A stretch of 64,000 nucleotides of DNA from Powellomyces hirtus (lineage: Eukaryota > Chytridiomycota > Chytridiomycetes > Spizellomycetales > Powellomycetaceae). Both the position numbers and the translations under genes were made by a program. This document shows, piece after piece, positions 1-64,000 of this stretch (positions are counted from its first letter, which is position 1; the number at the start of each line of letters is the position of its first letter). The stretch is taken from contig JAHLKG010000002.1 of assembly GCA_025526995.1 (NCBI GenBank), positions 1,178,001-1,242,000 on the forward strand, given 5' to 3'. Below the pieces are notes generated by a model that did no database searches, was not told the DNA's origin, and worked only from the letters and a program-made list of their open reading frames with translations.

Positions 1-906
1 CTCATTTTTCTATATATTCACAAAGCCAATCAACAATCAAGAGGACTCGGCCAAACCTTAAGCAGTCATGACTCTATAGATGCACAGCACACTTAGCATT
101 TTGTCTTGCTCTGTTGAGTCCACACACATTCTCAAACTTTTCTTCTCCAAATAAAATACAAGGATATCTCTATCCTCTCTTTGTTCATGAATATGCCACA
201 CTTCCTCAACTGTTCTAGTACACTAGTTGCTCACAGGTTCATTGGCGTATTTGATTTCCATAGAGAATGCATGACCTGTAATTTTGATGGTCAGAGTGCT
301 TTGGAAATGTTTGGTCAAACTCTGGTCATTCATAGTTGTGCCATCAGCACAACATTCAGGTTGTTGCAGAACTGCAATGCCTTGGTTGCGCAATGGAGTG
401 AAGATCGGTAGAAATGGTGCATTCATGAAGTGTATTGAAAAAATTGGCATCAAACTGCTTTAGAAATGTATCTTTTGGCAGAATCTCCAGCAGATAACTG
501 TTAGTAACAAAAAGCAAAACACATAATGGATTGCAGATCTTAAATAAACTTTTTGCCGACTAGTTTAGTGAGTTTAATTCAACATCACTAAAATTAATCA
601 AATTTTTAACAATGAGTACTTGGAAATTATGTTTGTAATTTTGAACAACTGGCTCAATAAACGTTATCTTGAATCCACTCGGTGAACTCTATTCAAATTT
701 CATTTGATCATCACATGACAAGATAACTATTTTCATTACATTTTTAACTGTTTTTGTTTGACATCTAATTTTTTCAATATTAAAAAGATGTTATTGTGCA
801 TAAGTATTATTATAGGCATTATATACACTGTTTTTTTTTTTTTTTTTTTGTTTAGTTTACTTCTTTTATTTAATGTATTTTTTTCAGAATTGTAATTTTT
901 ATTTAA
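1..906. other. AT-rich gene-free left edge
   Basis: I can support no gene here. The stretch from about 480 to 900 is strongly AT-rich and holds a run of T at about 832-850. Short open frames on both strands (about 181-411 forward, 223-453 reverse) have no motif I recognise and may be remnants of older coding or repeat sequence. Confidence 0.5.
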
Positions 907-1425
907 ATGCATATGCAGCACACTGCACAAAAAGGTCCCCACCTACATATGTTACTACATTATGACATTGTCAAAACCGTTAAGGCAGATATTGAATTCG
1001 ACGTTGACATTCGGGTGAAAGTAACCATTAACCCAAGAATTGACTCCTCTCAAAAAGGTCTTGCGGGTCTTGAGTTTATCCCTGGGCTGGAAAAAGAAGT
1101 GGCCACCTTAGCAAGTCTGATCCGGAAGAATGCGGTTGACGATGTAGCCCCCCTGCAGTGGCGTTGGCCTTTCTCATCCTTTGCACATGAGCCAGCATTA
1201 TCGGAAGGAATGATACTTGGCACCTTGATGGCTTATGCAGTCGATAAGACCACTCAAGCGGTTGGAGTGCATTCAAATGAAGCACAAATGAAAACTCTGT
1301 ATGTGCGATTAATACAAGACTGCTTTCAATATCTTGCTCCACAATTTATGGCTGGCTTGGAGTTCCCGCACAAGTTCACCAAGGACAGTGTCGGAGAAAC
1401 CTCATATTCTTATACTTTTTCGTGA
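907..1425 (+). CDS. hypothetical protein, possible fragment
   Basis: An ATG-started frame of 172 codons with no interruption. I do not recognise the family. The middle contains aromatic, tryptophan-bearing stretches such as PLQWRWPFSSF, and the C-terminal half is helical in character; there is no signal peptide or membrane segment. It lies in an AT-rich, gene-poor zone beside decayed coding fragments, so it could be an orphan gene, one exon of a larger gene, or debris. Composition is more AT-rich than the gene-dense part of the window. No neighbouring exon could be joined to it with confidence. Confidence 0.3.
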   Translation: MHMQHTAQKGPHLHMLLHYDIVKTVKADIEFDVDIRVKVTINPRIDSSQKGLAGLEFIPGLEKEVATLASLIRKNAVDDVAPLQWRWPFSSFAHEPALSEGMILGTLMAYAVDKTTQAVGVHSNEAQMKTLYVRLIQDCFQYLAPQFMAGLEFPHKFTKDSVGETSYSYTFS

Positions 1426-2040
1426 TTTTCTGATTATGTTATACGTGATCCTTTGTTCGGACTGGCCACCCGTTCATCGGTGATACACATGACTCCTGAC
1501 TCATAGGCAATAAAGCGCCTCCCGGATAAATTATGTGTGCGCCACCCTGACACGCATTATATAAAGCTGTCAGCCGCTGGTCGCCCTTCTCCGCTCGTTA
1601 CCTTACAACACACGATAATACACACTATTTATTACTATCAACTCTCAAAGCTTCCTTTGACGTTACAGACAGCAGTGTGCATTAGTTGCAAGTAGGTGCG
1701 CTGGAGGGTAATCGCTTAGACGGCCAAGCTCAAAGTTACAAGTAGCAAAGAAGCAAAAGTAGTGTATTGCCGATAGCATAACAAGTCTCTCATAAATCTC
1801 TCTCATAGCAGGGGGCGGGCGTAAAGAGCCCCTGGGCTTAAGAGCAAAATGGGTGAAGACAGCAGCGGCTCTAGAACAATGGGAACCAAGTGGGGACCGT
1901 GCCACCAAAGACGCGTGGTGGAGAGGATTAATCATGGAACCGTGTGCCACTTAAGACGTGTACGTGGCACAGTTCGTAGGTAGCAGAGTGAAGGAAATAG
2001 CCATGTACCGTCCAAAGAACCGTGGATGGTACAGTACGAT
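1426..2040. other. Intergenic, no gene seen
   Basis: No supported gene. A reverse-strand open frame (about 1951-2406) has a stretch, VIFMDERGIRL, that faintly recalls the second catalytic Asp region of Tc1/IS630 transposases. The rest of that frame does not follow the family, and it lies opposite the better-supported forward fragment. Confidence 0.35.
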
Positions 2041-2652
2041 AGTGTCCAAGATAGAAGAATAGAAGCAAAGGAATAAAGGCTTCTGACCGGCCGGAGCTCC
2101 TTGGTATCCCAACAGGATTGCCTCCAATCCGATGTCACGATTACCGCAGTGGCGGAAACCCACAAACAGAAGTTTGGCGTGCTTGTGGTCGAATTTCAGC
2201 CGGATGCCTCTCTCATCCATAAAGATCACCTCGTGTGCACTGTCGAGGCGGTTGTTGAGCTGCGAAAAATGATTCCTCTGCTCCCTACGGAAAACATCGA
2301 AGACTTCGTCATCTATTTCGCTTTGGCGGATTGTAAAAAGATTACAATTCACCAAATGAGAGCCGTTGACCGCCTTGGCGGATTGTGCTTCGGTGTAGAT
2401 CGTCATGGTCCCAGTTTTCGCCTTCTGGACGGAGACACCGAGGACAAGATTTCGGAAGCGCTACGACTTGCGTGCTACATCAAGAGCACCATCATCCCCG
2501 ATGCGCAGAAAATCCAGAATGCCTTGAAGGTCGGAACAGTGAGCTGGAAGACGGACCAACGGATTCTCTGCTTGCCACGTCAGGCTCCCACCCCTCGGAT
2601 CTCCAAAGCGGAGTTCACACCAGTGAAGAAGAGGATTAAGTGTGCAATATAG
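1984..2652 (+). pseudogene. decayed hypothetical protein, possible nuclease-like fold
   Basis: A forward frame stays protein-like from about 1984 to 2652 but has an in-frame TAA at 2074-2076 and no credible ATG start. The conceptual protein has a hydrophobic beta-strand with a following Glu (FGVLVVEFQP, near 2180), then a helix, then a second strand pair (FVIYFALADCKKITIHQM). That order (strand-E, helix, strand) is loosely like the restriction-endonuclease-type domains of Crinkler-like and host-directed proteins that have expanded in some early fungi. The family link is inference from pattern only. It could also be one exon of a longer unknown gene. It ends in a basic tail just before the tandem repeat. 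Confidence 0.3.
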
Positions 2653-2789
2653 TCACTTGGCGGTTTGGATTTGATTTTGTGTAAATATTCAGAGGATAGG
2701 TGTGGAATGTAATCACCGCCTTGGCGGGTTGAATTTGGTCTTGTGTAAATATTCAGAGGATAGATCTGCAATATAATCACCGTTTTGAC
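2641..2789. repeat. tandem repeat, about 60-63 bp unit, 2.4 copies
   Basis: Two full imperfect copies and a partial third lie head to tail. The core TGTGTAAATATTCAGAGGAT occurs at about 2678 and 2741, each followed by a TG[TG][GC]AAT[AG]TA[AG]TCAC block. Unit one is about 2641-2700, unit two about 2701-2763, and the third starts at about 2764. The short palindrome CCGCCTTGGCGG in unit two also appears at about 2371, inside the upstream decayed frame, so the array may have grown from that sequence. Confidence 0.8.
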
Positions 2790-3237
2790 ACTGTCATATA
2801 ATTATATATGCACAGAAACCAGCATTACTGCTTCGTCGAGATGTCGAAGATCCGGGTTAGGGTTTACGCCATCGCCATCGCCAGCAGCACCGCTGTTTCC
2901 TCCGATTGTGACCAAACCCGTCGCTCCGGGATTGATATTGTCTCGCGGCGTCGACGCGAGTCGAGTCAAAGCCTTGAACACGAGGATCGCTTTAGCAAGT
3001 TGACACAGAAGTATGAGCAAACATCTCAAAAACTCAGCGATGTCCATGTTTTTGCAGTCCAAGATGGCCCAAAACGGCTCGCCCGACTCTGTGAGCAAAA
3101 CAATCGCGGCCGCTAAGCTAGTCTGTGATCGGTTCCACAAGGAACCCTCTGACGTTCGTGCCATACAGCAAGAGAAGCCAGGGCAATGCTGTATGGGGGC
3201 ACTTCTATGCGCTTGTAGACAGGGAGGACGAAAATGA
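2785..3237 (+). pseudogene. possible gene remnant, frame split by TGA
   Basis: One reading frame continues across 2785-3237 but is cut by an in-frame TGA at 3001-3003. The upstream half contains APGLILSRGVDASRVKALNT and the downstream half runs from MSKHLKNSAMSMFLQSKMAQ to a basic end. I do not recognise it. Another frame (about 2808-3116) and the reverse strand (2802-3260) are also open, so the coding strand is uncertain. It lies directly beside the decayed helicase gene, which supports reading this block as a zone of dying genes. Confidence 0.2.
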
Positions 3238-3416
3238 GGAGTAGGGTGAACGGGGAACATATAGTTATTAATCTGTTTTGAAGCCTAGTGCTGTCTTTGT
3301 AACGAAAGTAACTCACCACGCCTGTTGCTGGGTGGCTGCAAAACTTTGTCGGTGCTTGCTTCGGCCCTATGTACAGAAAGGGGATAATGGAAAAGCCTAA
3401 AACGAAAATCTCGTGC

Positions 3417-5684
3417 CTATCGAATCACACCAGATCCAGGCGATGATGCCTGGATCATATCGATCTCGTTCTCAACTTGGCGCTGGGTGGCCCATGGATA
3501 CACCGTCTGCACCAATCCCACAACTGAAATGTGATGTTCCTGCAATGCGTCCGCCACGTGACCGAAGGTAGTGCCCGTCTTCATGACGTCGTCGAAGAGC
3601 AGCACATGTGTACCGGGAGGGGGCAGCTTTGTCTCATCGAAACGATACTTGCGGAGGACTTTCTGACGATCCTCTTCAGTCTGTGCATCCATCATTGATT
3701 CGTCGACATCCGGATCCAACGTGACAAAGTCCACCAGCTCGAGCTGCAGGGCGTCGGCCAAGTCGCTGGCAGCCTGACGCACCCGAGCGTTACCATCTGT
3801 AATGCAACTAACGCACCATCTGGCCGGTAGCTCCTGGTAGCCCCGCATAAACGCAGCAGCGAAGATACGAAGGCGATCCGGTCCCATGTCAAGGTCAACG
3901 TTGGGCTTTTGCAGGCCATACACTTTGCGACCCTTTGCCGTGAGACGACGGCTGCAAAAGCGGCGGCCTGCGAACGAATCGGCGGGCAGATCATCCGAAT
4001 CCGGGGGATCGCACTCGCTCTCGGTGCATCGTTTGCACAAATAGTCGTCAAGGATGGTGGGGTCACCGAGCCTCCGCAGTAGCTCTTTCCATACGCATGA
4101 GCCACCATGGCGGTTGAGGCTCTTCATGAAAGCGAGCTTGTTGTCGCTGCTCTTCACGCCGTTGAGGATGTTCTCGTAGCGTTTGACGTCAGTATCGTCG
4201 CTACTGAGAATAAGCTGCTCTTCGGCGTCCTGTCGGAAGATGTCCAGGTCCACAGCATGGTTGATTGCAGCAACCGTTGTGGCATCTTTAATTTGCCCCT
4301 GCGACGGTCCACTGACGGCAGAAATGACGTCGTCAGAGCGAGCGGTCTGGTTGTGCCAGCGGTATAGGAAGCGGGCGGCAAAAATGAGCGCATTATCAGT
4401 GGACCTCTTGTTGAGAGGAACGGATGGCAGAAGCCAGGCACGCGCTGGCTGTCCCTCACGCCCGGCTCGTCCAATTTGCTGGTAGTACTCTGTCGGTGTA
4501 GCCGGAGTGAAGGTGTGGATCACAATGCGAGGGTCCGGCTTGTCGAAACCTACGCCGATGGCCCTGGTTGCGACTAGCACGCGTGTCTGACCGTGGCGGA
4601 AGCGGTCTTCCACCGCCTGGCGCGTTTTCTTGTCCAAGGAAGCATGATACATTTTAATTTCGCCCTGACCTCGCCTGACTTTGGGCACCTTCTTGAGTAG
4701 GTCGACGTATCTGCGACAGAGCTCCTTCCGGTTGACGAAAATGACGATGGACTCGGACGAGTTCTCCTCATGTAATCCTGAAGCCACCTGTCGATGGTAG
4801 CATCGCTGTGCCTGCCGGACACAATGCTCAGCGCAATGTTGGCACGCAGACGACCGCCGGGCACAAGCTTCCAGTCCCTAGCGCCGGGTAAGAAGGCGTT
4901 GACTGCGTTGCGCTCGTCGTCGTCGAGGGTGGCCGTGAGTCCAATCTTGCGTGCGTTTTTGTACCAGTAAACCTGGTCCAGTTTGCGTCACAACTTCAGC
5001 CAGGATGTGAAGAAGTTGTCCGTGGCCTCCGCAATGGTGTGTATTTCGTCGATAACCACGAGCGGAACACCATGCCACGATCCGCGACGTGTACCCCTGT
5101 ACTTGGGCATGAATTGCTTCACCTTCATAAGCGGTGACTCCGCTTGATGATCAATCGACCACAGCATCATGTCCGCCGTGACAAAGATGATGTCAATGTC
5201 ATTCGTAGTGCTCAGCTTAAAGGCGATATCGTCTTGGGTGACCTGCTTGGAAGTCGGCCTTGTTGCCGTACACCACAGCGTTGAAATCGAACTCCTTCGC
5301 TCGCTTAAGCTGATCGCTCAGCAACGCATTGGTCGGCACGAAGACAATGACAGGACCGGCACCGTCCGCCTTCTCCTTGTCGCTACGCAGCAGACGAGTG
5401 GCGAGGTAAAACGACTCGGTCTTTCCTTGCGCGGTGGCCGCCACGTTTATTACATCCTTGACATCGTGCGCGAGAAGGCCGTTCACACGCACTTGTGCGT
5501 CGTATACTTCGACAGGTTGTGTGCGCTGTGTCCCACGCGCAGCATCCCGTTTGTCCATGCCTGCACGCAGCAGGACAGTGAGATGTTTGCGGAAGGCATC
5601 GTCTGCGCGAGAAGGGGCAGGATTGGCCGTCTGAACAAGGGTGTTGCAGACGAGAGGGCGAATTGTGGCATATGCGTCGAACTA
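3417..5684 (-). pseudogene. RecQ-type helicase fused to PRTase domain, broken
   Basis: Reading the reverse strand from about 5684 gives an SF2 helicase: motif I AATAQGKTES, motif Ia VIVFVPTNALLSDQ, motif II VVIDEIHT, motif III LTATL, motif IV SIVIFVNR, motif V VATRAIGVGFDKPDP and a RecQ-like motif VI QQIGRAGREGQPA. A Cys-spaced block (C..., then CKRCTESEC) resembles the RecQ zinc-binding region. The C-terminus carries a PRPP-binding loop, VLLFDDVMKTGTT, typical of type I phosphoribosyltransferases. The gene is broken three times: a frame slip at about 5236-5245, an in-frame TGA at 4988-4990, and a one-base slip at about 4775. No initiator was found before stops at about 5687, so the 5' end may also be lost. 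It has no introns over 2.2 kb, unlike every large neighbour except INO1. Known RecQ proteins unwind DNA; pairing with a PRTase is, to my knowledge, mainly bacterial. Lateral origin is inference. Confidence 0.8.
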
Positions 5685-5697
5685 TCATCCCCTTGAC

Positions 5698-5729
5698 TTT
5701 CTTCTTCTTCTTCTTCTTCTTCTTCTTCC
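5698..5729. repeat. (TTC)n microsatellite
   Basis: About ten perfect TTC/CTT repeats lie just beyond the 5' end of the broken helicase frame. The antisense reading gives a run of Lys or Glu codons, which explains the long but meaningless reverse frames there. Confidence 0.9.
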
Positions 5730-6094
5730 CGTACGTCTGTCTTGTCTTTGACAGTTTTGACAGTTTCAGTCCGGCCTGGCGTTGTCCATCGGAACAAGCG
5801 CGTTTCCAACAAGCGCAAGTCATGTGACTTTGGTTCAGCAGAAGCGTCAGATATCCGACCGACACAAAAAGCCTGTCTGCTCATCCCCCTCGTCTTGCCC
5901 CCTCACGTTCTTTCTGTTCGTACCTGCTCCCTTGCGCTCCAGAAATCAAGCGAGACAATTGCGTTCTCTCTCTCTTTCAGCTTTTCGCTCAAACGTACTG
6001 CAACCAACCCACCCCGCTTTTACTCTGGGTCGTTACTGCCGCACTCCTGACGCAACAAACACAGATCTTTTTTTGTCAAAACTCTTTTTTCACA
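5730..6094. promoter_or_regulatory. promoter and leader of the GYF-domain gene
   Basis: No gene. A pyrimidine-rich tract with many CTCTCT and CTTTT runs leads to the ATG at 6095, as is common upstream of fungal start sites. No TATA element is placed with confidence. Confidence 0.35.
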
Positions 6095-9000
6095 ATGGCA
6101 ATGAACTTTGGACCGCAGTGGTAAGTCAACCTCTGCCTAAAGACTCGCCCGACGGTTCTCGGAGCCATGGACATCTTTGTCGTCTGGGTGGGCGGCATGG
6201 CGCTGTTTAAACCTGCGCAAGCCTCATTGCTAGCTGTCGCTGATCTGACGGAAAAAAAAAATTGTGTTCCCAATTGCCAGGATGCGAAAAATTCCCACAA
6301 ATGAAAATGCCGGGCGCTCATCCCCTACTTTGACGCCCACAACACCCAATGGATCTGCTCCGAATATTCTCTGGGGAAGTGGCGCTGGTATCAAAGCAAC
6401 AACTCCGGTTGCAGCCGACCAGCATTCCAGCAACAGCATGCTCCAACCTCGGGAGTCGGCTAACCCATCCTCTGCTGGTGCTGCAAATGGCCCCAGTAGT
6501 GGATGGGCCTCATCGTCTGCACAAGAGTCTTCTCAGTACAAATATTCGAGAGAATTCATCTTGAGCCTGTTCGACCCGGCCATTCCTGTACCTCCGGACT
6601 ATGAACCCGCAGGCGTGATGACATCGGACCGTGCCCTGGAACCGATGGCGAACATTCCTCTGAATGAAAACGAGAAGAAGGTATGTAGGTTTGCGGTGTA
6701 TATCCGGGCTTACGGGTGAAACGATGAGGCGTAGTCGTTGGTTGGCATTTGTGGCTTTTTGAACTTCAAATGGAGTCATCGAGTTCCGGTGACTGTCCCG
6801 CAAAGTCAAATCTCGGAGATAGCCCGCCAATCGTATTAGATGGTTCATGGCGTTTTGCCCTCACCACTCGACCAACGTGTGTCTGGCGCGAAGGAGCGGA
6901 CCGTCATTTACCGTTGTCTCCTCGGTCTTTCACTTTTTTTCGGCTGCGTTATGAATGCGTGAAAGCTCATGGCGATAAACTAGTCTTACGCAAAGTTAAC
7001 GTGATGGTTGTACCTGTAGCTCTTCACATCCCAGTCCGTGAACAGTGAAATCAGCGCGCGACGAACACCGTATGGTCGAGGCGAAACCAAAGAAGGCGTC
7101 GTGCGACCTCCTCGAGCTCCAGGCACCGCTCAAAGAGGTACTAAACAACCGCAGAAGCCCTTTCGATGGGGTATATCTCTTACAAATGTGACAATTTTTT
7201 CCAGGTTATTCAAACCGCATAGACCGCGGCGGCTCTCAGAGCGATGGTTACAGACCCACGCGAAAAGCAGACGCCACTGGTGATGAAGACCCTTGGGATA
7301 TTCCCGCTGGTGTTGGCAGCTTCAGCGGAAATGGCTTCTTTAGCCGCGAGGATGAGGCAAACGCCGCCAGAAATGGTCCTAATGAAGGCGCTCGCGAAGG
7401 CTCTATGCTCCACAACAGTCGAGGAAGAGAGTCGCCCGCTCGCTCTGCTTCCCCGGTTTCCGACAGGCGCTCTGTTTCTCCTGGCAAGGGAAGTCGCCGC
7501 GCCCCGTCGCCACTCAAAGCTGCCCCTACAACGCAAGGACAGACTAGTAGCGTGGCAAATGGCGGCATGTCAACCGCTGCAGCTGCGCCAACGTCGTCAA
7601 CTGCATCGGCGCAGCATGGTCGAAGCAACGAAGGGACCGGACAAAGCCGGACCTCCTTCGTTGACATGTTCAGCACGTTTGGTTCTTCTCCTCTAGGCAC
7701 GCCCATGGGGCTCCCGAACAGTTCTTCATCTCTCAAAGCTGACATGAGCCTCGGTCTGGGGAAGCTCTCTTCTGAGCCGATCATTCCACCCATTATGACG
7801 CGGAGCTTATCAAAGAACGATCTGCTCCAGACACCGGTTCAAAACTCTTTGCCACCACCAGGGATTATACCGGCTCCGACACCTTTTGTTGCTCAGCAAT
7901 GGCAATACAAAGATCCCAGCGGAAGCATTCAAGGTATGTTGATCTCTGTAAATGTTCCGAGAAACACAGTTCGCACGCTAAATTCTGCAAATTCTGCTCG
8001 CAGGCCCCTTTACCGCAGGCCAAATGCAGGATTGGTTCCGATCGGGATACTTCAATGATGACCTGCCCATCAAGCGCGTGGAGGATTACAACTACGAGCC
8101 CCTGGCACGGCTTTTGCTGAAGCACGGCCGAGATCGTCCATTCCTCGCGGACTTGGAAGAGGCCGAACTACGTCACCAGCAGCTCGAAAGTCAGAAGCGT
8201 ATGCCCGCTCCAAATCCGACAGCTTTTGTCGGCATGTACCAAAATGAGGTCTCCACTCCAGGGAGCATGGGCTACAATGCCTTTGGTACCTTTGGCACTG
8301 GTGCTGGGACCTCTTCATTATACACAGCAAACGCTGCCAATGCCGATCCCTTCTCGTCTTTGGGCCGAGACAGATTTGGTACAGGGGGATATGACCCACT
8401 CAGTGCCGGGGGTTACGGCAGGACATCGTGGGGAGAAACCCCGGCGTTGAGCCGTGGTGGGTGGTCCGGTCTGAACACGGACTTGGGCTCGCCGTTCAAC
8501 CGGCCCGCGGCTGCACCCGGATCGCCCGCTGGAAGTCTTCAGTCTTCTTACTTTGACACACGTGGGGCATTACAGACGCAAGACGGCTATGGAGGTGGCG
8601 TTTCGAACCAACGCGCTGCCTCGTCGTTTGCTCCCTTCTCTGGACCCCAAGCACCACAAAGCCCGGCAACCAACCTATTCTCTGGACAACCCATCCTGGA
8701 CTTTACCGCGTCTCAGATTGCTCGAGGAAGTCAGCCGGAGTGGGGTGGGATGCAAGGATTGGTAGGATCGCACTACCACGAGGACGGTCATGCTCCACTT
8801 GACGTGATCTCCAAGCTCATCGATGAGAGTCACTACGAAACTGAGGAGATGGCTGCCCAAGAAAAGCAAGGGTTGGACGAGCCAAATGTCAAACAGGTCG
8901 AAGACGAGTTTGCAGATCTAAGCGTTGCACCCGTTGCAGAATCGTTGTCACAAGAAGCGAAGGCAGCGGATGAACCGCAGAGTCCCGTCAAACAGGAGAA

Positions 9001-10525
9001 GGGAGTTGAAAAGCACGTCGGAAAGGCGCGCAAAACCCGAAAGGAGGAACGACAAGAGCGTTTCGAACGTGAAAATGAATTGCGCAAAGAACAAAGCAAG
9101 CAAACTGCCGAGAAGGCCGAGCGCAAGCCCACCGAGTCTGCAGCTGTTGACCTTCGACAAATTATATCGGAGCAAGAAAGCCGGAGCAAGCAGGAAAAGG
9201 AGCAGGCTCAACTTGAGAGGAACAAACAAATGCAACGGGAGATCGAGGAGGCGGAGCAGATGGCTGGGGTCTCTCCTTCTGCGTGGGCCAGTGGAACTAC
9301 GGACCAGCCGAAACTGAGCTTGAAACAAATTCAAGAGATTGAGCAAAAGCGCAGAGCACTTGAAGAGAGCGAGAGAAGCCGTCGTGCTCACGAGGCCATG
9401 ATCCAGCAAGCTCAAATGCTTCAGGAGCAAGATGCTCTTTCCGCATCCCAATCTTGGGCAAAGGAGCAGGCCCAAGGCGGCGCTGTATGGGGATCCACAG
9501 CCAAACCACAGCCTGCCCGTCAAAAGAGCTTGGCCGAGATCATGGAGGAAGAAGAGAAGCGCAAACGCAAGGAGGCCGACCTCCGTGGCGTGCAAATCGC
9601 CGATGTGGTCATGCCCACTGGTTCTGGCAAGCGCTACGCTGATACCATCTCCACGGTCGGAAACAGCAGCACCATTGCGTGGGGACTCGCAGCCGCAGGT
9701 GCGCGACCCCCGGTGGTAAACCGCCCAGCTGCTGTCATCGCTACTGGAAACGTAGTCAAGGCTACGCCGCCGGTCGCCGCTGCGGGACGGCCCGACGAGA
9801 ACGTCATTGGCGCCTGGAACGTTGTTGGCAAACAAGGCCAGGTTGTTAGGTAAATTACCCGTCACAAATCCGACGTTATGACGTACAGTGTCATCTAACC
9901 AATGCTTTTTGGATATGAAGACCTCCTGCGCCTGTCGCTCGAACCGCCGCAGTCCCCGCTCCTCGCCCCGTTGCACCCGCGGCACCTAGGATTGTGTCTG
10001 TCCAGGTATCATCCACTCCTGCCCCTGTGGCACCCACACACCACGACAGCAGCAAAGGCCCATCAAGTGCTTTCATGCAATGGTGTCGCTCAGCGTTGCG
10101 ACCTTTGGAACGGAGCACCTCCGCTGGTGTGAATGGTATGTATCGTTACATTTTGACCTTCCTGATACATGAAGCAATAGAGGGCTAAACATTGCTCATT
10201 CATTGCAGTGGACGATTTCATCGGCATCCTCCTATCGATCAGCATCCACGAACCCGCTATCACACAGAGCATCTGTGACGACATTCTTGGTGGTTTGACC
10301 GCCATTGACCCCCGCAAGTTTGCCGATGAGTTCATTCGAAAGCGAAAGGCAGATGCCAGCGGATCGTCGTTGACAGCTGCCTCAGCAACTGAGGGCGGCT
10401 GGACGTCCGTTGGAAGCGGCGCTGTCGCCCCGCAGCCCGTGCAAACCTTGGACTCGTTCGATTCTGGAAACAAGTTTGTGGTTGTTGGAAAACAAAACAA
10501 AAAGAAGAAGGGAAAGAAGGTTTAA
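6095..10525 (+). CDS. GYF-domain protein (Smy2/GIGYF-like)
   Basis: Seven exons (6095-6120, 6281-6680, 7035-7137, 7205-7933, 8004-9849, 9921-10135, 10209-10525) join in frame to 1,211 residues. The GYF domain spans the fourth intron: WQYKDPSGSIQGPF, then MQDWFRSGYFNDDLPIKR, matching the family's W-Y-DP-G...GPF...M..W...GYF pattern that binds proline-rich ligands. The N-terminal third is Ser/Pro/Gly-rich. After the GYF domain comes a Gly/Ala-rich region, then a long charged coiled coil (roughly 8900-9600) rich in Glu, Gln, Lys and Arg. The C-terminus (MQWCRSALRPLERS... to FADEFIRKRK) forms a helical conserved end as in GIGYF/Smy2 proteins, and the gene closes with a Lys-rich tail. Known relatives repress translation and act with mRNA decay or COPII factors. 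The second intron (354 nt) is long for this locus. Which fungal paralogue it matches best is not decided. Confidence 0.88.
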
Positions 10526-10923
10526 AGTTGTCTCTCAGACGACTCTTGTACCCCGACGCGGTTTTGGTCCTGACGCCAGCTGGAGTGAAAGGTGGAGATC
10601 ATGTGTCTATCTTGTACTTTGTAATAACATCAGATGCTACGTATATCAAGATAAAAACACACGAATTGCAGAAGAATACATCGTTGACCGAGTCTGGACT
10701 GATGAATAATGAGCTCTTCAACTCTCACGAAATGATGACAACCTTTTTTAAGGATTTGACATGCAAACACGCTTTCGTTCGAGTTCTTCCCCCTTTTCTT
10801 TTTTTTCCCCGTTCGCTGCATTCTTTCACGCTCATTGCAGCTTCTTTACCTTGTTAGTACCCGGTCATACTCTCTGTAGCCGTTGTTATCCTCTCTCTTT
10901 GCCTTGTCTAGCCGTTGCACAAC
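10526..10923. promoter_or_regulatory. intergenic, tail-to-head
   Basis: No gene. It holds the 3' end of the GYF gene and a pyrimidine-rich leader (CTTTTTTT and CTCTCT runs at about 10795-10910) for the next gene. Confidence 0.35.
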
Positions 10924-12017
10924 ATGGGCATCCCCGTCACGCAACCCGATCCCGCCTTCAGCAAGCTGTCGCACCAAGAAGTGTCGCGCATTATTGAGGA
11001 AATAGAAAAGGCCTACGCCCTCATGGGTGTCGAATGGCTCCCTTCAGAACCCATCGCCCAGCTGCTGTGCCGCGAACTCGGGTACGAGGTAAAATGAGAT
11101 GCCCTCTGTCCGCCTTCTGTTGTTTGTCCCGGTGGAACAGTTTTGCTTACTGTTTTTTTTTTCCGTTTATTAGGACATTGAGGAATTCCGAGACGCGATT
11201 GGCGGGTCGTTTACCGACTTGTTGAACACTCTCCCCGATGTGCAGACGCAGCGGGATGAGGAGGGCAACGTGCGGTTTAGAGTGGAGCCGGAGCCGGAGC
11301 AGAAGGATTGGGTGCCGAGGACGCTGATTGTTAATGTTACGGAACGCAGTCAGGTGTGTTTTTGTTTGTGGAGTGTTGCTGTTTGGGGATGCGCGTTTTT
11401 TAGGCTCATATGTTTTTTTTTCGTTGATGCTAGCTGTGGAATGTGCTGCTGAAGAGTCCTTGTATGTACACATCTCTGGGCGTTTTGTGTGTGGGGAGGT
11501 GAGGTTGGTACTGACGATAGCGGTTTATGTTTTTGCGGTTATAGACGGCGCCTTGGAAGTTCCAGAAATGGAGTTTGCGATCCAGCGAAACGGAGTCAAG
11601 CGAGTCGATTCTCTCTAGTACGTGTCCAACAAAAAAAAAAAAAAAAAAAAACTCTTCCCAATCGCACCCATAAACCCTTGAGCCAAATCGCTAACTTGTC
11701 TATTTTCTTGCAGCAACCACATTGGCAACGCCATCTTCGAGCTCGGAGCGCACGTCCGCACCGTACCCCTCTCGCGCGACCACAACGACAAGATTGTCGA
11801 CTGCATAGGCAGTCTGAACGAGTTGCTCGACGTGCCATTACCGTGGACGTGCGTGGTGCTCGACCCATCCGGCATCAGCCGGTTTGCCGATATGTCGAAT
11901 GTGGAGATTGAGCCCGGGATTCGCGTGTTTGAGTACGATGTCGTCGATACGGAAGAGGTCGAGGTGGAACAAGGAGAGGACACGCAGGAGCCGACTGTAG
12001 AGTCGGGAGAGGATTAG
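10924..12017 (+). CDS. ZPR1-like domain protein without zinc finger
   Basis: Five exons (10924-11088, 11174-11353, 11434-11461, 11545-11617, 11714-12017) join in frame to 249 residues. The centre matches the beta-rich half of the ZPR1 domain: LIVNVTERSQLWNVLLKSP, then ALEVPEMEFAI, a helical stretch, and WTCVVLDPSGISRF, which aligns with the ...LKSETCSVEIPELEFEL... and DDPAGNSY segments of ZPR1. The C4 zinc finger that precedes this half in true ZPR1 is missing. In its place is a helical N-terminus of about 60 residues (LSHQEVSRIIEEIEKAY). The acidic C-terminus ends in EDTQEPTVESGED. Family ZPR1 proteins bind eEF1A and aid its folding; whether this short form does is unknown. The third exon is only 28 nt. 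A poly-A run lies inside the fourth intron at about 11632-11650. Confidence 0.6.
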
Positions 12018-12340
12018 AGGGATGTGCGCGGGGCGGTGATGGTATCTGATACGGAGAAACAATAGAGCGGCGTTTGTATGTAGATGATGGGCACAGAGCC
12101 AGTTTGGCTTGCTGTGATTTTCCCATTTTAAATCAAGTTATTCTTTATTCATCTGAACTTTTTGTGTGTGATACATCTGCTTCCTTTTGAAATACAGGGG
12201 AAACACTTCATCTTGTTGGCGTTGTCCAGGTCGTTGTCCAGAAATCCAACGAAGGTGCTAAACCTAGTGTCACACGACTTGTCATCACACACTTTCTCTC
12301 GCTCCTCTTCTCTCACCCTCAACTTTCTTTCACTCATTGC
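12018..12340. promoter_or_regulatory. intergenic, tail-to-head
   Basis: No gene. A CT-rich leader (CTTTCTCTCGCTCCTCTTCTC at about 12290) precedes the next ATG at 12341. Confidence 0.35.
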
Positions 12341-13087
12341 ATGTCGATTTCGCACCCGGAGCGCGCCATGATAGGAAACGACCATCCGTCCCCACTCTCC
12401 GATCCGTTCCTGACAGCATGCCTGGCGCTGTCTCTCCTGCAGGCAGAAGCGTATGAAGCGCTGCTGGGCATTTCCGCCCCCTTTCTGCGGCACCGGTATA
12501 TGCTGTCGACTTCGACGGCCAAAGACGACAGCGACGACCAGTCCATAACACCAACAGCAGCAGCAACAGCAATAGCAAAAGCAACGACAGTATCGAGTTC
12601 AAAAGACCCGTTTAGTTTCTTCCAATGGCACCCTGACGCCGTCAAGGAGGTGGTCGCGAAATGGGATGCCGCCCATGACGTGCCCGCAGGCGGAGCAGCC
12701 GTATACTACCGGGTCCTGGACGGCGAAACGTGTCACGCATGTCTGCCGTTTTCGGTTGGGCCGCGCACCGGGGTGGTCGTGTTGCAGCGAGTGGATGCCG
12801 CGACGTGGGCTTATTTCAACATCCTAGAGCCTGCTGGCGGGCTGGGGGAGTACATTGCCGATTGGTCGACGAGTGTGGAGGCGGCGTGTGAGAAGCTGGC
12901 AACACAACCAAAGAGGATGGCGTCTACCTTGCCGGCCGAGGAGAAAGATTATTGGGACTCGTATGATGCTGTGGAGAGCGACGGGGGAGAGGAGGAACCA
13001 GAAGAAGCTCCCGCCCAAGCAAGCAACGCCGATGGAGACGGCGAGGATTACTGGAACTCGTACGACACGGCAGCGCCATCGTATTGA
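12341..13087 (+). CDS. hypothetical protein with DYW[DN]SYD motifs
   Basis: A single uninterrupted frame of 248 residues with ATG start. I do not recognise a named family. An Ala/Thr-rich linker follows the first 70 residues. A compact middle (about 85-185) holds FFQWHPDAVKEVV and two Cys in GETCHAC. The C-terminal tail is acidic and carries two near-identical motifs, EKDYWDSYD and GEDYWNSYD, separated by about 30 residues. Similar DYW-type tails occur in several uncharacterised fungal proteins, as far as I can recall, but I know no function. No signal peptide or membrane helix is seen. The lack of introns is unusual here, though the gene is short. Confidence 0.6.
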   Translation: MSISHPERAMIGNDHPSPLSDPFLTACLALSLLQAEAYEALLGISAPFLRHRYMLSTSTAKDDSDDQSITPTAAATAIAKATTVSSSKDPFSFFQWHPDAVKEVVAKWDAAHDVPAGGAAVYYRVLDGETCHACLPFSVGPRTGVVVLQRVDAATWAYFNILEPAGGLGEYIADWSTSVEAACEKLATQPKRMASTLPAEEKDYWDSYDAVESDGGEEEPEEAPAQASNADGDGEDYWNSYDTAAPSY

Positions 13088-13530
13088 GTTTGATCCAGCA
13101 CGGCCATACCCCTTTGGCAAGGGAAGTCTCGGCAGATCCTTAGAGCTCCGTCAGGGCCCTAGTTAGGACTGTACATAGAGATGACTAGTTCCATATGCAT
13201 TCCCGGCGTACCAGATGCAGCAAGCGTAATCAGAGCGCACGACAATATAAAAGTCTCTGTTTACATGAAAAACTGTTGGGAAGAGAAGGCGTCGGGAATC
13301 GTGTCCCAGAGGTCCCTCTCCCCCATCGCTGAAATTTGTACAAATGACCGCAACAAAACGTGCGGGAAAACAGAGGATACCTGGCCGGTGATGCTGATGC
13401 CGGCCGGGCTGAGGTGTCCAGTAAAATGGTGAATCATCGGGACTCAAAAAGGTCCCGGACGACTGCAGTGGGTACGTTGCAGGCTTGGTATATCGGAATG
13501 GGGTATCGACGATGCTCACTGTGATCCCAA
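13088..13530. other. intergenic between convergent genes
   Basis: No gene seen. This holds both 3' ends of the flanking convergent genes. Confidence 0.4.
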
Positions 13531-14256
13531 TCACTGCTGTCCAGAGGGGAAGAAGTCGGTGATCAAGGGACGCTTCTTTGAGTTCTGTTGTTGTTGCTGG
13601 GCCTGTTGCTGCTGGACCTGCTGGTAGCCGTACGCTTGCATGCCCTCGCCGGTTTTCTGCGGAGAGACGTCGGTGGTGCTTGTCGGCATTCCGTAGATGG
13701 ACTTCTGTGCGTCGGTTTTGTAACCATCATTAATGGCTGGATTGGAAGAGGTGAGTGGGAACACCCAATGACTGACCAGGCTCTTGTATAGTCAAATGAC
13801 GCTCGCCAAGTGAATACTTACATTTGCGCACGCGCATTCCCAGGCTTCAGGAGGACAACGTCAACGACAAGACATGGGAGCAAGTCATTATGATGAACAA
13901 TGGGAGTACAGAAATGGGTTAGCGAGTTCAGCCTTGTGTGGCTTCGACAGTGGAGTTCACCGTTCCAGCCATAAAGCGCGAACGCGCAGCGAATTTCAAG
14001 CCGGATACAAAACTTACTTCATCAGTTGGTTGCTCATAGACGCGGGGATGCCGTTCCTCATGGGGGATTCCGGAGACATCTCGTCCATGCGGACTTTTTT
14101 GTGGTTGGGCGTAGTGAACATTCTTGATATCGCTTTTTGCTTCGAAATCGAGGACGGTAGTTGTCTGGGGCGTGGGAAACATTGGAGTGCGGGGGAGGGC
14201 GGAAAGGGTCCTGTGGCTTTATAGGAGAGGCGGCTGGAGCCAGTGATTTGTCCCAC
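13531..14256 (-). CDS. small Q-rich protein with C-terminal PIP-box-like end
   Basis: The last exon (13531 to about 13775) is clear: it encodes SSNPAINDGYKTDAQ, a Gln-rich stretch (about ten Gln in a dozen residues) and the end KRPLITDFFPSGQQ. The ITDFF core fits the PCNA-binding pattern (hydrophobic, two residues, two aromatics) and includes the TD pair seen in PIP degrons; the usual leading Gln is replaced by Arg. Upstream, a short middle exon probably ends at the AAAT/GTAAGTATT donor near 13820, and the first exon ends at the GATGAA/GTAAGT donor near 14016. Two first-exon frames are possible, starting at 14256 or at 14182; both can be spliced in phase, so the N-terminus is unresolved. The family is unknown to me. 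A role with PCNA is inference from the motif alone. It is transcribed away from the uS8 gene. Confidence 0.45.
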
Positions 14257-14909
14257 GAGAGCCTGGCGTCACAAGTCACGGGAGGCTAGATTAAGCTGAG
14301 ACTAAAGCCGTTCGGTCTGTATATTCGAGCGTTGCAAAGCATCCCCAACGCTTCCCTCCCTCTCCGCAACATCCATCAGTCGTCGAGGTAAAATTCACAT
14401 CCATCCATCCATCCATCCATCCGTCCTCGGAAGCAATGCTGTACGGGAGCATCGGCAAACCATCCTGCGAAAGGACCGAGAACAGTCTGGAAGAAATGAG
14501 ACGAAACAAATGGTCCCTGAGCCAGGCCCACATGACTGAGTGAATGAATGCAGTTTCCTGTCGAAATGTTCTTCTGGGCACGTCGGACTACGGTCTCTGT
14601 TTCTTTCGATGTACGCTATCACTTTCGAGTTTTCTGTTCCTGGGCAACAGACTACCATACTTCCGAAACTGCTTCATGAATCATATCCGCACATTCGTGC
14701 GAGTTGTGACACTCGTGATGGGCAGTCCCTATACTACTATATATTGGGGCTCTCAGGGAATCGCTCGCTCCTTCCTGGCTGCCTTTGTCCAAGGATGGTG
14801 TTGGCGATACCCCTGTCGGAGCTTGCTTCGGTGGTTGGTGAGCCTTTTTCGCATGTTGACCCGGAAGCTGATCTTTCTCGACTTTACTCAGATAATATAA
14901 ACCGGCAAA
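14257..14909. promoter_or_regulatory. divergent promoter region of Q-rich protein and uS8
   Basis: No gene. It contains a (CATC)n microsatellite at about 14398-14422. The right half supplies the promoter of the highly expressed ribosomal gene; a GATAATATAAACC string lies directly before the ATG. Confidence 0.4.
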
Positions 14910-15723
14910 ATGGTTCGCATTTCCGTCCTTAACGACTGCCTCAAGAGCATTGTCAACGCCGAGAAGAAGGGCAAGCGTCAGGTCCTGGTTCGCCCCAGCT
15001 CCAAGGTCGTTGTCAAGTTCTTGTCGGTTATGCAGAAGCACGGTGAGTTCCCTTCCTCTTAGTCGAGTCGTTATTGGGCGGGGATGGCGGTGGGAGAGGT
15101 TGGGGTGCGGAATTTGGGATGGCCAGTGTACGAATCAATGTACGACCTGGTCACCTTTCGAAGTTATAACTGGACGTTGTCGGACGCCACCATGTCCCGA
15201 AATCGGCAGTAGTCTTTTAAGGCTTCGATATATCGATCAGGGGTACTTACAACCAACGCCCTCAACACCTACGGGCGAAGGATTTATATCTTCCTTAAAT
15301 TTCTTTCGGGAGACCGAATTGGATTGAAGAGGAGGACGGGACAATGTCGCAATTTGGTTCATTGCACTGATTGCATGCGCTATTTTCTTTCTCCAGGTTA
15401 CATTGGTGAATTCGAAATCATCGATGACCACCGATCCGGCAAGATTGTCATCCAGCTCATTGGTCGCCTGAACAAGTGCGGTGTCATCTCTCCTCGCTTC
15501 AACATCAAGCAGAAGGACATTGAGAAGTGGGTCAACAACCTTCTGCCCTCGCGTCAGTTCGGTTTCATCGTCCTGACCACCTCGGCTGGTATCATGGACC
15601 ACGAGGAGGCCCGTCGCAAGAAGACTGGTGGAAAGGTGTGTTCAAGACGTACAGAGCCCAAGCTATGGTTGGGACCGGTACTAATCAAAGCCTTTTCTGC
15701 AGATTCTCGGTTTCTTCTACTAG
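14910..15723 (+). CDS. RPS22: 40S ribosomal protein uS8 (S22/S15a)
   Basis: Exons 14910-15042, 15397-15635 and 15703-15723 encode 130 residues, the exact family length. The protein begins [20 protein letters not shown] and has the conserved [31 protein letters not shown] and [20 protein letters not shown] segments, ending GGKILGFFY. It is a core protein of the cytosolic small ribosomal subunit and contacts 18S rRNA. The first intron (354 nt) is long for this window, as is common in fungal ribosomal genes where introns can affect expression. The last exon is only 21 nt including the stop. Codon use is strongly biased to C-ending codons, consistent with high expression. Confidence 0.98.
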
Positions 15724-17085
15724 ATTGTGAACATATCCAGAGGCGGTCCAGTCCTTTCGGTCGTTGATAGGCCCAAGCACCGTTTTCAGCCTCTGACACG
15801 GCGCACTGTACAGAAATCAATTGTTCTTTAATAATGATACTTGTGAACCGTACATAGCTTGCCGCACGGGGTACATTCTGCACATGGCGATTTTATCCTT
15901 ACATTTCAAAGCTGTTCTTGATAACCCATTAAATGGATGCATTATCATCAACATTAGCACTCTCAGCCCGTCTCGCACTTAGAAAGCATTGTTCATCACG
16001 TTTTGCAGGCTGAAAGTGAATTGCAGAGCGGCAGCTGTCCGGCACAAATCTGGGGCAAGTTGTTGGACTTGGCTTCTATCCCAACCAAGACGCGTGACAC
16101 TCGTAAGTGGTTCCGTCTTGGGTGGGTCATTGCGCAGCTATAAGAATTTAGCAAGAAGCGGCGGGAAAGGGTCAAGGGGTAGATCATGCCTATCTGTCTA
16201 TCCTGTGCGTGGGTGAGGATGAGCAAAAGCGCGCTAATTTGGGAAGGGCCCGACTGGCTGAGACTCTCATTCCGATATTGCGGCACAGCCTCCCACCCGC
16301 TGATGAAAATGATATGAGCTGGATGACAAAGAAACAAGCGTATGCGTGTCCTTCTTTCTTTCTTTCTGTCGACACGAGACGGTGGGGCGGCCGGCGTGGG
16401 GCAACTCGGGTCCTTTTGCTGAGACATCAACAACAACAATCAACAAAATCAATCATCTCTTTCCGCGGGTGGAGGTTCCGCATTCTTCCTTTCTCAAGTT
16501 CTACGCTGTTCGGTTGTTGTTGTTGTTGCGGCTCGAAATACGCGAAAGAAATTGCATGCAGAAAAACACGCGCGACGTGGGCCGCTTTTTTAGGATGAAT
16601 TTGGCCCGACTGGACAAAGAAACGCCGCTGAATTCAAATGATTTGACAACCCGCCGCCCAACTGCCCCGCCCGCGAGTAGTCTGTTTTTTCTATAAAAAC
16701 CCAGCTGCTCCCGACCGCCCCTCCCGTCTGCAAACCCAAACACCTCCCTCTTGACACATACCCAAACTTTTCTGCTTCGGCATTCCCACTGGGATAAAAT
16801 CGGCAAAACGTGTAAGTACTCTCATTCCAACTATGCGGCGCCAAGGCGAAACCCCGACTCTGGGCATTTTGCTTGGCGTCGTCGGCTGGTCTCCTTAACA
16901 ACCTGAATGCTCATTTCGCCATTTCTTTCTTCTCCCCAGACGGCAATCAGCTTTACTCGTCTCACAACAGGCACAGGGGATCCCGTCGGAACTTCCCCAA
17001 ACCCAAAACACACTAAAAACCCCCTCCATTCCGGCCCCTCCGCCTCCCTTCACCCCTCTTTTTATCTCTCTTATTTCCAAAAAAA
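15724..17085. promoter_or_regulatory. long upstream region and leader of INO1
   Basis: No coding gene seen. From about 16700 the sequence is very C- and CT-rich. A likely 5'-leader intron starts at the AACGT/GTAAGTACT donor (about 16811) and ends at a CCCCAG near 16940. The size of the upstream region fits a regulated housekeeping gene. I could not place a clear inositol-responsive element. Confidence 0.4.
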
Positions 17086-18651
17086 ATGGCCCCTCACGAA
17101 GTTCAGTTCGAGACCTCTGCCAACGGCGTCGAATCTTTCCGCGTCGAGTCCGACAAGGTGATCTACACCGAGGACCACATCGAGTCCACCTACGTCTACC
17201 GTGACTCCAAGGTTCAGAAGGCCGACGGCAAAATCACTGTCGTCCCTACTGAAAAGACTTACAACTTCCGTACCGTCCGCGCCGTGCCCCGCGTTGGTCT
17301 CATGATGGTCGGCTGGGGTGGAAACAACGGTTCCACTCTCACCGCTTCCATCATCGCCAACCGTCGCAACATCCAGTGGCGCACCAAGGAAGGTGTTCAG
17401 TCGCCCAACTACTACGGTTCCGTCACCCAGGCTTCTACCTTGAAGCTCGGGGTTGACGAAAAGGGACAGGATGTCTTCATCCCTTTCAGCAACATCCTTC
17501 CCATGGTCCACCCAAACGACCTTGTCCTCGGAGGATGGGATATTAGCGCCCACAACCTCGCCGCCTCTATGGAGCGCGCCAAGGTTCTCGAGTACGACTT
17601 GCAGCGTCAGGTCAAGGACGAGATGGAGGCCCTTCAGCCCCTCCCTTCCATCTACTACCCTGACTACATTGCCGCCAACCAGTCTGACCGTGCCGACAAT
17701 GTCCTCCCCGGTACCAAGCAAGACCACCTCGAGAAGATCCGCAAGGATATTCGTGACTTCAAGGCCCAGCACAACCTTGACAAGGTCATCGTCCTTTGGA
17801 CCGCCAACACCGAGCGGTTCTCTGCCATCATTCCTGGCGTCAACGACTCTGCCGATGCTCTCCTCAAGTCCATCAAGGAGGGTCATGACGAGGTTGCTCC
17901 TTCCACTGTCTTTGCGGTTGCCTCCATTCTCGAAGGTACTCCCTTTGTCAATGGATCTCCTCAGAACACCTTCGTTCCCGGAGCTATCGAGCTCGCTGAG
18001 CGCGAGAAGGTGTACATTGGCGGTGACGACTTCAAGTCTGGCCAGACAAAGTTCAAGTCGGTCATGGTGGACTTCCTCGTGAGCGCTGGTATCAAGCCCA
18101 TTGGTATCACCTCTTACAACCACCTCGGAAACAACGACGGCAAGAACTTGTCTGCTCCCCAGCAGTTCCGCTCGAAGGAGATTTCCAAGTCCAACGTTGT
18201 TGATGACATGGTTGCCGCGAACCCCATCCTGTACAAGAAGAACGAGCACCCTGACCACATTGTCGTGATCAAGTACTGCCCCGCCGTCGGTGACTCCAAG
18301 CGTGCTCTTGACGAGTACGTGTCTGAGATCTTCATGGGTGGTCGCAACACCATCTCCACTTACAACGTCTGCGAGGACTCTCTCCTGGCCTCTCCCCTTA
18401 TCCTCGATCTCGCCATCATCACCGAGCTGATGACCCGTATCGAGTACAAGACTGAGGACATGACCGAGTACGCCCCCTTCCACTCTGTCTTGTCGGTTCT
18501 CAGCTACATGCTCAAGGCCCCTATGGTTCCCCCCGGTACCCCTGTTGTCAACGCTCTTGGCAAGCAGAGGGCCGCCATGGAGAACATCTTCAGGGCTTGC
18601 GTTGGTCTGCCTCCCCAGAACGACATGATGCTCGAGCACAAGGCTTTCTAA
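17086..18651 (+). CDS. INO1: inositol-3-phosphate synthase
   Basis: One intronless frame of 521 residues, the usual family length. The enzyme converts glucose-6-phosphate to 1D-myo-inositol 3-phosphate with bound NAD, the first step of inositol synthesis for phosphatidylinositol and inositol phosphates, in the cytosol. The Rossmann loop [10 protein letters not shown] is at about residues 74-83. Conserved catalytic-domain blocks include [46 protein letters not shown] and the C-terminal [18 protein letters not shown]. Codons are extremely biased to C in the third position, a sign of high expression. This also keeps the whole opposite strand open. An AATAAA polyadenylation-type signal lies at 18707-18712. 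The absence of introns is notable beside intron-rich neighbours. Confidence 0.98.
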
Positions 18652-18956
18652 GAGCGTGAAATGAAAGAAGTGATTTCCCCCCTGGATCTGTATAACTTGT
18701 GCTTGTAATAAAGAATCGATACCTCTCTACAAATCATTCATCCTGTCACATCATGGCTGACATTTTATGCTGGCGGCTTTTTACACCGCCTTGTGAAGTG
18801 TCAATACTCAAAAAACTTGAGCCCGTGGCTGCGGCAACGTGTCACAGCCAACACGGCGCCTTGCGCACGCGAAACTTGGCGTCATTTAATATTACTCCCA
18901 TTCTGACTCTCATTTGCCCGCCCTTTGCATACCTACACAACTACCACATATACGAT
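18652..18956. other. INO1 3' end and kinase promoter
   Basis: No gene. It contains the AATAAA at 18707-18712 and a CTCATTTGCCCGCCCTTTGC stretch before the kinase start. Confidence 0.4.
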
Positions 18957-20610
18957 ATGACACTGCTAGACCACATCAAAAACTTGGGGATATCACAACC
19001 CCCAACAGCCGGAAAGCGCAAGCTGTACAAGACAACAAAAGTTCTCGGCGAAGGCACTTTTGGAATTGTCAAAGAAGCCATTTACACCCCAACCGGCCGG
19101 CTAGTCGCTCTCAAGTCAATAAAGAAACGGGGCCATGATTCACCAGAGGAAGTGGAAGCTGCTGTCCGCCGCGAGATGACGGTGTTGGAGAAAATCCGGC
19201 ATCCAAATATCATTTCGTTGCTCGATTGGTTCGAGACAAAGGAGAAGGTATGGAAACGCAAGCAAACAGGGAAAACGACGCCAAAAGAGAGCGGGAAGGA
19301 GATATGCTGAACGTTGTCTTACATATTTTGCAGTATTATCTGGTCTTTGACCTGGCCACGGGTGGTGAGCTCTACGACCAGATAGCTAAACGCGGAAAGT
19401 TCACGGAGCGAGACGCTGTGCGGATTGTGTTTACCATTTTGAGTGCCGTTGGGTTTTTGCACGATCGTGATATCGTCCACCGGGTACGTGCGACATATTA
19501 AACGGGGGCTCGTGTGGAAGGGGGAATGGGGGCTTATTTGGTCTTGTTTGCTTTTCATCGCTTTACTGATTTTTGTGCGGCAATAGGACTTGAAACCTGA
19601 GAACCTGCTGTACAGGACTCTGGAGGAAGGTGCTGACCTAGTGATTGCCGACTTTGGCGTCGCCAATATTATCCATGAGGATGAGCTGCTGAAGACTTTA
19701 TGTGGCAGTCCCATGTATGCCGGTAAGTGCATGCTGGTATATTTATTGCGCGGCCGCGGAAGATTTATTTCAAATCCTTGTTGCTCATCTCTCTGCTCTG
19801 TCTGTATGTCATCATTTATTAGCTCCCGAGGTGATTAAACGAACGGGACACGGAAAACCAGCCGATCTGTGGAGCATTGGTGTGATCACATACTGCGTTC
19901 TTGCTGGCTACCCGCCATTCGATTTTGCCCAAGACATGCCCGATCTTATGGACGCCATTACCCATGCAAGATTCCATTTTGACAGTCCGTATTGGGACAG
20001 CATTTCCACCGAAGGTAAGAAGAGCTTGCTTTTTTTCTTTCCTCTGTTTCGGCGTTATGGGTGCTGACAGTGGGTTGGTCCTCTCCTAGCCAAGGACTTT
20101 GTCAGTTCTCTTCTGCGCGTCCGACCGAATGAGCGCCCTACCGCACGCCAGGCGATGATCCATCCCTGGCTCTGCAAGCATTCGCAGCGTGCCCGCGATG
20201 CACTAGCTGCATTCGACGTTGGTGACAAAAAGGTGCCCGCGCCTGTCGCAACGCCTGTTACTCCACCGGCCGCCCCACCTACCGCTCCCGAAAAGGAGGA
20301 CGTTACTCACCACGTGCCCCGAAAGTCAATCTCACCCCCACCTGGCGAGGAAGAAGAACTGCCGAATTTGGTTGAGCGGGTATGGTCTGCGCACAGCGAC
20401 AGCCTGTTCAACCCGCGTGGGAAACTCGTCTCGGCCATCAGAACGGTCCAAGCTATGCGTCGCTTGAGTCTGAAGAAAATCAGGGAAGCTGCAGTTGCGG
20501 GCGCCACCCCGACGTCCAGTTCGGAATCGTTACCCCTGTCACCACAAACAGCTTCCGCCCCCGCCTCCGTTTATAGCCCTACCAAGAAGGAGGACGCAAC
20601 CAGTAGCTAA
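18957..20610 (+). CDS. CaMK-type serine/threonine protein kinase
   Basis: Five exons (18957-19247, 19334-19483, 19587-19722, 19823-20014, 20090-20610) join to 429 residues. The kinase domain is complete: Gly loop GEGTFG at about 31-36, the ATP lysine in VALKSIKK (about residue 53), catalytic loop [10 protein letters not shown] (split by intron two), ADFG, and [20 protein letters not shown]. The lineage features ([27 protein letters not shown] near the domain end) place it with Ca2+/calmodulin-dependent protein kinase I. The tail holds a Pro/Ala linker and a basic amphipathic stretch ([20 protein letters not shown]) that could be the calmodulin-binding and autoinhibitory segment; that is inference. 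Substrates cannot be told from sequence. An upstream ATG in frame at 18699 is ignored because the N-terminus it adds is unlike the family. Confidence 0.9.
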
Positions 20611-21027
20611 CGCGCATCTGGGTCTGTCAATAGACATGATCTGCCCACTTTGAACGGGACGCCTCCCATAATTTGGATGTATGAAGAGGTTTGCGATGCG
20701 GACAGCTGGCGAACTATACCATGTTATTTTTGAGATAGTGACAGTTTTACCTTTGGCATGAATTAACAGAATTTTTGTTTCTTAGTCTGATGGCATAATG
20801 GCCGCTTTCAGTATCACATTAGTCACGCCTATGGAAGGTAGACATCACTCAAGAAAGTGTTTTTTTGTTTATAAAATCCATGCGTGTATCTATTATACAG
20901 GTGACCCAGCGTGTCTATGTTACATTTGAGGGCACAGACAGTAGCCTGGCCCCATCCTCCCAATTACGCCAAATATCTAGTCTCCGTACACCGGGTAGAT
21001 TTGCGCAAGGGAATGCGTAGATCGATC
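20611..21027. other. intergenic between convergent genes
   Basis: No gene. Shared 3' region of the kinase and the RWD-domain gene; AT-rich around 20740-20890. Confidence 0.4.
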
Positions 21028-21831
21028 TCAATCCTCGCCTCCCTTTCTGATATGAGCGAGAACCGAGTTCTCTCCTTCCTCATCGTCCTCCTCATCAATA
21101 TCCAGATCCTCCATCCCCTCAAAGAGATCCGCATCAACCGTGACATCGCCGTCCTCCATATGAGCCATATCACTAGACGCCAGGGACCTGTCCTTCTCAA
21201 ACAACTGTCGCCCCGTCAGTTTGCCTCCTTTTGCTTTCACCGGATCCAACAGTCCCGCCACCGCCGCCGCAGAGCGTTGCGCAGGGGTGAGCTGATCCTC
21301 ACCACCCCGCCCCGACCGCAGAATCGCCGCAATCTCGCCCAAGAAACCCGCTTTCCACTGGTCAAACGTCGCAGCCGTGACCCGCGTGCCCGCATGTCGT
21401 AACCGTTCAGCTTCCTCTTCCGCAGCCACGCGTTTCGCCGCCTCCTCTGCTTCCCGCTCCGCCCGCTCCGTCAGCAACCGCTCGGCAATCTCTTTCGCGG
21501 ACGCAGCTAGCGTGAATCCCATCGCCATCCCGACCGACTCTTCGGCGATCCGTCCCAACTCGGCCAGCAACGCATCTTCCTCCATCAACCCCACATTCTC
21601 GACGACCGTGACATTGGGGACAGTGTCGGGGTAGGTCTCGGTATATGTGATCTCCAGCGCAAACGTCACCGGCTGCGCAATCCCGTCTTCGTTCCGGATA
21701 ATATCCTCCTCTGGCTGCACGTCGATCTGGAATGTCGCCGGGGGACCCACATCCGTCACGCGGAATTCGTCCGGGAAAATGGATAGCAGCACTTCTAGCT
21801 CATTGGCTTGCTCTTCGGCGTAGTCCGTCAT
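21028..21831 (-). CDS. RWD-domain protein (RWDD1/Gir2-like)
   Basis: One intronless frame of 267 residues. I start it at 21831 because MTDYAEEQANELEVLLSIF matches the family's usual N-terminus; an in-frame ATG at 21942 would add 37 residues without likeness. The RWD domain fills residues 1 to about 110 (LEITYTETYPDTVPNVTV contains the YPxxxP core). A long Ala/Glu/Arg helix follows, then WKAGFLGEI, GRQLFEKD and an acidic stretch (EGMEDLDIDEEDDEEGE). Gir2/DFRP2 proteins bind the GTPase Rbg2/DRG2 and the Gcn1 translation regulator; the layout supports that role. The gene is divergent from the small membrane protein 264 bp away. Confidence 0.85.
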   Translation of the reverse strand: MTDYAEEQANELEVLLSIFPDEFRVTDVGPPATFQIDVQPEEDIIRNEDGIAQPVTFALEITYTETYPDTVPNVTVVENVGLMEEDALLAELGRIAEESVGMAMGFTLAASAKEIAERLLTERAEREAEEAAKRVAAEEEAERLRHAGTRVTAATFDQWKAGFLGEIAAILRSGRGGEDQLTPAQRSAAAVAGLLDPVKAKGGKLTGRQLFEKDRSLASSDMAHMEDGDVTVDADLFEGMEDLDIDEEDDEEGENSVLAHIRKGGED

Positions 21832-22095
21832 GGCGACCCCGTCTAGCTTCTTCGTACTCTTGTTGATGTGCCGACTAGTGCTCTTGCCCTCCGGAAATGC
21901 TTCGAAGGTTTCGTTGACGGAATGGGATTTGACATTTGACAAAACGGCCTTGAGCAGAAGTCAACGCGTCCACATGGCAACAGCTGGTCACACCCGACAT
22001 GGTGTGTGGGTGATGACACTCTCGCGATTCGCATGTTCGCTGCCCCTTCACCTCGTGTTTACAAACACATTTTCAAAACTATCTCTTCTTTCAGA

Positions 22096-22534
22096 ATGGC
22101 GGGCGTTGCTGACAAGATCCCCACTCCGGGCTCCTACATGCCCTTTCCCCAAAGCATAGCACAAAACGTCGCAACCGAGGTGCGGTCAATAGGTAAGAAA
22201 ACACACGCGGCCTCATTCTGCAGCTCCCAACCCACACGCCACTAATGCGCATATCCTGATAGCCGCGGGACTCGGCACCGACGGCCTACAAGAACACGCT
22301 GACAAGATCTCCTCCGGTCTGCACCGGATGGGTGATGGCATGGATTCGGCGGGGAGCAGCATCAAAACGGGCTTGGTGGTCGTGGGCGTCTGCATGGGGT
22401 TTGGACTGACGGTCATTGGAATGGGAATGATACTGGAGGCGCTTTTTGAGGACGCGGACGAGGGACGACGGTGTCGCGGTACTCGCCGGCGGAGAAAACG
22501 AGTTTCTCGGGCGGATGAATCGTCTGATACGTGA
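22096..22534 (+). CDS. small single-pass membrane protein, unknown
   Basis: Two exons (22096-22192, 22263-22534) join in phase to 122 residues. A polar N-terminal half with LHRMGDGMDSAGSSIKTG is followed by one strong membrane helix (GLVVVGVCMGFGLTVIGMGM) and a short basic tail (RRCRGTRRRRKRVSRADE). I recognise no family. The basic tail after the helix suggests the C-terminus faces the cytosol. It shares a 264-bp divergent promoter with the RWDD1-like gene. Confidence 0.6.
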
Positions 22535-22916
22535 TTTGGGAGCGGCTGCGAACGGCCCGCGCGACTGCGGACGGCCCGTGCGACTAAACCCATTCAGTCT
22601 TTACCCCCGACGCTGGCTACAGTCCCAAAGTTGCTCGTTACCCATACGGGCCAAGTGGCTCTCAGGCCTTCCGCGTCAGTGAATGCAGATGGAACCCATT
22701 GAACCCCCATGATGGCCTTCCTACGCGCACTTTCACATTGTCTTCCTCATACGTTTGCCTCTACACCTATCAACGTCATGTGACACCACTCCCACTCTCT
22801 AATGAAGTGGAAAGCAATGTCTGCATCGTACGACATGGCCTTTATTCTCCAATACTATTCTGTTACCACCTGCCAAGATCTATGACGGTTGTGTTGTATG
22901 TCCTTCATGAACAGCC
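22535..22916. other. intergenic between convergent genes
   Basis: No gene seen; 3' regions of the membrane protein and CAP genes. Confidence 0.4.
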
Positions 22917-24834
22917 TCATCCACTGTGCTCGACAGCAACGGTGATGAGCGCACCATTCTTGAACGACGTCTTGAATTGCTCAGCAATCGGCTGCTCGAC
23001 AAACTCGCCGTCGTCGCCCTGCGTAAGCACGTTCATTTCAGAGCACTTGGCGGTGAGGATCTCAATGTCCGCGCAATCTTTCGAGAGGTAGAGTTGCACG
23101 CCGTCTGTTTTGTCAATGACGACCGTTGGTGCGCGGCCCGTGATTTGCACTTGCACCGACTTGCAGTTGACAATGTCGATGGTCGACACGGCGCTGTCAA
23201 TGACGAGTCCCACCTTCTTGCAGTTGTCTGTCAAAATGCATGGATGTCTTCTTAGCGAACGTTTGCTCAAAAACCCTGTCTAACCACCCACTCACCCATG
23301 GTGACCGTGTTGATCTTGCCCTTGATCTGAATGGTACTGTTTTGGCAATTGTAAATGTACGCGACCTGTCGAAACTCGGTTGGTTCTATGCAAATCTCGT
23401 TGTTGTTCATTTGATTCTCCTGTGAAAAGGTAGAGAGATAAGCAGCAGCGGAAGATAGCGCTGTGATTGCAAAGGCAGAAAGCAAGCCCTTACAATAGCC
23501 CATTTGCTACCGTCCAGCTGGAGTTTTGGTGGGGCCTTGGGGGCCGCTGCCTTTGCCGCCGGCGCCCTCTCTGCCATAAGCGAAATTGGTAGAGATCAGC
23601 ATCCACGGGCTAGCGCTTGTTATAAAATCGTCAAATCCAAGTTTACCTCCTCCAGATGGAACAGCACCAGCCTTCACAACGCTGGCAGCGCGGAGCTCTG
23701 GGTTCTTGTGTGTCATCTCAGACTTGTCAACCTTTCGCAGACCTATTCCGAGCCGTTCTGAGTCTCATACCCAACAAGGATCATGGAGCAAGGTCTTCTT
23801 ACCACTTGTGAGCCCTTCTTTGTTCAGTTGGCTGAACAGGGCGCCAGTGTCCGGCCCAGCGGGTTTGCTTGACGTGGGTTCTATGCCAACCGCAGGGGCC
23901 GGGGGAGGCGGAGGTGCTCCACCGGCGGGCGCGGAAGGTTTGGCACCTGCAGTACCTGCGCGAAGGGCAGGGTGAGGGAAGATGTCAGTAAACGCAGACT
24001 TGGTCAGATGAGAACTTGAAGTATACCAGGAGCAGATTTAGCGTCTCCACCGCGAGGGTTCCAAGCCAGGCCAGTGGTGTGGTATTTCTTGACGTAAGTC
24101 TGCAACTCGGTCAAGAAAGTAACAAAGCTGTTTGCCCAATCAACGTGGCTCTTGTCTCTACACTCATAAGTCAGTCATCGGCTTTTCACCTCGTCTTACT
24201 CTCAAGCGCGCGCTTACTTGTCTTTCTGGTCCTTGATGACACGGTTCGCCCAGAACTGGGCTGAATCCCTCATCTCTCCAACAAAGGGTCCAGGAGCTGG
24301 TTCCACGACGACCCATCCGAGACCAGGAATACCTTCGCTGACGGTGGACAGGTGGTTGTACAGCTGACTCGCACGGTTCTTTTCGCGCAACTCAGTAATC
24401 TTCATAATGGCTTGTTGCGTGGGTTTGAGGAGGTCCTGCAGCAGCGTCATATCCGGTTTCTTTGACGCCGCAGCAATCTGGATGAGCACCTTCTGCGCGG
24501 CAATCGCTTCCTGCACGACTTGGGCCTATAAGATACGCGTCAGCATGACGACTGGGCCCTCTACTGCTCAGCTGCCGTCTACCTGCTCCTGAACAAGACC
24601 TCCAACCCCAGCACTGGCGCTGACGTATGCACTCAGTGGTCCGGCGATAAGCTCGTCCAAAGCCGCCGTAGCGGGACCCCCCGCTGCTGAGGGGGTAGAT
24701 GGAGCTGAAGCTGAGGCTGAGGTCGACGAGGATGCTCCTCCTTCAGCGCCTGATTTACGGGTGGTCACCTCCTCAAGACGCTGCGTTGCGGTTTCCAACC
24801 GCTTGATAAGGTTCGCTAAGGCTGCTTCTGACAT
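22917..24834 (-). CDS. CAP: adenylyl cyclase-associated protein (CAP/Srv2)
   Basis: Eight exons (24834-24583, 24525-24218, 24157-24027, 23955-23813, 23742-23647, 23570-23494, 23420-23296, 23227-22917) join in frame to 480 residues. Start MSEAALANLIKRLETATQRL is the N-terminal oligomerising helix. The helical folded domain follows, with DKSHVDWANSFVTFLTELQ and TTGLAWNPRG, then a proline run (GGAPPPPPAPAVG) that would bind profilin or SH3 partners, then LRKVDKSEMTHKNPELRA (WH2-like), and a C-terminal beta-helix CARP domain with VAYIYNCQNSTIQIKGKIN, DNCKKVGLVIDS, KTDGVQLYLSKD and SSEMNVLTQGDDGEF-like blocks ending FKNGALITVAVEHSG. CAP recycles actin monomers with cofilin and, in fungi, links Ras to adenylyl cyclase. 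All residues needed for the actin-binding CARP fold appear present. Confidence 0.95.
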
Positions 24835-25361
24835 GGCGACTACAATGTACACAGAAAAAGCAATCGCCAGTTTTAGTGGCGTGATCTTCCTTGGCACTTG
24901 CTTTCACTCCGTTTCCAGAGGTAGGAGGACAGCGGTTGGAAATGCGACTAGTTTTCGCAGCGCGGTTTCTTCGCGGACGTGACATTGACAGACGCCACCG
25001 TCACTTCTACACACACACACGCTACATACCTGGCTTTCGAGGTTATCGAAATGGTCAAGGTTATTGTGTGGGAACGACTACTGATTGTCGGGATTAACAG
25101 TTGCCAGATTTTGGCGGAATACCATCCCAAGATGTGAGGGCTTCAGCCACGTGATCGATGGTGACAACACAACTCTTGCGCGCGTCCGTTTCACGCAGAA
25201 ACGCTAGTTGCTTGGCATTCGTATCACTTGATATGTGGAGGGCTTGTTAGAATCGATTATATACAATGAGAAACAGCTATGTTCAATTCAGTTTTATGCA
25301 CAAAGAAACAAGTAAGCATAAATATGTACATCTAATCCTACGGTCGTCTACGCAAATTCTG
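24835..25361. other. intergenic between CAP and syntaxin
   Basis: No gene. It holds the CAP promoter and the syntaxin 3' region, with a short (CA)n run at about 25010-25020. Confidence 0.4.
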
Positions 25362-26596
25362 CTACTTGGAGGTCGCAGCTTTGACGTCAAGCGCAGGTTT
25401 AACAACCTGTATGTAAACTACAACTGCGATGATAATCAGCAGAATAATGACGCACGCAAGAATCCACCAGGCCTTCTTGCGCGACGATTTTCGGTGTACG
25501 ATCGCCTGAGTCATCTCCTTGTTGCCCTCTTCGATGTAGACATGTGTGTCTTCGACGTGAGTTTCAATGGCGTCAATAGTTTCTTGCTGTTGCTCCAGCA
25601 TGCCTTGCATTTCTTGGAAGAGGGTGAACAGCTCGTTGATGCTCTGCTCGATGCGCGAGATTTCTTGGTGGCGCGTCTGGACTTCGGCCAGCGCGGCACG
25701 CTGGGCGCCGACACGGGAGGAGAGCAGCTGTTGAGAGAAGACACTGCCAGAATTCGAATCAAGAGCTTGCGCGATCTCGTCGCTGCTGGCGTCTGGGCGG
25801 GCAATCCTGATCTCTCGTTCCATCCGTTGACGGTACTTTTGTTTGGATTTGAGTTGAGCCTCCTGATATTGCCTGGCAACACTCATCAGGCTTTCGGCAA
25901 GGGCCGCCTGCTGTTTCTGGCGGATCGGGGCGTCAGTTGGTGGTGCGGTCTTGGTTGCGCCCGCCATCCCCTTGACCGTAGCTCGGAGGGTTTGGATGAG
26001 ATCGCCAGTCTCGTCCTGCAAGGCATCCACTTGCTGCGTGTAGTCTATATATGACGAGGGATGTGAGTGTCTGCTCCGACAAATTTCCGAAACCAGACCG
26101 TACACTTACGTGCTTGCTCATCAGGACTGGTTCCAAGAAGTGCTTTTTGATGCAACCTTTCGATGCGCTGGACGTTTTCGCTAACTCGGTCAATGCCTCT
26201 CTTTGTGCTCTGAACCTCATCAAGAAAATTGTCTAACGACGACCCTCCACTGCGAGCTGGCGCTGCGGAACCACCACTGTAAGAGTTTGCTGGGTAGCGT
26301 GATCTCTCTGGCTCCCGGTTGTAGGAGGATCCGTTGCTGTATGAAGTCGACACGGGTTGTGGGTACCGACCAGTCTCCCGCGAAGACTCGGTTCCTCGAC
26401 CATACTGAGAACCGGGGGCCGCCACATAACGTCCCATTTCCATGCCACGTTCGTTAGCATATGAATTGTTGGCGTCCCGGCTCGTTGTGGTGCTGCTTCC
26501 GGTTCCATATGGACGGTTGGCTCCTCCGCCTCGAGGGACGGGAGTGGGCAGACGAGACGCTGTGCTTCTGAGATCACCGGTCCGATCGCGAGACAT
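25362..26596 (-). CDS. Qa-SNARE syntaxin (Sso1-like)
   Basis: Two exons (26596-26110, 26044-25362) join to 389 residues. The N-terminal 120 residues are low-complexity Ser/Tyr/Gly/Arg, then an N-terminal regulatory helical bundle begins at SSLDNFLDEVQSTKRGIDRV. The SNARE motif runs from about TRHQEISRIEQSINELF, with the zero-layer Gln in LFQEMQGML, and is followed by basic residues and one C-terminal membrane anchor (WWILACVIILLIIIAVVVY). The layout matches plasma-membrane syntaxins that drive exocytosis with SNAP-25-type and VAMP partners. The long disordered N-terminus is larger than in yeast Sso1. It is one of the few genes here with a single intron. Confidence 0.92.
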
Positions 26597-27032
26597 GGCT
26601 ATTAAGAAAGTAAAAGTATTCGATTTTTTTTTCCGGTGAAAACTGCGAATACAGAGGAGGTTTTATGGTCTTTGCGTCTTTCCCAATACTTTGTGGCGCG
26701 CGCTTCAACTCCGCCATGAAACACCGTGTCACTGCCATTGTCACCTACTGATAATGACAAGTCACGTGTACAAGCTCCGGGCCTCCGATATGACGCACGA
26801 ATGAGTTTTGTTGTTGAACGGTCGCCCGCAAATTTACGACAAAAGCGTCTTCCCTCAGGCTAACTACAGATGTGTGCGGCGTTCAGTGACAGGTTCTTCC
26901 TGCCGCCGAGAGAGATAATGATTTGTTTCACCAATTATCTATTTTGCGTCAATGTTGTGCATAAACAAAATTGCGTCATGGTAAGCCTCCCTATCTATAT
27001 ACAAAACTGCCAAATGCCTTCCTGACTCGGGC
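26597..27032. other. intergenic, syntaxin promoter and kanadaptin 3' end
   Basis: No gene seen. Confidence 0.4.
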
Positions 27033-29476
27033 CTAATAGCCATAATCCGCGTTCAGTTTTTCGACATCGTTCGCGTTGGCCTTCACGTCTGGCGCAATCC
27101 AATCAACCGCGTCCTCTGATTCCACGGCCATGTGTTCTTCGACTTGGGATTCTGTTAGCATGCCGTACACGCGGCGTCGCTTCGCATTTGGTTTGTTTGA
27201 CTCCAGCAATGCTTGATTCGGATCGGCGGGTGTCTCCTGTTTTTTGGCATCCACCGATGGTGCTTTCCTCTTGAGATCTGCCTCATCACCCTCCGGCTGT
27301 TTTGTGTCCTCCGCCATTTCATCTATGGGTGAGGTACGTCCGACCGATGGTGGTAATTGAGCTGTCCTAGGAGCTGCAGTCGGCTTAACAAATGCTGCGG
27401 CACTTTCGGACTTCGGGGGTACATCATTCTTTGGTATTGGTAGCAAAATTGCAGCAGCACTTGGCGCCACCATCTTGATCAACTTTTCAAGCCGATCGAC
27501 CTCCTTTAGACATGAAAACAACATCATTAGCATTGACACTCGTGTTGATGCGATGTACGGGATGTACGGCCAACTCACCCTCTGCAGAGGCGGTATTCCC
27601 CTCTTGAGCACTTCTTTTGCTTGAAGTGCCTCCTTCTTCCGCAGGCTGGCCATGAACTCATCGATTTCATCTTCCTCCTCCGCACCTCCTACAGAGTTCT
27701 TTTCAGCGCTTTGCTCACAATAGTTGTAGACGAGCAGGTCAAAGAGACTCACCAGTCGGTGTCACATCTTCATCAACCTGCAGTTGAATGTTCTCTATTT
27801 GTGCTAGCAGGTCATCTCGCTTTTTGACGAGAGAATCATATGTCTCTGTTTTGGTTGACTTGGCAGCCGGCTTGGTTTTGTGCTTCGAGGCTAGATCAAA
27901 ATGTATAAGCAGGTGCATAAGCCCAAAAATGTTGGCGGTGTACTTACATTGGGAGGTTCGATCGTAAAACGAATCCTCGTCATCGTTCTCCTCTCCAAAC
28001 GTTTCCTTCTTCCGTTGCCTGTCTAAAGAGTCATCGGTGTTAGAAGGAAGATCCATCTCTGTGCTAAAAACCTCTGACGGCTTACCTTTCTGAGCTTGCT
28101 CTGACCTATTTGAGCGCAGGAGGCCTCGCTTATCCAACTTAATACACGCATCGAGAGCAGCATCCACTTCTGCCGCTCGTTTCCGGCCACCAGTTCCGAT
28201 TGCCTGCATTGTCGTTCCGTAGCTGGTTTCGACTGGCAAATCCATCTTGGCAGTATAGATACGGTCATGTCCCGGTCCATCTTCTTCCACTTGAAACGTC
28301 ATCTGCATTCCACGTGCTTCCAGCCAAGTCCTAAGCGCCTTTCGGGGATCTGCGTGATAATATGCGTTTTCGTCCACAACCCCCATGTCATTATCTGGCG
28401 CGTCGTTGTTGTCTTGATCATCCTCTTCAATTGCATCCTCCGCAAATCCCCTGGAAAGCACTCCCGGTCAGATGTCTGTCGCGGTCTGTAAGTTCAAGGC
28501 GCTCTGTAAACGCACCATGTGATTTCGGTTGGCTCAGAACTTTCGGTTGGCTTGGCCAATCGTTGTGGCGTTCTTAACTGAACTGATTCCGCTTCAGACA
28601 TATCCACTTCGTCCTGATGCCCTTGAAGAATATAGATCCGAGTGCTTGCACCAAAACGAATCATATCTATTTCCGCAAAGTCAGACAGCGCATGCTGCTT
28701 AAGGGTGCAGCCTGTCATCTGCTCACCTCCGATTCGCAGTGCCTGGTAAACGCGTTTCGGTATTTGGTTCTACGAACGAAGGTCTCGCTCAACACCCCAT
28801 CTAACAACATTGCGCCTAGATGTCCATCACTCACTTTGTTCAAGAACGTCCCGTGGGTGCTGCCGAGGTCGTACAGATACGCCGTCCCATCGTCTTTAAA
28901 CTGGATAACCGCGTGATACCGTGATATGCTCTGCATCACACTTAATGATTAGGTTTGATCAGTTTTGAAAGCAATACTCGTAAGATACTGCGCCATACGG
29001 GATGCTCCAGTTCGAAGTCACAAATAGGAAGGCGACCAGCTATGAGGAAGGCTTTTGATATCGGAGCACTCTTGGACACAATGCGGCCATTTTTCAGAAC
29101 CTTTGAAAGTCACATATAAGCTCCTGTTTTCGCGAACAGTTCCTCCTTTCGCCTATTCTCCCACCTCAAAATATCGTTCATCCTTGGGCGTGGAGGACCA
29201 TTCGGGCGTGTCATAGTTGAGAGGAGGATGCTGAGCCGGAGGAGCCAACCCGGAACCTTCTTCGCGCGACTTTGTAGCTGCTGGGGTTGCGTCTTTAGCG
29301 TCCTTCTCCAGCTGATCTTCGATTTTAGACGCCGGCAGTGTCGGAACTGCAAATTGGCCTTTTTGGCTTTCTGTTGACATTTCCTTTGCCGGTGAAGGTG
29401 CTAGAACATTAGCCTCTCTGCCAGCACCCACTTTAGAGGCGGGAAGCCCGGGCATTGCAAATCTTCTGTCTGCCAT
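27033..29476 (-). CDS. SLC4A1AP: kanadaptin (FHA-domain protein, SLC4A1AP-like)
   Basis: Several exons on the reverse strand. The N-terminus (from MADRRFAMPGLPASK, about 29476) holds Pro-rich repeats and YFEV; an exon at about 29100-28990 gives VLKNGRIVSKS...AFLIAGRLPICDFELEHP; the next gives SISRYHAVIQF...YDLGSTHGTFLNK, the FHA signature, near 28939-28840. Then IYILQGHQDEVDMSE, the GFAEDAIEEDDQD block, DPRKALRTWLEARG (double-stranded RNA-binding-like region) and TYDSLVKKRDDLLAQIENI coiled coil. The C-terminus ends NADYGY, matching the family's NDKYGY. The human protein is nuclear and tied to ciliary and splicing functions; its role in fungi is unclear. Exon ends in 27480-28960 are approximate. 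It is head to head with ZFPL1. Confidence 0.88.
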
Positions 29477-30116
29477 GTCCGTCAATTGGCAATGGAAGAA
29501 ACCATCACGGAAAAGGTTGCTTGGATGAGTCATCGAACCTGCAAATAGGTCGATGACTACTACGAGTGCGCAGTCCTACGTACGGTACGTTTTACCCATA
29601 TTATTGTGAGTTATGAGTTGACGCTGATATCCTTCTGACCATCTCTGGATATTCTTGGACTTCGAAACGGTATTCAATTTCGGTGCTACCCCCGAAGCGC
29701 ATTGGTTTCTGTTGAAAAACGACGACAATCTCAACGTGATAAATGCTTGGGATATCATGTGCACATTGAACAACTGAGAATATAAGAGGCAGCTCCTAGC
29801 ATCCTGTTGACATGTTTTTTTCTACATCTTTGCTCGCTTTGTGGTGTGAAAACAGCCCTTGTCTGGCAAGACGAGGAAAGACGTGTGGCTGCGGCCGAAA
29901 CGCGTGTGTGGAGTTTGCCGCAGCCAAGACATGCATTCTTGCGACAGAAATTGACATTGTGAGAAGGACTTGAGAAAACTATTGAAGGAGCATAGGGAGA
30001 ATACATTGGACCCGTTTTGTCAGCGCTTCCGTCACATAAGCTACAATTGCGAGTTATCCCTCGACACAAAGTACGCGGAGGCAAAGTTCGGCACACTTCC
30101 AAGTTCACCCCACAAA
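29477..30116. promoter_or_regulatory. divergent promoter of kanadaptin and ZFPL1
   Basis: No gene. About 640 bp separate the two start codons. No TATA box is assigned. Confidence 0.4.
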
Positions 30117-31181
30117 ATGGGCCTGTGTAGCGGGTGCCGAAGGGTCACAAATCTCTGTCAGTGCCTCAGCCAGCCGCCGCAACTTGGATCACAATGCTAA
30201 CTGCTTTTTGCTGACTAGTCTGCTTCAACCATAGAAAGAATGTCTGCGACCAGTGCATGCTGACGGGTATGTTCCTTCCGGAACTGGATGATGTACGATT
30301 TCTCTTGTTTGCTGAGCCTGAGATTGCAAACAGAACACCCACAGTGCGTCGTGAAAGCTTATTTGAAGTGGCTGGAAAACTCGGACTTCTCATACGACTG
30401 TGCAGTATGCGGGACAGGACTGGATAAACATCCAGCACTCCGGCTGTGTTGCCTGGATGTCTTCCATCTGGAATGTATAAGAACTTATGCGGAGCATCAG
30501 ACTCGTTGTCCAACGTGTGGGGTAGGCCATTGATGGTTTTTGTTCTTGTGGAGGATTACAATGTTCACTCTGGTTTTTTCTCCAAAAGACCAACCTACAT
30601 CCATCGCCCGATAACACAACGCCCACGGCCAAAGATGTCCGGGAGAAACTGAAAGACGCAGGGAGTCGAAGAAACCCGCATGGAACAGCCTCTCTCGTAA
30701 GGTTTCGCAGAAGATACATGTACATCTCTTGGCATCATCTCACCCGCATCCCTACAGGTTCCAACGCCGTCCGAGGCATCACTCTCCGTTTCGGTCAATG
30801 GCTTGCCATACAACGCTTCACCACGTTCACCCCTCAGTGCCCATTCTGTTCACACACCGCTTGATTCGACGCATCCGAATCGACAAATCAGCCGGAAGTC
30901 ATCGCAGCGGAACGTCACAGATAGTGACGCAGACAAATATGGGCGTCGGTCCGATCCTGACGGTCTGTTGACGGTGATAAGGCGACACTGGTAAGTATCG
31001 TCAGGTAGTCTGCGTTGAGAGCGACGCCTGATGATCTTAACGTCTTCCTGTTCTTGGCAACAGCAGCGGCCGCTTCTCATCAAAGCGCATCATTTCATTG
31101 ATTCTCGTGGTGCTCATCCTCTTCGGAATGTCGACCTTATCCTTCTTTCATGCTAATCTCCCCGGCACCTCTCCCCGGTAA
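30117..31181 (+). CDS. ZFPL1: zinc finger protein-like 1 (ZFPL1)
   Basis: Six exons (30117-30156, 30219-30266, 30334-30521, 30589-30696, 30758-30990, 31064-31181) join to 244 residues. The N-terminal B-box-like finger has MGLCSGCRRVTNLFCFNHRK and NVCDQCMLTEHPQC; a RING-like finger follows with CAVCGTGLD, CCLDVFHLECI and CPTCG. The middle is Ser/Pro-rich. The C-terminal conserved DSDADKYGRR sits before one membrane helix (ISLILVVLILFGMSTLSFF). Human ZFPL1 is a cis-Golgi membrane protein that binds GM130; placement in the Golgi here is by homology. Intron one interrupts the first finger after the codon for T-N-L. All zinc ligands appear to be present. Confidence 0.92.
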
Positions 31182-31692
31182 ATGGTGTGAGGTCCGGCTA
31201 AAAGTTTTCCTACACATATTTAATCTCAAGACGCCCCGCCAATGCGGATCTCATTTCATTTCGTACTTCCGCTTGATTTTACAGTTTTTCCCATGAGTGG
31301 TCAGATTGAGCATGAAAGTGGAATGTAAGTCCCATGCGTACCACGCATTCCCATTTGTAGGTAGGAAGATGATTAAAAATGAGATTATTTGTTTAATCTT
31401 CTGCACTTGACAAGCCAACGCAACATGTGTGCTTCCACACGAATGTGAAAGCGTTGCGCCGGGAATAACTAGGCAGGTGTAGGTGATGGGCAAGCAGTCC
31501 ATTATCATGGAATCAGAACCAGGCTGAATGATATCAACAACGAAAAGACGCATCCGATGGCCTAGAAGCCATCTGAACTGGCAAGAGTAGGAACAAGCAC
31601 ACGGCAATGGCAAGTGAGGTTAGAGGAGTTGTATTGAAGCTTCAAACAGATCCTTGCATCAAATACATCTCGAAGAGACACCTTCCAGTAAT
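31182..31692. other. intergenic between convergent genes
   Basis: No gene seen. AT-rich shared 3' region of ZFPL1 and uS10. Confidence 0.4.
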
Positions 31693-32222
31693 CTAAGAGT
31701 TCTGGATGGTAACCTCAACCTCGACTCCGGGCTCGATGGAGATGGAAGTCTGGAATACGGGGAAGAAAATGGTAAGCTTCCGGGCCGAGGCACATCCAAA
31801 AACTCGGGAAATGAGGCTTACAATCTGCTTCACGATCTCGGAGGGCGAGTGGAGGTCGATGAGACGCTTGTGGATACGCATCTCGTAACGATCCCAGGTC
31901 TTGGAACCCTCACCACAAGGAGACTTGCGGGTGGTGATACGGAGGACCTTGGTGGGGAGACGGACGGGTCCCTTCACCTTCAGCTGCTTGTCCTTGGAAC
32001 GCTGGATCAGGTCGGCGCAGACTGGATAAGGAAACAATGTCCATAAATTAGCCACCAGTTCGCAGTGATGAGGGTTTGCGGTTGTCCACAATGTCAAAAT
32101 GCCAGCTCACCCTTCTCGAGGTTCTTGACGTTGCGGCTGGTGAGGGTGATCCTGATGCGGTGGATCTTGGGCTCAACGGCCTCCTCGTAACCTTGCTTTC
32201 CCTTCGGAGCGACGTAAGCCAT
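31693..32222 (-). CDS. RPS20: 40S ribosomal protein uS10 (S20)
   Basis: Three exons (32222-32111, 32021-31822, 31749-31693) join to 122 residues, the family size. [20 protein letters not shown] leads to [19 protein letters not shown], the long [20 protein letters not shown] block, [20 protein letters not shown] and [20 protein letters not shown]. It is a head protein of the cytosolic small subunit, close to the mRNA entry side. Codons are C-rich at third positions, as for uS8 and INO1. Transcription runs away from the bS18m gene tail-to-head. Confidence 0.98.
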
Positions 32223-32726
32223 GTTGTCTTTCTTTTGTATAGATGTACTGGAAGAATACACGACTCAGCGGTGACTCTGGGCCTTTTGAATTTTTTAAGA
32301 AGGAGAGAGAAAAGAACTATTGCGACTGACTGCCCGCTAAAGGCAGCCAGAAAAGATTCGCGAGGCGCAGCAGGCAAACAAAAGTCACGTGACGGGCAGC
32401 GCTTGCCATCTGAAAGAACCGCCTGGGAACTAACAAACGACTCGACTTAAGCTCTACATTTAATATGAAAATAAATATGTATTTCTCAGACGGGCAAACG
32501 GAGCAGGGGGGATGAGCGCGTAGTTGACGGATTTCTCATTGACGGGTGATTGGACGGGAAGAGTAAGCTCGCGGCTTGATGAGTGCCATGTGCCACATCC
32601 AAATCCATGCAAAACTCGTCAGAAGCCTGTTGACGACGAGTGCCGACCCACGACTATTCTATTATCTAGTAAGCGTATGCGGCTGGGTGCTGGTGATATT
32701 GATGAGATGGTGGGAGTGTTTTCCCA
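32223..32726. other. uS10 promoter and bS18m 3' region
   Basis: No gene. Both flanking genes are on the reverse strand. Confidence 0.4.
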
Positions 32727-33643
32727 TCATCTTCGCCCCTGAGACCTGGCATTCCAGAGGTTGTATGTAAACGGCAGCATTCCTTTACGTTGAAGATTGA
32801 GGGGTAAATTATATGGAGATGAGGATAACCATCAGATCAACATACCTATGGCTTTGGCGCGCTTCACTGCTTTCGTCATTCGCCTCTGGTTCTCCCGGCT
32901 CAACCCAGTTTCCCTCTTCGCGCGGATGTAGCCCATTTGTGTCAAGAATTGTGACAAAAAGCTCACGTTCTGGATGAAGCGCATTTATGAGGAAATGTCA
33001 GTCTCTCCATCTGCAATGTGGATGAGGGAAAGGGCGAAATCGTCGTAGCTGTTCTGACCTTGTATTCCTTCAAAGGATTCTTCCGCTCCAGGTCGCAGAC
33101 ATCAACAAGTTCCGTCTTTGAGTTCTTTTTCAAATAGTGGTCTACATTTTTGTCATTCAGCTCGTTTGGGGAATACGTCTGTTCAGGGACAGATAGATAT
33201 TCCATGTGAGCACCGGTCTTCTTCAAAGGGCGTGCATGCAGACAATCTCTTCTGTACCTGTCCTGGTACGAATCGGCGACGTGCGTGCGGCACCATGACA
33301 ACTTTTCGTCTGTTTTCGTCTTCCCGGGAACTTTCTACGTGGATCCCGAATGTTAAAATGGCGCTCAGCGGTAGAAGGATCACAAGAGAGGAGTGGTACC
33401 AGGGAAGGAGCTCTTCACTTTTGGCCCGATATTGATCAGAGGCCGGGAGGATGTTGTGGCTCCTCCTATCACAAGCGTCAGAAAGGGGAGCATATAACGG
33501 CTGAGTTACCGAACGGAAACGTGCGAACCTGGGCCTTGTGTCAGGGAGGCAATTTGAGATCCGGTTGCCCTTTGAATTGTTTGACGGAAAATGCATCGTG
33601 GTGTATGCGCCGCTGTCGCTCTGAAGGATCTTGCGGCGATCAT
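32727..33643 (-). CDS. mitochondrial ribosomal protein bS18m
   Basis: The reverse strand gives a protein starting MIAARSFRATAAHTPRCIF, a basic, hydroxylated N-terminus typical of mitochondrial import. A central exon (about 33346-33060) holds RPLKKTGAHMEYLSVPEQTY and ends LVDVCDLERKNPLKEYK. The next exon (about 32968-32850) holds the S18 core: SFLSQFLTQMGYIRAKRETG and LSRENQRRMTKAVKRAKAI; the last exon ends GMLPFTYNLW to a TGA at 32727-32729. Bacterial-type S18 contains the same RRRTGVSxKHQRxLxRAIKRAR pattern. The junction between the first and second exons is not fixed; several in-phase donors exist near 33545-33515. It is head to head with the HIBCH/mS47 gene. Confidence 0.8.
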
Positions 33644-33904
33644 GTTTATTGTTTGAGAAGTAAGAAGTGTGTGTGAAGGTGTGAGTGGGGATCTTGCTGC
33701 ACAACTGTGTTTCCAATTTGGAGAATCAACACAGTTGTCGAGTCTCGCAAGTCTCAAAATGTGAAAATGTCAAAAGTTACACAACGCGGCTGTTAGTCAG
33801 GTGGCTTGCTGGTTGGATAACTTGCATTTTGAGGCAGAGTAGAGTCTGGGTCTCGACAAACCGCCTTTTCCTGCACGCACGGCATCGCCAGTTCACATAG
33901 ACAC
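33644..33904. promoter_or_regulatory. divergent promoter of bS18m and HIBCH/mS47
   Basis: A 261-bp gap separates the proposed start codons. A CAGTTGTCGAGTCTCGCAAG stretch lies mid-way. If the HIBCH gene begins at 34155 instead, the gap is 511 bp. Confidence 0.4.
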
Positions 33905-36247
33905 ATGCTCCTCTTAGCAGCACGAAGAGCTTCCAGTGCCGCTTGCTCACTCGCTGGTCGGAGAATGGGCTCCGGCTTGCGTCTCGCAAACGCTAACGCG
34001 ACGAACCGGGTCGTGGCGGTCATGAGGCAGATCACGGCGGAGAAGGGCACGGTTGGCAGCAACGCTATGGTGCGAAGGCAGTTGCTCAATGTCGCAAGCG
34101 TCTATGCATCAGATGTCTAACGCAGTCTGACTTCTATGCTATTATTGGCACCAGATGTCAACCTCCACTACTACCACGCAATCACCATCCCAGCCTCAAG
34201 CTGCCAACCTTACCAAAGTTGAAGTGCGGCATCAAAAGATGCAGTCGGTCCGGGTATTCCTCCTCAACCGTCCGAAAGCTTTCAATGCTCTCAATTTGAA
34301 CATGGTGCAGAACATTGTCCCACAACTTCAAGTATGATGTACTTCTCGGGCCATACTCTATGACCACAGCTGATAGAATCCGTGAAATAGGTCTGGGAAG
34401 AGAGCAACTTGTGCAAAGTTATAGTCATCACAAATTCAGACGACTCAAGAGCCTTCTGTGCTGGAGGAGATGTGAAGACAATTGTCCAGCAGGCCAGCTC
34501 TGGCAAACCCGAAGACATCGCAAAGTCATTGAAGTTTTTCGAGGAAGAATATAAACTGAACCATCTCATCGGTACTCTCCGAAAACCGTTCATCAGCATC
34601 ATGAACGGAATCACCAGTAAGTGTTTGTGACGTGATGACCCGCGTTGCAAGGACAATGGAAGTCCTCAATGGCAGTGCTTCCATGTTCTGTACTGTTTCT
34701 CACATTCTGTGACTCTGTCCGCAGTGGGTGGAGGTGTTGGGTTGTCTGTACACGCGCCATTCCGTGTGGCCACCGAAAAGACCCTTTTTGCGATGCCCGA
34801 AACCGCCATTGGACTGTTTCCCGACGTGGGTGGTAGTTTCTTTCTGCCGCGACTGGACGGCGAGTTGGGAACGTATCTCGGTCTGACGGGTGACAAGCTG
34901 AAGGGCGAGGAAGTCTTGTGCGTACTGCAGCGTCTCGTCTCGATCCACACGCCATTCGCTAGATCTAATTGATTATGTTATGCAGCATGGCTGGTATTGC
35001 AACTCACTACATCCCATCCGAGCGATTACCGTCACTGATGGCACGATTGGCCGAACTGGAAACTGACGAACTTGAGGTCATCAACATGGTGTTGGAGGAG
35101 TTTGTGGGTACGTATGCGTGAATTCGGCTTTACCCTCAAAATGAGCCGGTCACGAACCCGTCGTGCACAACAGGTGACTCTGAAATGGACAAATGGCGAA
35201 ACTGGAGTATGGGAGGCGAGGTCGCATCAGCGATCGATCGGTGCTTCAAGTTCGACACCATCGAAGAGATTTGCGCTGCCCTGGAGAAAGAGGGTACTCA
35301 GTGGTCGAAGAAAACCCTTGAAACGCTGAAAGCTCAGTCTCCCACTAGTTTGAAGGTACACAAGCCGTGAAACCCACGAGGTTATCTTGGTTGCCACTCG
35401 ACTAAAAAGGAATGTTATCAGGTCACCTTAGCACAGCTTCGGCATGGAAGGAAGAAGCACTTCATGGAGTGCTTCGAAATGGAGTACAACATGTGCCGAG
35501 AGTTCCTGGTATGAATATCGCACTAATGAGGCGCATGTCGAAAGCAGTTACGCTGACACAGTGGTTTGTAGACCAAAACTCCTGACTTCTACGAGGGTGT
35601 AACAGCCAAATTGATCGACAAGCCTCCTCGAGCTCCCGAGTGGAAGCCGTCTTGGGAAAATATGGCCAGTTTGACACCGAGCGTGATCAAGACCTACTTT
35701 GAACCTCTCAAGGACGTGAAGGATACCCCGAAGCACAGGTATGTCGGACCACATAGAAGGCGGATTACTCGGATTGTCTTCCAACATTCTGACAACTTTG
35801 ATGCGTTTTTAGCCAAGGCCCAGCACCTCGCCTGTCGTTCTTGAACACTCTTACCTACTGGGACTATCCCCATCGATCCATGTCTGGTTTGCCCACCATG
35901 CAAGACATTAAGAGAGTGGTGCACGGTATGAGCAACCTGTCAACTCCAACGCAGTCGATTTCTCACACGCTTCTGTTTTCTTAGGCAAGGGTCGCCGCAA
36001 CACGCACGTGGAACCTCCGCAGACCAAAGAGGAAGTTGTGTCCTGGTTTGAGCAGCACTGGGGAGGATACGACGCTTCCGTTGTTGGAACCACCCAGTAC
36101 GGCCTCCTCAAACATCAGAACATCAGCATCGAGGGTGGCTTCGGACGCGGAAAGACGGGTCTGAGAGAGAAGATCCTCACTACCCTTGACCGATACATTG
36201 ACGAGACGTCTTCTGCCAGCGGCCGTCTTAAGTGGAAGACGCAGTAA
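33905..36247 (+). CDS. 3-hydroxyisobutyryl-CoA hydrolase / mS47
   Basis: Nine exons from 34155 (34155-34331, 34391-34616, 34725-34917, 34986-35107, 35174-35355, 35422-35508, 35572-35738, 35813-35925, 35985-36247) join to 509 residues. A further exon at 33905 to about 34108 (start [20 protein letters not shown], an import-type presequence) can join in phase through a weak GTCTAAC donor. The enoyl-CoA hydratase fold shows [46 protein letters not shown] and [19 protein letters not shown]. The core hydrolyses 3-hydroxyisobutyryl-CoA in valine breakdown. The C-terminal part from about residue 385 ([20 protein letters not shown]...) is an added domain of the kind that anchors the fungal protein (yeast Ehd3) in the mitoribosome as mS47. 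Dual use is inferred from that homology. Confidence 0.9.
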
Positions 36248-36564
36248 CCTCATTCTGGCTCCCAGCGGATTCCAGCGGATCATAGAGGAGATCATCAATA
36301 AGCTAGCTCCTTACCCTGAGCCTGCTTTGATGACATAGTAGCTTTAGGTTGAGTTACTGTACTTTTTACTTTATGTTACCAAAATATCACACACATCACG
36401 CAAGCCAGGATTGAGACACGAGACACACAGAAACAAATAACAAACGGCGGATGTCTAAAAAAAGTAACACATCCCGGACACTACATCATTAATGCCAACC
36501 TTTCGAACGGGTATAGAAAGTTTGCTGCGTTTTTTTGTTGGCATTCATTTTTGACAAAGGATAC

Positions 36565-36972
36565 ATGGCGTCTCTGGAATCGGCCAGTAGTCCGCGAAGC
36601 GATTTCAGCGCGGGAAGTATGCAGAGCCCGCTGGATAAGGAACAGCTCGTGACGTATGTGGCGAGACAAAACCCATAACGGATCTGGTGAGAACGAATAG
36701 CTAACTCAAAATCATAATCTCACGGTAGACAAATATTGGATCTGCAAGAAGCGTTACAAGGTACATCTTGAAGAGAAGGAAGCGATCCATTCGTCTGACT
36801 GGTGAAAACTCAATTTACTGATATTCAATGTGATCATCTAGCGTCCTTGCAACGAGTCGAATCCGCGCGCGGGGACCACACGCGCATATCGGTCGAGAAC
36901 CAGACGCTGCTGCAGTACATCAACAACCTAATGTCGGCCACGGGCCCGCCGATGCCGCCTCGTCGCAAATGA
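36565..36972 (+). CDS. SCOC: short coiled-coil protein (SCOC)
   Basis: Three exons (36565-36653, 36729-36760, 36842-36972) join to 83 residues, too short to stand out as an open frame. MASLESASSPRSDF leads to a single coiled coil: QILDLQEALQ, then SLQRVESARGDH and the diagnostic SVENQTLLQYINNLMSATGP, matching the human ENQVLGQYIENLMSASS end. SCOC/UNC-69 proteins bind Arl GTPases and act in Golgi transport and autophagy. The middle exon is only 32 nt. Note that two tiny exons must be spliced precisely. Confidence 0.85.
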
Positions 36973-37211
36973 AGAAATCAAGCGACATTGCGTCGAGGGG
37001 GGGATGACTGATGACACATCGAGAATTTTTGTATTTTATTTTTGAATAGATAATTTTATCAAATCTGATTTGATTTTGCAATTGACGTGATATATGAATC
37101 TTACATCACAGCAGAAATCAGTAGCAATCGAATCGCATGGAATCGAGATACATAAAGCGCTGAAATTATAAAAAAAATTGTATATACACGTTCCAAAAAC
37201 TGTCTTTGAGT

Positions 37212-40200
37212 TCATAGTTCAGGGAAAGAAAAAAACGTCTCGTGATCATCCCCGATATCGCATGGCAGATGACGACGACCGTACGCTGGCCGTGGTTGTG
37301 CCGGGCCTGGGCGGGACATCACTATGGGATGTTTGCTGTTGTTGCCCCGAGCCCAGTGCGGCGAGACGTAGAAATTGCGGGAAGAACGCCAGTTTGGCTT
37401 TGGCAAAGTCGGGGAGATGTCGGTCAATGTCGAATCTGAAACATTATCAAGGTCAGATACCCGATGCATTTCCCGAGCACAAGTACACAAAAGTAGAACA
37501 AACCTTCTTATCTCTTCTGCGGGCCCCGGCATCCATTCCATCGTCTGATCCCGCGGATCCACCACAGTCCGCACCCCGTCATTGAACAACATCACAAATT
37601 TGCCATCGTTCGTCTTGACGCACCATCCCACATCCGGCAAATGCTGAAAGTTCAAACTGCCTACACTCGCGCCGACACCAGACGCTGCCGATTTTGCAGA
37701 CGAAGGCAGCGGGCCAGTATCGACGGCTCCACCACCACGTGCGCTACCGCCGGCAGTCGCGGACGACATGTGCTTCCGGGAGGTCGTGGCTACGGTATCA
37801 CTGACGGTCGCGCGTATTGGGGCAGCGGTTGGTCTCCGAGAGGACCCAACATTGGATGTCGTGGCCGACATCGGTCGCCCGTTCCGCTCCTCGGAAGCCA
37901 AGGCGGCCTTGCGCGTGGTAGGGTCTCCGTTCAGCGCCGACAGTGGCGGGCGTTCTGGTCGGTCACTGGAATGCTGTCCTTCCCATTTGGACCCTACGCC
38001 TTCTGCCTCTCCGTACCGGCTGCCGCCCTCTTTGCCCGAGCTGCTGCCGGCAGGATACCCGCTGCTGGGCCCTGGTCCGTACCCGGCGCTACCCGTCTTC
38101 GTGTAGGTCGACATTGCGCTTGGATGAAACGAGTCTTTCTCGCGGGGTAGAGCCGCGTCCTTGGACGCAGCAGACACCACGCGACAATGCGAGCTTTTCA
38201 GGATGATGGGATACTGGGAGCCCGAGTCCAGTTTCCCGCTTCGTTCAACATCCATGCATTGTTTCAGACACTCCTGGACGTGGCGCACGATCGGTGCCAA
38301 ATGCATTGGAATGTCGACACGATCGCTCGCTGCATTCCCTTCCAGCGGCGACGATAATGGAATCTGATGTTTCTCAAAGTCCTTCTTCTCCGGATCATCG
38401 GAACGCGGGATTTTGATTTCGATCGTCCCACTGGATACCGAGTAATGCGCGCGGATGCTGTTGTAGAACATTGTTTCGAAGTCGGCAAGCGGCGAATTCT
38501 CCATTAAGACGCATTTGGCTTGCGGCGAATAGAAAATGATCTTTGGAGTCTTTGAACGAACCAAATCCACGAACCGACTTGCATAACGAAACTTCTTCGC
38601 AAACGCCGCAGGTAGCGAGCTTCGTCGGTAGCTCCGAATCGGATTTTCCGTTGGATTGGTGGGATCTCCAGTTCGATCATAGAGATGGATCTGACTGCTA
38701 TCGCCGCTGATGACCATCAGATACTCCTCTCCAAAGAAATCCAGCAGCAAGCTTCCGGTTGAGAGGATTGTTACTGTCCCATGCTTCGTCTTTTGTTTCA
38801 AGGGCTTCAGGCGCACCGTCGAGAACGGCGGTAAATGGGAGGGAGATGCATTTGATGTTGACGGAGACATTTCAGTCTGAGCTAGATTGCTGGGTTGCGT
38901 TGTAGGCGACCCAAATGCCGGAGGACTTCCGCTGGATGCATGGGAGTGTGGGGACGGTCCCGATGCAGTCGACAACGTTCTGTATCGGTCCGCGGTGGGG
39001 CTGGGACTGTGGTTGCGCTGGTTGCGAACGGATTCAGTTTCACGGTTTGTCTTTCCTATAAATATGTTCTCTTTGCTTTCGGCTCTCCTCAGTTCACGAT
39101 TTAATCCCGAGTGTCTCTCAGTATCGGCACGATCTCGCGAACTATGATACGACGATGTCTCACGAGGCGGTGCTCTATAATGACTCGGGCTCTCAGCGGA
39201 GCATTGACTGGACTCGTGACGGGAAATTTGTTTGTTCAGCTGGCTGCTATCAAAAACCGCTGACAATGGCCGCAAAGACAACACTGGTAATGTTGGATTG
39301 AAGAAGGGATGACTGAGGACTCTTTGCAATGCCAAGCGCTTTTTAGGGTCCTACAATCAGAGCACTCGCTTAGCAAGGCGAGGAACCTCGTTTCTTGACA
39401 ACGAGACTTACCTTTTGCAATAATCTGTGAACGAGATCCCTTGCGTCTGATGAAAGATGGGCCGGTAGGGTATATTCGACGCGAGAGACTTTGTCCAGAG
39501 TGCTCTTAACAGCTTTACTCTATATGAAAGGCATCACTTGAGAAAACCTCGTGTAACAAGCGTGACGGCGGAGCATTGCATACCTCGAAAGGAGGCGTTC
39601 CAGTCAGTACAGTAACAACCATGCAGCCCAACGACCAAACGTCAGATGTGAGTCCATACGGGAGCCTCGAGACGATTTCACTGCGAAATTGACAATGTGA
39701 GGCTTTACTTTCGACAAATGTTGAACCCAACATCATGCTTACGGGGAGATATAATTTGGAGTCCCACACATAGTTTTCTGCTCTCCATCTAGTGCATTCA
39801 ACTTGACCGCCAACCCGAAATCCGCAATTTTCTGAAATATGTTATCAGCATAAGGTTCAGCAGCATCTCCCCAATCATAGCACATACCACATCAAAGTTT
39901 TCCGTCAACAAAAGGTTCGACAACTTCAGATCCCGATGAATAATGCCATTGGCATGCAGATACAGCAACCCCCGCACAATCTGAGCGATAGCTCCTCGCG
40001 CTTCTGGCTCTGTTAACGGACACTTCCTCTTATGGATATACTGATAGAGCTCGCCGTTCTGGCAGATCTCCATCACAAGGTAAACGTAAGACTGATCCTC
40101 AAAGTAATTGTACAGTTCCAGAATCGAGGGATGTCGCAGTTGCCAATGAACCTCCACCTCATTGGCTACGCGCCGCGTCATGTTTGCAGCCTTCATCAGC

Positions 40201-40638
40201 CGTTTATCTATCTGATATGAAGTCGACGTTTAGGACTTCACGAATCTCAATGGTCAACGTCACGCGGGTGAGAAGCTCACCATTTTGATAGCAACTTCTT
40301 GGCCATATGTTCCAGCGTGTTTGCTCACAGCGCGGTGCACAAACCCAAATCCTCCTCGTCCCAGCATCTCGCCTATTTCATAATCCTAGATCGAGCCATT
40401 GCATTTAGTATTTGGGCCTACAGGTGGTCGTATCCCTTAATAGGAAGCACAAGCACACCTCAATTCTGTTTGAGAATCGCTTGGATGCTTTCTGCGGAGA
40501 CGAGAACGTAAAGTTGTGGCCACGTTCTTGTGGAGAGCCATATTGCCCGGTACTAGGACTTTGGACTCGACGGGAACTGCTATCGAAACGGTTGCTGTTT
40601 GGCACGGCGAGCGGTCGGCGAGACGGGGTTGGTGGCAT
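37212..40638 (-). CDS. PLK4: polo-like kinase 4 (PLK4/SAK)
   Basis: A multi-exon reverse-strand gene; the last exon alone (to 37212) codes for about 710 residues. The kinase domain is complete: [24 protein letters not shown], the SAK hallmark [20 protein letters not shown] then [51 protein letters not shown], and [16 protein letters not shown]. Downstream lie a long Ser-rich linker and cryptic polo-box sequence ([40 protein letters not shown]), then a final polo box ([20 protein letters not shown]). PLK4 starts centriole duplication in animals and other ciliated lineages, so its presence fits a zoospore-forming fungus. Yeasts and mushrooms lack it. Kinase-domain exon ends are approximate; the start could also be the ATG at 40659. 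Confidence 0.9.
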
Positions 40639-42936
40639 GGAAGGCTGTAAGGTCAGCATCGAGATTCCGGTCTGAGCGAGCTTATATGGTACGCGTGAGG
40701 TCTACGCTCGCTCTAGCGCAAGTTCCCCGACACTCGTGTGCGCCGGCGATTCCAAGTTTTGTTCTTGCAGTACACACAGATTACGTTCAGGATCAACTCA
40801 AGATGAGTGAGATGGCGTTCTGACTGCACACGCGTTCCGTTCATCGGACACGGTCCGACACGCGCCTTGCACTACCGATAAATTGTCTTCTCCTGTAAAT
40901 GCGATAAACAATATCGTATGCTACAATTACGGGGACGGAAATCGGTGGGAAGTAGAGTTGCGTGCTATGATTCATGCATGCATGAATGAATGCGAATTGC
41001 ATTGGGCTGTATTGCATTTGGGGTCCATCTGCTTCCTCAGTGATGCTTGTCGGCGCAATCAGATTGCACGACGGCAAACTTGCTACATCGACAGCTTTGC
41101 ACCTGCGTGGAGTGATTCGCGCATTAACCCTAACCTTTCGCACAAATTCTGTCTACCTCAACTCTCCATCCCGCGAATTGCATTGAGCGACTGCTGTCTT
41201 TCCTTGGAAATTCCACACGGGATGCATTTGAGGCCGAAAATGGTGGGAACGCAATGTACTCAAGAAAAATGGCTTCCGAAGTTCCGACGTTGTAATAACC
41301 GCCACCTCCGTGAGGAGATGGGTCTGTATTGCATCCGTGACATGGCTAAGATATTGCATACGAGCGTCCATAATATTACGACGTGACATGTCACATCTCG
41401 CCTCCAACTCTTGTCTGAGATCAGCTTGGTCGTCCGATGATCGTTGATATGACTTGGTGAGTGCCCTGTCAGAAACACTGTGATCTTGCCTTTGGGGGGT
41501 TTTCTTTTCTTCTTTAGTTTGCCTTTTGACATACTGACCCAAACAAAAATACCGTAACCGACATGTTCAGGACCCCCCCCCCCCCCTTTTTGGCCGCCCG
41601 TCAGCAGCGAGCGACCGGCACGGCCTTGGGAAGATTGGTCGCGCCTGCTGTCAATTATCGTCAGTCATGCACTCAAACCGGGGGGCGGTTACGGTACCAT
41701 TCGGACATCCCGCACACATAACGCCCAACCCAACGCCTTCGGCCGTTCATGGGAGACAAGACTATACGGTAAATGCCCAATCGATTATCGATGCACGGAG
41801 CTGTCATTCGACCTTTTTGGGACTCGGGGTTCGGAGGGAGTTCGGGGATCCTTCCATTTTGTCTACACCATCCTGTGTAACATTCCTTCCTTCAACCATG
41901 TGTAACCGTGATGAAGTATTTTTAAATCATGTGCGACAACATGATGCGGCGCAATCGCGTGTTTGCCGGTCGGGGTGGTACGTGTTCAACCAACAACCCA
42001 ATAGGATACTGTACCCTTCCTTTCCACTGGCAACTGCGTCACTCGCAACTTGGCAAGCAAGATCACTGGCAAGCAAAGTCCCGCGGGCAGGGAGGGAGTA
42101 ACTAAGGAATCCCACGGTTTGCTTATTGACAGCCGCCGCCCTTCAAGTCAGCGCTTCCGCTTCCGCGTGCCATCGTGGGAAATACACTGTACTATGCCGA
42201 GCTCCGCAATATTACCATGACAGTAGGATGGAAAAGCCTTGTTTGCTACACTACAATTGTACATCCGAGTCCGCGTTGGAATAATCAGTCCGCCCCCGCA
42301 AAGGGACGCCGGCGGGCGGGGCGGGGCGGGGCGTCCAGTCCAGTCCAAGCGTCTACAAGTAGTACAAGTAGTAGTAGTAGATGACCGGTTCAAGCGCATG
42401 CAGTCGACTGACACTATTATATAGTCGTAACAGACAGATCTGCGTAGTTACTTCCGTGCGCGGTCGACCCCACAGTATTATTCCCTGTAATAATATATAT
42501 ACTCTTTTCCCCACATACCCATTCCTGCTCCCGAACGTTTAACGCGCTTTGGCCCACCGGCTGCACCATCACCGTTCACATCAGAAAGGATCTTCTTTGG
42601 CCACAGACAACCCAACCGCGGGCCAACCCAAACTTGAACCATCAAAGGCATGTGATGATTGAGTGACTTCCGCGTTGGTCACGTTGGTCTCGCCTTCACA
42701 TGGCAATCCACCTCGGTTATTCGCAGCATCATATCCTCTAACACAATTATTCATTTTATACACGCAGGATTTCATCTAGTTCGCAAGCACATATACTCCG
42801 ACAGTCGAGGTCTCGCCCACGTTTCGTAAGTCAATTCCTATACTGAGCTTTTGATACAGTGCACCTGGTTAACCGTGAGAACTCCGACACATCTTTCCTT
42901 TGACTTCACACAGTCGAAGACCTCATCGACAGCGAT
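40639..42936. promoter_or_regulatory. 2.3-kb gene-free region upstream of P450
   Basis: No gene of support, although short frames occur on both strands. It contains a run of 14 C at about 41573-41586, a G-rich tract with five G-runs at about 42309-42333, an AGT-repeat at about 42357-42380, and TATA-like AATAATATATATACTC at 42487-42502. A probable leader intron (donor TTTCGTAAGT near 42825, acceptor CACACAG near 42913) precedes the P450 start. Such a long upstream region is unusual in this compact locus. Confidence 0.4.
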
Positions 42937-44635
42937 ATGGCTATCCTCGAAGCCATCCCATGGGGCAACCCACAGTTCACTGCTGCATTTGTCATCTTCT
43001 CTTCCGTCGTGGCCTACCGCCTTACCCGCCCGCGTTCTACTTTGCCAACCCCGAAAGAGTCGCTGCCCATCATTGGGAGTACGTACGCCTATGTGGGAAG
43101 TGTTCGCCGGAAGAACTTTTACAAGTACCTTATGGAACAGCAAGATCTGTTGGGGCCAATGTGGAGTCTCGACGTGCTCGGCGCGTCACTCTACGTCATG
43201 AGCGATCCCAAGGAAGCTCGTAGACTCCTGACGGACACTGAAAACTTCTACAGAGACGAGGCTTTTCAGGCGGCCTGCAAGGGCATAACTCAGTATTCTC
43301 TGTTCCTGCTTCCTTCCGGTCCGCAATGGAAACACCACCGCAAGCTCATCCAGCCTGCTTTTGCGCCCAACAATATCCGCAAGGTGGTTCCCGCTTCCAT
43401 CAAACACACAGACAAGCTCATGGCAATCTTGGCCGACATGCTTGCGAAAAATCCTCGCGCGGAGGCTGACTTGCATGACTGCTTCCAGCGTCTGACCCTC
43501 GATATCATCGGGGAGGTTGCTCTTGGAGGTCACCAGTTCCAAAGCGTCGACGCTTTGATTCCTGAAAAGGCACCAAAAGAGAACATGTTCCACGCATTTG
43601 AACAACTGATTCAAATGGTTGGTGACCGATTTTCTCTTCCCGAATGGACATGGGGGTTCATCAACTCGACCTTGAAGGATTCCGCTCCCTCCTCGAAACT
43701 GCTTCACGACCTTGCCGACAACATCAGGCAAAAGCGTCAGGCAGAACTCGATGCTGAGACCGCTGCAGGCATCGTCCGCGACAAGAAGGATTACGACGTA
43801 CTTGACCGTATCTTGATCCCAAATGCTGAAGGGGAGCTGCTGAGCGATGAAAACATTGTTGACGAAATCATCGGTTTCATTCTTGCTGGACACGAAACAA
43901 GTTCCAATACCGTCACAGCCCTGTTTATGCATCTGATGAATTACCCCCAGACCATGCAGAAGTTGATTGATGAGATCGACAGCGTTCTTGGACCGCATGG
44001 AGAGCCCACTATGGAAAGCCTCAAGGATCTCAAGTACCTTGACAATGTGTTCAAGGTACATCACTAGTTCGGCCCTTCGCCTGTATCACTGGCTCGAATA
44101 CTTAACCTGCTCACTCCTCACCTCTTCAGGAAAGCATACGTCTCAAGAGTCCTGTGAATGCCATGGCAAGGACGACTTTGCGCGAGACAGTCATATGCGG
44201 GCACCATATTCCGGCCAAAGCCCCCGTCCTCATACACATTGCGCACTTGCAGCAGGATCCAATGTATTGGGGTTCCGATGCCAAGGAATTCATTCCTGAA
44301 CGATGGGATGACAAGCAGAAAATGATGGAGCTCGAATCCATCGGTGCATACATGCCGTTTGGCGCCGGCGGGATGATGTGTGTGGGATTCAAACTTGCAA
44401 TCACTGAGATCAAGGTAAACGATTGCGGTCTCGTTTGTTTGTTTAGACATTCTCCGTCCGTGTACTGATCCGATGCTTTGCAAAATATTGATGTTCAATC
44501 CAGATTATCGTGATTCGTTTCCTACAGCAATACAAACCAGCTCTTCGTCCCGGACAGGACCATTCGTGGACCGTCGACGGCCTCACCAGCGGATACCGTC
44601 AAGGAGTTTTCGCCACTTTCACCCCTCGCGCATAG
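42937..44635 (+). CDS. cytochrome P450 monooxygenase
   Basis: Three exons (42937-44055, 44130-44414, 44504-44635) join to 511 residues. A membrane-anchoring hydrophobic N-terminus (FTAAFVIFSSVVAYRLT) precedes a Pro-rich hinge. The C-helix WKHHRKLIQPAF, I-helix AGHETSSN, K-helix ExxR (ESIRLK), PERF-like region (FIPERW) and heme loop FGAGGMMCVGFKLA with the Cys ligand are all present. Substrate is unknown; the pattern resembles general microsomal fatty acid, sterol or xenobiotic P450s (CYP4-like in the WKHHRKLIQPAF segment), not CYP51. It needs a P450 reductase partner, not seen in the window. There are no signs of breakage. Confidence 0.9.
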
Positions 44636-45548
44636 GCATGATGTTGAAGTTTTCGATAGTTTTGGTCTCCTGCAATGATGCCTTAATTGGTATGACTTCT
44701 CACTTTCCGTCTTTGTAGTTGCAAAATGTTATGGCTGGAGCTCCTCATGTATATACATATCCTTGAATCTAATTCATGTTCAGCTTTACTGCTATATGCT
44801 TGCGTCGATAGTGGCAAATATGTCATATTTAAATTTATAAATAACACTGTCGTATTGTATAGAAGTAAAGGAATAGGGTAACAGAGCATTGGGATCTTTG
44901 CATCCGACCATCTCATACACTATGTTGCGCACATCGTCCGATCGGCAGCACTCCTCTACCACCTCCCTTGATCTGGGTTCATAGAGTACAAGCTTTGCGC
45001 TGTCCCGCCACTGCTTTTCTTTATACGTCCCGTGCATGATACGTCGATTCTTTCAAATACCTACATTGAGATGACCGTTGCTTGATCTATAGTGCTGATT
45101 AGGGGCTTCCACTATTCGAAACGGGTTTGACCGCCGGTGCGATTCCCACAGCGTGGTTCAGACATGATGAAGACACCTTGGCCAACTTTCATGCTGTTCA
45201 TAGTTTTGCTAGGAAGGCAAAGCGTTGCATGGGGTACCAATACGGTCCCATGTATTGCGCGCAATGCACGCTGGTTGCATCCAGTGCTACGTTTCTTTGT
45301 GCCAAAATCTCTGGAACCGTAGCAGCTCGTATGGACCGCGCAGGATGTAGATGGCGCCAGACTTTAGAGAAGCGAAGCTGGCTCCCCATCTGGGACCAGT
45401 CGTGGATGCCGTCGCAAGAAGCCGCGTCAGGTATTGACGGCCTTGTCAATCATTTCATCTGACGCGTGGCGACCTCCGTGGCTCAAATTTTGCCCCTGCT
45501 TAAACCCTCAACTTCTTCACAACTTCTTCCCACACAGACAAGAAGAGC
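44636..45548. other. intergenic, no gene seen
   Basis: About 0.9 kb of AT-rich and mixed sequence between two genes on the same strand. Short open frames (for example 45127-45462) lack protein character. It should hold the P450 3' end and the promoter of the F-box-like gene. Confidence 0.4.
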
Positions 45549-47081
45549 ATGGAAGCCAAAGATGCAGTTCAAGAGACTGCCGTCGCCCTGGAGTCTCTCA
45601 CCAAATCTCTCAACAAGCTTCGCATCTTATCTAGCAAAAGTCGGACAAGGCTCACTGATGCAGCCGTTCATGCCATCTTGCGTTGGCTCGACCCGCTCGA
45701 ATACCATCTTGTTGCTCCACTCGTGTGCAAACAATGGCGAAATTGTATCCGACGCGGGGATACTGGAGGGTGGAAACCCAGAGTCGTGTTGCTCAACTTG
45801 AGGATTGTGCTGGGAACCCCGAATGCACATGCCCACGACGACGATCAAGAGAAGGAAGGAAATGTCTCCGCCGTCGCCAGGAAGCCGCAGACCCTCATCA
45901 CCCAACCAGCCCCGCTGAACCACTGGACAGTGTTGCCGTCACAGTACTGTAAAGCAACACAGACCTGCATGGCCGGGGAGGGCATGGTTGTGCAGACAAC
46001 GCTGGAGAACACGCCGCGAGATCCCGAAAAGGTCGCGGAATTCCTCAATGGTATTCTGGCCATGTTGATCAAACGAGTACGATGGTGGTGCAACCGCACT
46101 GATGGATCTTCCACGGCTGGAGCGTGCAATCCTTTGACCAACGCGCCAAATGTGTCTCTGGTGCCTTGGCAAGTAACTATCATGGACGCCTTGAAAGGCG
46201 ATCAGAAGCTGGCCTTTGGCGAGATATTGGCGCGGTTCTCACCAAGGGTGGTCGAAGTGCACCAGCCACCTTCCGACATCTTGACCCATGTGCTCAAAGC
46301 GGGCGCTCCCGTCCAGGTCCTGAAACTGGCTGGTGTTGCCAGCGACAACATACCCGACTTTGTCCAAATCAGGCAACTCAGCGAACTGGTGTGTCTCGAG
46401 CTGAGTGGGCGGCCGTCAGACCAGGCCGCTACATCCGCGAACACCAACAGCACTGCTTCAGTTTCTATCGACGACCATCTAATGTCATTGAAGGACGCTA
46501 AAACCCTCCGAGACCTCAGTATCGACGGTCTTTATCCAGCCCCAGCAGACAAATTCCAAACATTCGTCGATATCGTTGTTCCGCAACTCATAGATCTGAA
46601 GACACTCTATATTGACAAGCTATCTCAACGTCAAAGCAGCCATGAGAAAACAGGAATTGACCCAATAGTCCTGGCCAAGTTGGTCAATCACCCGAATCTG
46701 GAGAACATATTCTGCTTGAAAGATCTCACTGAAGAATTTCTACAAGCGCTTGAAAAACTACCAAAAGGCGAACCCTCCCGCTCCCTGCGTTCCGTTTTTG
46801 TGTTCTACGAATCCTCCACCCGAGAATCCCTGCACAAAAACCTAAAGCTACTAGCAAAAGCTTTTCCGCATATAAGGAGGCTGTCGCTGAATCTCAATCA
46901 GTCGATATCGGCACACGACGTCCTCGCCACGCTGGAAGAAGCGAAGGCATGGCCGGGATTGGATTGGAGGGACGTCGTGGTCGAGCAGATCGCTCTTAAT
47001 GTCAATGAGATAGCGCAGTGGGTCCGCGGCAACCTGACTGACGACACCGGGTTCAAGATCCGATGGAAGGGTCTTCGATGA
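45549..47081 (+). CDS. F-box-like protein
   Basis: One intronless frame of 510 residues. Residues about 33-70 read LTDAAVHAILRWLDPLEYHL then VAPLVCKQWRNCIRRG, the helix-turn-helix pattern of F-box domains (L-P-x-E-x-L-x-x-I-L, then VCKxW). The rest is a series of leucine-rich segments (for example QIRQLSELVCLELSG, DAKTLRDLSIDGLYPAP and HIRRLSLNLNQSI) that could form irregular LRRs. This layout fits a substrate receptor of an SCF ubiquitin ligase; the target is unknown. The lack of introns suggests either recent retrotransposition or a young lineage-specific family; that is speculative. Confidence 0.7.
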   Translation: MEAKDAVQETAVALESLTKSLNKLRILSSKSRTRLTDAAVHAILRWLDPLEYHLVAPLVCKQWRNCIRRGDTGGWKPRVVLLNLRIVLGTPNAHAHDDDQEKEGNVSAVARKPQTLITQPAPLNHWTVLPSQYCKATQTCMAGEGMVVQTTLENTPRDPEKVAEFLNGILAMLIKRVRWWCNRTDGSSTAGACNPLTNAPNVSLVPWQVTIMDALKGDQKLAFGEILARFSPRVVEVHQPPSDILTHVLKAGAPVQVLKLAGVASDNIPDFVQIRQLSELVCLELSGRPSDQAATSANTNSTASVSIDDHLMSLKDAKTLRDLSIDGLYPAPADKFQTFVDIVVPQLIDLKTLYIDKLSQRQSSHEKTGIDPIVLAKLVNHPNLENIFCLKDLTEEFLQALEKLPKGEPSRSLRSVFVFYESSTRESLHKNLKLLAKAFPHIRRLSLNLNQSISAHDVLATLEEAKAWPGLDWRDVVVEQIALNVNEIAQWVRGNLTDDTGFKIRWKGLR

Positions 47082-47307
47082 TACATTCTGAATAACAATT
47101 CTGAATGAACTTTGATGTCATGGTGTTGATGCAGTTCCACAAGTGGTGCGGATGATCGCTACCGAATTCGACCGCATGATCACATCCGATAGTGCGGAGT
47201 TTCCGCCGACGGCCGTCCATAGGTGACGTAAGGTATATCTCAGCAAGTGTTGTAGTCCAGTTGTTGTTTTGTGGGTATCAATCACTTCTTTCCAAGAAGT
47301 CGATCTT

Positions 47308-48003
47308 CTACGCGGTATATTTCAAGCACCTGAAAAATAGAAGTTCAGTTTCTCGCGCAAATATGCACTCCGCCATATAGCAGTAAAGTGTACCGAGTCT
47401 ACCTCTACATTTGATGCAGCAGTATAGCATTCCACATTGTTCACAGCTGTAGCTTGAGAAGTAGCCACAAACAGAGCAGAACTTCCTAGGTGGTTTCCTT
47501 GAGGGAGCAGCTATACATGTCAAATATGTCGGCACGCTTGGCGAAAAAGATTGGATGTCCTGAGAAAAAGTGACATTCATCGTCAGTGAACCAGGAGTGC
47601 GCTTCTACTGCTTCGCAACTGCTTTGCGACTGCTTACGGATTCCTGAACTAGGGTCGCGAGATTCTTCTTTTGTGTGAGGATGCGTTTGATGGACGCTCG
47701 CTTGTGCCCCTTCTTTGACGAGGCATGGATCTCTTTCACCATTGCAAAACGTCTCAGCTATTGGGCTCTTTTCGCAATTCCATTTCTGCACCAACCTCCC
47801 ACTTCTTCAGCCTCCAACCCTCCCCGCTTCCTCCTAACCGCCGCCGTGACACCTGCATCAAGGTTTCCAGAGACCGATATCCCGCTCGTCTCTGTAAAGT
47901 TGTCCTGCTGGAGTTCTTCTAGATGTAGCTGCTGAGCTCGACGTCGGGAGACATTGTCGAGAACAGTTCTGGACCCGCGCTGCAATTTCCGGTTGCTCGA
48001 CAT
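47308..48003 (-). CDS. ZNHIT1: HIT-type zinc finger protein (ZNHIT1/Vps71)
   Basis: Read from about 48003. The first exon begins MSSNRKLQRGSRTVLDNVSR and holds RRRAQQLHLEELQQDNF as in human ZNHIT1; the second (about 47755-47640) reads VKEIHASSKKGHKRASIKRI and KKNLATLVQES; the last holds VPTYLTCIAAPSRKPPRKFC, CSVCGYFSSYSCEQCGMLYC and CCIKC, and ends RCLKYTA, equal to the family's RCLKxxx end. ZNHIT1/Vps71 is a subunit of the SWR1/SRCAP complex that loads histone H2A.Z. The segment between CIKC and RCLKYTA is odd: no canonical intron restores the usual H-x-E-T spacing, so the last zinc half-site could be altered or my exon model wrong. Divergent from DAW1. Confidence 0.8.
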
Positions 48004-48139
48004 TTCCAATTTGAGGAAAGTCAAAAAGCCTCAGAGGACCGTCCCAAATTCTCGGGAACGCGCCGTTGCAAAATGACAGCATGTCAGCAACGCACGCGAA
48101 CACCACACGGAAACCCAAAGCCAGGAGCACGCTGCCAAA

Positions 48140-50181
48140 ATGAGACTACAAAAGCTACTTCTCACGCATTATCCACCTGGTTTGTTACCAGCTTATAGCG
48201 AGCAGAATAGTAAAAAACCTCTGACTGGTAGAGAATTTGCCCGGTACTAGGTATCACCGTTGAATACCAACATGGCGAAGGCGTGCACACGACACCTGTC
48301 GATTTGCGGGAAGTCATATGCGCGTAAGAAAAATCCGCAGGATTAATTCGCCATTGATCTGTGTGTCGCTAAGCCAAATATCCAGTGCGGATCTCGCAGA
48401 AGCCGCCCGTGACCTGTCGCAAAAAGTGCCAATTCTGAAGAAGGTTGGACCGATGAAAATCCAGCATATCCTACAACGTAAATGTCAACTTTTTTGCTTC
48501 AAAGACTTCATCAATATTCTGGCTAATGCGCCATCAGGTCTCCAGCATGAAAGCAAGACAGACGCGGAGATTAGCAGCGTCCAGTTCGAGCCACATAAGA
48601 AGCTTCGTGCGCATGTCATGCCATTGACGAATTGCGCTTTCAACAAGTCAGGGAGCAGGTAAGACACCAATAGTGTTCCAAATGAGAAAAGTGACAGTCA
48701 CACTTAGAAGCTTCATAGAGCCATAACAGGGAGCTATGACCGATTATGTAAAGTCTGGGACACTGCGAATGGAACAGAGCTCTTGACGCTGGAAGGCCAT
48801 AGAAATGTCGTCTATGCCCTGGCGTTCAACAATCCTTTCGGGTAAGCGCAGCAGCTCAATCGTCTCTCAAGTATGAGAGGAGAATAGTAATCGGCGCTCG
48901 TTGTAGTGATAAGATCGCGACAGGCTCCTTTGACCGGACCGCAAAGGTATATCTTTAGTCAAGCAATTATTGTCTTGCCCCCGCTTGTCTGACTCCTCAC
49001 CCACTGAATAAATAGCTCTGGAGCACGGAAACCGGAAAATGTCATCACACATTCAAAGGCCACACTGGAGAAATTGTCGGTGTATCGTTCAACCCGCACA
49101 GCACTCTGCTCGCCACGGGAAGCATGGACAATACATCGATGTTATGGGACGTTCGAACGGGATCTGATGTCGGGCGTTTCAAAGTAGGGATTGCAGGGAC
49201 GGAGATATTGCGTTCCAGATCATACCCTGATACCCTTTTTTTGTTTAAACAGGGACATTCGGGCGAAATTATAACAATCTCCTTCTCCGAGTGCGGAAAG
49301 TACCTGCTGACGGGGTCATTTGACTCGACAGTAAATGTATGGGACATTGGGACTAAAAGGTATCCAGCTCCTTTCAGTAACCACGTGGCGTGCGGATCTC
49401 TTAACTCTTCCTGGCAGAAATATGCACACCTTGATTGGCCATCGAAGCGAGATCTCCAATGCAGTGTTCAGCAAAAAATCCGACCGGATCCTGAGTGGGT
49501 CCATGGACGGAACGGCGAAAGTCTGGGATGTTGTTTCTGGAATATGTATCAACACGCTAAGGTGAGGGTGACGAATGATCTTTGCGTTTGATGAAAGAAT
49601 CTGACGATCACATCATCAAAAAGAGGTCATACGGACGAGGTGCTGGATGTTGCGTTCAATGCCACAGGAACACGGATAGCCACTGCGTCAGCTGATCAGA
49701 CAGCCAAGATCTATGATGCGTACTCATTTGAGTGTCTTGTCACGCTGACCGGACATCAGAATGAGATATCCAAGGTACGCGGGGAACAAGCAGGATCGTG
49801 CGCTATGAGCCTAGTGTCTAATCTGCGTTGGTTCAATTCAGGTGGTTTTCAATTCTGCTGGAACGCTCGTGCTGACAGCAAGTCGAGACAAAACCGCTAG
49901 AATATGGAATCCAGTGACGGGGCAGTGCCTGCAGGTATAGATCAGTGGTCGTCCTGACCCATACCCTTACAGCACGTATTGAACTTGGGCCTTCAGATTT
50001 TAGAAGGACATTCTGATGAGATCTTCAGCTGTGCCTTCAATTATCATGGAAATCTGATATTGACAGGTATCTCGTCGAGATGGTCGCCGACGGGTGGGAA
50101 GTGTCTCGTATCGCTCATAAAAATATCTTCATCTCAGGCTCAAAGGACAACACATGTCATCTGTGGAATTCATCCAATTGA
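48140..50181 (+). CDS. DAW1: dynein assembly factor with WD repeats 1 (DAW1)
   Basis: Many short exons. The start at 48140 gives [14 protein letters not shown], then [20 protein letters not shown], matching the DAW1/ODA16 N-terminus. After a helical part ([20 protein letters not shown]) come at least seven WD repeats: [122 protein letters not shown] and [21 protein letters not shown], ending [11 protein letters not shown]1 is an adaptor that loads outer-arm dyneins onto the flagellar transport machinery. Its presence says the organism makes motile flagella. One exon junction (near 48320-48390) is unresolved; the others look in frame. Confidence 0.88.
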
Positions 50182-50436
50182 AGCTCTTTGTTCTGCTTGT
50201 TCGAATATTTGAACTATCATTCAGCTGTATATGTGGTGAATTCCTGATTGATAAGTTGTAGTAGACTTAGGCGCAAAGATCAGCCCTGATAGCACGCAGT
50301 ATGGCGGATTCCAGATGGCCTGTAGATCTTTGCCAGCCGTCTAATGATATTCCGCTGAGATTTGAGAAGGCAGCCGAGCCTGACCGTGGTGCAGATTTCA
50401 TTCCCGCCGTGAGATATCCCCGAAATTCACATGGCC

Positions 50437-50791
50437 CTATAGATTGGAATGACCGCCCGTCGGATTGTGCCCAAAGCTTCTTTCTGGTACAATCAGCGGG
50501 TTCATTTGGGCCAAATATGTGACAGCCCACCTATATGATGACAGCCACGTTAGTACAAGCATCATCGACGGTTTGAGGCTTGACACATACATGGTCCAAG
50601 TGCAAACTAATGTCAGTGATAGCGCTGTTCTGTAAAGACTGTTCCCAGAAACCATTAGCGAGATGGTCGTCCTTTGGGTATTCAATACGCAGTTCTCACA
50701 TCTGGTCTTGGCTTTTGGGAATGAACCAGAACGCGGTTCCGCCGGCGAGGGCAAACAGAATGAACGTCACGAGAATGGCAACTCCAGCCAT
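50437..50791 (-). CDS. VMA9: V-type ATPase subunit e (Vma9)
   Basis: Three exons (50791-50700, 50629-50591, 50530-50437) join to 74 residues. MAGVAILVTFILFALAGGTA is the first membrane helix, followed by FWFIPKSQDQ, which matches the GPWFVPKGPN turn of the family. The second helix TALSLTLVCTWTMWAVTYL ends in AQMNPLIVPE, the conserved AQLNPLFGP-type motif. Subunit e is a small proteolipid of the V0 sector in the vacuolar proton pump. No larger open frame covers it because it is split into short exons. Its start codon is 246 bp from the divergent aldehyde dehydrogenase start. Confidence 0.88.
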
Positions 50792-51037
50792 TGCGCTAAC
50801 CCGCGATGAGTGATGGGTATCTAGTACAACATGGGCAAGTCAGCTATGGCGCGAACCGAAGCTTCTAGGTGGTGCTCGCAAGTCAGTCTCACTGGTGGGA
50901 AAAGTTTTCGCGGGCGAAACGGCAAACAGTTGCGGAGTCGTAAGAATACGTGGCTAAAGACCGGCCAAACGCAGTGTAAGTATAAAAGGAGGTAGGGCTC
51001 CGAGGGTCCGCCACCACACCGACTGAACCAACCAAAT

Positions 51038-52690
51038 ATGACCGTCGCAGAATCACCAGAACTTCGTCCTTTCCTCCGGGAGTTGACGAACCTTATTGAC
51101 GGCAAAAAGGTAATTGCTCTCGCCTGTTATTTCGGCGTGCACTCGTCGCGTCAGCCACAAACGTCACAACCTGGGGATGCTAACCCCAACCCACGTTCTC
51201 AGACTGTCCCGACTTCCGTCTGTGAAGAAGCACAGCTTGACGTGGACGGAGTTACAAGAGATGCTAATACCCTGGAACCGTTGAGTGCAATTGTCGCAAC
51301 GAGCGACGAGGAACTCGCGCGGGCCATTTCCGTAGCCGACGCTTTCCACAAGAAGGGAGAATGGGCAAAGACGACTTTGCAAGAGAGACAGGTCGTCTTT
51401 GACCGCATTGCAGAGGAATTAGAGAAGCGAGGACACCTCGCTAGCCAAGCAGAGGCGATTGATATTGGAGTAGTTGGATTCATGCGGGAAATGGCCGGGA
51501 AGCTGGGCCCTAAGGTGTTCCGACGAGACCTTCAAGCGTTGATGGGCGAGTTCCCAGCACACAAGGACATTGAGGTAGAAGGAAAGAAGGTCGCAGAGCT
51601 TACCTGGCATCCCCGCGGACCCTCTGTTGTCATTTGCCCTACGAATGCGCCTATCGGATCCGCCCTGGTACAAATAGGACTGGCAGTTCAATCAGGCTGT
51701 CCCGTCATAGTCAAGCCGTCAACCTGGTCACCACATTCGTACAATGTCGTGGTCGACGCTCTGGTCGCCGCTGATATCCCACCAGGTCTGATCCAGATCG
51801 TGCATGGTGGTACACACGTAGGAAAACAGCTTGTTGAGAGCACATTGACGGCATCGGTGTGTTTCACGGGATCTGTGGCCGGCGGACTCGCCATCGCAGC
51901 AGCATGTGCTGTACAATGCAAGCCGTACGTGCTGGAACTTGGAGGTTCCAACCCATTCGTTGTGCTCGCCGACGCGGACCTCGAAGTAGCGGCTACCGCA
52001 TTGGTTTCGTCGCTCACCTTTGTGAATGGACAGTATTGCTGCGGTGCGGGAAGGGTTCTTGTCCATGCCGCCGTCCGTTCCGAATTTCTGGAAATCGTGA
52101 GAACCAAGTTTGCAGCTGTCAAGGTCGGATCTTCCATGGATGAAGCGTCCGAAGTTGGACCATTATGCGTGGGTTTAGCCAAACCTTTGATGCAGAAGAT
52201 AGATGAGTAAGTCCTGCAATTTGGCGCTTCTGCCATTTGAGGCATGCTTGACCTTGCCCATGTTTATCTGTTCCAACCTTTCTGTTCCAGAATCATGCAA
52301 TCACCTGGGGTGACGTCCTTGAGCAGCACGCCGCTTCCGAAAGACTTGAGCGGCCATTTTATGGGGCCAACTCTTCTCCTCGACGCTCCGGTTAATAAGA
52401 ACGAACTGTTTGGGCCAGTCGCAACCCTCAACAGCTTCAACACCATGGAGGAAGCCATTACGATGGCCGAAACAGCGCAAAGCCGGCTCAAAGGTTACAT
52501 CTATGGCAAGGACACTACAACAGTGCGACAAATTATGGGGAGCGTATCATGCAATTGGTGGGACTGGAATGTCTTTGAGCCCGCAACCCCGGGCCACAGT
52601 AGAACAGGTTTCATTGGTCTTTGCGGCTATGGCCTGCTCACCCCGGAGATGTTTATGTACTCCAAATACGTTTCTATTGGTTCGTCTTAG
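51038..52690 (+). CDS. aldehyde dehydrogenase superfamily protein
   Basis: Exons 51038-51109, 51203-52206 and 52291-52690 join to 491 residues. The first intron (93 nt, a multiple of three, with a GCTAAC branch site) keeps the frame even if retained, which would insert 31 residues. The protein has the ALDH fold: ICPTNAPIGS in place of the usual PWN motif, KPSTWSPHS, ELGGSNPFVVL with the general base Glu, and GQYCCGAGRVLV with the catalytic Cys. Late conserved blocks NELFGPVATLNSF and FEPATPGHSRTGF close the domain. The substrate is not inferable; the divergent sequence suggests it is not a classic acetaldehyde or betaine aldehyde dehydrogenase. Bacterial origin is possible but untested. Confidence 0.85.
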
Positions 52691-52985
52691 ACGGCGTGTT
52701 ATGTAACAGCGGGAGGATCGAACGTTAGATAGAGCATTAAATACACGCTCTCTCCGTTTGCCCCAAATGAGGCGCCAGCTACGTTTTACTGCGCATGGCT
52801 GTTGGAAAACGCGCCTCGAAAGAGACATAGCATGCAGCTTGCATAGCATCGACGTATGACGCGACTCTTCTTTCTAGTGATGACGAGCGAGGATACTTCC
52901 GTTCCAGCCGAAAGGCAACTCATCGTTGTCGCGTCCTCTCATCCTCTCATCTGCTCATCTTCCAGGTCCTAAACACCGTCCTAGA

Positions 52986-53629
52986 TCACTCGAAGCCTGG
53001 CAGGCTCCTCACGAAGCGTTGTAGATTTCCTCTGAACAGATCGTTCTGCACCGGATGCACTCCTGACTGAGTCAGCTGCTGCATCAGCGGGTTCTTCACG
53101 ACATATTCAACATATATCTGCCCATATATCGTCCGCAGAGCCTCTCGCATTGACTCCATATGCGGGTCGGTGTTGAGGACGAATTTGAGGCCAGTTGGCG
53201 TTTCGAAATAGTGCAGCTTGTATGTGGATGTGCGATAGGAGATGAAGCCGTCACTCCTGATAGAAGGTCAAGTAGAGTAGCGCATCAATAGACTGTTGGG
53301 AAGAGAGGACATACATCACATACGAACCCTGGCTTGGCGGACAGTTTAGAGACAAGATTCCGCAGAGAGAACACAACACCATAAACCAGCTTGGCCTCTT
53401 CTTCCAAACTCATCCCCGTCGCACCCGTGGCTTGCATGTTCTGCTGCTGAGTTGCTGTGTCCTGCACATCTTGCTTAGATGCGCCGACGGGCCGTGTCCA
53501 TGACGTGAATGATATGCAGTGACAATGCCGGTCAAATATGTATAGGTTGTGAATCTACAAGGTGCATAGCACAGCGTCCATGAGTCCATATGCATCTCTC
53601 CTGCACGTGTGTCCCTCACTTACAGTCAT
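52986..53629 (-). CDS. BET5: TRAPP complex subunit 1 (TRAPPC1/Bet5)
   Basis: Starts MT at 53629, with a tiny first exon of only six coding bases before a GTAAGT donor. Exon two begins IHNLYIFDRHCHC and runs through GMSLEEEAKLVYGVVFSLRN and LVSKLSAKPG. The last exon encodes DGFISYRTSTYKLHYFETPT, GLKFVLNTDPHMESMREALR and VEYVVKNPLMQQL, ending RFVRSLPGFE before TGA at 52986-52988. These match the longin-like fold of TRAPPC1, which tethers ER-derived vesicles at the Golgi as part of the Rab1 exchange factor. Exon ends around 53250-53310 are approximate. Confidence 0.85.
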
Positions 53630-53849
53630 TATGAACAGCAATCGAATGCAGAATCCTGTCAATTTCAACCGACGGCCAATCCACGCGCTTTTGTGACGAA
53701 AGCCGACGAGCTTAATCTAGCATGCATGTAGTCTATATGTGGCATGTCCCCAAACGCTGCTGGACTTTTCAGACAACTTTCGTCTGTTCTTGTTGCCATC
53801 TTCAAATCCCATCCTCCTAGTTCCGCCCACCCCCAACAAACCCGCAAAC

Positions 53850-54961
53850 ATGTCCAACTCTCCCATCTTCCTCGGTATCGGAAACCCCCTCCTCGACATC
53901 TCAGCGAGAGTTGACCCCTCGTTCCTGACAAAGTACAACCTCAAGTCCAACGATGCCATTCTCGCTGCTGACGAGCACAAGCCTCTTTACAAGGAGCTCG
54001 TTGACAACTACCCAGTAGAATACGTGGCCGGAGGTGCTACCCAGAACTCCATGCGTGGGGCCCAGTGGCTGCTCCCCGCCAACCAGACGGTGTACATTGG
54101 ATGCGTCGGAAAGGACAAGAACGTCGAGATCCTTCGTGATGCTGCTGCCAAGGACGGTCTCAGGACCGAGTATCTCGAGGACGAAAGCACTCCAACCGGT
54201 GTGTGCGCCGTCATGATTACCGGAAACGAGCGTTCCATGGTCACCGATCTCCACGCCGCGAACAACTACAAGATTGACCACCTCAAGAAACCCGAAGTGT
54301 GGAAGCTTGTTGAGGACGCAAAGTTCTACTACACCAGCGGCTTCTTCTTGACCGTCAGCCCCCCATCCGCCATGCTCATCGCTGAGCACGCAGCCAAGAC
54401 CAACAAGGTCTTCACCATGAATTTGTCCGCCCCCTTCATTTCCCAATTCTTCACCGAACCCCTTGACGCCCTGCTTCCTTACGTTGACATTGTTTTCGGT
54501 ACGTTTATCGCGGAAAGAAAGCCAAGATACACAATTTTTTGGAGTGAACTCACCTTGCCTCGCTTCTCTTTACAGGTAACGAGGCTGAGGCTGCCGCTTA
54601 CGCTGAGGCTCACAAATGGGGCGCCATCAGCGTCAAGGAAGTCGCCAAGAAGATTGCCGCCCTCCCCAAAATCAACACCAAGCGTCCCCGTATCGTCGTC
54701 TTCACCCAGGGTGGCGAGCCCACCATCCTGGTCAAGGAGGACCACATTCAGGAATTCCCCATCATCGCCATCCCCAAGGAGAACATTGTCGACACCAACG
54801 GTGCCGGTGACGCCTTCGTCGCTGGATTTATGGCCCAGTACGTCCAGGGCAAGGACTTGGAGACCGCCCTCTCGTGCGGCAACTACGTTGCCAACATTGT
54901 CATTCAGCGAAGTGGCCCGACCTACCCCCGTGAGGCTCACGCCTTCAAGACCAATGCCTAA
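53850..54961 (+). CDS. ADO1: adenosine kinase
   Basis: Two exons (53850-54498, 54576-54961) join to 344 residues, the family's usual length. Start MSNSPIFLGIGNPLLDISAR is typical; an in-frame upstream codon at 53739 lacks likeness. PfkB-family motifs are YVAGGATQNSMRGAQWLL near residue 60 and the C-terminal NIVDTNGAGDAFVAGFMAQY with the catalytic Asp. IGCVGKDKN and TGVCAVMITGNERSMVTDL are the family's lid and ATP-site blocks. The enzyme phosphorylates adenosine to AMP in purine salvage and supports the methyl cycle by removing adenosine. Codon bias is high, close to that of INO1. Confidence 0.97.
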
Positions 54962-55435
54962 ACTACCTATATGTACTATATAACTATTGAATATTGGATG
55001 TGTGTACGGTGTGTACTGTAATAGTGAGGACGTACTAGGTCACTGGAACACAGCCGATGTGTTTAGTTGATACATTTTATTGTATGTATGTTTATTAAAG
55101 GGAAAAGAGAGCGGATGGATGCAGGGAGCGTCTGGTTTATAAAGAATTGGGACAAGTCTCTGAGAACACGTCTCTAGAACAATCGGAACAAAGACAAACA
55201 AAGAGTATTGGTTCCAGCAACGTCACAGATCCCACAATAGTGGTGTCGGGTTGTGGCAGCGGCGGTGACTTGTGGTGCTCCGAATAGAGATAGATGGGCA
55301 CAGATATGACATGTGATAGCCCCCCTCGATGGGGAGGAGTATGGTGCGGTGCTTAGTGGACAGTATATTGCCATTGTAACTATGCTTCCTGCAAATGACT
55401 CGCAAGACATTGAGTCTAAGTACAAAGTGCGCTCC
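54962..55435. other. intergenic between convergent genes
   Basis: No gene seen. The 3' region of adenosine kinase, with a TTTATTAAAG signal-like string at about 55089, faces that of the two-TM protein. Confidence 0.4.
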
Positions 55436-57008
55436 TTACACTGTATTGGGATCAAAGACACTATATGGTGGAGGGGCAGAAGGTGCTTGTGGAGAAGGAG
55501 GTTCCACAACCGTGTTGGATCGACCCACAAACTGAGGATTGAAAGGAGGCTGTAATGCCCCATCAGCGGCGGTGGGATGAGCGTTCGGATATGCTGAATT
55601 TTCGGCATGTGTTGGCGCCAATGGACTCGTGTCCGCTTGGTCGTCTCCAGCAATCGCCTCATATCTGCGGCGTCGGCCGCTCCCGCAGATCATTCCGCAG
55701 CATCTCGCTCCGCACCAGGCAATGACTGCTACTCCCAGGAACAATGCACAAGCGCTTGATAGTGAGGCAAATAATGCGGCGTACGATTCATTGCGGGGTA
55801 GAGTCTTGTAGGTCATGGTGAAGGAATCACCACTCGGAGGCGCGACAAAGAGCAGGTACGCGGAGTCCCGCTGTTCAAGCAGAAACACGCAAACGCCAGG
55901 TGATCCCGCAGGACAATGATCCACCGGCTTTTCGATAGAGTATGTGACAGAATTCACTTGAAACGAGGCGGTTCCGGTAGCCCGAATCCAGCTTCGCGAT
56001 GTGGAAAATATGAGAAAGTACTCTGCGCGAATTGGGGCCTTGAATTCGTAAGATCCTTTGGCCGAGTTGCGGTCATAGAACCATCGGACAGAAGAACCAG
56101 TTCTCCATTCATTGAAGGCTTGCTGGCCTTCTATGATACCAAAGCTTGGTGGCTGAGTAAAACTGGCAATCCGCACATTAGTGCATCAGATTCCGTCACC
56201 CGAAACATCCGGTTAGACATACTCAGTGAACTCCCATTGGGCCCTGATAGTCGAACCCTTATGCACATCGTACCGCACAAAGTGGAAGGAGCCTAATGGC
56301 AAAATCGTGGTCAGGTAACAAACCAAATGTTAGAGGATTACCACATGCTTTGATGCTTACCTCGTTCGAGCTTGATGTCGATATCCTTCGACAGATGCAC
56401 GATATCATTAAGCGGGGGTTCGGCGTCGAACATGTACGTGTCAACGTCTGTAGCTCCCGCAACTTGGACTTCTCGGAACCACTTTGTGTTGATGCCCTTC
56501 AACTGTCGATCACCAGCCTGTATCAAGAAGGGCCAGACTGGTAAACATGGACGACTCGGACACGTCTCAATTCTGATCATCTGATGCTACGAACCACTAA
56601 CTCAAGATCTGTCGACCCCGGTTTCGGGACAAACAAAGCCGCGATGATTAAACCGATCACCAAAAGAACCACTAGGCAGCAAGAGCAGCTGCATGCTCGT
56701 TTTCTAGTGGGTGTTGGTGGCGGGGCGGGCATATGGAACATGTGCGGCTGATGGTGTTGGACGGGCTGGTGAGGATAACCATACTGATACGAATGCGGAG
56801 GAGGAGAGAATGCCCTGTCACGCGAAGTCCACCATGAATGTCCAAAAGCACCGCCTATGGCGCCGAGGAAAGCGCCTGGAATGAACGAGCCTGCGCCGTG
56901 ATGTGAATGACCATTGCCGTGGTGGGATCGGTTGGGCGGCCAGTCGGACTCTCCTGTCCCACTGCCGACGCCCGAGTTTTCGCTTCCTCTAAACCCGGTG
57001 CCTTCCAT
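55436..57008 (-). CDS. two-TM protein with PSAP and PPxY tail, unknown family
   Basis: Starts MEGTGFRGSENSGVGSGTGE at 57008. A low-complexity cytosolic part rich in His, Ser and Pro leads to a first membrane helix (CSCCLVVLLVIGLIIAALFV). A lumenal or outer part of about 280 residues follows across two introns, with SDRQLKGINTKWFREVQVAG and PLGSFHFVRYDVHKGSTIRAQ. A second helix (YAALFASLSSACALFLGVAV) sits before a Cys-containing turn and a tail of about 75 residues ending PSPQAPSAPPPYSVFDP. That tail contains a PSAP motif (ESCRT-I binding) and a PPPY motif (NEDD4-type WW binding). I recognise no family. Exon ends near 56170-56340 are approximate. Sorting by ubiquitin ligases and ESCRT is inferred from the tail only. 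Confidence 0.6.
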
Positions 57009-57314
57009 GTCGTCCAAAAAGTGATCGAATCAAGACAAAGGATAAGAGGCTAGCTTCTTTCTGTTGTTCAGTCCTTGTTCTGAAATGCGGCGTCGTATAT
57101 AAGTGCTTTTCTGTTGATATTTGTTTTTTGGAGGAAATGTGGGAAAATCACAGAGGCCAAGTGGAACTGTCAAAGGAGGTGGACGATCATGCGTTCAATG
57201 ATGACACGCCAATTGCCACGTGACCGTACTACAGTGCTCAATTTCGGACCATTGATCATCCCCTCACTCAACAAATTTAAAGCGATTCGACACGACAAGA
57301 AATCAAACGAATGA

Positions 57315-58076
57315 ATGTCTTCCTTCACTCTCATCGCTGCGGCTCTTGCCGACACCAACGGGATTGGGTTCCAAAACGACCTGCCATGGCGACTCCCAAA
57401 TGAAATGCGTTACTTTCAACGCGTGACAACCTGGTTAGGTCGCCGGGACGGGTCAGCTTATCCGTCTCAAGAGCAGCAGCAACAGCAGAAGGAGAATGGA
57501 AAAGATAGCGCGGAGGATGCGCCGTGGAATGCTGTCATAATGGGCCGGAAAACATGGGACTCTATGCCCGATGGTTTCCGGCCTTTAAAAAATCGGATTA
57601 ACATCGTGTTGACGTCCGACCAGGCGCTTATTCCGAGTATAGAACGGTAAGAAGGCAGTTTTGGGTTCTCCTTGTCAATGGACGATATAATGTCCCGTAT
57701 ATAACCCAGCTGAAAATGCAGCAACTCCTCCACAACGCCGATCCGCGCCTTCACATCACTCGCCGCAGCCCTCTCCTATCTGCAAATCGCGTCCCCCACA
57801 CACACCTTCATCATCGGCGGATCACATTTGTATTCTACATGTATAACCCACCCACTGTGCAACCGGATACTGTTAACGCGGGTTGTCCCGCCCAAAGCGA
57901 TTGAGTGCGACACGTTCTTTCCCGAGATACCAGGAGACGTGTTTGAGCGCGCCGGCGAGGAAGAGATGAATGAGGTACTGGGGCGGGGCAGACCGGAGAG
58001 TAAACAGAGTGAGAAGGGATTTGAGTATGAGTTTCGAATGTGGACAAGGAGGCAATTGCGAGGGCAGAATAGGTAG
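57315..58076 (+). CDS. DFR1: dihydrofolate reductase
   Basis: Two exons (57315-57646, 57722-58076) join to 228 residues. [33 protein letters not shown] (substrate Glu region), [13 protein letters not shown] and [13 protein letters not shown] are classic DHFR motifs, and the end has the usual beta strands ([13 protein letters not shown]). It reduces dihydrofolate to tetrahydrofolate with NADPH. An insert of about 30 residues, rich in Gln and Lys ([18 protein letters not shown]), lies between the first helix and the MGRKTW block, longer than in yeast. No thymidylate synthase domain is fused. It is head to head with the two-TM protein (306 bp). Confidence 0.95.
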
Positions 58077-58331
58077 CGGAGTGACATGCATACACAGACA
58101 CGCACGCGTGCACGCGCAAACGGATACGATGGGCGAAAGTTCTCATAGAGAAAACTGTAGACTGCGCAGAGCTTGGCGCCGAACACACAAATGGAAAGGG
58201 CACACTTAACAACAAGCTTAACCAAAGTGTTATACATTTGCTGTATTTGCTGTACATGCACAGCAGAGTTTGCGGAATTCCAACAACGCGAAACCGTGTT
58301 TCAGATGTCGTGCAAATATAAGGATACCTGT

Positions 58332-60511
58332 TCAGCGATGGTACTCTCCTCCATAAGGAGCGGTACGCGACTGGTCGTAGCGGTCAACATAGCCTCCAGG
58401 GGCGCCGCGTGCGTCCCCATAGGATCCGCGGTCGCCATAGCCTCCACGGGCATCCGCTGCATACCCTCCAGTGCCTGGTGCAGGGGGCGGCGGAGGAGGG
58501 TAATCCTTGTAGTAATCGTTGCGATGAGGCGGTGGTGCCGCCCCTACAGGACAACCCATTCACTTGTCAGTAAGAGGGTTGGAGTTACGGTCCTTCTGCT
58601 TTCCACCTCAAACGTACCTCCAGGATGACCGTAATCGGGTGCGCCGCCGTACCCGCGGTCATAGCCGTAGCCGCCACCGCCGCCGCTGCCGTATCCTCCA
58701 TAACCACCACCATAGTTGTCATAGCCTCCGCCGCTGCCGCCGCCGCCGTAGTAGTCTCGAGGAGGCGGTCCTCCATAGCTATCATATCCACCGCCGCCAC
58801 CGCCTCCGCCGTAGTAGTCCCCGGAATCGTAACCTCGGTGTGGCCTATCATATCCACGCTGGCCTCCGTAAGAAGAGCGGGGAGGAGGTCCACGTCCCAT
58901 AGGCGGCCCTCCGCGATCCTACAATAGAGCGTCCCCCAGTTACTATCCGCCTCCAATGCAATAACACGCGCCAGACAGACGGTCGACGCTCCAAATGGCA
59001 GAACTTTCCGAACCGCCTGCCCTTTACGGCGTTCTGAGCACCACCCATGTTCTAACAGATGCCCACCTCGCGCACTTCCAACCGTCTGCCATGCCATTCG
59101 GTCCCGTCGAACATTGCTATCCCATAAAAATCCAAGAAAGTATTATCGCTCCTGCACGTAATCCAAAACCAGAACCGCCATACCCAGCCCAATCAGGACA
59201 ACATGCATGCAGGCCCAACCCAGGTTTATCTTTGGAACCCCACTTCTATATATGGGTAGAGGACCTGCATTGAATGGTTTCTGTCCTGACCGGCATCACC
59301 CATGACACATACAAATCGCATTTCCGGCCTGCTCCGCAGTTTCGAAGACAACTGTGCCCATTCCCCGAGATCGTCGGTCCGGTCCTTCAGCTACGTCAGC
59401 TCGAACAACGTGCCCTGAATATTCATTAGTGAACATGGCCGTAATGATGGGAAAGAGCTGAGAACCAACCAGCTTGACGGAAATGATCCTTCAAGTCTTG
59501 CCAGGCAACAACATAGGGAAGCTGCAGTGGGGAATGGTAAGAGTCTTATGGCTCATCAAAAGGGAACAAGGTAAACCCTTACATTGCCGACAAACAAAGC
59601 ACGGCCTGGCGTGTCAACTCGGCGACTCGAGCCGAATTTTGCTTCTTGTTCACGGTCCTATGTCACCATGGTCAGGAATATGTAAAGCCGCTTTGTATGT
59701 AATCCCACTTCTACCTCGCGGATGAAGACCGGGCGGTTCATAAGCTGTGTCTCGCTGAGATCTCTGATAGCTTTTTGTGCTTCTTCCGGCGTTGTGAACT
59801 CTACTACGCCACATCCCTATTCATATCGAGGGTTAGAAAGATGAACATGGAGAACTTTCAGCGAGCCTCCTTACCTTAGAGCGGCCTTCCGGAAGTGTGA
59901 GAATATCGGCAAAGACAACTTCTCCAGCTGTCAAGGAGGATATGAATATAAATTTATTTGGATTTACCTGCCAGCTTACAACCTACCTGCGCGCATGAAG
60001 TCCTTCAGATCCTGCCAGCCAACTTCGTACGCCAAGTTTCCTACGTAAACACGGCATTCCTTCTTCGACGGCCTAGAAGGATCGCGGGGGCCAGCGGAAT
60101 ATTTGGACGGTCCACCACGGCCTGACAACAGCAAAGAAATCAGATTCACCGCTTGCGTCAGTCATCGAGACATCTACACTTACTGTCGCCGGACGGTCGT
60201 TCGTACGGAGTTCGGGTTCGTCCGGAGCCATATTTGTCCGGGCGAGGCGATCTTCGACTGCTGCTGTACTTTTCGCCCGAACTTGCCAAATCAGACGCTT
60301 CGGCTTTGACTGGAGAGGCATATCCGTTCCGCGGAGCAGAGGAGGACGAATGATCTCTCTCGCGGACATCCCGAGCATCCCGATCTCGCTCGCGCAGATC
60401 CCTGGAGTCCCTGTCTCGTTCAGCCTCCCTATCGTACAGGTTGTCAGGGGTGGCATCCAGTTCGGACGGCTCGTTGAGATCAACAGTAGGCTCCGCCTTC
60501 AGGTTGTCCAT
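58332..60511 (-). CDS. two-RRM protein with RGG/GY-rich tail (Gbp2-like)
   Basis: Several exons. The start at 60511 (MDNLKAEPTVDLNEPSELDA) leads to an RE/RD-rich region (DREAERDRDSRDLRERDRDA). RRM1: CRVYVGNLAYEVGWQDLKDF, EVVFADILTLPEGRSKG and GCGVVEFTTPEEAQKAI. RRM2: RALFVGN (after RRVDTPG), LPYVVAWQDLKDHFRQAG, VVRADVAEGPDRRSRGMGTV and VFETAEQAGNAI. After WHGRRLEVRE come PPMGRGPPPRSSYGGQRG and a long Gly/Tyr-rich tail with many YGGGGGGGG units, ending TAPYGGEYHR. The order matches fungal Gbp2/Hrb1-type mRNA export factors and animal hnRNP M. The tail is likely to form condensates and be arginine-methylated; that is inference. Some exon ends near 59100-59300 are approximate. Confidence 0.82.
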
Positions 60512-60816
60512 CTTGGAATGCAGCGTCGTTACAAGGCACAGCGTTCACGGTGAGCAAGCCGAGAATTGTTGGGGAGGGGGGGTTCATTTGAGGCTCCTTT
60601 GGCGATTGACAGTTTTGGATGAATTGGATCGAATGCTTGAGTCATGCGCTTGGTTGCAGTCACTGAACTGAAGAGATAGATATAGGCTTAACTACTGCGC
60701 TTGGACTTTGACAAAAGCGTTCTCGTAGAAAGAAAGCAATGATTTAAGAAGAGGACAAAAGCTGCTAGGCATGTGTACAGAGCCAATCATCATGAGTATT
60801 TCAACAAAGAAGTCAT
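60512..60816. other. intergenic, both neighbours on reverse strand
   Basis: No gene seen. Promoter of the RRM gene and 3' region of CPSF73. Confidence 0.35.
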
Positions 60817-63800
60817 CTAAGAGGGCTCCATCGGGCTGCCTTCTGTTTTCACTATGGGGTCTTTATCATCCGGGGCTTCCTTTGGCGGCGCAAGATCTTT
60901 TGTCACAGATATCGCGGTATCAGACGGCGCAATAGGTTGGCTTTCCCCGATGCGCCATGTTTCCTGAATGGGTCTTACTGTGCGCCACGCACGGTCTACA
61001 ACGTCATGAATGCGCCGCTTGAGGTCGTCTCCCGGTGCGGTCACATTCTGTGAATATAGAGAAAATTGTTTTCAGTACGGATAAAGCCGGCTATAACTGC
61101 TAATGCTCAGTCGTACCACATGCCAAGCATCCCCATAGGCGGAATAGATCACGCTAACTTCGCATGTGTCGCCATCATGCGACACTGTCCAACTCGCCAC
61201 AGTGCGATCCTTCTTTTCTGCGCTATCCAATTCGACAGCTTGCGCAAGAACTGCATCAGCTCCAAATTGAAGTGCGAGGAGCCGTGTTGTGTAGGCTATC
61301 GCTGGTTCATAGGTGTCGTGCAGTGGCGGAGGTATTGTTATGGACTCTTCATCGTATTCTGAAGAGGATGATGGGGCCGGGGATCCAGGAACGGCGTCCT
61401 TGGAATCTTTGGTTTCTTTCTCATTCTTATCTGAATGGCCGTGACCATGCGCACAATCCGACTTCGTGACTTAGGTTTTGGAAGAGGAAGATGGTCAGAT
61501 TCCGCCGACATGCACATTCATCACAGTGTCAAGTACATACGTTTCACACTCGCCATGGAGACGCCGGCCTCTCTCACAATGACAGCAACGACTGAGTCAG
61601 CAATCATGTCGTTGACTGCGTCGCCCTCCCATTCCAATGTGTATGTGCGTAGATTTGGGGCTTGAGTCACTTTCACCGTGTCAAACACCTACCGAGCGTC
61701 GTTCGTGAATGACATGAGAAGTTGATCACGAATTGGCCAATGTTTGAACATCACAGACTTACCACAAAGGAGCGTTTTGCGAGCACTTCCACCGGACCAT
61801 ACATGTTTTCAAGATACCATTTGACAATGCCAAAGGGCGCTCGACACGGCACGGTCTGTCGCTGTGTAAGCGATGCGGGCACCAGATCCGTGAATTCTGG
61901 AAGGTCACGAGGATCTAGAAGATGATATGTGAAGTCCCGGCAGACTAGAATACCCGTGAGCGGGGATGCGTTGGTGGGTGGATGTGTTGCAAGGTGTCCG
62001 ATCGTCTGGTGATAGAAGTTAGCTACTCTGACGGTCAGATTTCATGGGCGGTATGTATTAGACAGGATACCTTAGCCATTTTCTCTCCGCGGAAGTACAA
62101 TTCGACGGTCTCGCAGTTTTTGGGTGTGTGAATGTGAAGTGGGATGTCACGCTCCGCGTATTTGCTCTGAAGCGCGCTTTTCAAACGTCCCATCTCATTC
62201 GAGTCACCGTGGACGAGAACCTGTAGGAAGTCATGCCAAGAAATACAAATCAGCTGCCCAGAAATGGTCGTGATCAAAGCACAGAGATGGGTACCAAATT
62301 CGATGCGCCGACTTCTTCAATGAAAGCAGAGTTCTCTCGATAGTCGACGTGAGCAGAGAAGGAAATGTATTCGACCGTCAGACGCAGAGGAAGTTTAGCG
62401 CCGCTCATTGAGGTTATCTCTTCGGGTTGCGAGAGGATTTGCTATTAAGCCGAGATGGATGAGCTTTGATCTCACATCGTGAAGTGTGCAAGTGAAATAG
62501 TGACGGCAGTATACCTTTCCCAGTGTTCCTTCGACCACGTAACCCGGAATAATAACACCGTTCCGTTTATCCACGCACCAGAGTTCGAGAAGTTCTCTCG
62601 ACAGTCCGTTCTGAGAATTTTGGGGTCAAAATCTGGTGCACAATAAGAGTCTCAACATACCGCGGGAGCGCGACATGAACCGTATCATTACCTGTAACAT
62701 CCCAGGACTCGCCATCATAACACATGGTCCAACATCGTCAAAATGTGCCATGCTCTTCAGATTGGAGATGTGCTTGAACTGGAAAGGGTTGCTGATCTTG
62801 ACCTGTTGCCTGATTCTGGCGTTCATCATGTTTGTGTACGTTTGGAACACGGTCATACATTTCTTTGCGAGACTTGATGCGTAGTAAATAGGGACCGTAT
62901 GAAGTTCTGGATGTGCCTGCCAGTATTCGTCGAGGATGAGGAGAAGTTCTTGCGCACGGCCGAGCGCGAACACAGGCAGAAGGCATCGTCCGCCGCGAGC
63001 GACCACGTCATGCACCATTCGAGTAAAACGTGCTTCGCGCTCGACTCGTGGCTCGTGAGATTGCACTCCGTAGGTGGATTCGCAGATAAGGACTTCTGGT
63101 GTTACGTTCGGTGGCTTCTCTGCAGCCATGAGATGCCGATCTTCCTCGCGAGAGTAGTCCCCGGTATATAGCACGCGGACACCAGCGATTTCAATCAGAA
63201 ACATAGCGGCGCCGAGAACGTGACCTGCATTATACGGTGTAAAGCGGATGCCTTCCACATCCACTTCTTGATGGTAGTCAACCACTTCGATCTTTTCATA
63301 ACTTCGTAGTAGATCCTGCTCATCGTAAAGCTGATCTTCTGCTGATAGATTGCTGCATTGGAGAAAAGTAAAATTTCGTGGAGTTCTAAGCATGCTACGA
63401 AAAACTGAGTATCTACCTGATCTTGACGTAATCTGACAAAAGCCATTTGTATATGGCTTTGGTAGGATGCGTCATGAAAACTCGTCCTTTAAATGTCGTC
63501 TAAACGTCCCCATTCGGAAGCGAGAGAGAAGATGGAAAGACATAAAACGCGAGTCAATGATTAGAAGATGATACTGAATGATCCGACGATAGACGGTGAG
63601 AATTAGGTATCGCTTGACAGCAGTCACACGTTCCGATGTGAGAAGTATTTCTATTCTTTAGAAAGGAATACACGCGGAAATGCTGCGCTGCAACGACATT
63701 TGAGATCCCTTCCACGAATCCGCCCATCCCAATCCAAACATACGCAGAGAAAAAGCTCAACCACAAGGAGATTCTAATCCGAACAACACGTTTCTGCAAA

Positions 63801-64000
63801 TCCATTCCCCTCAACATCAGGACAAGCGAAGCGAATGCATTGCAGATTCCACGCTGTTCTGATAAGAATCTCATTTGACTTTTCTCTTGCACCTCTGATT
63901 CCGAGGCCTCGATTTCGTCTTTCGCCCCGAGATCCCGCAGCCAAGATGAGTCATCAATGCCCACCTTTTCCATGAAATACGGTAGCGCAGCAGCATGATC
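60817..64000 (-). CDS. YSH1: CPSF73/Ysh1 pre-mRNA 3' endonuclease, 5' end off window
   Basis: The right edge contains the end of an exon reading [12 protein letters not shown], the third metal-ligand motif region of CPSF73. A 465-nt intron (63500-63964) follows. Then [113 protein letters not shown] and MASPGMLQ complete the metallo-beta-lactamase and beta-CASP parts, and [13 protein letters not shown] gives motif C. The C-terminal domain ends [10 protein letters not shown] (stop at 60817). It is the nuclease that cleaves pre-mRNA before polyadenylation. About 80 N-terminal residues, including the first motifs, lie beyond 64000. Internal exon ends are approximate. Confidence 0.93.

Follow-up and report, generated by a model that had tools for sequence, protein, structure and literature searches.

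The closest described counterparts of the gene reported here are bacterial helicases of the RqlH/PsyrT type, which are represented by RqlHI of E. coli, PsyrTA of P. syringae and RqlH of M. smegmatis. According to a reference title in PMC4670107, RqlH was first presented as a bacterial clade of RecQ-like helicases, and that paper gives PsyrT as an orthologue of RqlH. It also surveys RqlH in bacteria, with RqlI undetected beside RqlH in 55.3% of the strains surveyed. E. coli RqlH that lacks its partner RqlI is reported to cause SOS induction and growth loss. These proteins combine a helicase core, a Cys block and a C-terminal phosphoribosyltransferase (PRTase) domain in that order. Two further PRTases are relevant to the last domain, namely ShosT, the toxin of the phage-defence system ShosTA, and the competence protein ComF. 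The latter is a separate protein, unlike a helicase-PRTase fusion (PMC5512222). Neither a eukaryotic RqlH/PsyrT member nor a function for one was found in the literature searched, which lay mostly outside subscription journals.

The 64,000-nucleotide stretch of Powellomyces hirtus DNA analysed here (the window, C2:1178001-1242000) belongs to an assembly of 29.3 Mb in 60 contigs. It probably carries a single copy, broken recently, of a eukaryotic RqlH/PsyrT branch that joins a RecQ-like helicase to a PRTase of the ComF/ShosT type. The branch belongs to a known bacterial toxin-antitoxin/phage-defence helicase family and is apparently undescribed.

Architecture of the helicase-PRTase gene

Window positions 3417-5681 of the minus strand encode a RecQ-like helicase followed by a PRTase (Table 1). 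The helicase signatures, which are motif I, DEIH and motif VI followed by the Cys block, are distributed over four pieces of reading frame. Pieces 1 and 4 lie in one frame, and pieces 2 and 3 lie in another, divided by an in-frame stop. The one-base frame changes between them fall near 5245 and near 4770. The ATG of the usual start is also missing, and the first in-frame ATG (5556-5558) is located downstream of the position where the relative P0009 starts. All of these lesions are contained in 2.3 kb.

Table 1. Window coordinates of the features of the broken helicase-PRTase gene.
Feature	Position	Strand	Content	Profile matches
Piece 1	5220..5681	-	N-terminal part of helicase; motif I ATAQGKT at 5418-5438	Pfam DEAD, E 9.5e-07; PADLOC PsyrT, E 5.6e-07
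Piece 2	4991..5269	-	motif II DEIH at 5039-5050; frame differs from piece 1	Pfam DEAD weak, E 0.045; PADLOC, none
Stop codon	4988..4990	-	tryptophan here in relatives P0002, P0005 and P0009	
Piece 3	4772..4987 (open frame 4574-4987)	-	final part of helicase domain 1, first part of domain 2	no Pfam match for this piece alone (4574-4987 scanned)
Piece 4	3420..4772	-	helicase domain 2, motif VI at 4443-4478, Cys block, PRTase; stop at 3417	Pfam Helicase_C, E 1.9e-21; Pribosyltran, E 2.6e-05, just below the Pfam cut-off (3420-4805 scanned)
Cys block	4011..4097	-	four conserved cysteines, RecQ zinc-site-like	
PRTase domain	3420..3983	-		PADLOC PsyrT, E 2e-06
PRPP-binding loop VLLFDDVMKTGTT	3567..3605	-	one Asp and the last Thr invariant in 27/27 aligned sequences	

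Each piece aligns with the same relatives. Pieces 1 and 2 share 78% identity over 125 aa and 85% over 84 aa with Geranomyces P0009, and pieces 3 and 4 share 78% over 73 aa and 76% over 444 aa with Thoreauomyces P0002. This collinearity rules out a chance arrangement of the four pieces. In the alignment, P0002 and P0009 pass ungapped through all three inner breaks, which therefore cannot be introns; the base runs at these positions do not exceed three. The helicase-PRTase fusion and the motifs quoted in the preliminary description were confirmed, as were the one in-frame stop and two single-base frame slips that it counted.

Several other features were observed around the gene. A (GAA)n-type run occupies 5699-5728 on the minus strand immediately upstream. 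Two tandem 64-base units that are 86% alike lie at 2656-2783, and part of this segment recurs at C29:189399-189519 with 87% identity. On the plus strand, a 623-codon open frame at 7982-9853 contains a GYF domain.

The protein belongs with RqlH/PsyrT

Profiles of the eukaryote-type proteins and of bacterial RqlH/PsyrT aligned over 619 columns (E 2.6e-87) and through the PRPP loop, which gives end-to-end homology in the same domain order. The PADLOC PsyrT model matched 18 of 18 eukaryote-type members scanned and was the best PADLOC model for P0004, P0002, P0125 and P0122; the C-terminal piece of the window gene matched it with E 2.2e-34. Among bacterial proteins, P0025 matched this model end to end and P0130 over most of its length. 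The RecQ-like SF2 helicase core is present, and so are its motifs I, II and VI, although in the window these motifs are spread over different frame pieces. The cysteines matching those of the Cys block are invariant in all 18 aligned relatives, and the PRTase domain follows this block. The Pribosyltran score that falls below the Pfam cut-off in the window does so in P0004, P0125, P0122 and P0006 as well. Within the PRPP loop, one Asp and the last Thr are invariant in 27/27 aligned sequences, bacterial rows included. Helicases filled the fold-search list of the whole model, and no PRTases were among the matches listed; the PRTase domain was therefore folded separately. Modelled alone, it adopts a high-confidence predicted fold that matches PRTases, including ComF (sequence identity 16%) and ShosT (10%). 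The PADLOC model of ShosT has 237 positions and is too short for a helicase of the present kind.

There are also differences from the bacterial proteins. A tryptophan in the bacterial PRPP loop was found in 30/30 RqlH rows and in 0/19 eukaryote-type loops, a criterion that is seen in the present sample and is not known to be a published definition; the pattern used for this count matched 19 of 28 eukaryote-type proteins, the other nine being mostly early-ending models. The eukaryote-type proteins are missing the insert in the middle of the bacterial PRTase region. Finally, RqlHI and PsyrTA carry the DprA-like antitoxin PsyrA/RqlI next to the helicase, whereas the search of the P. hirtus genome gave no PsyrA match; the control search was positive in 11 of 14 genomes.

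Other helicase families were compared as well. PADLOC DpdF models also matched 18 of 18 relatives scanned, but in the six proteins compared PsyrT was stronger than every DpdF match listed. In contrast to RecQ, BLM and WRN, neither RQC nor HRDC was detected by Pfam in seven relatives scanned with E up to 0.1, and canonical RecQs fall outside the clade in the tree below, which places the protein apart from RecQ proper. An ordinary fungal RecQ with a PRPP-like motif arising by chance, or a bacterial contaminant, is scarcely credible. The helicase part taken alone does match RecQ models; against this stand the position of the canonical RecQs and the predicted PRTase domain. The contig bearing the window is 2.03 Mb long and the Gaertneriomyces relative sits on a contig of 1.26 Mb, which argues against contamination. 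The preliminary description had named a best match to vertical fungal RecQ proteins as the outcome that would overturn it. The RecQ of the host proved to be a separate gene on C6; it is the best of 13 other genome matches to the C-terminal piece, with 44% identity over query residues 19-123.

Two observations concern the labelling of neighbouring families. Two PADLOC models that bear the DpdF label (PDLC02866 and PDLC02869) match the bacterial RqlH proteins P0025 and P0130 in their PRTase region, so such scans may assign that label to some RqlH genes. In addition, the RecQ proteins P0044, P0081, P0086 and P0269, which are of bacterial type, carry a different PRTase loop, with SGAT followed by KEIGR or EEITR; the ones included in trees fall outside the RqlH rows.

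Relatives and phylogeny

In the protein search, approximately 8,000 candidates were scored per search and the best 120 of 673 matches were considered; further relatives of the family may exist beyond the matches listed. The best named matches among these 120 came from three chytrids. Thoreauomyces humboldtii (76%) and Gaertneriomyces semiglobifer (52%) matched with 96% of the query covered, and Geranomyces variabilis at 61% over 40% and at 76% over 13% of it. All three genera belong to Spizellomycetales. Metagenome proteins of 31-42% stood among and after the named chytrids in the same 120 and were followed by bacterial RecQ-type proteins. Two profile searches gave additional metagenome members among the matches listed. 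Three metagenome proteins (P0008, P0129 and P0231) contain insertions of 26-31 residues that start with V or VR and end with Q, a gap shift being allowed. These insertions read like unspliced GT..AG introns, which points to retained introns and a eukaryotic origin of the three proteins. P0227 bears the source label 'archaeon' and falls within the eukaryote-type clade; its label was not relied on.

The careful tree comprises 42 rows (17 eukaryote-type, 14 bacterial RqlH and 11 RecQ and other proteins). All 17 eukaryote-type rows fall into a single clade (bootstrap 100, SH-aLRT 100) on a stem of 1.58. The 14 bacterial RqlH rows form their own clade (96/92), which contains no eukaryote-type row, and the two clades are joined against the 11 RecQ and other rows (100/97). 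A quick tree of 72 rows recovered both clades (100 and 92) and joined them (98), with the RecQ rows not monophyletic there. Given the long stem, the sister relation may be subject to long-branch effects. The window copy falls with the named Spizellomycetales, its nearest neighbour being Thoreauomyces. By tree position and by the loop tryptophan, it lies outside the bacterial RqlH/PsyrT clade proper.

Because the eukaryote-type clade stands apart and Thoreauomyces is the nearest row to the window copy, the tree does not support a recent gift from bacteria. That this fungal lineage received the gene from a bacterium in recent times is very improbable, even though the best-known family members are bacterial. 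Thoreauomyces and Gaertneriomyces match over 96% of the query at the identities given above, whereas bacterial-type matches that cover most of it reach only 24-27% among the matches listed. The GC3 of the broken gene (0.66) is also inside the range of 19 host stretches (0.53-0.77). Pattern scans of 84,980 prokaryote species, a weak negative based on few short peptides, detected no close prokaryotic donor; one scan gave two loci (Bacteroides luti and a Sphingomonadales MAG) with 23-25% over residues 182-382 only, and the other gave none. If transfer occurred at all, it was ancient and could have run in either direction, or the distribution may reflect shared ancestry with loss.

The preliminary description had taken the gene as probably acquired laterally, so that a decaying copy in a flagellated fungus would be a record of transfer; it knew the pairing mainly from bacteria, where it placed nucleotide-processing helicases near defence loci. 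The link to a defence-like bacterial family holds, with RqlH/PsyrT, which it did not name, as the closest members; the broken state holds too, and the nearest relatives are chytrids. Lateral arrival at or near this lineage finds no support in the tree, the host-like GC3 or the donor scans, which are weak negatives.

Copy number and genomic context

The intact copies that the preliminary description had proposed to look for did not appear: no second copy of the C-terminal piece was found in the 29.3-Mb genome, and the window copy is single. A DNA search with 2400-6300, in which simple and very common words were skipped, returned only the segment itself and a 121-base repeat on C29. A tRNA scan with bacterial settings detected no tRNA gene near the helicase-PRTase gene.

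A patchy distribution, damaged-looking copies in several chytrid genomes and the long stem in the tree would suit a mobile-element or viral gene surviving as a relic. This origin is nevertheless improbable, in view of the single copy and of window positions 1-8000, where inverted repeats are absent and the one direct repeat is a 64-base unit in two copies. Viral-contig scans with single proteins and alignments, which as short-peptide scans are a weak negative, gave no relative. In a fold search of viral models (best 50 of 1581), the top matches were general helicases with a best TMq of 0.48.

Viral origin was also rejected as a candidate by tblastn of phages with P0004. It returned 24 records, none of which covered over 80% of the query; the best 10 of 24 showed 25-26% identity over 47-49%.

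The breaks look recent

The gene models of the relatives Geranomyces P0005 and P0009 and Gaertneriomyces P0003 are cut, misframed or lack the DEIH segment, which suggests repeated loss among chytrids, as read from gene models rather than DNA. Amino-acid change in the window copy was compared with that in its relatives by relative-rate counts of private changes with P0004 as the outgroup. The window had 26 against 20 in Thoreauomyces P0002 (p 0.46), 13 against 26 in Geranomyces P0009 (p 0.05), 29 against 43 in Gaertneriomyces P0003 (p 0.12) and 10 against 31 in P0005, whose model is partly out of frame (p 0.001). In none of these pairs did the window copy evolve significantly faster. Of the sites that do not vary among distant members, it differs at 5/72, compared with 3/58 for Thoreauomyces P0002, 7/45 for Geranomyces P0009, 9/38 for P0005 and 5/50 for Gaertneriomyces. 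Old decay was rejected on these counts, which reveal no excess change relative to the relatives. The absence of excess change and the host-like GC3 imply that the breaks are either young or errors, and the decay of the window copy, judged from its sequence, looks recent.

It is unlikely, although less so than the other alternatives, that the organism has an intact gene and that the breaks are assembly errors. The sequence between the breaks is free of excess change, as the comparison with Thoreauomyces P0002 indicates, and a divergent HSP70-family gene at C7:1040096-1041656 also shifts frame with no room for an intron. On the other side, a stop, two frame changes and a missing start coincide in 2.3 kb, and the base runs at the inner breaks are short. 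Three breaks per 754 codons would predict approximately 17 in 4,379 codons, and 9 of 18 HSP70/TCP-1 match rows are stop-free over that length; this control is rough, its rows being exons chosen by match length, and the other 9 of 18 rows have stops at match edges or in unresolved stretches. The HSP70-family gene (loci L040, L045, L046 and L050) is itself a possible pseudogene or assembly error.

Discussion

A recently broken member of the eukaryotic RqlH/PsyrT branch remains the probable identity of the gene. Since the window copy has no uninterrupted helicase, it is most likely non-functional. By analogy with E. coli RqlH, we infer that the intact eukaryote-type members are helicase-gated PRTases. 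The helicase would load on damaged or foreign DNA and would restrain the PRTase domain, which would bind PRPP. Once released, this domain would disturb the nucleotide supply and cause DNA stress, as reported for the E. coli protein. A free PRTase without an antitoxin would be costly, so copies would easily be lost, and such loss would fit the damage here as well as the damaged-looking models of Geranomyces and Gaertneriomyces. The substrate and the effect of the eukaryote-type PRTase may differ from those of bacterial RqlH, given that the eukaryote-type loops are devoid of the RqlH tryptophan.

More tentatively, and on balance doubtfully, zoosporic fungi and other intron-bearing eukaryotes may keep an antitoxin-free effector of the RqlH/PsyrT type. 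In such an effector, a helicase that senses abnormal DNA would control a PRPP-consuming PRTase for genome defence or cell suicide, and it would have been lost repeatedly since an unchecked copy is harmful.

If the placement is true, RqlH, which PMC4670107 surveys in bacteria, gains an apparent eukaryotic branch. Such a branch, with the PRPP loop and the helicase conserved, would extend the set of bacterial conflict proteins shared with eukaryotes by a helicase-PRTase that acts on DNA, and it would permit testing how a toxin-like PRTase stays safe without the bacterial antitoxin.
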